Both the position numbers and the translations under genes were made by a program. 64,000 nt of DNA from Aspergillus flavus (lineage: Eukaryota > Ascomycota > Eurotiomycetes > Eurotiales > Aspergillaceae), in assembly GCF_009017415.1 (NCBI RefSeq), contig NC_092410.1, positions 1,488,001 through 1,552,000 on the forward strand, read 5' to 3'. This document shows positions 1 to 64,000 of this stretch, one piece after another; positions within the stretch are counted from its first letter, which is position 1; each line of letters begins with the position of its first letter. The notes under the pieces are model-generated. The model worked only from the letters and a program-made list of their open reading frames with translations. It searched no databases and was not told the origin of the DNA.

Positions 1-1016
1 TGATAGGGTAGGATCAGCCTTCCAAGTCTCCTTTACAGACTCTTTTTGTATACCCTGAGAGCACAAAGTTCAATAGATCGACCTATCCATCGAGACTCTT
101 GAAGATTAGTTCTCCGGAAATTGTTTCCGTGACAAGGATTGGATGTTGGTTGTGTTTTAAGTATCTTCTATTTATGAATAGTTCTGCAATAGTGTGTGCG
201 CCACGGCTGAATCTGGGATCTGCAGATCATCCGCAGTACAGACGATACGATGGTTTTTTTCGGATTTGATTCGGTCTTACTGTCGGGGAAGATTTCTTCA
301 GGAATTATTTGATTTTCAGAATCTTCTCGTCGTTCGAACTTTGTGCATATGCTATGGCAAAGGTTCGGGCCGATAGAATTCGTGGACGTGAGATTAACAC
401 CTATCTTAAATTCGCCTACAGCTATACACCACCAAAACTAGATTTTTTTAGACCGATATTATACAAGAAAAAGATGGAACAGCTGTATAGTCCTATTATA
501 TATGTTCACTCATATATTGGCCTAGATTGTTTCTGTATTGAATTCGATTTTGATATTCTCTTTAGTACAATCAAGCTGAAGTAGAAATCTCCAGGAATGT
601 AACTAATTACAAGAATCCAGGGCTATCCTTGCGCGGCTATTGTACTAAAATTCCAGTAAGTGGAACAATATAATTATAATATACAAGATACTTCATGTTG
701 ACCTCTAGAGTGTTAAGAGTATATATCACTAATCAAAACCGACTTCCCCTCCATCTGCACGATGATACAACCAATGCGACGTCACCCCACCGAACAGCAC
801 ATCAATCATCCGTCCACAGGTTAAATATCAATAACCTAACTTGTAATCTTCTTCCTCTTAGGTAGATAAATTAACCACACAAACTCAATATTCTATCCCA
901 ACATCAACTCAATACCAGCACATCTACTACCACTACCGCCTACACTGTATAACACCCCTCACCCCGCTTCCATCACTTCTACTTCCATCAGCTATACAAC
1001 CAACTCCGCCAACACA
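1..1016. other. Intergenic region and promoter of the Tm-1-like gene
   Basis: No convincing gene; the short ORFs lack codon bias and recognisable content. The last 250 bases are C/A-rich, like a fungal 5' leader, and hold the CRE-like word at 775-784. Confidence 0.6.
775..784 (-). promoter_or_regulatory. CRE-like word TGACGTCGCA upstream of the Tm-1-like gene
   Basis: The minus strand reads TGACGTCGCA, about 235 bases before the start codon of the UPF0261 gene. The identical ten bases occur on the plus strand at 7840-7849 before the partner TIM-barrel gene. TGACGT is the core bound by bZIP factors of the ATF/CREB type. A role in co-regulation is inferred. Confidence 0.45.
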
Positions 1017-2300
1017 ATGAATAACAAAATGCAATCCCCCACAATCCTCCTCCTAGGAACCTTCGACACCAAAACTCCCGAATTAACCTACACCCACCAA
1101 ACCCTCCTCACCCAAACCCCGCAACCAAACATCCTAGTCCTAGACGTCAGCCACCACCCCCCACCAACAACAACAACAACCTCAACAACCGACCTAAATA
1201 TCACCCACACAATCCCCCAAAAAGACCTGCCGGCCCCACGAGCCGAATACATCAAAGCCGCCTCCGAGCACGCCACCACCATCGTCGCAGACCTGTACAA
1301 GGCGAACAAAATCCACGGCATTATTTCCATAGGCGGATCATGCGGGACGAATATCGCGACGGCGGCGATGCGGAATGCCCTTCCTGTTGGGTTCCCGAAA
1401 CTGATGGTCTCGACGATGGCGAGCGGAGATGTCAAGCCGTATGTTGAGGAGACAGATGTAACGATGATGTATAGCGTTGTTGATATTGCGGGGAGGAATT
1501 GGATTCTGGAGGGGATATTGCGGAATGCTGCGTGTGCCATATTTGGGATGGCGGGGGGATATTATGAATCTTTGCTGAAGTCTCAGAGTCATAGAGAGGG
1601 TGGTAATGGGGGTTCCCGGGGAAAGAAGAGGGTTGGGATTACTATGTTTGGGGTGACGACGCCGGGGGTGGATCGCATTCGAGCCCATTTAGAGGATGTC
1701 TACGGGTTTGAGGTCTATGTGTTTCATGCGACGGGGGCTGGGGGCAAGGCGATGGAACGGCTGATACGGGAAGGGCAGCTGGATGCTGTTGTGGATTTGA
1801 CGACAAGTGAGGTTGTTGATGAGGTTATGGGGGGTGTGCTCTCTGCTGGGCCGGAGCGGTTGGTTGCTGCTGCGAGGGCAGGCATTCCGCAGGTGGTCAG
1901 TGTTGGGGCTTGCGATATGGTCAATTTTGGACCACGAAATACCATCCCCGAGCGGTATGAGGGACGGTTGATCTATGAGCATAATCCGACGGTAACGTTG
2001 GTGAGGCCCAATGCTGAGGAGACGGTGGAGGTGGCCAAATTTATTGCGGAGAAGTTGAGGTCTTGTGCTGTCAAGCCGGAGTTGATTCGTTTGGTGCTTC
2101 CTACTGGGGGAATTAGTATGATTGATACCCCTGGACAGCCATTTTATGATCCCGAGGTCGATGAGGTGTTGTTTCTTACGTTGGAGAAGGAGTTGGATGG
2201 GACTGGTATTTCTATTCTTAGGGACCCGAGAGCTATCAATGATCCCGAGTTTGCGGTCAGTGTGGCGGATATGCTGGGAGATTTGGTCAAATCATTGTAA
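1017..2300 (+). CDS. Tm-1-like ATP-binding domain protein (UPF0261 family)
   Basis: A single-exon gene for a 427-residue protein matching the UPF0261/Tm-1 N-terminal family. Visible marks are the N-terminal LLLGTFDTK strand (residues 11-19), the glycine-rich GGSCGTNIATAA stretch (about 106-117), the long conserved block PKLMVSTMASGDVKPY (about 127-142) followed by a DVTMMYSVVDIAGRN segment, and a second nucleotide-binding-like domain with HATGAGGKAMERL. In plants this domain is the N-terminal half of Tm-1, fused to a TIM barrel; here the barrel is a separate gene at 8023-9082. The molecular activity of the fungal proteins is not established. Residues 45-60 are a low-complexity His/Pro/Thr insert. 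The first ATG is used; a second Met follows at residue 5. Family assignment is firm, function is not. Confidence 0.88.
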   Translation: MNNKMQSPTILLLGTFDTKTPELTYTHQTLLTQTPQPNILVLDVSHHPPPTTTTTSTTDLNITHTIPQKDLPAPRAEYIKAASEHATTIVADLYKANKIHGIISIGGSCGTNIATAAMRNALPVGFPKLMVSTMASGDVKPYVEETDVTMMYSVVDIAGRNWILEGILRNAACAIFGMAGGYYESLLKSQSHREGGNGGSRGKKRVGITMFGVTTPGVDRIRAHLEDVYGFEVYVFHATGAGGKAMERLIREGQLDAVVDLTTSEVVDEVMGGVLSAGPERLVAAARAGIPQVVSVGACDMVNFGPRNTIPERYEGRLIYEHNPTVTLVRPNAEETVEVAKFIAEKLRSCAVKPELIRLVLPTGGISMIDTPGQPFYDPEVDEVLFLTLEKELDGTGISILRDPRAINDPEFAVSVADMLGDLVKSL

Positions 2301-4050
2301 CTCATATGTGACAATGTATCATGACATATGTAAGGGATAATGAAATAAGCACTATGTACGTGATGGATACGTTAATGTTACAGATCACTATACCTGACAT
2401 ATGATATCCGATTGACAGTGTTGACACATTGCTATTTTTATTCCAGCAAGGTTTCTAATCACCTAGACCCACCATATCTCCTTATGCGAAAGAAAGTTTG
2501 TGTGGAAGGCTGGGCGAAATAATAGAATCTCCTGTATTGGAGTTTCAAGGAACTTTATAAAAATTGAATTATCTACTTTGGTTGCTTATACAATGATATG
2601 GTATATAAAGATCATAAATTGTCCTATTGAATCTTGTATCCTCCGCACAGCTGGCAGAAATCCCATAGAAGTTCTGAAGGGAACGATATACAACCAGCCT
2701 CACAGAGATCAGTAGGATACTTTCGCACCCCAGGACATTAAAGTGCCGATCTATTGTATAGTATCTTTAAACCATAGAATATCGCCTATTTCGATCCTTG
2801 CTTGGAATCTTCTTACCGGAGATATTTAAACTCACCATTTGTATAAAGATGTTTACTACCTCTGCTTAAACTAATCGCTTCATGTTTAGCTGTCCGAGAT
2901 GACGGATTTCGGGGACGATCCTAATATGGATTCTGCGGATAAAGAGGGAATTCTCAAGGCTGTTACGGAGGTAAAAACAGGTGATTGATAGCATTGACAA
3001 GAAGTGTTCGGAGGGGCAGTAAATGAGGGTCGTTGGTTTGTGCTGGGATTAAGGTTGAAAGTGTGTGTTCAATCATATTGTGGGAGAAGGGTTTTACTAG
3101 AGAATGAGTTGGATCTGTCAGTCTAGTAGTTGGTATCAAGTTTGGCTATTCCCAATTTGGGAATTTCACTGTAGGGAATCCCCTGTTATAAGCAATTTGA
3201 ATCGCTTGCTGAATTAGTTGTTTATAACGGGGGTTTACCGTAGTAGTAGAAAAGATGGATACAGTATGCCAGGAATGTAGGGCTGTGTGTCAGGAGAGCC
3301 TGTTAGCTCCTCTTTGATTTAGTGAGACTCACTATCTCTCGTTTAGGAAACTTTTATAAACATTTAAAATTTCCCTGTGTAGGGATTAAATGTTCCTATT
3401 TAAATCCCATACCACAGTTGCTTCATACTCGATACAACTAGCTGGCAAAAATTCCTAAAAAGAAATGATATACAAACACACCCACAGCTATCAGCTTGGC
3501 CCTTTTCGCACTCGGCCACAGTAGGGTAAACCAAGAGCTTACTTGCTTCGTTTACGACGTGGCTCTGTGGCTATCCTCGCACTCTCTACATTGTTTTTAT
3601 CGGCTCAGTGTGCCATCCTTGAATATTCGCTTACTAGGGCTGTAGTAAAGTTTGTGGGATTTGAAATCATGCTCTGCATTTTCATGTATAGTAAAGTAAA
3701 GACACCGTTATGGTATTTTCTGAGAGTAGTGTTCGAATTAAGATTGAGGACTATAGTGTTGTATACTGAATATTTTGATCCAGTCTTTACGGTTTGATAT
3801 CCTGGTCTCATGAGCTGAACCCTAGATTAATAATAGTAGTAGCAGTCCCTCATGTGCATTCTTCAGACTAGTTATCCAGACTAAGCATGATGAAGACCGC
3901 GTGCCAAACGCTTCATATCAACCTTTCAACTGGACTTGCAATTTATGCCAAAAATGGCTGACATAACTTCAGAGTTTCCCTACCATATTACAACCGAAAC
4001 CCCCCACTGGCCATATCACATCCAAATCACATACTATCAGTACCCGTCAC
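2301..4050. other. Intergenic region with an inverted repeat
   Basis: No gene found; the short ORFs look random and the DNA is A/T-rich. The notable element is the imperfect inverted repeat at 3168-3246. Confidence 0.55.
3168..3246. repeat. Imperfect inverted repeat, possible MITE or TIR remnant
   Basis: The left arm contains CCCCTGTTATAAGCAA and the right arm contains TTTATAACGGGGG, so the arms pair over about 12 bases with one mismatch and extend imperfectly outward. A near-palindrome ATTCCCAATTTGGGAAT lies just upstream. CCCCGTTATAA-type ends resemble those of small fungal DNA elements of the pogo/Fot1 kind. That link is inference; a chance hairpin is possible. Confidence 0.35.
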
Positions 4051-5028
4051 TTATCGGCTCCAAACATCATCATGCGTCGACTGGCCCGGCTGCGGCAACT
4101 GATGAGTAGGCCGATCATCACCCACATTTCCATTCGCGTTTGCATGCTCCTCACCCTCCTCCTGATCCTCTGCACCAGAAATCCTGATAAATCGATTTGT
4201 ATTTGCTCTCCCCATCCAACCTGGGCTGCGATTCAGCTGCGAGCTCGCGATCTACAATATTCAGCCCATCAATCCATAGCCAATCGGCACCAGAAGAGCC
4301 AAGAAGCAGAGTGAGACAAATGTAATTGAGACATACCTTGACAACCAAAATCAAAACCGCAGCCCAGAGCACCATCCACGCGGCGCCCTTATCCTCCTGC
4401 TCCCACGGCCCCAAACAAGCCCTGGCATACCCAATCTGTTCCACACAGGCATCGTCGTCGTGGGTCCTGTCCTTGAATGGCCATGCTCTATCCTTGACAC
4501 TTCTGAATCCGCAGCAATGTAAGCTATCCTGGATAGCGCGTATGGCGCGCGAATCCTTGTTGTGGTAGTAGGATTGCCATTGGTTGTTTAGCTGGCAGAC
4601 TAGAAGGTCCGGGGCGAAGAGATAGGTTAGGGCGAGAGTTGCAAGGCCGGATGGGAGGATTGTGAGAAGGTAGGAGATTACAGAGGTTATGAAGCGGTTT
4701 CGGAAGGTCGGGGTGTTGGCGCCTGTTGTGGATTGGTTGGAGAGGAATCTGGCTAGGAATAAGAGAATTGGGGTTAAAATGGGTAGAATTGTTGTGGTTG
4801 CTGAAAGGGAAATTGGGAGGGGGAGGTAAAGGGTGGTAGTCCTCGCCCAGGCGATACTGTTTTTGGTTTGTTTGTTAGTGTTTTTGTTTTGTTGGGGTTG
4901 GAGATGGGTGACATACGCGCCGAGGATAATGGAGATGGTTGTACACTGTTTGTGGTTTGTTAATTTCATCTGCTTTTACTTGGTGTTGGGAGTCGTACCA
5001 GAAAGAGAAAGGGTAGGAGGAGCTGCAT
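4051..5028 (-). CDS. Tetraspanin-like membrane protein
   Basis: Four exons by inspection: complement of 4999-5028, 4917-4945, 4337-4856 and 4051-4251, giving 259 residues. The first two tiny exons build the first membrane segment (MQLLLPFLFL joined to CTTISIILGAIAW). Segments 2 and 3 follow (LSATTTILPILTPILLFLA and ITSVISYLLTILPSGLATLAL). A large extracellular loop carries the HCCGF motif that defines tetraspanins, with further Cys at ACVEQ and RACLG. The fourth segment is AAWMVLWAAVLILVVK. The last exon is a polar acidic tail ending in DDVWSR. Fungal tetraspanins act in plasma-membrane or septal microdomains; which subgroup this is cannot be told. The 30-base first exon is the weakest part of the model; the donor and acceptor are canonical and in phase. 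Confidence 0.75.
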
Positions 5029-5526
5029 TGTTGCTAGTGAGTAGACTTGAGACGAAATTCTTTGACGAGATCCAGTCTTACAGTTAGTTGAAAGAAAGTC
5101 AACAATGAAGATGGGAGAAGTGATGAGTTCGATCATGTGCGGGGTCATACCGTAAGAGACTGTGACATGCAGGGACTGCATAGCCCTACATATGAACAAG
5201 TACTCGATGATACTACAATGACAAGGGTCTCTCAGAGCACGAAACAAAGGTATATTGCGATGGTTATGTCAACTTATTCTAGGAACATTCCAACCCCAGG
5301 TACAAATGGAACCATATCAAGGAAGAAGAACTAACAAGAGGAAGCACCAAGAAACGAAAAGAAAGAACCAGTCTATCTATAAAAAGGCCAAAACAACGGT
5401 CATCTCGATACATTTTTGCTCCTACTCGGGCTAGGGAAGATCGTTCCCTCACCCCAAGTATAGCCTCGTTTGCTCTCATGAAATCATCAAGATGCCAACT
5501 TCCCGCAGAGAACACTCCAATGTGGA
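5029..5526. other. Intergenic region
   Basis: Between a minus-strand 5' end and a minus-strand 3' end; nothing further recognised. Confidence 0.5.
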
Positions 5527-6303
5527 TTAGAAGATCAGCCCAACCCACACTGGATCTTGGTCAAGAAACCTGTCTGCATCAGATACAGTCAGAGCTCTCC
5601 TGAATGAGAAGATGGGATCTGCCTCTCGACATCTTCTCAATGCTCTTTGACAGATGGCGAAGATCGCCACGGTGGAGAATCCACAGACAGCCTGATAGTA
5701 TGCTGCCCCCGCAGCCCCAGCCTTCGACGTGGTGATGATGACTTTCACCGCGTTGTCCCTGCCTTGTACAATATTAAAATAGTACAGCGGGATGCCAACG
5801 TCGTCTCCATAGATATCCTTGGAAAAGAGGTGTCCGAGACAGATCTGAGGTGTTTCAAGACGCATTGGTTCCTGGACTGGCTGCAAGGGACGGTGCTGGG
5901 TGTCGATTGGCCAAATCCAATCGAAGAAGGTCCTCAGCGTGTCCATTTCACTCCGCAGGAAATGCTTCAACAGTCGGTACATGAAGAAGCGGTACAATTC
6001 ATGAGAGAATTGTACGTGGAAAGTGATGATGTTCACCACGTGCAAGGAACAGGGGGTTGAGACGGTGTAATAGGCATCACTGTTGAGTGGAACGGATGCC
6101 AGGTCATCACAACTGAGCAGTCTGGTAACGTCCGATATACTGCTCAGGGAATCGTCTCTTGAAAGATCGGGATGAAGTTCACCCCGAGGTTCTAGAGCTC
6201 CTGATGTCGGGTAGGTTTGCCGGCCAGCCGACTCAGGGATACTCTTTGGTGTCTGTCCATCGACTGGACTCCAAATTGCACCAGTTAGTCTTATCTGCGA
6301 CAT
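5527..6303 (-). CDS. Hypothetical protein, 258 residues
   Basis: A single open frame from MSQIRLTGAIW to DQDPVWVGLIF. No domain recognised. The N-terminal 60 residues are Pro/Ser-rich and polar. The middle is rich in aromatic residues and His (for example VVNIITFHVQFSHELYRFF) and could be a folded core. A segment AGAAGAAYYQAVCGFSTVAIF is hydrophobic enough to be a membrane helix. Length and composition favour a real gene over a chance ORF, but the other strand is also open for 137 codons, so this is moderate. It lies between the two Tm-1-like genes with no obvious link to them. Confidence 0.45.
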   Translation of the reverse strand: MSQIRLTGAIWSPVDGQTPKSIPESAGRQTYPTSGALEPRGELHPDLSRDDSLSSISDVTRLLSCDDLASVPLNSDAYYTVSTPCSLHVVNIITFHVQFSHELYRFFMYRLLKHFLRSEMDTLRTFFDWIWPIDTQHRPLQPVQEPMRLETPQICLGHLFSKDIYGDDVGIPLYYFNIVQGRDNAVKVIITTSKAGAAGAAYYQAVCGFSTVAIFAICQRALRRCREADPIFSFRRALTVSDADRFLDQDPVWVGLIF

Positions 6304-8022
6304 TGTAACGTCGAAAGAGTTTTCCGGATCTAATGTCCTAAGAACAAAAGGTTAGTTGCACTTCCACCAAGGTGCCCGCAAAGAAACACATACTAATGAT
6401 AATAAGCTAGGGAAGCGCAATACTTGAAGATTTTGACTGTTTCGCTTATATGATGCCAGAGTCTTTGAGTCAATGACCACTGAGTTGATAGTCGAGAAGA
6501 AGAGACGAAGATAGAGGAGGGAGAAACGATTGCCTTTTATGGCCATGGCTGGATGGATGCCTACCCTTCCAGAAACACTGGAAAAGACATTTCTGAGAGA
6601 ATGGCAGACATTCAAGCATGAAAATTGTTATGTGTCGTCCATTTCGCAGCTAATTTTTGAACATTGTGAGAGCCTGCAACGAGTGCTATCGGAGTCATTT
6701 TTCCATGTAAAATGTCGATAAAAATCTCTAAAACCCATCCACAGTCAATATACCTAGTCTAGAAGACCATTGACACTTTTATCGCGGTCAAATAGCTGTC
6801 CTGGTTGTTGATTTTGATCTCGACAAAAATGAGGTTGAAAATTGCAAATCTGAGATATCATGGCAAGTTCCGCCAAACTTCCAGAGGTTGCTTCCCAGGG
6901 TCTGAATATATGGCCAGCCTGGTTATGATTTGGCCTGGAGTGTGTAACTGTGTGTAACCGAGTAGGTGGCGATCTTGTATTTATTCATTTAATCATTATT
7001 ATTTTTTATGCTCTTATTGATTTTCTCTCTTTATTTATTTATTTTTATTTCTCTTTTTAATTATTATTTTTTTTTTGTTCTGTTCGATCCCCTTCATGAT
7101 GGTAGGACATGATAGACGAGGAGACAGGTTGACAGTGACACATCCCGTCTCAGAACCTGTACAAAGAGTCTGTACTGAATAAAGGCACGAAACCACTGTT
7201 AATAATGAAGTAGGGTCAGGAAGCGGAGTAGTAGATGAGCAAATACTTCCTGAGTCTAGAATGCATAGATCAGCACAAGCAACCCCTCGCTCTTTGACAT
7301 CAACTTTGTGAAGCTTGCCACCTTGTTCTGTAGGCATGGTGTATCTTTATTAATAACTGAATATTGCTTTTTTATATTTTATCTTTTTTTTTTTTTTGGG
7401 AGGGGGGCTTGCCAGATCAGTATAAATTATAATATCAGTTCATGCCTCAGGCACCGACATTAGCCCTAGAAGGCACGGTTGTCTATTCCTTTGGCAGCAC
7501 TACATCCTGCTATTTAGGGAGTGAGTTTATTAGAGCGAGGGCTAATGCCTTAGTCTTCTCCTGGTACTTCTGTAAAAGTAGATATTATTACCGATGCCAC
7601 TGCTCATTTCCCGTGTGCTTATTCCAAGGAAACCCTACAGAAAATATATATCCCACATAACAGCCCTCTACAAACCAACTAGAACAAATTCATATTCCAA
7701 AATCAAGCCTTTAGACTGTCCTTTATAGCCTCAATAATACAAGTACTTCATAAACCATATATGTCTCCATTTATAAAAGTTCGTTGATATACAGCACGTA
7801 CATAGTAATGCAAAAGATTAATAAGATAGGTTAAAAAAATGACGTCGCAACGAAGGTGGGGTTGAAGAATGAGTTGTTTACTCCGTATTTAACGTCACAA
7901 TCAGACCACGTTCAATCTCCTTCTTTTACTCTCTGATAAACTAAACCTAACCTTCCTCACATACACCTCTAACCCAGAAAACACCATTATCATTCTCTCA
8001 AGAGTCAAGACAACCAAACAAA
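6304..8022. other. Intergenic region and promoter of the TIM-barrel gene
   Basis: No supported gene. It holds low-complexity T-rich stretches (about 6990-7075 and 7380-7400). Upstream of the following gene it carries the CRE-like word at 7840-7849 and a further TGACGT core on the minus strand near 7880. Confidence 0.55.
7840..7849 (+). promoter_or_regulatory. CRE-like word TGACGTCGCA upstream of the TIM-barrel gene
   Basis: Ten bases identical to the word on the minus strand at 775-784, lying about 175 bases before the start codon at 8023. A GGTGGGG word is nearby in both promoters. Shared regulation of the two Tm-1-like genes by a bZIP factor is inferred. Confidence 0.45.
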
Positions 8023-9082
8023 ATGCCCCGCCCAACCACCCGCCAAGAAGTGCTGGATCGTCTCCGCAAAACCGTCGCGGATGGGAAGATCATTGTTGGT
8101 GCTGGTGCTGGTAATACTTTCTCTGATATTATATTTTGAGTTAGAGTTATATATATTATAATAGGCTAACGGATTGAAATACAGGAATTGGCTTAACTGC
8201 CAAGTTTATTGAAAAGGGCGGCGCGGACCTCATCCTTGTGTATAACTCGGGCCGGTTCCGTATGGCTGGTCGAGGGTCGTTGGCGGGGATGATGCCTTAT
8301 TCTGATGCTAATCAGGTTGTTGTTGAAATGGTAATATCCTATTTATTATATATCTATTCTACGAATGATATCGATATACCGTTGCCTACACACCCACCTT
8401 GTCCTCAGCTCAAGCAATGAACTCTACCAATACGGACACCAACTTACAACGAAACTAACACAATGAATATAAAAAGGCCTCCGAAGTCCTCCCCATCGTC
8501 GAAAACACCCCCGTCCTAGCCGGAGTCTGCGGCACCGACCCTTTCCGTGACATGCGCACTTTCCTCACCGAACTGCGCCGGCTCGGCTTCATCGGTGTCC
8601 AAAATTTCCCCACAGTAGGGCTCATCGACGGCAAGTTCCGCCAGAACCTCGAGGAAACCGGTATGGGCTACGACCGGGAGGTGGAGATGATTCGGATCGC
8701 GCACGAGATGGACCTCGTCACGACGCCGTACGCCTTTACCGTGGATGAAGGTGAGCGGATGGCGCGCGCCGGCGCGGACATCATTGTCGTCCATGTGGGG
8801 TTGACGACGTCTGGGACGATTGGCGCGCAGACGGCGCTATCCTTGGATGACTGTGTTACCATCATTCAGGAGATTAGGGATGCGGTTGTGAAGATTAATC
8901 CGGAGATTATTGTGCTGTGCCATGGTGGGCCGTTGGCGGGACCTAAAGATGCGGAGTATGTGTTGAAGAGGACGAAGGGTGTGCATGGGTTTTATGGCGC
9001 GAGTAGTATGGAGAGATTGCCAGTGGAGATGGCCATTCAGGAGAATGCGGAGGCGTTTAAGAAGTTGCAGGTTAATGTTTAG
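8023..9082 (+). CDS. Tm-1-like TIM-barrel protein (PEP-hydrolase-like family)
   Basis: Three exons (8023-8110, 8185-8330, 8477-9082) give 279 residues. The chain begins [14 protein letters not shown] and runs through [72 protein letters not shown] and [13 protein letters not shown] to [12 protein letters not shown], the repeating strand and loop pattern of a TIM barrel. It matches the family of predicted phosphoenolpyruvate-hydrolase-like barrels that forms the C-terminal half of plant Tm-1. With the UPF0261 gene at 1017-2300 it makes the complete domain set as two polypeptides. The reaction is not known. The third exon's acceptor (AAAAAG) is weak but preserves frame and the conserved sequence. 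Confidence 0.87.
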
Positions 9083-10122
9083 TATGACTCTTTTTTTCGT
9101 TCGGGTGTATTGGGGTGATGCAAATTGTATGTATGCCGCTGCAGGCAAGTTTACCGATTGCAATTATGAATATACCCGTCTTCTCGGTTTGTCACCGGGC
9201 CATAGGCACCGTCTCGGCTATGTTTAATGCCTTCTAGATGCCATCCTTGGCCAGCAAGCCAATCGTGAATTGGCAAGGCTAAGCATTTATCGGCTCCCCA
9301 CTTTCAGACTTGATTGTTGGAGGGTTGAGAGACAAGCACGACAAGCATTTTCATACTTTCCCAACATGGCACTCTTTAGCGCTGCCCCGTGGAGTCCCGG
9401 ATATGACGATGGGCAAATGTGTGGAGGGAAAATGAGAAACTGTGGGGTTGTTTACCCGAAGTTGTCCCGGTAAGGGCTAAATCTACGGAGTACGTCACGA
9501 CACGAACACCTTCTCTAAAAATTTGTGATGGAAATTAGTTTTGAACAGTTGTTGATAACCAAAAAGTGTTCGTCTATGGCATACAGCGATGTTTGAACAA
9601 AGGAATACAGTAGACACGAAGAACCATTCGGCATACCGACCATAGGAAGCGTACGGGGATTGAACCCGAATATCCTGTTGCGGTAACCGATATGGTGGGA
9701 ACTTTCCGAAGTCAAGCAATTTTCAGGCTCTTCTCTATCGGCCGGCAACAAAGCCGTATTACCCGAGCCACCACTCCGAGAAAATAATCGGAGGTCCGAC
9801 CATATCGTCATATGGTCATCTACTGAGAAATCAGCCTGTATAGTGGGCTCGCCGCTCGGCTGAAGCCCGTATTGATGAAGCTAATGGAGCCAGTCATGAT
9901 TCATGACACCGCATTAGTCGCTAGTCATTCTTTGAAAGTCAATCATACTCGGCTTCCAGCAATATAACATCCCACGAGTGGATCTGCGAGCTCTCTGGGG
10001 CCCCTCTGGAGTATCTCCGGGGTGGGATGCTCGAAGAAATGCCTCAAATAACGACAATTAAAGAGAGAAGCCATGCCTTCCCGAGTCTTAATTGAACCCA
10101 AGAATCTCGACATCCCGTCGTC
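9083..10122. other. Intergenic region and promoter of the GH3 gene
   Basis: No supported gene. A GGCTAAA word (XlnR-type GGCTAR) lies at 9475-9481 and a three-box SYGGRG cluster at 9995-10022. Confidence 0.55.
9995..10022 (+). promoter_or_regulatory. Three CreA-type SYGGRG boxes at 11-bp spacing
   Basis: CTGGGG (9995-10000), CTGGAG (10006-10011) and CCGGGG (10017-10022) all match SYGGRG, the site of the carbon-catabolite repressor CreA, and all face the same way. They start exactly 11 bases apart and end about 100 bases before the GH3 start codon. Glucose repression of the GH3 gene is inferred. Confidence 0.55.
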
Positions 10123-12647
10123 ATGTTGTCACCACAAGCTCTGTTTGGAGCGTTGGTGCTGCTCTCGGCTCCTTCGGCGGTGGTAGCCGACACCTGCAAG
10201 GCACCGATCAACCACCCAGGAGAGCCTTTCAGCTTTGTTCAGCCCCTTAACACCACCATCCTGACCCCCTACGGTCACTCTCCGCCTGCCTATCCTTCAC
10301 GTAAGCAACTCTGTCCATTACATAGGTTGGGTTTTGTCGACTTCTGATCTGACACTGAACAGCAAACAGTACCGGCAATGGTGGCTGGGAAACAGCTTTG
10401 GTGAAAGCCAAACAATGGGTGAATAAGCTCACGCTTGAAGAGAAGACCTGGATGGCAACAGGCCAGCCCGGTCCCTGCGTTGGCAACGTTCTCCCTATCC
10501 CACGTCTCAACTTCAGCGGCATCTGCCTGCAGAACGGGCCTCAATGCGTGCAGCAGGGAGATTACTCCAGTGTCTTCGTTAGCAGCGTTTCAGCCGCCGC
10601 AAGCTGGGACCGCAAGTTGCTGTATGAGAGAGCGTATGCATTAGCCGAGGAGCACAAAGCAAAGGGCTCCCATGTCATCTTGGGCCCCATCGGAGGACCC
10701 TTGGGCCGCAGTCCCTACGATGGTCGTACCTGGGAGGGCTTCGCCGCTGACCCTTACCTCACCGGTGTCTGCATGGAGGAGACTATCAATGGTATGCAAG
10801 ATGCAGGTGTCCAGGCAAATGCGAAGCATTTCATTGCCAACGAGCAAGAGACGCAGCGCAACCCCACATATGCCCCGGATGCCAACGCGACTACCTATAT
10901 CCAGGATTCGGTTTCCGCCAACATTGATGACCGTACCCTGCATGAGATCTATATGTGGCCGTTTGCAAACGCCGTTCGTGCCCGGGTGGCTAGTGCCATG
11001 TGCTCGTACAACCGTTTGAATGGCTCTCACTCGTGTCAGAACTCTTACCTTCTCAACCACCTTCTCAAGGGCGAGCTTGGCTTCCAGGGCTATGTCATGT
11101 CTGACTGGGGTGCTACTCACAGTGGTGTGTCTTCTATTGAAAGTGGTATGGACATGACCATGCCCGGAGGATTCACCCTTTATGGTGAGCTTTGGACGGA
11201 GGGTTCCTTCTTCGGCAAGAATCTCACTGAAGCCGTGCAAAACGGCACTGTTCCAATGTCCCGTCTGGATGACATGATCGTGCGCATCATGACTCCTTAC
11301 TTCTGGCTCGGCCAGGAAAAGAACTACCCTAGCGTGGACGCTTCCGTCGGCCCTCTCAATGTTGACTCGGCCCCCGACACCTGGATTTACGACTGGAAGT
11401 TTACCGGTGCCACCAACCGTGACGTTCGGGCAAATCACAGTGCCATGATTCGCGAGCATGGAGGTCAGTCGACGGTACTTCTCAAGAACGAACGCAACGC
11501 TTTGCCTCTCCGCAAGCCCCGTAACATCGTAATAGCCGGAAATGATGCCGGTCCTCTCACGCAAGGTCCGGACCTTCAGGCAGACTTCGAATATGGTGTC
11601 CTCGCAGGCTCGTCAGGTTCTGGTTCCTGCAGGTTTTCGTACCTGTCGACCCCTCTCGATGCTATCAATGCTCGGGCCCGCAAGGATGGCTCCCTGGTCC
11701 AGTCTTACCTGAACAACACCCTGCTCACCACGTCGGCATTGACATCCCCACTCTGGATCCCCCAGCAACCCGACGTCTGCCTCGTTTTCCTCAAGTCCTT
11801 CTCGGCGGAAGGTGAAGATCGAACTTCGTTGGAACTCGACTGGAATGGAAACGCCGTCGTGGAGGCCGTTGCCACCCACTGTAACAACACCATTGTCATC
11901 ACGAACTCAGGCGGCGTCAACGTCATGCCCTTCGCGGACCACCCCAACGTCACCGCTATCCTGGCCCAGCATTACGCCGGCGAGGAAACTGGAAATGCCA
12001 TTGCCGATGTCCTCTACGGTGACGTGAACCCATCAGCCAAACTGCCATATGTGATCGCATACAACGAGTCCGACTACAACGCCCCCTTGACCACCACCGT
12101 GCAGACCAACGGTACCTACGACTGGCAGAGCTGGTTCGACGAAGAACTCGAAGTCGGCTACCGGTACTTCGACGCGCACAACATCTCCGTGCGCTACGAG
12201 TTCGGTTTCGGCTTGAGTTACACCACCTTCGACCTGAAAGACCTCAAGGCCAAGGGCTCTGCCGCCGCCAATCTTACCGCTCTCCCAGCTAAGCGGCCCA
12301 CCGAGCCAGGTGGTAACCCCGCTCTTTGGGAGACGGTTTACACTCTGGAAGCGGAAGTGTCCAACACCGGGGATGTTGATGGATACGCTGTTCCCCAGCT
12401 GTACCTCCAATTCCCTACTTCCACGCCGGCTGGTACCCCGCCGAGCCAGCTTCGTGGATTCGACAAAATCTGGCTCGAGGCTGGTGAGAAGAAGACGGTC
12501 ACGTTTGACTTGATGCGTCGTGATGTCAGTTACTGGGATGTTGTTGCCCAGGACTGGCGTATTCCGGCTGGAGCTTTCACTTTCAAGGCTGGGTTTAGTA
12601 GCCGTGATTTCCGCGCGAACAGTGTTGCGACGCTGGTCAAGGCATGA
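10123..12647 (+). CDS. Secreted GH3 glycosidase (beta-glucosidase-like)
   Basis: Two exons (10123-10300, 10363-12647) encode 820 residues. A signal peptide covers roughly residues 1-22, followed by a Cys-containing N-terminus. The GH3 (alpha/beta)8 and (alpha/beta)6 domains follow: the block LGPIGGPLGRSPYDGR, the AKHF pair (Lys214/His215) and the nucleophile motif GYVMSDWGATH with Asp near 307. The C-terminal part has VGYRYFDAHN, FGFGLSYTTF and a fibronectin-III-like domain, as in fungal beta-glucosidases of the G/L/M groups. Several N-X-S/T sites suggest N-glycosylation. The usual subsite motif QDGPLGxR reads LQNGPQCVQQ here (Asn near 117), so a conserved substrate-binding Asp and Arg are both missing; substrate preference may differ from ordinary beta-glucosidases. 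CreA-type boxes lie just upstream. Confidence 0.88.
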
Positions 12648-13319
12648 TTATGATTATGACATTATGGGTTTGGAATTCGCTTTGTAAGAGACCTTAGAGG
12701 ATATTTGGAAAGGTGTGTGGAAGTATTAATTAGATGGGGAATCGAGTCGAGCTCTTTTGCGGGTGTAGATAGGAATATTCGCAGGCTTTTAGAGCGACTT
12801 GTATCAATACTCTATCCCAATAAGACAATCCTAATATTGATACTGTACATCTGTGTAATGGGCAACTTACCACACATGCTTAGTTAAACATCCTTCTCAC
12901 CTGAAAATATTTCATCACCGCATTTCGACCGGTGCTTTATTTGTCAATCGAACGGTAACAGTGCCATGACAGTGAAGATGGTGGGATGAAGATGTCAAAG
13001 AAGATAAGATAAGGATGTACCACCGGAACCCAAAAGGGTAATTTTCCGTAGGTGGGGATGAAGAATGTCCATGAGATCCACAGAAACCCTTCAATGACCC
13101 ATTGCGCGGGCAAATCGGTAGGAAGCGGTTAAATAGATTTGTATTTAAACGGCATTGTATTGGGGATGCGATCTTGACTATATAAACCAGTCTTGTCGTT
13201 CCTGACGCGTGATTAGTATTGAAGTTTGTATCTATAACCTATAACTTCCGCCTACATCTACAAGTACTTATACAGTACACACCTACCTCTACATCTACCT
13301 CTATAAAACACCACGCACA
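12648..13319. other. Intergenic region and promoter of the SDR gene
   Basis: No gene found. A TATAAA box lies at 13181-13186, about 135 bases before the SDR start, followed by a pyrimidine/A-rich leader with repeated CTACATCTAC-like words. Confidence 0.55.
13181..13186 (+). promoter_or_regulatory. TATA box of the SDR gene
   Basis: TATAAA inside CTATATAAACC, about 135 bases before the ATG at 13320. Confidence 0.5.
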
Positions 13320-14261
13320 ATGTCCAGACCCCTAGAAGGCAAATTCGGCATCGTCACCGGCGGTTCGCGGGGTAAGTCCAATTCTTACAACACCACTAAG
13401 CAACACAACTAACAAATCCCAGGAATCGGCGAAGCGATAGCCCGCAACCTCGCCTCAAAAGGCTGCTCCCTACTCCTAAACTACACCTCCGCGAGCTCCC
13501 AATCGCGAACCGAAACCCTCTGCTCGGAACTCGCAAACCAACACTCTATAAAATGTGTCTCTGTGCAAGCCGACCTCCTCCACACCGAAGAAGCAGTAAC
13601 CACGATCCTCAACGCGGCTAAGGAGAACTTCACCTCTGAGACGACCGGAACCCTCCAAGTCGACATCCTAATCAACAACGCTGGCGTAAGCAAGGATCGT
13701 TTCCTCAATGACGAGGAAAAGGGCCCCATGGACCGCGAGTACTTCAATTGGCATTATACTATTAACGTGCTTGCGCCGTTGTTGCTGACGCAGGCTGTTG
13801 CGCCTTTCTTGCCAACCGATCGCAGTGGGCGTATTGTTAATATATCCAGTGTGTCGAGTAGTATTGGGTTCACGGGGCAGACGGTGTATGGGGGGACGAA
13901 GGCGGCGTTGGAGGCGATGACGCGCACTTGGGCTAGGGAGTTGGCGGATCGGGCGACCGTTAATTCGGTGAATCCGGGGCCGGTTATTGGAGATATGTAT
14001 TTTGCTACTGGGGAGGAGTTCTGGAAGCAGATGCAGGGGTGGCTGGACAATACGCCGTTGAGTAAGGTGGTGGATGGGGAGGAGAAGATGAAGAGCTTGA
14101 CAGATGAGCAACGGTATTTGATTAAGGAGAAGATGGGGGGCAGACGCCCGGCCTTTACTAGTGAGATTGCGGGGGTGGTGGGGATGTTGTGTACACAGGA
14201 TGGCTTCTGGTGTACGGGCAGTGTAGTGTGTGCCAATGGCGGCATGAAAATGGGTCTCTGA
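13320..14261 (+). CDS. Short-chain dehydrogenase/reductase (3-oxoacyl-ACP reductase-like)
   Basis: Two exons (13320-13371, 13423-14261) give 296 residues. The NAD(P)-binding motif TGGSRGIG is split by the intron (GIVTGGSRG joined to IGEAIA). Later come the NNAG motif in DILINNAGVS, the catalytic Ser in NISSVSSSIG, and the YxxxK pair in VYGGTKAALEAMTR, so the SDR active site is complete. PGPVIGDMY is the usual loop after the active site. The C-terminus GGMKMGL fits classical SDRs of the FabG type. The physiological substrate is unknown. An insertion of about 40 residues relative to minimal FabG enzymes lies before the last helix (WLDNTPLSKVVDGEEK and following). Confidence 0.85.
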
Positions 14262-14542
14262 TTTATTTTACATATTATGTGTATAAGCAATTGATATAGA
14301 ATTAGAGTGTTTTCTTTGTGTTTGAGTGTGTATTAAATCGACTTAGAAAAGTAGGGTAAAGGAATGCACATGAATACATTAGTCAAGGACCGACGTCATC
14401 CCTCGGACTTTTTAATCACCCCATTTCTCCAACTCTCCTACTTCGGTCTTTACTTCCACTTCAACCATCCTTATCTACTCAATTCCATCTCAACAACAGA
14501 GAACCAATCCCTTCAACTGAGAATAGCAAGAAAACATCAATC

Positions 14543-15190
14543 ATGCCGCCCCTGCGCACATTCTCCCTCCGCCTCCTCCGTCCCTCCCGGACCATCACCG
14601 CAACCCCCATCCGCAACCTCCGACCACTATCAACATGTCTTCCAAAACACCCTTCACCAGTCAGGATCACGACAACCAAGCCCCTCTCTCTATCTCCTCC
14701 CCAGTTAACGACTCAAGCACGATGGGGATCAACCCAAACCTCCAGCGGTAAAAGCCAAGCCGACCTAATGGTCGAGGAACTCCAAGAACTGTATACCCCC
14801 TCCCTAAACCCCCGAATTCCCCTTAATTGGACATCTTACTAATTGGACCAAAGCTACGAGACTGCTAAGGATGAATTCGAAATCGCAACCGACAGCACAA
14901 ACGGCACGACCATCTACGCGGCCTCAGACCGGGAGTCGGCGCGCGACGCATTGAATCAGCTGAGCGCGGTGTTTGCGCTCTATACGACCGAGATGCCCTC
15001 ATATGACGAGTCGCATCAGCCGCAGCAGACGCAGCCGGATGATTCCGGGAGTCAGATGGTGTCGACGTATTTTGATCCGGGGGACATTGCACCTGAGGTC
15101 CGCCAGGAGGTCAAGAGGAGGGTTGGGCAGCGGGTGAGGGAGCTGGCGAATGCGGTGGAGGCGTTGGAGGAGAGGGCTAAGGATGATTAA
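14543..15190 (+). CDS. Small conserved-type protein with mitochondrial-like presequence
   Basis: Two exons (14543-14790, 14854-15190) give 194 residues. The intron is supported by a GTATAC donor, a TTACTAATT branch-like word and an AAAG acceptor that restores frame (VEELQELYETAKDEF). The first 60 residues are rich in Arg, Ser, Thr and Pro with no acidic residue, typical of a matrix presequence. The C-terminal half is acidic and helical (EIATDSTNG, RESARDALNQL, EVRQEVKRRVGQRVRELANAVEALEERAKDD) with a probable coiled coil at the end. No named family is recognised. Mitochondrial location is inferred from the N-terminus. Confidence 0.72.
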
Positions 15191-15545
15191 TTTCTTGGAT
15201 CAACTTAGAGTGTGAATGCGGGGGTAATGGATAGTAGATTGTTAGGCATTGGTCGACGGTGATATCATGATATTGCATTGTTGCCATTATTCCGTGGTGA
15301 GATGCTTTCATCCGCTGACATAGCATACTGATACTATACATGACTTGTAAAATAGACGAATCGTCATCAGACAGCTCGTTAATCATCATATATCCAACCT
15401 AGGTATCTCTTTTTCCGTTCTGCGAATAGTCCTGAATGTAGTGTAACTCCGACCACTAGATATATATCCCAACTCCGGTCGCGCCATTCCCCATGTCGAC
15501 TGTGTGTTGTAAAATAGGTATAATAGGGCCTGAGAACGCCAAACT
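15191..15545. other. Intergenic region between convergent genes
   Basis: 3' flanks of two tail-to-tail genes; nothing else recognised. Confidence 0.5.
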
Positions 15546-17512
<1,967 letters not shown>

Positions 17513-18945
17513 GGTGTACGGGCAAACCCAACCCACGTCACTTGACGTCGGGACAGTCTCCTGGTATCCGGGAGAGAGATTTAGACCGTTTGGTTTGAAT
17601 CCAGGAACAAAGTTCGCGAAGGGTCGAACGCAAGTGCCACCCGGAGAGAAGGTAAGAGAAGAGTGAGGCGGGGAGATCACTCGGCGGTATGGGGTGTTTG
17701 TCCTTGAGCACTCCAGACTTCACAAGCGTTAGCCCACATCGCCACCGCGCGATCGAGCAGACAGGTATACTACATACCAATAAAAAGGATCGCAATCTTG
17801 CCAGTTGCAGAATCCACAGGATTTAACCGAGATTGTCAACCAGGCTCAACCAGCCATGCACAGTGCGTCACGATCGCCTGGAATGGCCGGTGCAATTGGA
17901 AGCGAAAAAACCTGACCGCCTGGGGCATGAGGGACCAGAGGGGGCGAGGACCTTGGGAGCGTTCTGAGATGTATAAATGAAGTGATCTTCAGTATAGAGT
18001 TATGATTCGCCTTGCGGTGATTCTATCACACATAAGTTTCAGTCACCAAATCCAGACAACGGTTGAGGACCTTGGGAGAAAAGCAGTCTTTGAGTACCTT
18101 GCGGGTTAGGGCGTCATTGCCCGCCTGGCCTCGGCGAATCAGCGCACCCAGATTTGCGAAGTTCCTTTTATCTCGGTACCCAGTTTTTCAGGCATTCAAA
18201 AAGGTTTGCTGTACAGAGTATGTGTCCAGAGTAGGATTAACTAGTCTGTGACTGCCTCATGGGTCACGGGTGAGGGGTGAAAGAAAAAAGTTAAAAGAAA
18301 ATTAAAATCTCGAAAGGCAGATTGCCTGTGGAATCAGGCTCCATCCTTTCCCACTTCCCTGGCACCACTTTTACCCAGAGCGGAGCCCACTGATGTTCGT
18401 CGATGACCTTACGAGTCGCTGTAAAACCATGGATCCAGTCGAAACAGAGATAAGCTGTGCATGCTAGAACCGTAATAGTAGGAACACATATTGCCAGCAA
18501 AACTCCTCATCCCGATAATGTTTATTTTGTGATATTGTTTGCTATATTCAATTGATATGGGTGAGACTGAGGGCAGTACGGAATACTGTCCGTCCTTACT
18601 GAGGAATGCGAATGCAATGCGGGCACCAGACCACGTGCACCGGCCGTTCTTACTCCAGATCGTCATCCCCGATCGGTAGGCTACAGCCTAATGAACTTCT
18701 TATCTCCGTACAATCTTCAATCTCAACGGCTCCATCAACCTTCAATCGCATTACCCCACAACCAAAACTACCAATCTGACATATCAATCACATCAATCGA
18801 GCCTCCCAGCCCTGTCGGAACCCGTCACACAGCGAGACACATACACTGCATGGCCGATCACCACCGCTAAACCCAATCAATCCTTCCAGTCCTCCACCTC
18901 ACCTCACCAATCCACCAACCTCAAGGACAAACCAAACCCGGAAAA
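17513..18945. other. Intergenic region, zafA promoter
   Basis: No gene found. Three ACCTTG words lie at 17950, 18069 and 18096, two of them inside an identical 14-base repeat. The last 250 bases form the leader of the small gene at 18946. Confidence 0.55.
17946..18101. promoter_or_regulatory. Three ACCTTG (CAAGGT) words upstream of zafA, two in a 14-bp direct repeat
   Basis: GAGGACCTTGGGAG occurs at 17946-17959 and again at 18065-18078, and ACCTTG a third time at 18096-18101. Read toward zafA these are CAAGGT, the core of the zinc-response element in ZafA/Zap1 targets. They lie about 440-590 bases before the zafA start. Autoregulation, known for yeast ZAP1, is inferred. Confidence 0.5.
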
Positions 18946-19415
18946 ATGGGAAACATTTGCTCCCGCTCCAAAAACCAACCCGAGGCCTTTTCCAGCCCCG
19001 GTCGCGTCTTGGGCTCCGCCAATCCTCCCCCGGGAGACACAGGGAAATCCAGCTCCGGTCCGCGCGCCCCGCTCCCCGCAAACGCCAGTACGGGGAGGAC
19101 CCTGGGCGGCGCGGGGGCTCCAGGTGCTGGCGCGGATACAGCTGATGCGCGGGCGAATGCAGCGATTGCGGCGCAGGTGAGTTACTTCCTCCTTTCCCAG
19201 AAGATCGTTAGAGTGTCGCTGTGCAAGGTTGTGTGCTAATGGCGTATGTTTAGAAACGGGCTGAGTCTACTACGGCGGGCAACAAGGGCAAGTTAGGGTC
19301 AAAGTTAGCCGCTCAGAAGGCCCAGACACAGGCCCAGACGTTGGGGGAGGCTAGCCGTAATGAGAGGTCTGCTAGAGATGCGGATAATGCTGCTGAGGCC
19401 AGAAGATGGGAGTGA
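18946..19415 (+). CDS. Small protein with N-myristoylation-type start (MGNICS)
   Basis: Two exons (18946-19176, 19254-19415) give 130 residues. Gly2 followed by NICS fits an N-myristoylation consensus with an adjacent Cys for palmitoylation, so membrane anchoring is plausible. The rest is low complexity: Gly/Pro/Ala/Ser-rich to about residue 65, then Ala/Lys/Gln-rich helix (KLGSKLAAQKAQTQAQTL) ending EARRWE. No domain recognised. The short intron has a canonical GTGAGT donor and TTTAG acceptor and keeps frame. Confidence 0.68.
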
Positions 19416-19691
19416 TGGATGTACAGATTACTCGGTTATAGCTTAATTCTGGCTGTGAATCGCCGGTGTTTCACTTTTTCTTTCTTCATTTGGAGTTTGG
19501 CGGTTAGTGAGCGTTTAGGTTGATACAGTGATCTTTAGCCAGTCGTGACTTTACTGTGGGCATCGGTACAGATTACCCGTTGAAAAATTTGACTATGATA
19601 CCCAAGCTGATAAGAGAGAGTGCGATTCGTTCCACAATAATAAGATTCTGTATGTTCGGGATATGATACAACTATATGTAAGCGCTGACAC

Positions 19692-22600
19692 TTAAAGCAC
19701 ATTATAACGTCCTCCAACCGGTGCCCTCGCATCACTATCGGCAGCAGCGATAGTTCCCTCCTTAAGTAACCGCATCAACTCACGCATGGCGTTCGTCACA
19801 GATAACTCAGTTTCACCCTCAACAAGAATATACAGTTTGGGGTTCTCTCCAGGACCTGGCTCCTTGCCAGTAGCATAGAAACTGCCTTTCGTGGTAATGG
19901 ATGTCCCTGTGGCTTCGAGAATCTTGGCCACGTTGGTCCGGTTGGTGACTGCCCACCGAGCTTTCTCTGTTGTGAGAGACCGTGTTAGTAGCTGAATCAG
20001 AAAGCCGACAGCGGGGGGTAAACTTACGGGGGAAGTCATTGATCTCAAGCGTAGCATGGAAAGCTCCGGCATCAGGCCCGCGGTTATCGATGGGCACTCC
20101 AGACCTCATCACACCAGCACGGCTCAAACGAGCGTGAATATCAGCAACAGCCGAACCCACCTTGTCCAACGGGTTCTTCGAACCATTGGCGTCCTTTTCA
20201 GTCTTGTGCACGGTGATCTTGCCGTCCAGATCAATGCCCTTAGGAACGCCAGGTAGGCTTGGCGCAGCGGCGGATTGAACCGATGAGAGAACCTTATTGA
20301 ACTGTTCTTCGGCCTTCTCGTTCTTCTCTTCCTTTTCTTCCTCTTCTTCGCCCTCGTCGCCAGTCTTGTATGTCTTGCGCTCACGCATACGAGCAGCATC
20401 TCGCTCCTGATCAAGGCGCTCCAGACCCTTTCCACCGAAACCAGACGCACTGGCTTTTTCTTTGCCTGCTTTGACCTTCTCTAAGAAGGAGTCAACCATC
20501 TTCTGCACAGGCTCCGGCACGGACTGTCCACTCTGCTTCAACGCCTTAGCAATATCAACGGAATACCGCTCCTGGTCTTCGGTCAGGAACGTAACCGCCG
20601 TACCAGTATTACCAGCTCGGCCAGTTCGTCCAGCACGGTGGACATAGTCTTCGAGATGGTTCGGCGCATCATAGTTCACCACGAGTTTGAGTTGTTTCAC
20701 ATCCAAACCACGGGCCGCAACAGACGTGGCGATCAAAACCGGGAAAATACCTGCTTTGAAGTCTTCGATGGTGGAGTCACGGTCAATCTGATCCTTACCT
20801 CCGTGGATGGACATGCAAGGATAACCCTTACGCATCAACTCACGAAGTAGTGTATCGGCGCCCTCCTGACGTTCAACGAAAATCAACGCCCGTGCGTCTT
20901 CGTTTTCGTCGGTAGAGTACAGGTTACCTAGAAGCTCCAGAAGCCGGATAAACTTCTTGTCCTCACTCCGAACTTCCACTATCTGTGTGATCTCAGGCGC
21001 AACAACGCTTCTACCGCCAACCACAATTTCAACGGGCTTGTTCAAGGTCTTACGGGCCAAAGCCTCCATGTTCCGCGGGAAGGTAGCAGAGAACAAGACA
21101 GTTTGCTTATCAGGTCGGACGTTGGCCAAGATCTTCATGACTTGAGGCTCGAACCCCATATCGAACATGCGATCAGCTTCGTCCAGGACGACATATGTGA
21201 CCCTGCGTAAGTTTGTAACTCTGCCAGCATTCGCTGCTAGCAAATCAATCATACGCCCAGGTGTGCAGACAATAATCTCCGCGCCACGCTTTAGGTCAGC
21301 AATTTGATCTTTGATGGGAGCGCCACCATAAGCGCAAACCGCACGAAGGTTCAAAGCTTTCAAAAACGGTTTACAGTCTTTATGGATCTGGGTTGCCAGT
21401 TCACGAGTTGGTGTCATAATGAGACCAACGGGACCTTCCATATTCTCCAATGGCCGTTGATCCTTAATATGCCGAAACATAGGGATCAAGAATGCAATCG
21501 TTTTACCCGAACCAGTCTTCGCTACACCGATTACATCACGGCCGGACATGATCGCTGGGATGGCTTGCGCTTGGATCGAAGTGGGTGCAGAATAGCCCAA
21601 TCTATCGATTACGTCCAAGGTTTGCACACCTAAGCCGCACTGAGACCATTTCGACACTGGCCTTGGAACCTCCACACCACGGACTTTGATGCCGTCGAGT
21701 TCCAATCGCAGACTAGCAGCCTCTTCCTCGGACATCGCTGCCAGATCAGAAGGCTCGGTGTAAAACTTCTTGCGGAAAGGCTCGTATTCCACCTTCTTGT
21801 GATCAACAGTTGGGATATCCTTCTTCTTTTTGGCCTTGTTAGCAATAGCAAGGAAATCATCTGCATCGCCGTCGCCGACAGCAGTCATGTCCATATCATT
21901 CTCATCTCCAAAGAGAGCCTCAGGCTGTTGTGGTTTAGCTTTCGCGAACTTGGCGCCAGCCGTTTTTTTCGGAGGGGCAGACTCTGCTAATTCAGACATG
22001 AAGGCATCCAGGGGATCAACTTCTTCCTCTTCTTGGGCGTCCACTTCCATCTTGTCGGGCGCTTTTTGATTCGACGCATCGCTCATCTGTACATCGCCAT
22101 TTGATTGAGAATCACGAGCCTCATTCTGCAGTCGCTCTTCTCTCCTCTCTGCTGCTGCCCGCGCCGCAGCCGCATTTTCCTCCTCAGTGTCACCATCCTG
22201 CATGTCAACGTCATCGTCTTCGTCTTCTGCCGTCACATCTTCTTCCTTATTGGAGTCTTTGGCGTCATCTAGCGGAGGAGTTGGCAACCTCTCCAACTTC
22301 CGCCGGGTAGATTCTTCTTCGCCAAAGCCGAGGGTCTTCGTCGCTGACGCTTTCTCGGTATCTGCGGCCTGCTTGGTACCCAGGCCAAAACTACCCACGT
22401 TTCCCTTTACTTTCAATGCTACAAATGTCGTGTTAGTAGGGTCTAAGTCAGAATGAGCAGAAGGCTGAGACGTACATGATGTTTTGCTTGAAGTAGCAGA
22501 AGGTTTGTTAGCTTGAACCTCAGTCTTTGTAGAAGGGAAGGTAGCAGATGTCTTAGCGGACGGCGGAACAGCAATATCATCCCCCAGTACAGACTTCACA

Positions 22601-23491
22601 GCTGGCGCCGGTGCGGCATTCTTTGCAATCGCCTTCGGGTCAAACTTTCCAGTATACGACGCTGGGGCAGCATCAATGGGCGTCGCAGAAGACTGGGGAG
22701 ACCCAACAGCTGGTGATAAGCCTGACTTTCTGTCAATCTCATCCAGGATGCTTCTTGTCCCACCAGCTGCGGCGGCTTCTCGTTGTTTGCGTTCCTTCTC
22801 TGCGGCTTGCTTTTGCTTCCAAGCTTCGAGCTTGGCCAGTCTTTCGGCTCGCTTTTCGTCTTCTGTCGGACCAGTGTTGGCCGCTGGTGTCGAAGGCTTC
22901 GATGCCTGTGAGATAATACGGTCGATGAGTACACGGCTATAGAATCGAAGGGGACCATATGCGCTTACCTCTCGAGACCTGGGAACGGAATCTCTGGCCC
23001 GCTCCCGGCTATCATCCCGTCTAGACTTGTGTTTCAAGTCAGCAGAATCATCTGTCCGTCTCCGAGCCCTGTCGCGGGAATCATCTCGCCTGCTTCGAAA
23101 GTCTCTATCGCGACTTCTGCGACGGTAATCCCGATCATCATCTCTATCTCTCGACCGACGTCGATCGCGGGAACGATCCCGTCGACTTGGTCTATACGTA
23201 TCTTCATCACGGTAATCGGCGCGTCTGTCTAGCGAGCGGTCACGTCTACGATATGAATCACGGTCGCGTTCACGGTCACGGTATCGCTTCTGGAAGTAGA
23301 TATTAGAGAAGAGATAAGGGTAGGACTGGGACATCCGATTGACATACCTCAGGGCTACGAGATCTTCGGTAGCTCCGCCCATCATCTCGCCTGCTCCTCT
23401 CATAGCGATCATCATCTCTGCGACTCCGTCTGGAAGAAGAATATGTGCTGCCTACAGGTGATGGTGAGCGAGTATCCCCGTGGCGAGCCAT
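19692..23491 (-). CDS. prp5: DEAD-box RNA helicase Prp5 (pre-mRNA splicing)
   Basis: Five exons: complement of 23348-23491, 22969-23289, 22476-22905, 20028-22418 and 19692-19966, about 1186 residues. An N-terminal Arg/Asp/Ser-rich RS-like region (RRRDRS, RSRDRD repeats) precedes an acidic middle. The helicase core has all motifs: Q motif ([10 protein letters not shown]), [50 protein letters not shown] and [18 protein letters not shown] and the upstream block [16 protein letters not shown], containing the DPLD-type segment EVDPLDAFM before it, identify the Prp5 (DDX46) subgroup, which remodels U2 snRNP during prespliceosome assembly. The two introns at 22419-22475 (57 bases, clear CTAAC branch) and 22906-22968 (63 bases) are both stop-free and in frame, so unspliced forms would still be coding. 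The second is less certain. Confidence 0.93.
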
Positions 23492-23990
23492 TGTTGCAGG
23501 CCAGCGATGAGTGAGTATTACTGAAGCTCAAAGGAATTCGAGTACGCGAAGTAGATATCAGAGCAATTATTACCCTTCCATTAAAAGCAAGGCTCTGTTG
23601 TTATAGAATCAGTAAAGGTCGGATTAAGCACGGTGGCGAGGATTGGCGGCTTCCGAAGCGCGGAGATACGGTTCTCCATCCATTCTTTTTTCAGTTGTAC
23701 CTTATCCTCAACCCAAAGGGCCCTATCTATCACGTGACGTTGATAGCTCCATGGCAAGCTTCGATCACGTGTATGTACCTTCCTATTTCGGTCTACCCCA
23801 AACGACCAGTGAGTGGACGCGACTCCAACCTCCCGCATTCGTCTTAGAGCTCTTGCAGCTAAGGTCCCTGCAGCAGAAGCTCCTGCTACCTTAGAGCTCG
23901 GCCTCGCCTGTCTTTGTTTAATAGTACCTACGTGCTACATTGTCGGTTATATTCCCAATTGCAGTTAGTTTCGTCTCACTGTTTTGAATC
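23492..23990. other. Divergent promoter between prp5 and the HMG-box gene
   Basis: No gene. It contains CACGTG-like words (TCACGTGACG near 23730 and TCACGTGTATG near 23764), possible bHLH or CBF1-type sites. Confidence 0.5.
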
Positions 23991-25081
23991 ATGCCTCTGA
24001 ATTTAGCTCGGCGTGGAGGAGGCATCCTCCGCAAGCTGCATCTTAGTGATGCGTTCTCTCGTCCTGTCCGAGTAGCTGTTGCCCAAAGCCACGTCAGGCG
24101 CGTCTCTTTGATTACGCGCGGTCAGGCTTTACGCCCAATCTGCAGGGTACTTCCGTCGACCAGCGTGTTCTCGCAACGCCTACTTAAGACCTATGCGACC
24201 ACAAGTGATAGCAAGAGCGAGAAGAAGAAATCCACCAAATCCACCAAGGCCGGAAAGGGGACCAAGAAAACCACCAAAAAAGCCAAGAAGAGCTCGACAG
24301 CGAAGCCCAAGCCCAAGCCAAGAAAGCAGTTGACTGAGAAGCAAAAGGAGGCAAAGAAGACACGGGAACTCAGGGATCAGATTAAGGCCCTCAAGGCTAC
24401 TGCGCTGGAGGCACCAAAGAGACTTCCGGAGCGTGTGGCTAACTTGTCAATTATCGAAAAGCTTCAAGAAACAAGGAAGACTCACAACAACACTCAAGAG
24501 GCATTTAAAGCTGCTACTGAGCTTGCCAAGACGATCAGTGAGGAAGAGCGAGCGGTTCGTCTAGTACTCTAATGGATTGTGGCAGTGTATAGATTACTGA
24601 CTAGATATGACAGCGCTTCGCCGCAGTGGCAGAGTCTAACAGAAACTCTAATGAATCTACATACGACCAATGGATCAAATCCCACACGCCGCTCCAGATC
24701 AAAGAAGCGAATCTCGCACGAAGCAGATTGACAAAACTCACAAATAAGAGGTATCCCCCTCTTCGGGATGATCGATTGGTTAAGCGTCCTTCCTCTTCCT
24801 ATGTCTTCTTCTTCATTGAACGCACTGGTCAGGGCGACTTCAAGCACATGGCCGCCAAGGACATCGCTACACGGGTCGCAGAGGAATGGAAAGGCTTGAC
24901 GGAATCTGAGAAAGAGGTACATCTGCCCGCGCCCTTCTGAAGATGATACGCATATGTGGACGAAGCTAATATGGACCAGAAATACCACAAACTGCAACTC
25001 GCCGACACAGAACGTTATCTCCGCGAGTATCAAGAGGTATACGGCGTGGAAGCGCCACATGTTCGAAAGTCCTCCGAGTAA
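23991..25081 (+). CDS. Mitochondrial HMG-box DNA-binding protein (Abf2/TFAM-like)
   Basis: Three exons (23991-24554, 24614-24916, 24980-25081) give 322 residues. The first 70 residues are Arg-rich without acids and end near RLLKTYATT, a typical presequence. A long Lys/Ser/Thr stretch (KKKSTKSTKAGKGTKK and PKPKPRKQ) follows. A clear HMG box spans about residues 240-310: KRPSSSYVFFFIERTG, MAAKDIATRVAEEWKGLTESEKEKY, ADTERYLREY. Upstream, EAFKAATELAKTISEEERARFAAVAESN looks like a degenerate first box, so two boxes as in Abf2/TFAM are likely. Such proteins package mitochondrial DNA. The first intron uses an unusual GTTCGT donor. Confidence 0.82.
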
Positions 25082-28000
25082 AAGTTTATCAGTAAAGCTT
25101 GTAAACTTTTGCTATAGCCCAAGGAACAACGGTGATTTTTTGGGTCTGAGTGAGCGACTGAAGATGATCGATTTTTTCTCATGAATAACCAGTATCCTTC
25201 CCACCATTAACCTTCTTTTGTCTGTTTGCGTCTCAGGTGTTCAAGGGTTTATCTTGATCAATTGATTACTTGTATTCTCTATAAGTTGTGATGTGCTGAG
25301 TTCAAGTACTGCTACCAATGTCATTATACCACGAATTGCAGGCCAGTTCCAATTCATGCTTGTATTCTGCGAGGCTCTTTCAATCCGTGACCAGAGCGAA
25401 AGTCGGCTCATCAACAAAGTTGGGGCTGTATTTGGTAGTATACAAGGTGACTTCCTTAATTCAAAGACTAAGACAAGTACAAGAAAACAGCGGTGTTGCA
25501 CAGACAGGATTGTTCCTGGTGTTGTGGTCAATTCTGCTATGCAGTGATGACGGAGGTTTCGATACTCCTTGGTCACTTGCATCTGGTATCATACTACTCT
25601 CAGGTAACACAACAGATCATTCACGACGGATCACTGCAGTAGATGGCATGGCTGCAATAGACACGGTGGTCCTTTGGCCAATATGCAAGTGGGTTTATCT
25701 CCGGTCCATATAGGGTCTAGACGACCTGGATTACGATAGGGAGCAAGTTCGGTGTGCGTTGTTGGGGCTGCAGTCGGGTATACTTGGGAGATATATAATC
25801 TGCATTACTCGGGGTTCCACCCCATCTGTTTACTCAATCGGGAAGGGGATGGGGGCTACTAATTTGTTTTTAATAGACTCTCACAGGTAGATACCGTGAG
25901 TCATAGAGGTATTGCATGAAATATGTGCCAGAGAGATGCATAACACCGAGGATGTTCATGAGTCACTCACAGGCAACGGGACATGAGATGAGGGACATGA
26001 TGTACATGTACGTACTATGACGCTGCCAAGCGGGACGCAACCACTTTTCCCGAAAGGGAATGCACTGTTTCCCGACGAGGACTAAGGCACTAATCTACGA
26101 ATACGGCTAGCGTCCTCTGTCATGGGGAGTTCCTCTTAGAACGGAAATGAGTATGGAGTCAGGCACTGGGGCGAAGCGCGATAGCCTGCAGTAGAGTTTT
26201 GACAACTGTCAAAACTAAAAGAAGCAACGACGGATCAACCTGCCTTAGAGCCGGCAATCCTTCATCAGGAAACGTAAGACGAAAATGGGGGGAAATGGCT
26301 CCATCGTGATCGAGGGTTCTCATAGGTTCACGGTGGATCTTCGCCTTCGATGCGGTGAAGAACACCGATAGCGGTAGAATCTTTCCTTCGAGGTACAGTA
26401 CCTCAACGCTTTTCTCCTCGTTACCCGAGGTTCTCGCCGCTTTTCGAAAGAATTATGGAATTGGTCTCCTGCTGCCCGAAGACTTCTGGCTCCATAATTG
26501 TGCAGTGGTTGTTTCACAGGTGAGCGATTATTAGTAAATCTCCTCCATTGTTTTGATTGTTGGTCCCTGGTTGTTGCCTCGTGGCCTGAGTCAAACTTGT
26601 TCACTCTTAGCAGTTTTATTAAGGTAGTAGAATAGGCCCGTAGTTAGTTGGGTAGTTAGTCCTCTAGTCTCCCTTAACTAGTCTTTCAATGCGAGGTCAT
26701 AACACACTTGGTTTCTTTCTGGAATATCTCTGTTTCTTTGGTGCAGGATATCAATGGGGTTTCTACTATATTTCCTTCAATCTACATCATTGAACGGGAC
26801 CAATCATTCAATTGATATAACAGTTCCTCTTCTTACCAGGGAATAAGGTAGAGTAGTTCCTGTGTAATCCTCTAACTTCCCCGAGGTGAACCACGGAACC
26901 GATCATCTCTACTTTTAGCTTCCTTGGACCGGAACACTAGGGACTGATCTGTTGTTCCCTTGGGAACCCCACTTTAATGGGACAACAAACGCTCTATCCG
27001 AAGGTATGTAAGTACAATGCAATAAGAGTGACTCGATCTGCTAACGTACATATCCTACTGACCATTAAGGCATAAAAGAGACATATATACCTAATCTAGA
27101 TCGCACTCGAGTGTCAGTGCTTTCACCACCATTTGTTGTTCGTCGTACACCAGTGTCCATAATACCCGCCGAGAAGGAGGGGTGGAATCTTTATCGATAG
27201 GACCGTCGACTCACATCCCCAGTCTCTGCGCGCAATCCCATCGCGTGTGTAAGTGGCCTGTGCCTGCGTGACTTCTCACCTTGCATCTTTTTTCCGTTGC
27301 TCCTGTTCAACCAGCTAGTTTATGACTGAAAACAATTGCTAATTTTTATGCACCAAATTCAGTTAGAGACTTTGTTCTTGACCACTTTGACTCGGTCTGG
27401 TTGGCTCATCCGCCCAGCCACCGTTTTACTATCTGACCCGTCGGGGATCAAAGATACTATCGCATACAATTCTTCCGTACCACGCAGATCAACGCGCAGC
27501 ACAAAATTATTATTTCAAGGTAAGAAAGTATAATCTTAAAAAATTAACAGAAAATTTTTTTTTTGTTTTGCGCAACCGCCGCTGACTTGCTGATGTATGT
27601 ACCAAAACTAGTTCACATTCCTAGCTGTCCATCGCATACCCATCCACCCAATCCTATCTGTTCTCCAGGGACTGATCTTCAGCAACATTGCTCTCCTTTC
27701 CTCCTTTCCCACCGCCTCGTGGTCATGAGCTCTATGACCTCTTTTTCGCTCCTTGTTTCTTCCTTCTGCTGAACTCTCTATTTCATCTCTGCATACACTT
27801 TTCCCTTTCACCTCAAACACACCATCTAATGCCGTATACTCTCTGATTGTCCACGGCTTTTGTCGCAAATCTAGTTGGTTATCCGTTGGTATACCGATCG
27901 CGCTAACATTTGCATCGTGTGACCAGCTTTGGTTACAAGCATTATATTCTAGTGGAAGCGTTTTTTCTTAGTCTTTTTATTTTTTCTTTCTTTTCTTCCC

Positions 28001-28181
28001 TTCGTTCTTTGTTCCCGCCATTTACGCAGCCTTTTGCTGCTACGTTCCCGACGGTTTAACCCAGAACTTCAATATTTTCCTGGAACCAGCGGCAGCCTCA
28101 ATCGAGGCCGGAAGTCCTTGATATCCATGCGCCTCGCATAGTCGAGTCAACCGCCGTGAGAACACTGGTCCTTTACCCAGT
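25082..28181. other. Long gene-free region, 3.1 kb
   Basis: No convincing gene on either strand; ORFs are short and without family resemblance. Small palindromes occur: GAGGTACAGTACCTC at 26390-26404 and GTTCCCTTGGGAAC at 26954-26967. From about 27.3 kb the DNA becomes pyrimidine-rich, like a long fungal promoter and leader for the large gene at 28182. A decayed transposon in 26.0-27.0 kb is possible but not shown. Confidence 0.5.
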
Positions 28182-31100
28182 ATGGAAAGTATGCGCCTTG
28201 TTCGCCATCATGGACTCGAAGTCGACCCCGAGAGGCCTCTATACTCCCATTATTGTTTAGTCGAGAATGAGCAGAAAAACAAATACTCGGTCCAATCACG
28301 AATAGCAGGACACAATGAGCGATTCTCCAAAGCATCTCTGGCTCTCGAGATAGAGCTCCGGACGCCAACCCCTCAGCCCTACGACCAACCCCCTCCATCC
28401 TATGACGATGCTATCAAAGACTTGCCTCCAGATTACTCTACGCTTTCGCCATTAGCCGAACGGAAAGATTTGTGTGGTGACGGCACGCCCTCGATAGAAA
28501 CAAAAGATCTCAATAGTAGATCTAAGTCGCCTCTAATCGATTTTCGTCACCCATTTGGCATACGGGAACATAAGGGACCGGGCAAGAAGAAGAAAGCAAA
28601 GCAAGCCGCACAACAGAGTACCCCGCCGCCGAACGACGACGGTGATAAAAGCCCGCCGCCTGATGAAAATCAGAATGGCGGGGACGGCGGAAGCAACGCA
28701 GGTGGATCGGGAGATGGGAATGGAGACAACGGTGGTGACGGAGGCGGCGGGGATGGCGGAGACGATGATGGTTGGGGAGATGCGTGGAATACAAACAGCA
28801 AGAAAAAAGACAAGAAGAAGAAGAAAGAGGAAGAAGAGCGGCTAGCCAAAGAAGAGGAGGAGCGGAAGGCTAAAGAGGAGGAGGAGAAAAAGGCCGCAGA
28901 AGAAGCAGCGGCTAATGCTCATAGTGATGATCTTAGTTGGGCAAACGATGGCAGTGGAAATGGCGATGATTCGTGGGCGGACTTTGCGCTTGCAGGAAAT
29001 AAAAAGAATAAAAAGAAGGATCAAGTACGGTTCCCCCTCGGTTTTAGGGTATCATCACTAATTCCTTTATAGGGTGCCACTCTGATTGACACCGGACCTC
29101 CTTCCAATTCTTTTCAGGATATCAATTTAGGTGGCAATACATCACCGCCAAATCTAAGCCTAGACCCCCTTGGAGGCAAATCTACTGGCGGAGGCCTGGA
29201 ATTTGGCGGTTGGGATAAGAGTTGGAATACGGGGAGTAAATGGGGTCTCGACTCTCTTGGTGGCATGAACGGGGAAAAGACACAGAATACCAACCCGTGG
29301 TCATTTGGCTCAGCGGATCCATTGAATGCTTCAGTCGGATTTGGCTTTGGTTTCGGAGCCCCTCCTCCTCCTACCAATGGAGATGTTGGCACACAAGAAA
29401 AGAAGGATAACTGGGGATTCCTGGATACTAAGAAGAAGGCCGAACCAGAGCCGGAGATGGCTGATGACGATGATTGGGGCTGGGGCGTCTCAACTAAGAA
29501 GAAAGACAAGAAAAAGAAGGACGGTGCTATCCTCGAGGAGCTGGAACCAGTAGTGGAAAATCCTCCAGTAGTCGCAGATCCAGCGCCGGAGCCTGTCCCT
29601 GAGGAAAAAAAGGAGGAGGATGACTGGACAGGCTGGAATGTCCCGACAAAAGAGAAGAAAAAGAAGAAGGGTAAAGGTGCGGCAGAGCCCGAGCCAGTGC
29701 TTGAACCTGAGCCCGAACCGGAACCCCCAGCACCTGCTGAGCCAGAGCCAGAGCCAGAGCCTAAGTTGCCTGATGATCCACTTTACAATAATTGGGACAC
29801 GCTATCATCTAAAGACCGAAAGAAACGAGAGAAATCTCTTGTCAAGAAAGGTCTCCCCATACCTGGTAAGGACTTTGAATGGCCCCCAAAAGCGCCAGCT
29901 GCTCCTGTCGAAGAGCCGACGAAAGAGCCCGAATCGGAACTCCAACCGGAAACTGAGCATGAACCAACGCCTGAACCTGAGCCAGAGCCCGCAGCTGAAC
30001 CTGAACCGGAGCCAGCCTTGGAGCCAGAGCCCGCAGCAGAGCCAGAGTCAGAACCAGCACCTGAAGCTAAACTGCCAGATGATCCACTCTATAACAACTG
30101 GGACAATCTTTCATCAAAAGACAAAAAGAAACGCGAGAAATCCTTGATGAAAAAAGGCCTCCCAATTCCCGGGAAAGATTTCGAGTGGCCACCACCTGCC
30201 CCTGCCCCTGCACCTGCAGCGGAAGAGCCAGCGCCAGAACCAGAACCAGTTGCTGAACCAGAACCGGAACCTGCGGCTGCACCCGAACCAGAGCCAACTC
30301 CAGAACTGGAGCCAGTAGCGGAGCCAGAACCACAACCTGCGTCCGAAGCTAAACTGCCAGATGATCCTCTTTACAACAATTGGGACTATCTTTCGCCTAA
30401 AGACATAAAAAAGCGTGAGAAGTCATTGATTAAGAAAGGTCTCCCAGTTCCTGGCAAGGATTTCCCATGGCCACCGCCACCGCCACCAGAGCCTGTATTA
30501 GAGGAACCAGCAGCAGAGCCAATAGTAGAAGATGTACCGGAACCAGTGGTGGAACCAGCGCCAGAGCCAGAGCAAGCACCAGAACCAGAACCGGTACTTG
30601 AACCCGAACCCGAACCTGAACCCGAACCTGCAGGCGAGCCAGAACCACAACCTGTGCCTGAAGCAAAACTACCAGATGATCCTCTTTATAACAACTGGGA
30701 CGATCTTTCATCTAAGGACCGGAAGAAGCGCGAGAAATCACTGACAAAGAAGGGTCTACCAATCCCTGGCAAGGATTTTGCCTGGCCACCACCTCCACCA
30801 CCAGAACCAGTGGTAGAAGAGCCAGAGCCAGAGCCAGAACCAGAGCCGGTACTTGAACCCGAACCTGAGCCTGAGCCCGAGCCCGAGCCCGAGCCTCAAG
30901 TTGAGGCTGAACCCGAACCCGAATCAAAGGCTTTATCACTGCCAGATGACCCGCTCTATAATAATTGGGACGAGCTCTCAGCTAAAGACAAGAAAAAGCG
31001 TGAGAAATCACTCACCAAGAAGGGTTTGCCAATTCCTGGTAAGGATTTTGACTGGCCACCAGCTCCACCGCCAGAGGCAGTGATAGAAGAACCAGCGCCA

Positions 31101-34100
31101 GAACCGGAGCCGGCACTTGAACCTGAGCCCGAGCCCGAGCCCGAGCCCGAGCCTCAAGCTGAGCCTGAGCCTGAACCGCAACTGGAATTGGAATCGGAAC
31201 CCAAGGCCCCGTCACTGCCCGATGACCCGCTCTATAATAATTGGGACGAGCTCTCAGCTAAAGACAAGAAAAAGCGTGAGAAATCACTCATCAAGAAGGG
31301 TCTGCCAGTTCCAGGTAAGGATTTTGACTGGCCACCACCTCCACCTCCAGAGCCAGTGGCAGAAGAGTCTATACAAGAGCCAGTGCCAGAGCCCGAGGCG
31401 GCACTTGAACTTGAGCCTGAGCTTGAGCCCGAGCCTCAAGCTGAGCCTGAGCCTGAACCCGAACAGCAACCGGAATCGGAACCTAAGGCTCCATTATTGC
31501 CTGATGACCCGCTCTATAATAACTGGGATGACCTCTCATCCAAGGACCGGAAGAAGCGCGAGAAATCATTGATGAAGAAGGGTCTGCCGATTCCAGGTAA
31601 GGATTTTGACTGGCCACCACCTCCGCCACCGGAGCCATTGGCGGAGGAGCCCGTACCAGATCCTGCACCAGAGCCAGTACCGGAAGCTGAACCAGAACCG
31701 GAGCCCGTCTTTGAACCTGTCCCTGAAGAGCCAGAGCCTCAAGCTGAGCCTGAACCAGAACAAGAGCCGGAATCCAAAACTCCCTCACTGCCAGATGATC
31801 CGCTCTACAATAACTGGGATAACCTCTCCTCTAAGGATCGAAAGAAGCGAGAAAAATCGTTAATAAAGAAGGGTTTGCCTATTCCTGGTAAAGACTTTGA
31901 GTGGCCACCACAAGTGGTGCCTGTAGCAGAGGAGCCTGTACAAGAACCAGAGCCAGAACCAGTTCGGGAGCCCACCCCAGAACCAGAGGTTATCCCTGAA
32001 CCAGTTACCGAAGAACCAATTGATGATAGCTGGGGCATCTGGGCTCCTCAAAAGGATAAGAAGAAGTCTAAGAAGAGCAAGATTAATGATGAACCTCCAC
32101 CGCCGGCGCCTACTCCACCTTCTCTGGGATTATCGCTGGAACCTGACGCTTTTGAGAGTATACCAGAGGAGCCTCTTTGGGATGAATTTAGCACAATGCC
32201 TTCTAAAAAGAAGGGCCTCGTTGCGGAGGAAACGCCGTCAAAGCCAGCCAGAGGGTTCTGGGCAAGCTTCGGAGCAGCAGCGATGGGGATGCCTAAAGCC
32301 ACTAAAAAGAAGTCGGCAGAAAAGCCAATAAAAGAGCCGGAGCCCCAGCCCGAACAGGATGATCTGCTTATTGACGTAGGGGATGCGCCGAGAGAGGCTG
32401 GTGCGGCTGACGCGGCTGACGCGCCAGTCGCAGAAGTCGAACCTCAGCCAGCCGCGCCGCCAACAAAGACACCTGTTGTCACGTCAAAGACCAAGTCATC
32501 AACCAAGAACTCTGTCGCGGAGCGCATTAAGGCCCTTGAAGAGAAAAAGAAAGAAAAGTCCAAGGGAAAGTCGACAGAAAAATCAAAAGCGAAGGAGGTG
32601 CCGCCGCCGGTAGAAGACCCTCCAGAACCTCCGCAGGAACCGGAGCCGGAGCCAGAACCTGAACCAGTTATAGAAAGAAGGATCTTACGAGACACCGTAC
32701 CAGGAAGCTTTCCAGACGCTTTTGACGACGATTTCGATGACCTCCCACCCCCTGCCCCAGAACCGCCAGCAGAGCCCGAGCCGGAAGTACAGCCTGAACC
32801 TGAACCTCAGCCCGAGCCTGAACCAGAAAAGCAGCCAGAAGTAGAGCCTGAGCCGGTAGTATTGTCCAAGAAGGCCAAAAAGAAAGACAAGAAGAAATCG
32901 AAGACTGCTGTTCCAGAGCCTCAGCCGCCTGCTCCAGAGCCTTCGGCACCCGAACTGCCAGCAGAGCCAGAGCCTGTGCCGGAGCCTGCGCCACCAGAAG
33001 AGGTTGTGCCTGTTGCTGAACCTGAGCCGGAACCAGTTCCCGAACCAGAGCCCGTACTTCTTCCCAAAGCAGAAAAGAAGAAAAAGAAGGCTAAGGCCGT
33101 CGAGCCGCAACCCGCACCTGAACCTGAACCAGAGCCAGAGCCGGTCCCCCCACCCAAAGTCGAAAAGAAGAAAAAGAAGGCTAAGGCGGTTGAGCCCCAA
33201 CCTGTGCCTGAACCAGAGCCAGAGCCAGAACCGGTGCGAGCGCTTGATCCTGAACCTGAACACGAACCCGAACCTGAGCCCGAACCTGCTCCTGTCAATG
33301 TGCCGGAGCCCGAGCCCGAGCCAGCGTTTGAGCCCGCTGAGCCGCCTGCCCCAGAGCCTGAAAAGCCCATGAAGAAAATCAGGAAAAGTAGAAGGTCAGT
33401 GCCAGTTCCAGAACCACCACCAGCTCCTCCTGCAGAAGCCCCAGTGGCCGATGCTCCAGAGGAAGCTGCTGGAGGTCCTCCGACACCGCCACCTGAACCC
33501 GTTGCGCCGGAGCGAGCGGCAAGAAAGGAGCGCCCGCGTGTTGAACGTGCGCCTGGTAGCACGTCTTGGGATATGTGGGGTGCTGCACCCCCACCGAGGA
33601 GGTCAGGTCATAGGGAAGAGAAGCATAGAAGAAGGGAGCAATCGCCTTCGGGGATGGGAAGATCAAAGTCCACTAGACACTCAAGGCCAAGGGAACCGGA
33701 GGACGAGCCAGAGAGATCGCTGGAACCCGAGAACGACAGGCAACGAGAACCCGCACTCAATCGGGCTGGGGCATTCTCGAATTTTATTTTTGGCGCACCA
33801 CCTCCGCCTACCAGAACGAAATCTAGCAGGAGACATGGCGAGCATGCCCCAAGGCACACGTCGCGGCGCCCACCTGTAGATATGGATGACACTGGGTTCC
33901 CATCGCCGCCGCCGGATGAGCAGTTCGAGATGCCTGATAAGGCTGCCCGCATGATGGGTGCTCCACCATCTGGGTCAAGACGAGAGAGGCCGCGTGGCTC
34001 GCGGAAAAGATCTAGTATGGCCTTCTATGTTCGTGTCACTCTTAGTAAAGTTAACTAACACGGTCATCGTAGGCGCTCGTGATCCGTATGCTATTGACGA

Positions 34101-35638
34101 TGAAGACATCGTTATGGTCAACCCGGATGATGCTGACGGTGAGCCCAAGGCTCCCTCTAGAGAGTCGCGTCATTCAGAGCGACGGTCAAGGAAGAAGGTA
34201 AGAGAGCAGCGTTACCGGCAACTGACATCAACTGGTTGGAACAGCAGCTAATGTCGCTTCTATAATATAGTCACGATCACGACAGGGAGACCTCCAAGAC
34301 GATGCTGTCATGGTCGATGCAGACCCAGCTCAGACGAGTCCGGACATTGTTTCCGGACCTGATGACATGGCATTTGTGGAGGCTCCGAGGGAACGGCGTT
34401 TGAGACGATCAAATACCGCTCCCAAGAAACAGGAGACTGGCGGTCTTATGGGGCTGATCGGAACTTTGCGTCAACACATTCGCCCTGAACTGCCTGAACG
34501 CCAAAAGTCTAGGTCTTACAAGGACGAGGATGCCAAGTACATGACGGAGCCAGAGCGAGAGGACGCTCGGCGCCAGAGACGGGACGAGAGGAGAAGACGC
34601 GCAATGAGACCGGACCCTGACCGTGAGGGCTATGCTACCGATGCTGGACCAGCAATGGCTGTCCCGGAAATTCAGATAGAAGATGTCGATGCTAGGAGAG
34701 AGGCGCGCAGAGCACGGCGCGCTTCTCGACAGGGCGACGTTGATCCGTATCAAGACAACGAGTTTCAAGAAGCCGAAGAACGACGAGCAAGACGGCGGGA
34801 AAGGCAAAGGGCTCGTGAGCGCGAGATGCAAGAGATGCAACTCCGAGAGGAAGAGGAGAGAGCACAGCGACGCCGAGAGGAGAAGATGGCTCGTCGGGCT
34901 GCTCGTGAAGAGCGCCGTGCCCGGGAGGAGCAAGAAGCTCGAGAGGCGGAAGCGCAGGCACAGGAAGCCAGAGAAGTGGAGGCCCGCGAAGCTAGGGCTG
35001 CGGAACGCCGCGAACGGAGGCGGCAGGAAAGGGAGGCAGGAATATATGAGAACCCTAGCTACGACCCGAGATCCAGAAAGCGGCACTCGTATATGGATGA
35101 TAGAGCCGCCAGGGACTTCTACATGCAGGGCGGGGACCCGGACAGGGCCTATCGCTCTCGCCGTCATGGAGACGACGGTGAACACGCTAGACGCCGAAGG
35201 TCCAGGGCGCCCGAGGAGACGAGACCTCTACCTATGATGCCTGGACAGCGCAAAGATAAGACCTCTTCTTGGGTTAATTCACAAGCAAGTGACCCCCCCG
35301 AGCCACCGCCGGTTGTGCCAACTATGTTGGACATGCCGCCTGCTCCGGGAGAGCCCATGGATGGGGCACACTCAATCTCATCGGACGAGGAGGCCCGACG
35401 CGACCTACGCCGGAAGGCAAGAAGACGGGCCAGATACCCCGGACTTACCGACCAGGAGATTGAGGAGGAGCGCTTGAGGAAACGCGAGGCTCGGAGGTCT
35501 GAGAGAGGACAGAAGAGCAGCTCCGGTAGTGCAGACTACGAACGAGACCGTGGAATGAGATATGACCGCTACGACCAACCACCTCCTAGTTCTGGAGGGA
35601 AGCTGCCTAACTGGTTTAAGAAACTTACCAGCTTTTAA
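28182..35638 (+). CDS. Giant low-complexity repeat protein with eight W/K modules and Glu-Pro spacers
   Basis: Four exons (28182-29024, 29073-34014, 34073-34197, 34271-35638) give about 2425 residues; acceptor 29118 instead of 29073 would remove 15. In order: an N-terminal part with PPxY-type motifs ([14 protein letters not shown]); Gly/Asp-rich and acidic/Lys-rich stretches; eight near-identical 43-residue modules starting [11 protein letters not shown] and ending near GKDFxWPPPPP (residues about 513-1230), separated by 45-60 residues of (E/P)-repeat; further EPEP and KKKK tracts to about 1800; a Pro-rich stretch with GAPPPP motifs; a highly charged Arg/Glu helix (about 2150-2230, probable coiled coil); and a C-terminus [12 protein letters not shown]. 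Short motifs such as [17 protein letters not shown] recur. No signal peptide, membrane segment or enzyme domain. I recognise no family. Its disorder and length recall septal-pore and Woronin-body tether proteins, but that is only a hypothesis. Confidence 0.8.
29766..31920 (+). repeat. Eight tandem intragenic repeats, 270-315 bp period
   Basis: Units begin at 29766, 30072, 30354, 30669, 30939, 31215, 31497 and 31788. Each has a conserved 130-base core (module starting [11 protein letters not shown]) and a variable spacer of GAG/GAA-CCA/CCC/CCT codons. Cores differ mainly at a few positions (the residue after NNWD, S/A/P in LSSKD, I or V in GLPIPG). Unit length varies by multiples of three. Confidence 0.92.
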
Positions 35639-36012
35639 GGGTACGCTTTACAAGACAGAACCTGCTTGATGAGCAGGGCTATATTCAACAGCGAGACGTG
35701 ATGCCAGAAGAATGCTCCTTATATCTCAGTGCATTTGATGATTGGAATGACGCAATGACTATACACTAGAAATGTTGGAAATGAAACTTGATATTGAACT
35801 TGTATGCGTTGATGACTTGTTCAGCACCGTTTTTTGTTTACGAAGTTGTCTCTTGACTGAGATTTTGTACACCTGATGCATGTATGATAAATGATGAGAA
35901 TAACCGAAGTCCTCTTCTCGACGAGTTAACGTCAATGAAATGAAACAAGAAAAATACAATTGTTCATGATCTATAATACAGGCTCTTTATTTACTGCCCT
36001 AACTAACCACCT
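35639..36012. other. Intergenic region between convergent genes
   Basis: 3' flanks only; nothing else recognised. Confidence 0.5.
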
Positions 36013-37231
36013 TTACAACACTCCACCCTCATCCTCCTTCCTCCTCTTCTCCAAATACATCCTCCCGCCCTCATAAATCCCTAGATAAATACTCATCCCA
36101 AAAGCCGACCAAACCGACCTCAACGCACCTCCACGAAACAACCCCCTAAGGCCCTCCTCCTTCCACACTTCCCTCCCAACCGCCAACGTCCCCTTCACCT
36201 TCCTAACCGTCTTCTCCGTCCCCTTCAACTCCTCCCCGCCAGCCCCCAACATAACCCTCGTCTTAACAACATCAATCGGCGTCGTAACAACCGAAGCCAC
36301 AGTCCCAGACACTCCAGCCGCAATCCCCGTCAAAACCGCCCTCTCAAACACCCCATTCCCATTCTTGCCTCCATTCCTATCACCATTTCTCCTCTCCCGA
36401 CCCCTCCAAGAAACAAGCCACCTCCTCACCCCCTCAAAAATCGGAAAATGCAACCCCGTAAACGGCAGATTCCTACCCACAAGCGCCGTATACCCACTCC
36501 ACAACTTCCAAGGCCTGTGTCTGAACTTCGCCAAGACCTGGATTGTAGCGCCTTGTCTGGGTGTCTTTGTGCTGGTGGAGGTTGGGGAGTTCATGTCCAG
36601 GACTTGGGCGTTTTGCTTTAGGACTTCTGCGGGGGTGAGGATTGCGCAGGAGACCATTTCACCAAGGGAGGAGGAGAGGGCGTGGATTAGGGGTGTGGGG
36701 AGGGGGTGGGTGAATGGGAGGGGGTTTTGGGATGAAGATTGGGATTGAGATTGGGACTGGATGGAGGAGAGGGTTAGGATGTGTTTTGAGCTTTCGTAGG
36801 TTGTGAAGAATGCTCCTGCTTTTTTAGGTCAGTTCTTGTGGTTGTGATTGTTGGGTGAATGGTGAGGTAGAAGAGTTGTACATGAAGGTACCGTTGCGAG
36901 TACAACGCTCCATACGCCCTGGTATAACCCCCGGAAGAGGACGTCTCGTTTTATAGCGCCTGTTGCGTCTTTGTAGAGGTGGTTGTAGTTTGGTGATTGG
37001 ATGCGCGTTTTGAGTGTGTCCATTGGGTATACTAGGAAGTCGACTGTTACGGCTGCTAGGGCGCCGGCCTTTTTTGTTTGTTAGTTAATCCATTGAGGGT
37101 TGGTTCTATTGGACTTCGTTTGAGGTTGCTAGGAGTTGGATATGGGGATGTTGTGTATAGGGTGCAAGATAGGGCATGATGTGGTGGAGTATATGACTTA
37201 CAACCCAGATATCGAGGCTACTGTTATCCAT
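36013..37231 (-). CDS. Mitochondrial carrier family protein (S-adenosylmethionine-carrier-like)
   Basis: Three exons: complement of 37202-37231, 36882-37068 and 36013-36818, giving 340 residues. Three carrier repeats are visible through their Px(D/E)xx(K/R) signatures: YPMDTLKTRIQ in repeat 1, LTPAEVLKQNAQ in repeat 2 and TTPIDVVKTRVM in repeat 3. The Glu in PAEVLKQ, the VDFLVYPMDTLKTR start and GAFFTTYESSKH are typical of the Pet8/SAMC subgroup that imports S-adenosylmethionine into the matrix. The loop between repeats 1 and 2 has a Gln/Ser run, and the loop before repeat 3 an Arg/Gly/Asn insert (RERRNGDRNGGKNGNG). The first exon encodes only ten residues (MDNSSLDIWV). Subfamily assignment is probable rather than certain. 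Confidence 0.82.
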
Positions 37232-37679
37232 TGTATGACTAGGGGTATGTATATTGAAATTGAAGAAATATCTATAAACAACTAGTGGAAGAACTGCAGA
37301 AATGAAAAGATATCGACTTTGATCTTCTTCACGATAACAGGATCTTATCTAATCGGTTATCGATGCCATGATGAGGTCATTGTACTTATCAGCATCACGT
37401 GTGGCAGACATGCCCTAGCAAGATTAGGGCATACCCCATCCATTCATCGGTTGATGTAGAGAGGACTTGCGCAGGACAAATGGATACGAAGGTTGGAGAT
37501 GGGTGAGGTAGGTAGGAACCAAAGACAGTCATATCCCGTAACTCTATTCGTCACTGGAATAAACAAACAGACATATTAACAGTCAGATACAGAATTTTCC
37601 CTCCCTACGCCGTAAGGTCATGCATGCAATTCCCAGAATCCCCAGTTGAGACAAATCATCACCAGTCACCGCCTCTCCT
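37232..37679. other. Intergenic region
   Basis: 5' flank of the carrier gene and 3' flank of the eIF3h gene. A TCACGTGTGG word near 37395 is a possible CACGTG-type site. Confidence 0.45.
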
Positions 37680-39005
37680 CTATTTGGCGGTCTCTCCGGG
37701 CAGCAGGTTTCCCTTAACCGCAAACATCTTACCCGTCGTCGCCGAAACGAAGCTGTCGATCTGGCGCGAGTACTGCTCCACTTGCCGGGTGTTGAGCATA
37801 GTCTCGAGGCGGCTGGGCTCCTGGGGAAGCTTGAACAGACGCTGGTACTCATCCTCGGGCAGGAGAGGCTGCTTGAGGGCCGCACGGCTGGCGTTCTCGG
37901 CCTTGCGCTTGGCTTGCCAGGCGGTGATCTTGGCCTGCTCACGAGCAAGCGAACGCTGATAGTACTGGAAGTTGTTGGTCTCGGTGTGGTGGGTCTCGAT
38001 GCTGTCCAGCAGAAGGTCGCAGTTCTTCTCGAGGAAGGGGTCGATGCTGAGAGACAGGTTGTCGAAGTTGGGGGCCAGAACGCTGTCCTTAACGAAGGAG
38101 CTCTTCTCCAGAGCAGCCAAAGAGGGGGGAAGGTCGGTAGGAGTGGACTGGCTGGGGCACTGGAGCTGGTGGATGAAAGTGGTGATCAAATGAGAGTTGT
38201 GAATTTCAACTGGAAGCTCAACGAAGATGTCCTGGTGTCTCAGAGAGGACTTTTGAAGCCTGGAACATGTCAGCATACCGTCAAGACCACCCAGAGCACA
38301 CGTATAGACTGATAGAGCAGACTAAACCATGCCAACGCGGGAAAAAAACATACTCCTCAGAGGTGAACTTGTTCTCCTTGAAAGCAGTCATGAACTTAGA
38401 AGAAAGGCGGAAGGCCCGCAGGCTAAGGCTTCCCTGGGCACTGCGGCTGACATCGTGCACAAGAGCAACTGTCCGCTCGTTCATCTCCTTCTGGTAAAAG
38501 AACTGGTTCTCGATCACGTTCATGTTGACGAAGTTACCCATGTTCGCGCTGGTGTACCAACCGACGTTGTTCGCATCGACGTTGACCTCCCGAAGCATGC
38601 GGATCATCTCAGCCTGGTAAGCCACGTTGGCCTTCGCACGAGGGGCAGCAGCAGCCGGGTTAGGGGCGGCGTTGTCGAAGTGCGAGTCGGCGGGCATCTC
38701 AACGACCGGGAATGGGAAAGAGTTCGTGATCTCCAGGGTACCGTCCACGTCCATGCCGACGATCGAACCGGTCGCAGTCGTCGGGAAAGACTGAGAAGAG
38801 TGCTTGATGATCTTCATGACCACCTATATGCGAATTTTGTAAGCATTACTGTCGCCGTGAAAATAGCGGGGGTGATTTTTCGCGGTCATTATCGTACCAA
38901 GGCATCGACCTTGACGGCCGTGAGGGGAACTTCTTTCCTGGTTTAATCATTAGCAGCCATTCTAGAGAAGCGATTTACAGCCAGCGACAAGACTTACTCC
39001 GCCAT
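37680..39005 (-). CDS. Eukaryotic translation initiation factor 3 subunit H
   Basis: Four exons: complement of 38998-39005, 38898-38937, 38354-38823 and 37680-38259, giving 365 residues. The first exon has only eight bases (ATG GCG GA), but all junctions are canonical and yield [27 protein letters not shown]. The N-terminal two thirds are an MPN domain ([36 protein letters not shown]) lacking the JAMM metal-binding His-x-His and Asp set, as expected for eIF3h. The C-terminal helical region includes [33 protein letters not shown] and [21 protein letters not shown]. eIF3h is part of the eIF3 complex that recruits mRNA to the 40S ribosome. Confidence 0.93.
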
Positions 39006-39479
39006 TTTGGATGTGCTGCCCAGGTATACGTTCGACGGCGACAATGGGTTGACAGTCGGCGGCGATGGTTTGTGTGGATTGAATTCATCAATTTCCCACC
39101 GCCTAATACCCGATGCGGTTTAGCGCGCCAAGACTCTCACGGGATCAGCCTGGACACTTTGGGAACGACAACAACATCGGCTTCAATAATATCCTGCCAT
39201 GCTAATATTTTCAGAAAGAATGAATTTCTCTTGTCGCATACTCCCTGATGATGGCCAAAGTATACCATATGTCAACCATTCTGGGTTGTCGCAGGTTGAG
39301 CTTATCAATCATGATACTCTATAGTGCTCCGCCGAACAACATTCCTATTAACTACTAAGCAGCCTCGCCTCTCCCCTCCGTTAAAAAGGACTAACAAGCC
39401 GTTCCCCTCATTGCCCTCTCTTCCCAATAATACATCCTTGAGAACTAATAAAAACATTCATCGCAAACAACCACTGAAA
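39006..39479. other. Divergent promoter between eIF3h and kynurenine formamidase genes
   Basis: Non-coding apart from an in-frame upstream extension of the kynurenine formamidase frame from 39324 (see that gene). Confidence 0.45.
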
Positions 39480-40471
39480 ATGCCCACCGAAACATTTAAC
39501 TATGGCGAAGAGCACGCCCTTCAAACAGTGACAGTGACTACCTTATCAGAGACACTCGACAAAAAATTCTGGATTATGTACATACTTCTTAATCTACAAT
39601 CAATCTACAATACTTCTACAGTCGATATACCTACTAATATTATAAACCCAGCTTGATCCATGGCGGCGCCTGGCGCGACCCGAAGATAGACGCCATCAAC
39701 TTCTCCAACCCCGCCATATCCAAGCTCACCACTTCCCCAAAATACGCCGACGTTCTCCCTCACATCACAGCATTCGCATCCATTTCCTACCGTCTCAGCC
39801 CCCATCCGGACCATCCCCAGGACCAGTCGAGCACTAATCCCCGAGACTACCGCGGCTCCAAACACCCAGACCATATCAATGACGTGCAAGCAGCCATAGC
39901 CTTCCTGCAGCGCAAATATGGCTTCGAGGAACGGTATATACTCGTCGGCCACAGCTGTGGTGCTATGTTGGCGTACCAGTCGGTGATGGGCCAGTTTAAA
40001 GCTGGCATATCGCACGGTCCGGTAGCTGTGGCGGGTTTGGCAGGGATATACGATTTGAAGAAATTCCGGGATACTCACAAGGAGATACCGGCGTATCAGG
40101 AGATTGTGGAGGGGGCTTTTGGGGATGATGAGGCTGCGTGGGATGCTGTATCTCCTGCCGTGGTCAAAGGGGCGGATGGTATTGAGGGTGGGTGGACTCA
40201 TGGGTCTTTCGCGATTCTGGCGCACTCGTCTGATGATTCGCTTGTGGATGAGACGCAGGATGAGGCTATGGATGCTGCCCTTATCGGTGGGTGGTGGAAA
40301 CTGCAGTCTGAGGACAAACTGAGATGTGTTACGCGGATGCCTCTAGAAGGTGAGCACGATGAGTGCTGGGAAAAGGGCGATGGGCTCGCGGAGGTTATTG
40401 GCTATGCTATTGAGAAGCAGTTGGAAATAACCTACGAAGAAGAGCCTGAAGAGTCGAAATCACCTGTTTAG
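39480..40471 (+). CDS. bna7: Kynurenine formamidase (alpha/beta hydrolase)
   Basis: Two exons (39480-39577, 39652-40471) give 305 residues. The HGGAWRDP motif directly after the intron is the HGGxW oxyanion signature of kynurenine formamidases. The nucleophile elbow is GHSCGAML, the acid is in AHSSDDSLVD and the catalytic His in GEHDECWEKGD, so the triad is complete. ADVLPHITAFASISYRLSPHP and KHPDHINDVQAAIAFLQ are typical family blocks. The enzyme hydrolyses N-formylkynurenine in the tryptophan-to-NAD pathway. An in-frame Met at 39324 would add 52 residues rich in Arg, Lys, Ser and Thr (MLRRTTFLLTTKQPRL...), a possible mitochondrial presequence; I chose the later Met because the family start is near MPTETFNYG. 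Confidence 0.87.
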
Positions 40472-40988
40472 CCAAGCTTTCGTTATGAGGGTTTGACCTC
40501 CAATGAACCCCTACAATGATGCAGACCATCAAAATGAAGTGCATGTTACGGGAAGGTTAATTGCATTGGCAATTCATATTACATTTGCCATAAGGTGAAT
40601 TATGGGTTATGAAACTAGTAAACATCAGAAGAAAAGAAATTAGACCAGCCATTTTCAAAGCTTCAAACGCCCACCAGTGTTCGTCATCATAAATTCAGAG
40701 TACAGAACTGAGAGAAGGAGACCGTTCGTACGCCCACTATTGGAGGACAGCAAGCCATAACGAAACGGCAGAAGAACATGCCACATGAAGGGAAAGCCTC
40801 AGTCGAGAGGTGTTTGGGGAAGGTGAAAGTTGCAGACAAGTATTTCGGATAGAAGAGGACGGGATATGGGATATTTTCATGCGATAAGAAGAGGGGTAAT
40901 TCGTGAGTCAAGAGCAGCCAAGGTCAAGGCAGGGTGAGCATTGGTATCGTCAAAACCAGACAGAACATTATAATCGAAGAATGGTCAC
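40472..40988. other. Intergenic region between convergent genes
   Basis: 3' flanks; nothing else recognised. Confidence 0.5.
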
Positions 40989-42262
40989 TCAAACGCCCAT
41001 ATCCATACGGCCGGAGGCAGCATCGCCCACAACCCGCTCCTTTGGATCAAAGCCCTGATCTTCTTCGTCGTCATCCTCATCATCCTCCACTTCCTCATCT
41101 TCAACGTACTTGACTTCCATGCCGGCATCACGAAGACGCGACTTCATGTCCTCGCGGTATTGATCCTGCCAGCGGGCCAGGGCAGCAGCTGCATGAACTT
41201 TGAATCCGTAAATACGAGGCTCATAACGGCTGGTACTCTTCTCAGGGACCAAGCCTGGGTACACCTGGAAAAGCATGCTAGGGAAAGACGCTCCAAAATA
41301 GGCACCGTCGATAGAAGCATGGCGAGAGGACTTGGGGTTGTAGAGATCTTCGCATTTGGGGCAGTAAAGACGGACAGTGCTCATGTTCGGAATGTCGTGT
41401 TGGCCCATAGGCAAAAGAGGTTGGCCTTCGCACATAACACGGGGACATTTGCCGAAGTCGCCCTTCTTGTACTTGTCGACCTAGACCTCAGTCAGAGAGA
41501 TATGCTACTGTGATTACATTCTCGAATTAGTACATACCATCTTAGTAAGACCACGGGTGGTGACAATGTATCTTGCGTGGACGAGTCCGTAGAGATGACG
41601 CGCCGACTTTTCAATCTGTTCGCGCAGGTCGTCATCCGCATCGAGGTCAAACACATCAGTCACCAAATCTAAGGCGTACTGGTAGTATGGCACCTCAGTG
41701 TTGAGGCCAGTAAGGTTAAAGCGATCGGTCAAATATTCCTCATCGATTTCGCAGAAGTACTCGTTTCCACGAGAGGAGATGAACTGTGTGCGCCAATTAG
41801 CTGTGTCGTCAGAACTCGGTGGCAGGTAAACAGGGAGTCTCTGGCGTGAGGAGCGAAGAGTAGGATCGGTCCTAAAGTAATTGGGAACCACAGAAGGTGG
41901 AGGTGGAGTGCTAGACAGCCCCAGCTGCTGCTGACTGGACGAGGGAGACGCCATCTTTAGACTGCAGACGTAGAAAGAAGGTGAGGTGATTCATGGAGCT
42001 GTGGAGTCGAGCAGAAGTGGCATCGCTTCCCGAAATGGAAATGTGTTCCTCCTTTGTGCTGCCCCTCTCCGTCCTGCTGCCACTGCCGCTGCACCGGCCA
42101 GTATCACCATGCGCCATGCACCTTCCTCCACCTACAACCAAGTCGCATCCCCCATCCAGTCGCACATTGGCGCAATCGACGGTGAAATAGGAAATGACTC
42201 ACCCAATCTCTCCAGTAACTGGTATAGTCACTATCAGTCTCACTGTTGAAGTCCTCCATCAT
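40989..42262 (-). CDS. ckb1: Casein kinase II regulatory (beta) subunit
   Basis: Three exons: complement of 42203-42262, 41538-41783 and 40989-41480, giving 265 residues. The first exon (MMEDFNSETDSDYTSYWRDW) joins FISSRGNEYFCEIDEEYLTD, the classical CK2-beta N-terminus. The zinc-binding dimerisation region shows four Cys in KCPRVMCEGQ and YCPKCEDLY. Then come DGAYFGASFPSMLFQVYP and RIYGFKVHAAA, both strongly conserved. The C-terminus is a long acidic tract (DEEVEDDEDDDEEDQG). CK2-beta stabilises and targets the CK2 kinase tetramer. The 419-base first intron contains an in-frame open segment beginning MASPSSSQQQ (from 41954) that runs without a stop into the FISSRG exon, so an alternative promoter or extra exon would give a different N-terminus. 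Confidence 0.92.
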
Positions 42263-43229
42263 TTTGCCGGTGTTTCGTTCAAAGAAAAGGCAGGACTTTC
42301 TGTTTCGAGTTTCTGGATCTTAAAGGTAAGATTATTTTCTTGACTTTGCCTGTAGCAGTTGCTGAGAGATAACTGGGTCAGACCCCAGGGCAGGAGAACC
42401 CTCAGAACCACACAGCTGGAATAATCTTCCTCGGAGACTCCACGGTCACAGCTCGAGTAATATAATGGAGGAACGTCAAGGGTCGTGGGATTCTTGAGTG
42501 GTTGCAGTGTGTGTCTCTTCCGTATGCCGTTGTTACTTATCAGTGGATTATCCTCTACAGGATTAGCGCGGGGTTGGCGGTGAGGTTATTGTCCGTGCTT
42601 TTAATCACCGCCTTTGTGGTGATCTGGGGTATCAACGATGAACCCTATTAACCCTATGAACCCAAGCAGTCAGACATGCAGTGATCTTAACACAAGATTA
42701 TTGTCATCAGATATGGCTATACTTTTACCATTCCAGGCTGGGACTATATCTAAATACCACATCGTAACCTTGCAGCCGAGAAATGATATCTCTGAAGTCG
42801 GCGCCTCCTATGTGGATCAACAGGAGACTTCAAAAGAATTATACTTCTTGCCTTTTGAGTTGAGCTTCTATTGGTGCTATTTAGTAAGGAGCACTTATTG
42901 GGGTTTTACATATCAAGAATATGACGACTATCTTCATCTATAGACTATCGAATGGTGCCAGGCTCAGCGGCTACTCTCGAAATGATATAGTATACCATTC
43001 TGTAGATAGAACCCTAGAAGACGCTGGAGGATTTTGGCGTTTAGGCCTAGATTTCTGTCTCTTCGGCGAGGCCTGCATAAGCAGACCTTTAGTGGTTCGA
43101 TCATATTAGACGATGAGCTTCTTGATTGATTGATGATTGATAGCCAAGATTCCAGGTTGATGATAGCCGAACCTTTAATACATCCCAATTTCACGTTGCA
43201 ACTCAGCTTGTTAAACTAAATAAACAAAG
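42263..43229. other. Intergenic region
   Basis: ckb1 promoter and unassigned DNA; a 101-codon ORF at 42638-42943 was judged chance. Confidence 0.45.
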
Positions 43230-43562
43230 CTAATCATGCAAGCACCTTAAATAAAAAGGCACCCACATTCCTTCCACATCACACCAGCGATACCCACGCT
43301 CTTTTTCACATTGAGCACAACTGCCCAAACGACCAAACGTAACTTTGTGAAGTGTACAACGCGTGCGGCCCCGGCTCCGAGCTTCGTGTGGATAAGGCAC
43401 GTACATGGCCTTATAGTATGCCCGACATCTCTCGGAGATATTCTCTTCAGCTAACCATGTATCGAGAAACAGGTTACGTTCCTCTGGTGTAAAGGGACGA
43501 CCCTGGGCTTCCTCTTGCTCCTTAACGAAGGCACGGCATTCTTCGAAACCGATAAAGCTCAT
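43230..43562 (-). CDS. Hypothetical small protein, 110 residues
   Basis: One open frame from MSFIGFEECRAF to YLRCLHD. The N-terminal half is helical and charged (FVKEQEEAQGRPFTPEERNLF). The C-terminal half has a Cys/His arrangement (CTLHK, GSCAQCEKERGYRWCD, LRCLHD) that could bind a metal. No family recognised. A downstream C-terminal metal-binding module after a helical segment favours a real gene. Confidence 0.42.
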   Translation of the reverse strand: MSFIGFEECRAFVKEQEEAQGRPFTPEERNLFLDTWLAEENISERCRAYYKAMYVPYPHEARSRGRTRCTLHKVTFGRLGSCAQCEKERGYRWCDVEGMWVPFYLRCLHD

Positions 43563-44131
43563 AGCGGCACACTGATACGTCGGTAAAGTTGATAGACTCT
43601 TAGAAATTGTGGTGCAATGAACAAGGAAATGTTAGGCTGTGAAAGTGACAAGGGGGAACCACGGCATTTATATACCTACAAGCTCTGGCACATCGTCATG
43701 TGTAACGCGTGATAAAAAAAGAAAGAAAAAAGAAAAGAAAAAAAAGAAAAGAAAAGAACAAAGAAAAGAACAAAGAAAAGAAGAAAAATAAAAACAAGTC
43801 CTAGATTAATTTACTGTGCAGTTGTGAATACACCTGCAATATCAAGAACATCCCTTGTTCTGACAAGTGGCAGTGAATCTGGAGACCACACCACTTAATC
43901 ACTGTAGTAAGCAATGTAAATCCCATCCAGTGGAGACAAAGACCACTTGCTGGTCATATTAACTTATCGATTCCTAGTTGGGAAATAGACAGCGCAAGTT
44001 TGAAGGCTGTTGCAACGTAGAGGACTATTTAAAGGCCCTCTGCTTTTTTATCTGGACCTTTCTAGGGTACTCTTACAACTGACTTCATCACCATCACCAC
44101 CATCACCACCACCATCTTCTACAAACTAGCC
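43563..44131. other. Intergenic region with a purine tract
   Basis: A nearly pure A/G tract of GAAAA units runs from about 43717 to 43797, and a run of CAC/CAT triplets lies at about 44087-44116 just before the coiled-coil pseudogene. Confidence 0.6.
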
Positions 44132-45666
44132 ATGGAGCTAGCGACTTTGGCTGCAATGGTGCAGCAGCAGTTTGATCGCCTCAACCAGCGCGTCGACAAC
44201 CTGCAGGAGTCCCTGAACACGCGAGTGGATAACTTGCAGTGTACCCTGTTTCAGCAGAGCAACGAGCTACAAGATTCCTTGACCAGACGTATCGATGAGA
44301 CCATGGATCGACGGTCCGCAGTATCACAGGAGTCATTGATCCAGCGCTCAAACCAGTTAGAGGAGTCGCTCGTCCAGCGATCGAATCAAATACATGACTC
44401 TATGCTCCAACGCGCCAACGAGTTTTAGGAATCTCTGACCAAGCATATCGATGCGACTATAATTCGACGCGTCAGAGAACTGGATATTTCCCTATCGCAA
44501 CGAAACGACGTGTTCCAGGATTCCCTGACCAGACGTATCGATGACACTATGCTTCGGCGGTCCAACGATTTACAGGGGTTTTTGGCTCAACGTTTAGATG
44601 ACACTATGGCCCAGCGAACGGAGGTATTACAGAAGAACTTGGTCCAGGAGATGTTCAATTTCCATAACAGCGTCATTATACCGCTGTTTGATGGAATACA
44701 TGGGAAACTCGCAGCTCATGATAGGGATATCCAGCGTGAGTTCCAGAATGTCAACAAGAGATTCAACCGCGTGGATACTAGGATCGATACCTTGGACATG
44801 GATATGAAACGAGAATTCAACAGTGTTAACGAACGTTTTACTCATATGCAGGACTGGCTTGATAAAGTTGAGACCAAGGTGGAGCAACTGGAAGTTAAGA
44901 TAGACCGGGTCGAGGCCAAGATTGGTTGATTGGAAGACAGGTTGGACAAAGTCGAAACCAAGGTGGAGGTCCAGATGAGCAATTTTGAGGGAATCCTCCG
45001 GAACTCCAAAATTGCCTTTCTCAATCAGCGGATATTTCCATTACAGGTGTATAACTCGGATGCATCGCCAATGCCTATCCCCGTGGCCTCTTTTCCCCCT
45101 ACAACATTAGGATTCTATTACCTGAAGGAAGGCAAACATTGTATGTTGTCTCCGATGAAACCACTGATACGTGTTACTAACACCGTGAAGAGTTCAGGTT
45201 GAAGGACCTCATTGAATACTATCGACTGCAAGACGAGGTAATCCAGGCAACTGCGGAAGACGATGACTCATTCGCAGACACTGAGCTGGAGTACACGGAA
45301 CAGGAACTGGAGCACGCTATCTCGTCAAATGCATGGGGCGTTCTTGTTGTCCTAGGTGGGCGGATTGGTATCGATTGTGATGCACTGCATGATCGAGTCA
45401 TACAGTTCCATGCACAGAAAAATGCTTCATCTAAGCGAGATGCGAGCGAACTGAGCGGCACGAACAAGCGGGCGGCCAAGATACATCACCCATTACCGGT
45501 CCGAGTCCAACCTGCATCTGAATACGAGCGAGAGGCAGATGTACGCGAGCCATCCGCCTTTAGTGGAGTATGTTGGGAGGTCGACTCAGAAAAGTTCAAG
45601 CAGTCTCTTGACCCTGAACTCGGGGTAGCGAGGCTCTCGTTACGTCTGTCCCAAAACAGTGCTTGA
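44132..45666 (+). pseudogene. Decayed coiled-coil protein gene (two nonsense codons and a frame change)
   Basis: One reading frame from 44132 to about 45200 encodes a continuous helical protein (LNQRVDNLQESLNTRVDNLQ and repeated RSNxLxxSL and RIDxTMxRR units, later DKVETKVEQLEVKIDRVEAKIG) but is broken by TAG at 44426-44428 and TGA at 44927-44929. Sequence similarity continues straight across both stops, and both are explained by C-to-T change (CAG to TAG, CGA to TGA). Coding then continues in another frame from about 45199 (LIEYYRLQDEVIQ to RLSQNSA). No intron I can find removes the stops. It was probably a coiled-coil protein of about 500 residues; function unknown. Confidence 0.6.
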
Positions 45667-46002
45667 ATGGTTCTTGCAACTTCCAAGGAGAACCGTGCAG
45701 GCACGACCCAGAAGGTGGTTCCGATAATTCTCTCTTCTATGGGGACACAGAGATAGCGATTTCTACATTGCAGTAAAATAGAGACAGAGTTCGTCGAGAG
45801 ATGAAGTATCACAGTTGGGCCTAGTTAGAAATTTCCTCTGTAGATATAATGGACCATATAATGGTGTTACCAGCTCTTTGTTTATAGGATCTCCTTGTTA
45901 AACAAAGGCAAATCATTGTGGCATTTCCCTAGTGACACTGCACTACCATACATGACCACCCCAAACGCACCAGCCTCCTTATCGCTTAACCCCAGACCCA
46001 TC
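45667..46002. other. Intergenic region
   Basis: 3' flanks of the pseudogene and the GH6 gene; nothing recognised. Confidence 0.5.
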
Positions 46003-47544
46003 TTACAAGGAAGGGTTAGCATTCTCAACTAGCTGTTCGAAATAAGCCTGCAGACGCATATTAGCATCGTATTATTCTCAAAGAAATACATCCGAAGGGT
46101 TCTCACCTGGAACCAAGTACCAGCCTCAGGAGCAGGCGTCAACGCATCAGCATATCCACAGTGAGCATCGTAGCGCTCCGCAGAGGTATCCGAGGTACCG
46201 TCACTTTCACCACCGGGCTTAACCCAGACGAAAGCATCGACGAGCTCATCTCCAGTATCGGTGGTAGGACGGACACCGAAACCAGTGTTCTTCACGTTAC
46301 ACCAGTCGCCCCATTGGCTTTGGCCGGTGGGTTGGTTTCCATTGCGGCCTGTGTGAATTTGTTAATGAAATGTTAACAATGCGGAAGATGATATTAAGGA
46401 CATACCCGTATCAACGATGAAGTGAGCATCGAAGCCAGCACTCTTGAGCTGCGGGGCGAAGTTGTTGATGTAGGTCTTCTCGTCGCAGACGGTGCTGCCC
46501 TGTGTATATGAAGGGCATGAGTCGATGGAGAAAGCGTTGTAGTTCGCTACGTTGGTGGCCAGACCGCGCACAGCGGCGGGGGAGGATGCGTTCTTGTATA
46601 CGGAGGCGTAGAGCTCGGCTGCTGGGCCGATGTTGGCGGGCCAGCCTAGCCATCCTGCGTGGCCTGTTGCTTGTTAGATTGGTGGCCGACAGTATTGTCT
46701 GGGGAGTACTGGGGAATGAGACGCACCGGCATCAAGATACATAGCAACGTTGGGCAGGTTCAACTGCGTCAAAGCATAGTTGGTACATTCCAGATAGGCG
46801 TCTTGGGCGTTGGCACACTTTTGCACATTCAGGTTGGTGACCAGGTTTGCTAGACTGTCGGGTTCTGGTGGGCGAGTTTTGTTAGTTATTTATTCCAAAG
46901 GATCACATCTGGTGTTATTTGTTGTGGAAAAGTATGTATACTCACCGATGACCAAGATAATCTGGGTGTCCGAGTACTTCTCAACCTGCTCCCGGATTGA
47001 ATCAATATACGCCTTGTACTTCTCGACACCACCATCGCTAATCAGGAACTCTCCATTACTGGCCAATGCCGCACAGTCACGGTCAGGCAGATCGTAGACG
47101 ACGAAGATACCGGCGGTTGGGGGATTCGCTCCAGCGGCGTTCTTGGTCTTGATATCCTCGAGGAACTCGCCCATCTGGGGGACTTTGTCTGTAGTGTCAC
47201 TGGAAGGTTGTTTATTAGCGATTGCTTTGGTTTAATCGTATAGAAAGGTGATAATACAGCCAGTGGAATGAGGGAACATTCGCTGCAGCGCTGGCTTTCT
47301 CAGCTAGCGAGCCGGTCATGGATGGTATGGCAAGACTCTCAACCTCAGACTTGTAGTAGGGGTTCACATAGAGATCATATCCCTCGAAGGGATTTCCGCC
47401 TGCTGTTGCCGTAGGAGCAGGGCCGCTTGACGCCGGAACGGACGACGAAGGAGATGGGGTGACGCTCGCTTGGGGAAGAGCTGTGGCAGCGGAGAAGAGC
47501 AAGGGTGACAAAGCCACCAGGGCCTGCATGTTGAGGGTATGCAT
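46003..47544 (-). CDS. cbhC: GH6 cellobiohydrolase without a cellulose-binding module
   Basis: Six exons: complement of 47258-47544, 46946-47199, 46727-46864, 46406-46663, 46107-46348 and 46003-46047, giving 407 residues. A signal peptide (MHTLNMQALVALSPLLFSAATA) is followed by a short Ser/Pro/Thr linker and directly by the catalytic domain (NPFEGYDLYVNPYY); the N-terminal CBM1 seen in many homologues is absent. GH6 marks are VVYDLPDRDCAALASNGE, the signature LVIEPDSLAN, the proposed acid Asp in MYLDAGHAGWLGWP, and VWVKPGGESDGTSD near the C-terminus. The enzyme releases cellobiose from cellulose chain ends (non-reducing). A TATAAATA box lies at 47636-47643 (minus strand) and a GGCTAAA word at 47708-47714. 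Confidence 0.92.
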
Positions 47545-47635
47545 AATGAACAGATAGGATAACTTGCTATTCACACTGCTCTGGAGATGGTGAGTTGGTG
47601 TACCGAACTCCGGACTGGAACAGGATGTGGAGTCA

Positions 47636-47643
47636 TATTTATA
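47636..47643 (-). promoter_or_regulatory. TATA box of the GH6 gene
   Basis: TATAAATA on the minus strand, about 95 bases before the cbhC start codon. Confidence 0.55.
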
Positions 47644-47707
47644 TGCATTTCTCCGTCTAAATGCATGCCATTCAGAAGAACTGCCGGAGACCAAAGTAAT
47701 GTGATTC

Positions 47708-47714
47708 GGCTAAA
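47708..47714 (+). promoter_or_regulatory. XlnR-type word GGCTAAA upstream of the GH6 gene
   Basis: Matches GGCTAR, bound by the (hemi)cellulase activator XlnR, about 165 bases before the cbhC start. Activity is inferred from position and target type. Confidence 0.5.
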
Positions 47715-49796
47715 GGCAGATGTCGCCGGGTCTTCAGTTCATACATCCCGTTTCATCCTTCTCATTTCAGATGGAGGTGTTGTCGCTTCAGTAGCCGAGG
47801 CGGATTCTCCCCGTACCGGAATGGGAGCGGAGTGGGTGATCGTCATCACATCGGTACTTCTCAAGGCTTAGTGCGATTGTTTATTGTTTGTACCTGGTAG
47901 GTCAGGAAACTTTCACATTCAATTGACCGGATATAGCGTCCTGGAACTATTGCGTAGACGCGTGTAAATAGGCTATGTGTTGCCCGGGACCAAAGCCGAC
48001 ACCACAGGCAGCATCTTATGCCGGGATAGTGCAAACAAGTGATCAATACCCTTATGATCCCAGAGACTTGTTAACAATATCTGGGAAAATTATTATATGG
48101 AAAAAGCCCTACAATGCAGACTTTAATAACTGAAGAAACCCCAAACATTTCTTGTTTCATGTACAGGGCTGTCAGCCGGGAAATGTGCATAATTTCTCCG
48201 TCTAACTAGAATGATCAACGACTGAGTATTTCCGGAACAAGGAATCCAGGAACACAACCACACATACCTAGGTACCGTCGTCACTGGCTTTAGGCTTTGC
48301 TGATCTCCATTTGAGATGCAGATGTTGAGACACACTCGGTCCGTGACTTGTGTATGTAGCTGGAAAGAGCTGTCCGTCAGATGGTGCCAAGATGCGGAGT
48401 AGTTTCTGCAAGAAATCATACAATTAAATGTAGACGGCTCCACGGGCCGAGTTGCCATGGGGAAGGACCGTCAATAATATACTGGGCTTAGATTTAGCTA
48501 CGAGCTTGCCACCGCCTGCCTGCGGGCAACTTACCTGCCTGCTTGCCTGAACCCTGAGTCACCTTCAGATCTAGAAGAGGTGCAGTCCAAAGCCTTTGGC
48601 TTGTATCGGAGCTTTTCGCCAAATAGCACTTCGGCTTACGGAGTAAGCTTCTGGATGCACCAAGAGGTCACGTTGCAGTCTATTTAAGCCTTATCGCGAG
48701 ATATTCAATTTGTAAAGTTTGCAGAAATATTTTACCTAACTAGTTAGTGCCAGGTCAAGGACCTGCCAAAGAGGTGCGCAGCAATATAATCACATGACCT
48801 TCAATTACTATCTAAATTAGTAAGCGGGCAAGCGGCCAATAATGTCCCGGATGAATTGAGAACCAATGAAAAGCCAGATACGTGAGCAAAGCATGGACCA
48901 ATCAGAGTCGAGAAGCTGAAAACCCGTCCGTATATTGCTAGCTCCGCTTCGCTCCGCTGCGCAATTAGTGTACGATTATGGAGCTTCGATAGATCAACTT
49001 GATACTAGTAGTATCTCCAAAATCATTTCATAACCTCAAATACCCGTTTTCGTAAGGGATAGGTTTATATCTCTATAGACTCAGTCCAGAGGGAGATGGT
49101 GTTCAGCGTTGTACAGAGACAGCCCAATACCCCTCAGTCCGCCTTGCGCTTCAAAACGCCTCACAATGCCCACCTTCCTGATCAGGCATCATTACAGTGC
49201 TCAAATTCTATCTTCAGCATCGTGCTGTCCAGATGGATTTCTCTGATAATCCACTATACGCAGACTATATGTTCGCATGGATCTGCGCGCTGCCGCTCGA
49301 GTTAGCCGCATCTCGCAACTAGAGGCGAACTATAAAAGGAATAAAGTTGGTTCCATTCTCGATAAGGTGGCTGAAGTGTTCAGTCGGAATCCAGACATGG
49401 AAAATGCCTTTTTCTAAACCATCGATTGGGGACTATTCTCTTTGCTTGCAATGGAAATCAATCGCTGTTGTCCGCGTGATGGAACAAAAAATGACTCCTA
49501 ATATAGCTCGATCACCGCTAGGCATTGATTATGATATCTGATTGTTTCCTTTCACTACAATGTGCTTTGGCTGTGTTTTAGACCCAGGGGCTGATACCTT
49601 TTGTCCTCGACTTCTTTGTGTCTTAGACATATAAGTAGGGTCTCATGGCCAGCAGAATATGAATGAAATCAAGACCTTATTCCCATCTCCTCGGACGATT
49701 TATCATAAAATAACAAAGAAATACTCCACTTGTGACATTCCCTACCTTCCAACTGTCAAAGAGTCCTCACAAACATCTCAAAATCCCAGTACGAAG

Positions 49797-50111
49797 ATGA
49801 CCACCGCTGCACCCAAAGTGAATAGCAGCCTCGGAGAGACAGGCCAGGATGCAGCTACTCAACTCTTCGAACTCCTACATTCCAAAAATCCACAAATGAC
49901 ACTAAAGTGGAACCCCGAGTCCCAAAGGTTTACACTGACTGGCTTTTCACACTTGAAGGAGAGTGAAATCAAGAGAATTATCGATCAGAAATCGTATCTT
50001 GGGTATGAACCAAAGCTTGCTGGACGGACAAGCGGTGGCGATGTCATCATTCGACTTGACCCAATCAAGAGGAACGATCCATCCATTCTTTGGAAGGAAA
50101 CTGAATACTAG
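49797..50111 (+). CDS. Hypothetical small protein, 104 residues
   Basis: An open frame from MTTAAPKVNSS to SILWKETEY; the same frame is open to a Met at 49659, which would add 46 residues. The core reads QDAATQLFELLHSKNPQMTLKWNPESQRFTLTG in family-like fashion (amphipathic helix, then strands), ending GGDVIIRLDPIKRND. No domain recognised. The shorter start was chosen because the upstream part looks like non-coding leader. Confidence 0.4.
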   Translation: MTTAAPKVNSSLGETGQDAATQLFELLHSKNPQMTLKWNPESQRFTLTGFSHLKESEIKRIIDQKSYLGYEPKLAGRTSGGDVIIRLDPIKRNDPSILWKETEY

Positions 50112-50990
50112 AGACTCCGTGGCGGGAATAAATATTGGGCAAGTAACCGTTTCAGAGCTGGGTATAGAGCACGACTTGGACTTGCTTGTAGCATAACAAT
50201 GCTTGTCTGTTTTTGGAATTCCTGTTTACATACTAAATGGGTATTTTTGAATTGTGGAGGATTTGATATTCCTCATGATTGTTATTCAGCTGAGCAAGTT
50301 GCGTTTCGTTGTGTCTAAGACATCGTATAGTGGTTTCTTGCTGTGCGGTCTAATGTAATGTAAAGACTAGTATCATGCAATTCTTGCCGTTGGTTTGTGG
50401 AAGAATCTTCTTCAAAGGTAGTATCGATACACTAGAAGCATCAACCAATGTCAAACTTCATTAGAGCCAATGATACAGCAAACCTTTCTATACCACGAGC
50501 ATTCAGCTGCCTGATTACTTTCGTCTACTCTCTAAAATCGCGTAGATCTTTTCCCGCCCCGTGAAATGGCAATTGGCAAAAAATGTTGTTATTTTCATAA
50601 CAAGTTCCTAGAATCTCAAGTGATTCATGACCATCAATTCCGTTACGGTGTAGAAGACGTGGCTTATTCCCGGCCTGAGAATTGATTTGGCGTCGAAAGC
50701 GTGCTTGATCTAATAAAAGATGATCACGCTATCTTTATAGCCGGATGGGGAATGGGCAGAGTGCGAACCTGATATTGGATAGGTAGTAGTACATACAAGA
50801 CATGAGTTGATTTACGAAGTAGGTAGACAGGTAGTCGATGATTCAATTGATTTAGATATCACTAATAGCAACAGAGCAACAGAGTTGAGCACACCTCAAT
50901 TATGGTGTCTGCTTCGAACAAACATGAACAAAAGAAATTATGGGAAAAGACTGTCAAAGCCTGTGTGAAACAACATGGAAGCGCAAGTAG
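50112..50990. other. Intergenic region between convergent genes
   Basis: Nothing recognised. Confidence 0.5.
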
Positions 50991-52419
50991 CTAAGAAATT
51001 GGAGGAGCACGGTTACATTCGGCAAGAAATCGGTGCAACCCGTCCGATCCTTCATATTCTGAAGCACTTTCAGGGAGCCCGGTGCTCGAGATCTCATTGA
51101 AGTATGCGCGGTCGCCGAGTTCGCTGATGTTGATACTTGAATATCCAGATGACGATGAGGATTGCTGCCACGGATTCTCGCCGAACAGGGTTACGTCCTC
51201 GAAACTGAGCTTCGACCCAGGGTTTCCTCGAAACTCAGGAGAAGCCTCTGTGTTGGTCTCTGAAGACATCATAGCCTGCCAATCAACTTCTTCGGGAGCT
51301 TGTGGCTCATAGGGCCCCTTCGAGAAGAGGTAATCCACTGTCTCTGGAGACGCGGGAACACTGGGAGCAAAGGGGAACAGGAGGGCAAGGTCAGCACCTG
51401 TACGAGCATCGAAGTCCTCGTCTTGCATGATCTTCCCTCGTTGAACTCCAACCTCGTCACAGAGTCGTTCGACAGTGACTGCGTCACAACCAGGGAATCT
51501 CACCCGGAGCGTCGACTTGTCGTGAAGTAAGATAGGAAGATCACCTAGGGTTGACAGGCGTTTGAGGTCGTTGAGTACAGCGGCCAAGTCCTTAAGAGCA
51601 CGCGCAAAGTCGGCAGAGAGGAAGTCCAAAAGACCGTCTGAGTTGATGGTATCAGAAGCGAAGGCTCCGGATGGATCAAACTTCTTCTGCAGACCAAAGG
51701 CAGTGATGGTAGGGGAGAGCTGGAAGTCAACAAATGATCCCGGTGCAGTCCGAGGGATTCCGGTCATCTTCCGCTCGGCCTGATCTTGAAGTGCGCTCAC
51801 GGCTTTGTACTTCTTGTTTCCGCTAACTTCGTCGATGCCATCAAACCGGACCTTCTGTCCAGACAGGAAGAATGCCCGGACACCCATGGACACATTTTGA
51901 ATGACCTGAGCGGGTGCAGCTGGGCCATGTGAGAAATACCGGGCACCCCCAATCCGGCCGGCTCCTATAGTATAGCCTCCCGCTGTACGGCCGAGAGTCC
52001 CGCCGGTCAAGTTTGGACGAAGAGTTGATGCAAAGGGTGCTTGAGTGGTAAGACGGCTGATGTTCGACGCAACACGGGATGTCTTATAGGCAGCGCGGTC
52101 ACCCTGCAGCCCAGTCCGGAGATAAGAAACGAAGGCTCTCGCACGAGTGGAGTAGTGACGGCGACGGGCCTGGCGAATTGCTGCAGCGCGGTTGATCGGC
52201 TGATTCGGGGTTATACGTGCAAAGGCTGGCTGAAATCGAAGGCTTCCATGTTGGACTTGTTCTGGGAACTTTGTCCTTATGGTTTTGCAGGCCTTCTCGT
52301 AGGCAAACCTGGGGCGGCGTTAGAACGGAGATATAGTCCGGATAAAGTGGATAAGTGATTACTCACCTAGCTGCTCTCCAAAACTTTGGGAGCAGCAGGT
52401 GCCCGCTGGAAGGCGGCAT
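50991..52419 (-). CDS. Predicted mitochondrial protein of unknown function, 456 residues
   Basis: Two exons: complement of 52367-52419 and 50991-52308. The reading frame starts MPPSSGHLLLPKFWRAARFAY and passes through an Arg/Ala/Ser-rich, acid-poor region (INRAAAIRQARRRHYSTRARAF), a strong presequence-type N-terminus with a likely processing site near RHYSTRA. A Gly-rich stretch (GRTAGGYTIGAGRIGGARYFSHGP) follows. The central part is folded-looking (SVSMGVRAF-like helix, FVDFQLSPTITAFG, DFLSADFARALKDLAAVLNDL, LRVRFPGCDAVTVERLCDEV). The C-terminal 130 residues are acidic and Ser-rich, probably disordered. I do not recognise the family; location is inferred. Confidence 0.72.
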
Positions 52420-52991
52420 CCTGACGTTTATGAGGAGAGATGGTCTAAGATAGACGCAAAGATGGAGAAACCATCTACGAAATGGATAATATGGGATCCA
52501 AGGAGATGGAGGAGGATGACGGTGGGTGCCTGATGATAACGGCATACGGTGGCGGTGCAGCACATGATCGCCACTGCGTCATTCGAGTCATCCCGGTGCC
52601 ACGTGACCATCCGGTTCCTCCCGCCATTCCACTTTAGTGCAAGTATAAGACTACGGATTATAGGTATCTATATTGATTGGATGGCGGATCAGGTTCCCCT
52701 GTTACTTCTGGACAAGGATTGTCTATGCAGTGTATTAAATACACAAAATATGATTGACTATCAGATACATCAACAATTGGTCGTCTTTTCCCAGTTGTGC
52801 AGGCCCCAAACTTGACAATCATATTTGATTTATTTTCTAATTGTTAAATGTGAGTATGAGATGTTCTGAGAATGTCGGACTACTATGGTGCGTACGTTGA
52901 ACTTATCAATGGACCCCTTTGTATATACAATTCAAATCCAGGGATATCTATATTTTAATGCCATCTGACCGTAATATCGCAAGATCATAAT
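52420..52991. other. Intergenic region
   Basis: Promoter of the preceding minus-strand gene and 3' flank of the next; nothing else recognised. Confidence 0.45.
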
Positions 52992-54027
52992 CTACTCATC
53001 ATCACCGAAGAAAACCTTAATAGGAAGCCAGCTATCACCACAGACCTTGCGGCGATCCTTTAAGTTATCAAGCTGGTTAACCTCCTCATCAGTCAGGTTC
53101 CACCCATCAAGCTCAAAGTTAGTATCGATACGCTCCTTGCTAACAGACTTAGGAATAACACTCCACCCCTTCTGAATACCCCACTGCAACAGACACTGCT
53201 GGGGCGTCTTGCCCTTCTTCTCCGCGAGCTGCAGCAGCGTAGGGTCCTTGTACAGGGGCGAGTTCGTGGAACCAAGACAAGAGTACCCAGTGGAGTGAAT
53301 ACCCTTGGAGGTATTGTAGGCAACCAACTTCGGCGAGGGGTTGTTAGGGTGCAGCTCGATCTGGTTGACGGCGGGGACGATCTTGGTGCTAGGGTCATTA
53401 AGGAGCTTCTCAAGGTTCTTGATACCGAAGTTCGAGACACCGATGTTGCGGACCTTGCCGGTGGCGGGCAGCTTCTGCATCTCTTGCCATGTCTTGATGA
53501 AGTCCCAGTCAGGGAGATGCTTGGACTTGTCGTTGGGGTCGGTGCTGCTGGGCCAGTGCACGAGGTAAAGGTCCACGTAGGACACGCCTAGGTCCTTCAG
53601 GGAGGACTCAATGCCCTCGGACACGCGGTGATGCCAGGTGTTGTCTAGCTTGGTGGTGATCCAGATCTCTTCGCGGGGCACGCCGGAGTCCTTGATGCCT
53701 TGGCCAACTTCGGCTTCGTTGCCGTAAGCGAGAGCGCTGGTTGGGTTAGTTTGACTGTTTCTACTCCTGGTGGGCGTGGGTTGACGGGTATGGAACGTAC
53801 GTATCGATGTGGCGGTAGCCCTTCAGGAGAGCATTTTTAACAGCTTCGCGGACCTCGTTGGGCTTGGATTGCCAGGTTCCCAGACCAATGGCGGGAATCT
53901 TGTCCCCTGTGTTCAGGGTGTAAGTCTTCCTATAATTTAGGACTCGTGTTAACTGATGTTTCTTTTTTCTGTACCTGAGGGTCCAGGGGCACGCGGGCAC
54001 TCACTTGGTGTGCTGAAGGCTGGCCAT
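52992..54027 (-). CDS. Aldo/keto reductase (NADPH-dependent alcohol/glycerol dehydrogenase-like)
   Basis: Three exons: complement of 54005-54027, 53801-53929 and 52992-53736, giving 298 residues. The AKR catalytic tetrad is visible: Asp in YRHIDTALAYG, Tyr in the same segment, Lys in [11 protein letters not shown] and His in YLVHWPSS. The AKR signatures GYRHIDTA and [18 protein letters not shown] are present, and the NADPH-binding [10 protein letters not shown] block is near the C-terminus. [19 protein letters not shown] at the start is typical of the Gcy1/Ypr1-like group (AKR3C) acting on glycerol, glyceraldehyde and other small carbonyls. Substrate is not certain. The first exon codes for only MASLQHTK. 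Confidence 0.9.
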
Positions 54028-54896
54028 TTTGTGCAATTGAGGAGAAAAAGAGATATTTTATTCCAGTATAGTAAAATAAAGAGTCAGAACAATGAATTCA
54101 GAAAAAGAGCAAGAGGAAAAGGTTATAAACGAGGGGTAAACAAGACAATTTATAAGCTACCAGAAGACACCGAATGTTAGGGCAGGTCCATCCAGCGGGA
54201 TGATGTCAATTGCCCCTCTATGGTGGGGAAATCCTTAGTCCTATAGTGCAATTTAATCCCGCCTTTAGCCCTGACCGATTCTATCCGATCGGTGACTTCA
54301 AATTGTCCAGTGAGCGCCATTAATGACAAAGCTTGATTGAGTATAGGCCAATGATTGTTTTCCACATCTTCTCAATGTCTCCAGCATACTCACTAGCAAC
54401 GCTCCACCGGTGGTCTGAGAGTTGTTCCTGATCTATTCTTGGACTCTTTGCTGCTTCAACTGCCTTTATAGGCAACGTGTTCTTTCAGCGGAACCAATCA
54501 TTCGATTATGGATTCGTGATCCTAGAGTAGTATGGCATCAGGGGCCTGGCTGTATCACGTCTTTGTCGGATAGATACCATATTTAAAGCCCACTATGGTG
54601 AAAGACTCTAACCATAACTAGCAGCTTTTTCCTTTCCGCGATGCCTGTGAGCGACATCTTTGTTCGTTCTTGGAGGGTTCAAGTTTTTATTTGAGAATCT
54701 AATAGGTTCGTATTTCTTCATTATTCTACTTCCCCTCCTTGTACAACTGAACCCTTTCAGGGATGCCTATTGCGTTTATCAATATAACAAACGTCTTTCA
54801 TTTCATTCGCAGTGAGTCCGGGCTATGTGGATCGCTATCTCTTGGACATGAGTATATTAACGGGGAAAATGAGGAGCCTCATCCCTCACCTCGACC
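54028..54896. other. Intergenic region
   Basis: Nothing recognised beyond the aldo/keto reductase promoter. Confidence 0.45.
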
Positions 54897-55700
54897 TCAA
54901 TATGGCGGGGAATTGTCGATAGCGGCCACTGCATCCTGTAGGTTCAGTTCCTGCGGGCTTCCATATTTGATCAATACTTTCAAAGCATCGTAGTCTTGCA
55001 GCTCGAGTGCCTTATTCACCATCTCCTGTGACAGTTTGATATCCACTTTGTGCTCGAGGAAGGTCTGCAGGACTGCTCTATGTGCGTATTAAAGGTACTC
55101 ATGACAAGCTTGTTTGTCACTTCAATCTCGAAGTTGCTTTCCAGCATCAGGTCAAGAATAGCAATATAACCCGATCTTTTATCAAGACTCATGGTTAACA
55201 TCATTGCATTCAAGAACTCCTGGCACTTTTTGGCATCTTTTACCCGAGCAAACATGGATTCTAATTCTGGTGACTCTAAATAATGTCGATCTGCGACATT
55301 AATGAACATCTCAGGAAACGCTTCGACATGGGGAGCAAGGTTCCAGAGGAGTTTTAGCATGTCGGTAGTGCTCTGTGTATTCTCCGATGCCTCGATCTGC
55401 ATTTCCTTAGATAACAGCGCCATTAACCGTCAGAAGATGTTTCATTACTGCCAAGCTTCCCCTGGCGGCTGCTTGAAATAAAACAGATGGAGTAGCTTCC
55501 GTGATTGAACATCTGTCGAGAACTAGTCTCAGTGTCGAGGCTTCCTGTCCCGGCCACTGTTAGGGCTTGCGTCTCATTGAATTCGAAAGGACAGAATCGA
55601 GCTTCAAGTGTCTGTATAGTCTCGTAACTATCGATGCAGCAAAAGCTTTGTCATTTCATCACCAAATCGGCCTCTGTGTGTAAGTCATTTTATGCGAGCC
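54897..55700 (-). pseudogene. Decayed ankyrin-like or degenerate-helical-repeat protein fragment
   Basis: Successive minus-strand frames read like one protein. They are, in order, ETIQTLEARFCPFEFNETQA (about 55620), TLRLVLDRCSITEATPSVLF then AARGSLAVMKHLL (about 55500), a longer frame 55423 to about 55090 with ILDLMLESNFEIEVTNKLVM, and AVLQTFLEHKVDIKLSQEMV followed by ALKVLIKYGSPQEL, ending at 54897. LLL/FLE-type helices followed by EIEVT and DIKLSQEMV segments recall the degenerate ankyrin-like repeats of fungal NLR-type and large ankyrin proteins. At least two frame changes separate the pieces and no start-to-stop gene can be assembled. No function is claimed. Confidence 0.55.
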
Positions 55701-56110
55701 CATCATCCGAGACTCCTGGACTTCGGTGAGTTATTCGCTAATTTGATTGCGTTCGCAGCATGGCTCGGGACAACCCATTGGCCAAATGCCCAGCATGTAG
55801 GGTCCAATGTTGCGAAGCGAGATGGGAAGGATGACCCTCATAATCCATTCGAGCCCTTCAATAAGTCTGTGCTGGATAGGGAGGGCTTTAAATCGACAGG
55901 TATCCCATACATCAGGACCTAAGTCGAAGAACTTTCTCCCATCTTCAATCAGTCACTCCCTCGAGACAGTATGGGCAGCTCTACTATTTATTATATAGAG
56001 AGAATGAACATTGGATCTATCGTTTACAACATGCAAATAGTACGTATATACGCTAGTGTCCATTTCAATATTCTAAAATATTTCCCAGAACTCGAGGTAA
56101 ACCCATACCT

Positions 56111-56146
<36 letters not shown>

Positions 56147-56495
56147 TGGAAAAGAGCACCATGATGAGTAAAAGTCGATAAGTCATTACAGATGGCGGGG
56201 TATGTAGATTGAATGGTTATCAGACTACGGTATTAATCTGGCCTTGGTGCGGAATGATTCTCTGAATTCTAAAAAATGAATTGCTTCTCACAGGCTATAG
56301 ATACAGGCTGGGTAGCACAGGTGCTATGCCCGAGAAGAGCAAAACAAATATCAAAAGCGTTCCTCAACGAGGGATGATAGAAGAAGTAGAATGATAAGAA
56401 GAGAAGCAGTGCAGGCGATCCAAAACCGACCTGGTGGGAAATTGCCGAACCCTACAGTCACCATTAACCTCCCATGGGACCGTTGCCTCCGCTAC
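55701..56495. other. Intergenic region with a long T run
   Basis: Contains the 33-base poly(T) tract listed below; no gene found. Confidence 0.55.
56113..56145. repeat. Poly(T) tract of 33 bases
   Basis: An uninterrupted run of T. It could be a slippage-prone homopolymer or the tail of a minus-strand retroposed sequence; the flanks show neither. Confidence 0.9.
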
Positions 56496-58064
56496 TTAGT
56501 TCTTGTTGACATTTTCCATATGGTCCATAACGGCGCACTTCCACTCATCTGTGCCGTAAAAGATGCTGTACGCATCCTTGGGAGACTCGCCCGTGGACAG
56601 CTGCTGACCATACTGCCAGATGAGATCGGCCGCGGTGCCCGAGCTCAGGGAGGTCTTTTGCCACTTCAGCTCGTCGGTGCAGTGATTGCCCTTCATGCCA
56701 TACTCCTCGAACAAGCATGGCTTACCGGCAGCCTTGCAGGCCTTGGCGTGGTTCTCAACCCATCCATTGCCCCAGGCGTTGTCCTTGATACCCCCTACAG
56801 TAGTGTGTTAGACATTGTATATCTGCCAATATGCCATGGACGATCACTCACAGTCAGTGGTGTAAAGGTGGAGAGTTCCGAAGTCAATGTCCGGGATAGC
56901 CAGGTTCTTCTCAAAGTCGTTTCCTTCGCTGGTGCCGTACGGGTACGACTGATCAGAGCCGATGGTCAAGCCCATGCCCTCTGAACAAACAGTTAGTCAC
57001 GTCTAATTCATTGTATTACAGAGCAATACACGTACCATCACCCAAGGCGACCATGTGGTTGGGATCCAGAGACTTGATGTAGGCACTGATCTTGGTGGCC
57101 CAGCCGTGGATAACATCAGTGCTGCATCCAGAGCAGCGAGGCTCGTTACCCAGCTCCCAAGCAAAGATCGCCGGGGAGTCCCTGTACCGAGAGACAACGG
57201 CCTTGATATAGGCCTGGTACACGCTCTGGATCTTCTCGTTGGTGAACCACTCAGTCTTGCTGCCGCCGTAGGCCTTGACATAGGCGTTGTATCCGCCATA
57301 GTCGTCCCAGCTGTTCACGAAAGGAATGATGAGCTTGACGCCGTGCTTCTCAGCGGCAGCAACCACATAGTCAAGACGCTGGAGACCGTCTTTGCCGGTG
57401 TTGATGGTGGAAGTGCTCTTCTCCTTGTCGTGGAGCTGGAAGTAGACCGTTCCGGGGCTGGGAGCGGTGTTAACATCGTTGAAGCCCCAGACACGAAGGA
57501 TCTTCAATCCGGCCTGCTCCAGATGATCGAACACGGAGTCAATGTCCGCATCGTTCATTTGGAAGGGGAGCCAGTAGGCATTTGTGCCGGCGAAGTACTT
57601 GGTCTCGCCGTCAATCGAGAACTGCAATCCATCCGCCTTGGCGAAGGACCCGCTGCCCGTGGGACGAGGGCTTGGCGAGGCCGACGACGAAGACGGCAGG
57701 GGAGTGGATTTCGACGCTGATGAAACTGAGATCGACTTGTTGATGCCCGTGGTGGCAGATGCAGTAATGGACACTGAAGGAGCGTCAGTGGGCGTGGGAG
57801 TGCTCGACACGGTGGGAGTCGTGGACTCGGCGCCTTGAGTATGGGTTAGATCTCGTTTATTCTTGGCACAGGCACGGGCAAGTCAGTTTTCCTCTCACCA
57901 GGTACACATTGGCTAAACCACTCGTTCAGCTCCTGACATTTCCATCCCGAGGCACACTCGGATGAGCCGGAGAAGGACTTGCCTCCACACTGAGCCCAAG
58001 GACCAGCCTGGGCAGACGCAGCTCCCACCACAGACAGGAGTGCGATAGACGACAAGGAACGCAT
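56496..58064 (-). CDS. manF: Secreted GH5 endo-beta-1,4-mannanase with N-terminal CBM1
   Basis: Four exons: complement of 57899-58064, 57036-57833, 56852-56980 and 56496-56794, giving 463 residues. A signal peptide ([20 protein letters not shown]) precedes a CBM1 cellulose-binding module ([21 protein letters not shown]...CVPG), then a Ser/Thr/Pro linker, then the GH5 (subfamily 7) catalytic domain beginning [22 protein letters not shown]. The acid/base Glu is in [12 protein letters not shown] and the nucleophile Glu in PCLFEEYG. This domain order is that of ManF in other aspergilli. A TATAAA box is at 58170-58175 on the minus strand. The gene is divergent from the GH134 gene at 59306. Confidence 0.93.
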
Positions 58065-58169
58065 TGCGAGAAAAGAGCGAAAAGAAGGAAAAGAAGGAAC
58101 GAAAAGATTTAAGGAAAGTGATTGTTTGGTCGAGCAGAAGACCAGGGACTTGAGGCCATCGCGAGCTGC

Positions 58170-58175
58170 TTTATA
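58170..58175 (-). promoter_or_regulatory. TATA box of manF
   Basis: TATAAA on the minus strand about 105 bases before the ATG. Confidence 0.55.
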
Positions 58176-58629
58176 GTTTGCGAGGCCGACGCTGCGTCTT
58201 CAAGCCGAGACTATCCACGAGTCCTTGAAACCTTTAGAATTAACGAAACGTTGTCATCCTATCTCAAGTCCATCGGAGTTAGTACCAATTGACGCATTTG
58301 GTGTTCTTTTTCGTTCAGTGGAATCCACATGGCAGAGCAAATTCCAAGGGAACGGGTGCCGAAGCGGAGCCTTCGTCCTTGTCCATTTAGGCAAGGATTG
58401 TCTTAGTTTGATACTCCCAGAGGGTCTCTTAATTTATTTAATTTTCTGGTCCCTGCGTCTCACGTGCTAAACTAGCTAGTCGCTAGTTTTTCAAGCCGAA
58501 AGTATGTTTGGAGTGGGATATCGAAATAAGCAGACACCAGGAAGAGACACATGTTAACCCTATACCAGCCTAATGAACCTTGACCACAAGGTTAATCCGA
58601 GTCAAATCAAGTATCCTACGGCTACATCG

Positions 58630-58635
58630 TTAGCC
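58630..58635 (-). promoter_or_regulatory. XlnR-type word GGCTAA in the mannanase intergenic region
   Basis: GGCTAA on the minus strand, about 565 bases from the GH5 start and 670 from the GH134 start; a six-base match is weak evidence alone. Confidence 0.3.
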
Positions 58636-59194
58636 ACACTCCTTTACAAAATATTTCTAGGAAAAAGGAAAAGAAAGTAACAAATGCAAAGACAAAAACG
58701 GCACGGTATCGAGCACAACCTCATGCCACAACCCAGCAAACGTCGGCTCAACTTCCCGAGAAAGCCGAGGCGATGATTGGTACAGCGCCATTGGAATGAT
58801 ACGGAATGGTCCCAGCATTCATTATCCTGAAACACCTGCCATGTTCTTTTCCCGCCCAGAAGACCGTTTCTTTTCGAGAAAGGAACTCAACGAAACCTAT
58901 ACAACTATTGGAGCCAGGAAAGACGTACAGCCCGCACGACAAGGACTTGTCTCACAAATCGCAGCCACCCCCTCACTTTGAACAACCACGAAATGAAGGC
59001 AGTCCTACACAATACGCCACTGACTCAACCGAACCACACTTGAGGCATGGAAACGTCGAATAGTCGTTCTAGAATAAAGTATCATGAGGCTACCCTCTAA
59101 AAACCCCCCATTAGAAGGGCCCTAGAAGACGAAAGACTTGCCAGATCCGGCAACGCACCTTTTAGAGTCATTATATAGCCAATTTTGACGTGAA

Positions 59195-59200
59195 TATAAA
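59195..59200 (+). promoter_or_regulatory. TATA box of the GH134 gene
   Basis: TATAAA about 105 bases before the ATG at 59306. Confidence 0.5.
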
Positions 59201-59305
59201 ATCGTACAGCGTACCTTCATCTTCAGAAATACTTCTTCCACACCAAACAAGTCCTGGAGACATAGTCATTCTTTTACAGCACTTTCCTTTTTATAACTAT
59301 CCAAG

Positions 59306-60071
59306 ATGAAGTTCTTCATTCCCTGCATTGCCGCTATCTTCGCCACTGGAGTGCTGGCCGCTCCAACTCCCGATGCTTCCCTCAATGTCCCTCTCGACAA
59401 GAGGGATGATCGCGGTCAATACACCGTCTCCGGCCTCGGATCCCGCAAGAAGGCCATCATCGACGCGGGCGGCAACTCCCTTGATCTCGCCATTGCTATG
59501 CTCGAAATGTAAGAAGACACAATCCGCAAATAGGCTGTTCTAACACGTGTACCAGCGAGACTATGAACACCGCCCACTATCCCTACGGTGACGGCAAGAC
59601 CTACGACGCCGCCAACTTCGGTCTGTTCAAGCAGAACTGGGGCTTGCTCCGTGAGTGCGCCCACCGCTACGGCTTCAAGGGGAAGTCGGAAGACCAATGG
59701 AACGATGGAGCTGTCATGAAGTAAGATATTATGTCTTGAGATATTTTCCTTGGGGTATTGACTGATAGGGAAAAGCTCGAATGTCTACGCCGACGTTGCG
59801 TCTCGTTGGGATTGCCAGAACTACTACGGTTACGATAAGTGGTTCGCTGGACACCGCAACGGTGCTTCTGGTCTTGCTAATCCCCACACTGAGGATATCA
59901 ATAGTATGTTTCAATTATTCTATTAATATGTTGCCCCTGAAGAGCAGAAGCTGACGAATTCCATTCATAGCCTACAAGTCTGCCGTCCAGTGGATCCAGC
60001 AGCAGATTGACAGCAACGAGAAGTACAAGTACGATGACACTCGCTTTTGGGTCAATGTTCGTGCCATCTAA
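59306..60071 (+). CDS. Secreted GH134 endo-beta-1,4-mannanase (Man134A-like)
   Basis: Four exons (59306-59508, 59556-59720, 59776-59903, 59971-60071) give 198 residues. A signal peptide (MKFFIPCIAAIFATGVLA) and a short propeptide ending in a KR processing site (LDKRDDRG) precede the mature enzyme. The body matches GH134, the small lysozyme-fold mannanase family founded on A. nidulans Man134A: YTVSGLGSRKKAIIDAGGN, LDLAIAMLEIETM, YGDGKTYDAANFGLFKQNW, KWFAGHRNGASGL and the C-terminal DDTRFWVNV. The Glu after AML and the Asp in YDAANFG correspond to the acid and base positions described for the family. The third exon uses an AAAAG acceptor, chosen because it alone restores the family sequence (VMNSNVYADVASRWD). 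Confidence 0.9.
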
Positions 60072-60754
60072 GCACATATATCAGTGAATTCGCAGGTTTC
60101 TGTGAAATGTGTTGGTTGCAATGGTGACCTCGCTCTATAGTATACTTCTCTTCTTGTTGATCAGCCTTTGTGTCATTCGTCTTTGCTGTTATAACATGCT
60201 TGGGGAATTTTATCTTAATTGATTGATTTTTTTCAGACGTCTTACTGTAGATGAAAAGTCTAAGTAAGAATCTTTACAATCTTACAAATAGAACCCCACT
60301 TAATGTAATATATCCTAATTAATAGGCTTCGGGAGAATACACGAAGGCGCAAATCGGAAGTCAGGGGTGATAGCACAGCTCAGCACTAATTCGCCACTAG
60401 CCCTAAGTCCATTTATACTAGCAACGCAACCAGGTGACGATTCTCACCATGCTCCACAACAAGACCGAATATAACGCCAGTATACCAATTCTCATTAGCA
60501 CCCTTAATTCCTGCCCAATTATAAAGTCAAGTGGTGTCTTTGAGAAACCAAACTGAACCCACATATGCATACTATATTAGGCTGTGATACAAGCTTTCAG
60601 CAACCCCGCTACCACTCATGTAATGACTATTTATATATATATCTTGGTCTCAGATCGTCATATGTGACTATATCTCTCTGCCCTGCTAATATTGACCTTC
60701 TTAACAACATCCTCTCATCTACCTTCTAAGTTCAGCTCATTTTAACTGTCAATA
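60072..60754. other. Intergenic region
   Basis: Nothing recognised. Confidence 0.5.
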
Positions 60755-61558
60755 ATGTCCCGAAACCCAACACCTCATAATCCCAGGCCTCTGGGAAGGC
60801 CCCACAGTCTTCAACCCAGTGTCAACCCTACTAACAGCCTCCAACCTCAAAACTGAAACCGCCACTCTCCCAAGTACAGGCACTATTTCTTCCGGTAGCC
60901 CGGGTCTCAAAGACGATGTCTTAGCAGTACGCACACATATCGAGAAATTAGTCCAGCAAGGTGAAGATGTACTATTGGCCCTCCACTCCGCGGGCGGGTT
61001 CATTGGCAGTGAAGCAATGGAAGGGTTTAGCAGGAAGGACCGTGAAGAACGGGGATTAAGTGGAGGTGTCGTGGGGATTGCTTTTGTGGCTGCTGCTATT
61101 GTAGAGGAGGGTATGTGCATGGGGATTTGCCCTTTGGTGTTGCGCAGGTTTGTTCTCTTTTCTTGTGGTGGTGGTGGTGGTGGTGGTGGTGGTGTAAATG
61201 GGGGTTAATTGCTAACCTTGACGATCCTATACAGGGCGGAGCAATACACTGTGTACAGCCGGAACAGACACTTTTCAATGATCTTGATGAAGAAGAGAAA
61301 GGGAAATGGTTGGATGTGCTTAAGCCTCAGCCTGCCCAGGGCTGGAATGGGACAACGATATATGCGGGCTGGAAGGATGTGAAGAGTGTGTACCTGATTT
61401 GTGAGGAGGATCAGGTTATTCCAGCTTTCTTACAGGAGGAACTTGCTGGGTTAGCTGGGAGTAGGATTGAGCGCTGCAGTGCGGGCCATTTGCCGCATTT
61501 GAGTCAACCGAGTAGGATTGTGGAAGTTATTAAAGACGCCGTTGCTGCTTTTGTTTGA
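60755..61558 (+). pseudogene. Alpha/beta hydrolase gene broken by two compensating frame changes
   Basis: The conserved start reads HLIIPGLWEGPTVFNPVSTLL, but the nearest ATG (60755) is in a different frame and a TAA precedes the conserved block in its own frame. That frame runs through the nucleophile elbow region (LALHSAGGFIGSEAM) to IVEEG near 61110. The family sequence then continues one frame over (GYVHGDLPFGVAQ), crosses an intron ending ACAG at about 61235, and resumes GGAIHCVQPEQTLFNDL through SVYLICEEDQVIP to the catalytic-His region SAGHLPHLSQP. The family is the Pfam Abhydrolase_6-like fungal group. The intron holds a (TGG)n run at about 61164-61193. It could be a pseudogene or carry two sequence errors. 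Confidence 0.6.
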
Positions 61559-62134
61559 TGTACTGTAATTCGGTGAGTGGGATGTTGGCGAGGTGAGAAA
61601 TGGTCTTTTGAGGAAGATCACTATAGCTTACTCGCCGATGAGTGTGACTTCTATACATGGTTGAAGGTATGATAGGTCGTTGGTAGCCCCAGCTGCAAAT
61701 TATTTGATTGACGTAGGGCATTCTATAACGTACATAACTCATCTAATACTTTGTATCCAAAAGCTCAACGTGATTTGACCAGGTAACCCTATCGGACCGA
61801 GGCACATTCTCCTAGGTTGAATGTTATGTAAAGCGCGCGGCCATAGCGACGGTCAAAGCGCTTGTGACAAGCTGCAAACATTTAACTGGCAGACAAATCA
61901 CCTATCTTTTTCCAAGCTCCTAGATTTCACAACTCCACTTTCCAGACTACATACTTATTACATATCCCTACATACATCATTGTCTAATTCCTAGTGCAAT
62001 ATTCCCGCCCTTGCATAAAGAACTCTAAGTCTCTACATTACAGTTATATATCATTGATTATAATAACCAAATAGCTGTGAAGCACGGTGTTCCCAAGCCC
62101 CTCTATACACTTTATCTCAAGAATCGATGCTCTG
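61559..62134. other. Intergenic region
   Basis: 3' flank of the broken hydrolase and promoter of the thioesterase-like gene; nothing else recognised. Confidence 0.5.
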
Positions 62135-63239
62135 ATGTCACCAAAGGACATATTCATCAGCGCCTCATCGGTGGGATCTGATAGGCAACCACAAGCCTGC
62201 AGATTAACTCCATTGGAGGATGCCATTAAACTTACAGCTTCAGAAAATGAAGACAGCTGCTTCTTGGGCTATTTACCCGAGGATTGGTGTACCAAAGGTA
62301 GGCAGACATGCAAGCCCTAAACTATATGATCTTTAATATATTGACTCACGCCGCACGTAAAGGGGACCTTGGCTTTCGAGCCTATGGAGGGTTCTGCACT
62401 GCTCTGATAGTCGGTGGTAGTAGCAGATACTTTGCGTTAAGATATCCGGAGTCAAACCAACCTCACTGTGTCTCTCTCCATATTCAGTTCTTAAGGCCCC
62501 TCCCCTGTGGACCGTTCAAAGTCAGTTTCGATGACATACGGAACGGTTCCCGGTTCTCAGTTATAGAAGCGAGAATATGTCCAATGGATAGTGCGTTTTC
62601 CAGTCCGTATATAGTATCTGTCATTACTCTTGGGAATTTGCATCGAAAAACTGGACCCAGTATCAGCGTGCAATCGACGACGATACCAAACAGACTAAAT
62701 GATTGTGTTCCATGGAAGCATTATTACTTTGATCCAAATAAAAACCCTCCCGGCGCCCGCTTCGAATTTCTTGTTCCAAAAGGCGGTCCCAGCCTCTTAT
62801 GGAGTCCTGTCCGGGGACAGAACGCTCGGGATCAGTGGGCAAAGGTAGCTGGAGAGAATGAGAGCTTTAACATGGAGTATCTAGGATTGCTCGCCGATTC
62901 GGTACCAGAATTCACCCCGTCCTAATATTGACAATGGACTTATACTGAACATAGGTCCCTGCCCTTCCTATGAACTATGATCCCCAAGGACTAAATGCCA
63001 CAGAAATGTGGGCCTTTCCTACAGTCAATCTGTCCTTGGACATTCGCGAAGACCCAACTGGAAAGGAGTGGATACTTGTTCGTTCAAAGATGCGAAGCCT
63101 ACGTGACGGTCGCTTTGATATGGAGATGCAAATGGTTGATGAGAACAATAATCTAGTGGCAACGTGCCGGCATAGCTGCGTAATGTTTGCGAGGAGGAGC
63201 GGTCAGGGACGTAAAGTCCGTCCCAAGGCTTCTTTGTAA
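62135..63239 (+). CDS. Acyl-CoA thioesterase-like hotdog protein
   Basis: Three exons (62135-62297, 62363-62901, 62955-63239) give 328 residues. The N-terminal part reads LPEDWC then YGGFCTALIVGGSSRYFALRYP, the helix of a first hotdog fold, followed by QPHCVSLHIQFLRPLPCGPF and SRFSVIEARI strands. The C-terminal third (EMWAFPTVNLSLDIRED, WILVRSKMRSLRDGRFDMEMQMVDENNNLVATCRHSCVMF) is the second hotdog half. This matches the fungal thioesterase family (4HBT_3/TesB-like). The physiological substrate is unknown. The first intron's acceptor (GTAAAG) is weak. In-frame Met at 62087 is an alternative start. Confidence 0.75.
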
Positions 63240-64000
63240 AACGCCTATCGCTCCCCAATGACCAAAAGTTACAGAAATGGCCAGCTGCAACCCATTTTAT
63301 TGCATTTGTGACAGTTCATGAATCTTTTCTCGGGGCTGTCCGAGACTGCTATCGACCAGATCTACAAGGAGTCAGCATTGTTTGGGACCTCGCTGTGTAT
63401 TCCTGAGTCCATGTGGTCTCCTACTATTGCGGACTTTGGGGATACTGGAATCGGAAAATTGATTCAGGGAAGATCACAGACTCTGCTTAAATCCTCTTGG
63501 GGGATATATTGTATCCAAAACCTGTGCCGTGGTGGATGGTCCCATTTCTTTTTATTTCGCGATCTTGGACCATATACTGGCTTCTGCCATGCCTGAGGGT
63601 TCTCTTTGGTATACCAAGGATAAAAGTTATATTTGATATTGCTTCAGTGTAATTATGCTTATGTTGGCTTCGTGTCTATATCATATTTTTACTTCAGTAT
63701 CTCCGGGAGCTCTGCACGGGTCCTGTATATATATGCACTAAGGAAAATGGCTGCTAAATTTTTGAGCGAAAAACTTTGAATGACTCCACTAACTGTCGTT
63801 TCATTCCATATATACTTCCCTGAGTTCAATTTATTTATAACACACTGGCCATAAACCGCCTTTCGAGCTGCGCGTAATATCTCCATGGTTTGACTTCTTT
63901 TTTGTACAGAGTGTTGAGTGTTGGATGTTCGTATACTATATAGGCCCATATTCTGTGCTAAATGTCCCCAAGAAACACCCATCGTATTTATCTTCAATGT
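63240..64000. other. Window-edge intergenic region
   Basis: ORFs at 63318-63596 (plus) and 63689-63997 (minus) show nothing recognisable and are not called. Confidence 0.45.

Follow-up and report, generated by a model that had tools for sequence, protein, structure and literature searches.

In the window, the whole 64,000-nucleotide stretch of Aspergillus flavus DNA analysed here, a predicted four-exon gene runs from its start codon at 28182 to its stop at 35638 on the forward strand. Its product of 2,425 aa is hereafter called the scaffold. A preliminary description had placed a giant repeat protein here, and the assembly confirms it as one open four-exon model that is both long and multivalent. 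The exons are as follows.

28182..29024, forward strand: exon 1, with the N-terminus, two PPxY motifs, a Gly/Asp-rich stretch and the first Trp/Lys motifs
29073..34014, forward strand: exon 2, with all eight modules inside
34073..34197, forward strand: exon 3, containing a 14-residue conserved stretch
34271..35638, forward strand: exon 4, with a 12-residue stretch, an Arg/Glu-rich stretch, a 10-residue stretch and the stop codon

The three predicted introns are all of the GT..AG type, and further stop-free splice choices exist for this model. Assembling three alternatives for intron 1, we obtained products of 2,410, 2,425 or 2,418 aa. We chose 29025-29072 as intron 1 because the resulting 18-residue segment resembles ELVDAEPPASSFQEVSL of an A. 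ochraceoroseus relative.

The central part of the protein is an array of eight modules, followed by a conserved landmark (DxSWGIW...PPPAPTPP).

29766..29888, forward strand: module 1
30072..30194, forward strand: module 2
30354..30476, forward strand: module 3
30669..30791, forward strand: module 4
30939..31061, forward strand: module 5
31215..31337, forward strand: module 6, a recent pair with module 5 (pS 0.12)
31497..31619, forward strand: module 7
31788..31910, forward strand: module 8
32022..32120, forward strand: conserved landmark downstream of the array, an 18-residue segment and, further on, PPPAPTPP

TRF detects the array as a tandem repeat. Spacers 1-7 measure 49-64 aa each and consist of Pro and Glu to 62-76%. 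Thus, the eight modules between Glu/Pro spacers described earlier are real, with a conserved length of about 41 residues in place of the 43 given there. Across the 28 pairs among the eight modules, mean pS was 0.74 and mean pN 0.064, giving a pN/pS of 0.086 as a ratio of means. The modules are translated and under purifying selection. Searching Pfam, we found no convincing match for the module or for the three large scaffold frames. The procyclic acidic repetitive protein family (PF05887) was rejected, as the scaffold scored 21.9 bits against a gathering score of 100 bits; we read this weak match as a reflection of Glu-Pro composition. PDB sequence searches with the module returned nothing at E <0.01, the best hits being an engineered protein (0.018) and, in the other search, one at 0.34.

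Performing AlphaFold2 prediction on a single module, we obtained a mean pLDDT of 80.7, with core block means of 87, 91 and 85 and a helix at residues 18-31. In the BTB protein P0135, which is described below, the two modules were likewise modelled best, their block means reaching 88 and 85 against 48.7 for the whole protein. The module is thus predicted with fair confidence to take a helix-and-loop form and not to be simply disordered. A helix with loops, short of a stable domain, is also possible, since the model was built from ten near-identical sequences, its pTM was 0.51 and a structural search with it gave no neighbour or fold match. The scaffold had been proposed to be long and disordered. 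By composition on the TOP-IDP scale this holds for the spacers, whereas order is predicted for the modules.

Besides the modules, the protein carries short acidic-Trp/poly-Lys motifs.

28761..28826, forward strand: short motif of 22 residues
29463..29669, forward strand: two short motifs (19 and 17 residues) immediately upstream of the array
32169..32216, forward strand: short motif of 16 residues

All five short motifs quoted in the preliminary description were found in the translation, and its two nested levels of repeats were borne out. Such acidic-Trp/Lys motifs occur at a mean of 7.0 per protein in 130 family proteins, compared with 0.09 in composition-preserving shuffles; under the strict rule of this count, the window protein has 4. 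We also aligned short motifs to the module, scoring a pass when at most 5 of 100 shuffles aligned as well. Of 400 motifs sampled from 996, 59.8% passed, compared with 8.5% of 400 Lys-rich Trp-free segments sampled from 780, a control that is not fully fair as the short motifs were pre-selected for acid-Trp-Lys order. Of the six motif segments listed for the window protein itself, four passed. With that imperfect control, the result supports the earlier proposal that modules and short motifs share one plan.

The scaffold had been left unassigned. It is no orphan: relatives were found across Pezizomycotina, and from these homologues it belongs to an uncharacterised Pezizomycotina-wide family that keeps PPxY, the Trp/Lys motifs and a WFKK-type C-terminus. 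A 19-sequence alignment marked the following conserved columns, and we list the C-terminal tail with them.

28392..28436, forward strand: PPSY (28392-28403) and PPDY (28425-28436), conserved columns in the 19-sequence alignment
32511..32540, forward strand: 10-residue stretch conserved in the family, 19-sequence alignment
33564..33809, forward strand: 11- and 12-residue stretches conserved in the family, 19-sequence alignment
35600..35635, forward strand: C-terminal tail of 12 residues, a conserved aromatic-basic-hydrophobic end and possible membrane contact

The two PPxY motifs, at aa 71 and 82, agree with the preliminary description. [PL]PxY was found within the first 250 residues of 57 of the 123 family proteins that start with Met; many of these gene models look truncated. 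WW domains gave 10 matches in this genome, nine of them over the cut-off and three within one 419-aa frame. The C-terminal pattern was present in the last 14 residues of 116/130 family proteins, compared with 29 of 17,921 14-mers elsewhere. The hydrophobic moment of this end was only modestly above that of shuffles, with p ≤ 0.05 in 20 of the 78 distinct tails.

The module pattern, in turn, matched only 3 of 129 other family proteins; on this distribution the module is a lineage add-on rather than a core function of the family. Only P0001 and P0002 are Aspergillus relatives among the scaffold homologues listed. The three Aspergillaceae relatives P0001, P0002 and P0003 carry one complete module each, upstream of the same landmark as the array. 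In each of them a Trp/Lys motif and a Glu/Pro stretch lie upstream of that single module, and these are closely alike in P0002 and P0003. Therefore, the module predates the array, and the earlier idea that the array expanded directly from the small motif does not stand. In some distant relatives, a short W..LSxKDKKKKEK motif lies near the module position. The core W..LSxK[DE]KK occurred within 170 residues upstream of the landmark in 42/89 landmark-bearing proteins. The definition of the landmark used for this count was loose and put it in the wrong place in some proteins; four of the 42 are the module proteins themselves (P0001-P0003 and the window protein). There were 69 other matches to the core elsewhere, the window protein's other modules among them. 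This test is no more than suggestive of a short-motif ancestor. Probably, the short motif became the module and the module was later multiplied in place.

BTB-type proteins, too, carry modules or the short motif, in several arrangements and in both orders. Modules precede BTB in P0132, P0133, P0135, P0136, P0139, P0141 and P0143 and, in this genome, in the fusion protein on contig C4, which shares 96% identity with one from A. flavus in the best local alignment. A BTB-type domain precedes the modules in P0137, P0138, P0140, P0142, P0145 and P0146. In the A. oryzae protein P0131 the N-terminal half resembles the scaffold, has three modules and is followed by a BTB, and C7 in this genome has a BTB-type domain followed by the short motif. 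The partial copies P0130 and P0131, from A. flavus and A. oryzae, look like the birth and decay of duplicates. One further feature of the scaffold gene relates to C4.

29265..29354, forward strand: internal Met and 19-residue stretch aligning with the start of the C4 BTB fusion protein (BLASTP E 7e-11, two sequences, without composition correction)

A DDxWGxW codon pattern had five matches in the genome, and the reversed control pattern had none. The matches fell in the scaffold, the C7 protein, one kinase-like frame and, twice, outside any listed motif-holding ORF (at least 60 aa). A genome protein search with three joined short motifs (E ≤ 10) matched the scaffold alone and missed the C7 protein, so the link between scaffold and C7 through the short motif comes from the DDxWGxW pattern and our reading of the sequence.

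The BTB assignments differ in strength. Pfam BTB scored 30.5 bits in P0135 (cut-off 20.5), and all seven proteins listed above with modules before BTB, apart from P0141, have a precomputed PF00651 assignment (six in total). The score was slightly under the cut-off in P0131 (19.0), and under it for the C4 BTB exon alone (17.3). Pfam found no BTB in P0137, P0145 or the C7 frame, and a scan of the three large scaffold frames found none in the window protein. For the Nigri-type and C7 proteins, the BTB label comes from BLASTP likeness to P0131, together with source names for P0140, P0145 and P0146; in a ten-sequence database, the P0131 BTB region was matched at E 1e-38 by C7, 1e-23 by P0145 and 2e-9 by P0137. 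A PDB profile search found no BTB. Aligning the two BTB groups by hhalign, we found that the modules aligned and the BTB parts did not. The best structural neighbours of the P0135 model were SPOP chains and then KBTBD Cul3 adaptors; these show a fold class at most because the BTB part was poorly modelled (starting at residue 271, block means of 27-68) and query-normalised TM-scores were ≤0.20.

Putting these results together, we propose tentatively, and as an idea that could well prove wrong, that a mini-domain was born inside the scaffold. A short Trp-Leu-Ser-x-Lys motif would have gained DPLY and 13-residue flanks in Aspergillaceae, come to fold as a compact bead, gone from one to eight copies in place in the present lineage, and been captured more than once and in both orders by BTB proteins, as a private binding currency between scaffold and adaptor.

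We compared the scaffold with known systems; among the papers listed by our literature searches, we found no description of the scaffold, its module or the module-bearing BTB system. Leashin is a Woronin-body tether. Like the scaffold, it is very long, with acidic Pro/Glu-rich repeats between conserved ends (PMC2690989), and Leashin/Lah is reported as Pezizomycotina-specific in PMC10023807, as the scaffold family is Pezizomycotina-wide. However, predicted Leashins run from 5,936 aa in A. nidulans to 10,821 aa at a Neurospora locus of two proteins (PMC2690989), and their C-terminus has a membrane-spanning region (PMC5345055). The scaffold differs in its repeat sequences and has no hydrophobic segment, its best 19-residue Kyte-Doolittle mean being 0.65 with no transmembrane segment found. 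Leashin identity was rejected on length (2,425 aa versus at least about 5,900 aa) and on the missing membrane segment. The SPA/SPP septal-pore proteins have large disordered regions, some Pro-rich and some Pezizomycotina-specific, and the study that screened 776 proteins describes these regions as biased towards Arg and His and against Lys and Gly (PMC10023807). The scaffold, with Lys 8.6%, Arg 6.9% and His 0.9% (whole protein, 2,418-residue alternative), is unlike this Arg/His-rich, Lys-poor type. The likeness to SPOP and other BTB adaptors concerns the BTB domain, which is in the fusion proteins and not in the scaffold; unlike SPOP, P0135 has no MATH domain detected by Pfam, and its extra part is the module array.

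Four other explanations were weighed. The protein could be a Leashin-like structural tether or elastic spacer at the septum or cortex, in which the array sets length only and function resides in the conserved ends. This would suit a module number that varies in the central array while both ends are conserved, and it parallels the poorly conserved acidic Pro-rich repeats between the conserved Leashin ends (PMC2690989). Yet a mere spacer is not expected to hold its modules at the low pN/pS found here, nor does it explain modules on BTB proteins, and we hold it unlikely. Repeat growth could also be mostly neutral: slippage would have expanded the module, gene conversion or recent duplication would keep the copies alike, and the BTB fusions would be by-products. 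Modules 5 and 6, as a recent pair, and the decaying partial copies P0130 and P0131 fit such a course. Gene conversion, however, would homogenise synonymous sites too, and these have diverged to the mean pS given above, with 16/28 module pairs at or past the limit used for the Jukes-Cantor estimate (pS 0.74). Neutral growth as the main cause is accordingly improbable to us.

A ubiquitin-ligase pathway, with the BTB fusion as a Cul3 adaptor and the scaffold as its substrate or platform with many binding sites, in the manner of SPOP, we consider quite unlikely. Cullins are present in this genome, the PPxY motifs would supply a second ligase and the P0135 neighbours point the same way, but that model reaches a fold class at most, and Cul3 binding is not a given for BTB proteins of fungi. 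Very improbable, finally, is an Argonaute-type GW/WG platform, in which the Trp motifs would hook Argonaute as in a fungal counterpart of GW182 or the plant GW/WG proteins. GW182/TNRC6 and the plant Argonaute-binding proteins have many Trp beside Gly in acidic sequence, and so does the family: Trp touches Gly in 2,054 of 3,900 cases in the 130 proteins (about 562 expected from composition), in acidic, low-complexity surroundings, and the genome has three Piwi-domain matches, all over the cut-off. In the window protein itself, however, only 9/37 Trp touch Gly, the modules having NWD and WPP instead. The Lys runs after Trp, the PPxY and WFKK ends and the lack of any known domain in the three large frames also set the scaffold apart, and BTB fusions fit poorly; Argonaute hooks are not known to have a run of Lys behind each Trp. 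No fungal GW protein appeared by title among the GW-repeat literature matches listed.

The reading we favour, with a probability of roughly 0.4, is a long cytoplasmic multivalent scaffold that works with BTB-type proteins. We infer its partner, localisation and function as follows. In the cytoplasm, extended Glu/Pro spacers would separate the eight folded beads (the modules) and the Trp/Lys stickers. Bead and sticker may dock the same class of partner, or one another. The C-terminal aromatic-basic tail would touch a membrane. Towards the other end of the protein, the PPxY pair could bring in a WW-domain protein, for example a Nedd4-type ubiquitin ligase. BTB/POZ-type proteins with the same modules or stickers would act as oligomerising adaptors in the scaffold network.

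These results draw attention to a protein family of multicellular moulds that is large, conserved and, it seems, unstudied. The steps from a short linear motif to a folded repeat and on to a shuffled domain may be visible in extant relatives. Should beads and BTB fusions have a common partner, one 41-residue peptide would give direct access to it.

The predicted scaffold gene (28182-35638, plus strand) has four exons coding for 2,425 residues, and its three introns, of 48, 58 and 73 bases, are all GT..AG.

28182-29024, 29073-34014, 34073-34197 and 34271-35638, plus strand: exons of the predicted gene model
Residues 513, 615, 709, 814, 904, 996, 1090 and 1187: starts of modules 1-8, a 41-residue unit

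Alternative stop-free splicings are also possible; for intron 1 we favoured the 48-base form, since it retains residues similar to those in the relatives from A. ochraceoroseus and A. hiratsukae. Both homologue searches, the 19-sequence alignment and the acidic-Trp/Lys motif count were run with a 2,410-residue alternative without 15 of those residues, and the composition figures of the scaffold and one set of module positions refer to a 2,418-residue alternative. A mitochondrial carrier frame (36013-36657, minus) adjoins the gene downstream. The window also holds a protein of the uncharacterised UPF0261 family (1017-2300, plus), and a frame of 1,198 residues (19819-23415, minus) that contains DEAD-box helicase domains and whose N-terminus is rich in Arg, Asp and Ser. 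A further frame of 501 residues (16175-17680, minus), rich in His and Cys and with Cys and His motifs that recur, gave no Pfam match at 0.001 and looks like a metal-binding protein.

The eight modules between Glu/Pro spacers reported in the preliminary description were all located, and spacers 1-7 (49-64 residues) are 62-76% Pro+Glu. Comparing the 28 module pairs, we obtained a mean pS of 0.74 and a mean pN of 0.064 (ratio 0.086). Therefore, most copies are old, with synonymous sites near saturation and the protein sequence under selection; modules 5 and 6 form a recent pair (pS 0.12). With a 50-residue query, the whole genome showed at least 10 modules, eight in the scaffold and two on contig C4.

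Searching 5.8 billion proteins (7,974 candidates scored, 120 listed), we found at least 138 relatives at E ≤ 0.001, and a second search with residues 1730-2060 gave at least 34 among 5,834 candidates. The named relatives come from Aspergillus, Monascus, Coccidioides, Paracoccidioides, Histoplasma, Ophidiomyces, lichen-forming fungi, Dothideomycetes and Chaetothyriales; nearly all names listed read 'hypothetical' or 'uncharacterized'. Alignment with 18 relatives showed kept PPxY motifs, Trp/Lys motifs, SWxxWGAAP, DPYAID, SGPDD, DKTSSWV and a C-terminal WFKK. Family statistics cover P0001-P0129 together with the window protein, a set of 130 presumed orthologues. An aromatic-basic-hydrophobic pattern falls within the final 14 residues in 116 of the 130, versus 29 of 17,921 14-mers elsewhere, and the C-terminal hydrophobic moment exceeds that of shuffles only modestly (p ≤ 0.05 in 20 of 78 distinct tails). 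Acidic-Trp/Lys motifs average 7.0 per protein versus 0.09 in shuffled sequences; the window protein has four under the same counting rule. The array is a real, constrained feature within a conserved family, and the repeat module is new.

The relatives P0001, P0002 and P0003 each carry a single module upstream of the landmark DxSWGIW...PPPAPTPP, which also follows the window's eight. Upstream of the module, P0002 and P0003 carry a close counterpart of the window's 17-residue short motif, and in P0001 a distinct Trp/Lys motif, DDGWGWGFTATDKKKKKKGK, is followed by a Glu/Pro stretch. P0144 (701 residues, one module) groups with the scaffold. The simplest reading of these sequences is that the array expanded in place, starting from one module. 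Short motifs of module-less relatives, e.g. WAGLSAKERKKKEK, approach the module core, and a module-like core lies within 170 residues before the landmark in 42 of 89 landmark-bearing proteins (four of the 42 being module proteins), with 69 further matches outside that stretch. Both observations suggest, short of proof, that a short motif was elaborated into the module, and its domain birth is probable. The array had been proposed to arise by expanding the small motif; the single-module relatives with the same landmark speak against direct expansion, and the short motif is retained only as a suggested source of the module.

Modules also occur beside BTB-type domains.

C4 4073263-4074696, minus strand: two modules then a BTB exon, same genome
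C7 ~1985.4-1986.7 kb, minus strand: BTB-type protein whose tail carries the short motif DDGWGAWAPLRKRGKNKKKNKK (ORF 2428-3306 of locus L046, G000 C7:1983000-1989000)

The first Met and next residues of the C4 protein align with the window protein's internal Met at 29265; its BTB exon, scanned alone, reaches 17.3 bits, under the Pfam cut-off of 20.5. Of 598 candidates scored against the module part of the C4 protein, 17 had E ≤ 0.001. Modules precede the BTB domain in seven of these, which belong to Aspergillus flavus and relatives (P0141 and P0143 are incomplete sequences). In six others (Nigri-type), found in A. niger, A. ibericus and A. sclerotiicarbonarius, the modules follow a BTB-type domain. 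The opposite orders point to at least two independent module/BTB fusion events. P0134 is a 302-residue module protein ending ahead of any BTB. P0130 (A. flavus, without BTB) and P0131 (A. oryzae) are partial, more diverged copies that correspond to the N-terminal half of the scaffold and include three modules. In P0131 this half is fused to a BTB domain, a fusion less secure because it is known from one annotated protein. Searches of this genome found no such copy, so it may differ by strain.

The C7 protein was picked up by a DDxWGxW codon pattern and was not found by a protein search of the genome with three joined short motifs. BLASTP links the domains of the C7 protein, the Nigri-type proteins and P0131. 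Among the relatives P0135, P0131, P0137 and P0145 and the C7 frame, P0135 only passed the Pfam BTB cut-off; a Nigri-group profile found no BTB in PDB, and hhalign of both BTB groups aligned the modules alone. A plus-strand frame elsewhere on C7 (ORF 852-1973 of L047, G000 C7:697000-701000) weakly matches the BTB fusion protein (E 8.7e-4); it has an Asp/Gln/Gly-rich insert and no module was seen.

Our literature search, with most subscription journals outside its reach, found no paper on the window protein. Leashin (PMC2690989, PMC5345055) works on a broadly similar plan, but its size, membrane region and repeats set it apart. The septal SPA/SPP proteins (PMC10023807) are unlike the window protein in composition, and none of the Spitzenkörper scaffolds in the sections of PMC7275032 describing them resembles it. 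For the rival reading as an Argonaute-binding GW/WG platform, a prerequisite is present, this genome having given three Piwi-domain matches. This genome likewise encodes WW domains and cullins, the prerequisites for a scaffold mechanism, and the window protein is best read as a multivalent scaffold, a function that we infer. Beads (modules) and stickers (short motifs) would be held apart by Glu/Pro linkers, the C-terminal tail could contact membrane, and a WW-domain ligase could be recruited by the PPxY motifs. When a motif turns up fused to a second kind of protein, this is commonly read as pointing to a shared function, though it does not prove one. By sequence, the module or sticker is common to the scaffold and the BTB-type proteins, and the latter may be oligomerising adaptors that use the same beads or stickers.
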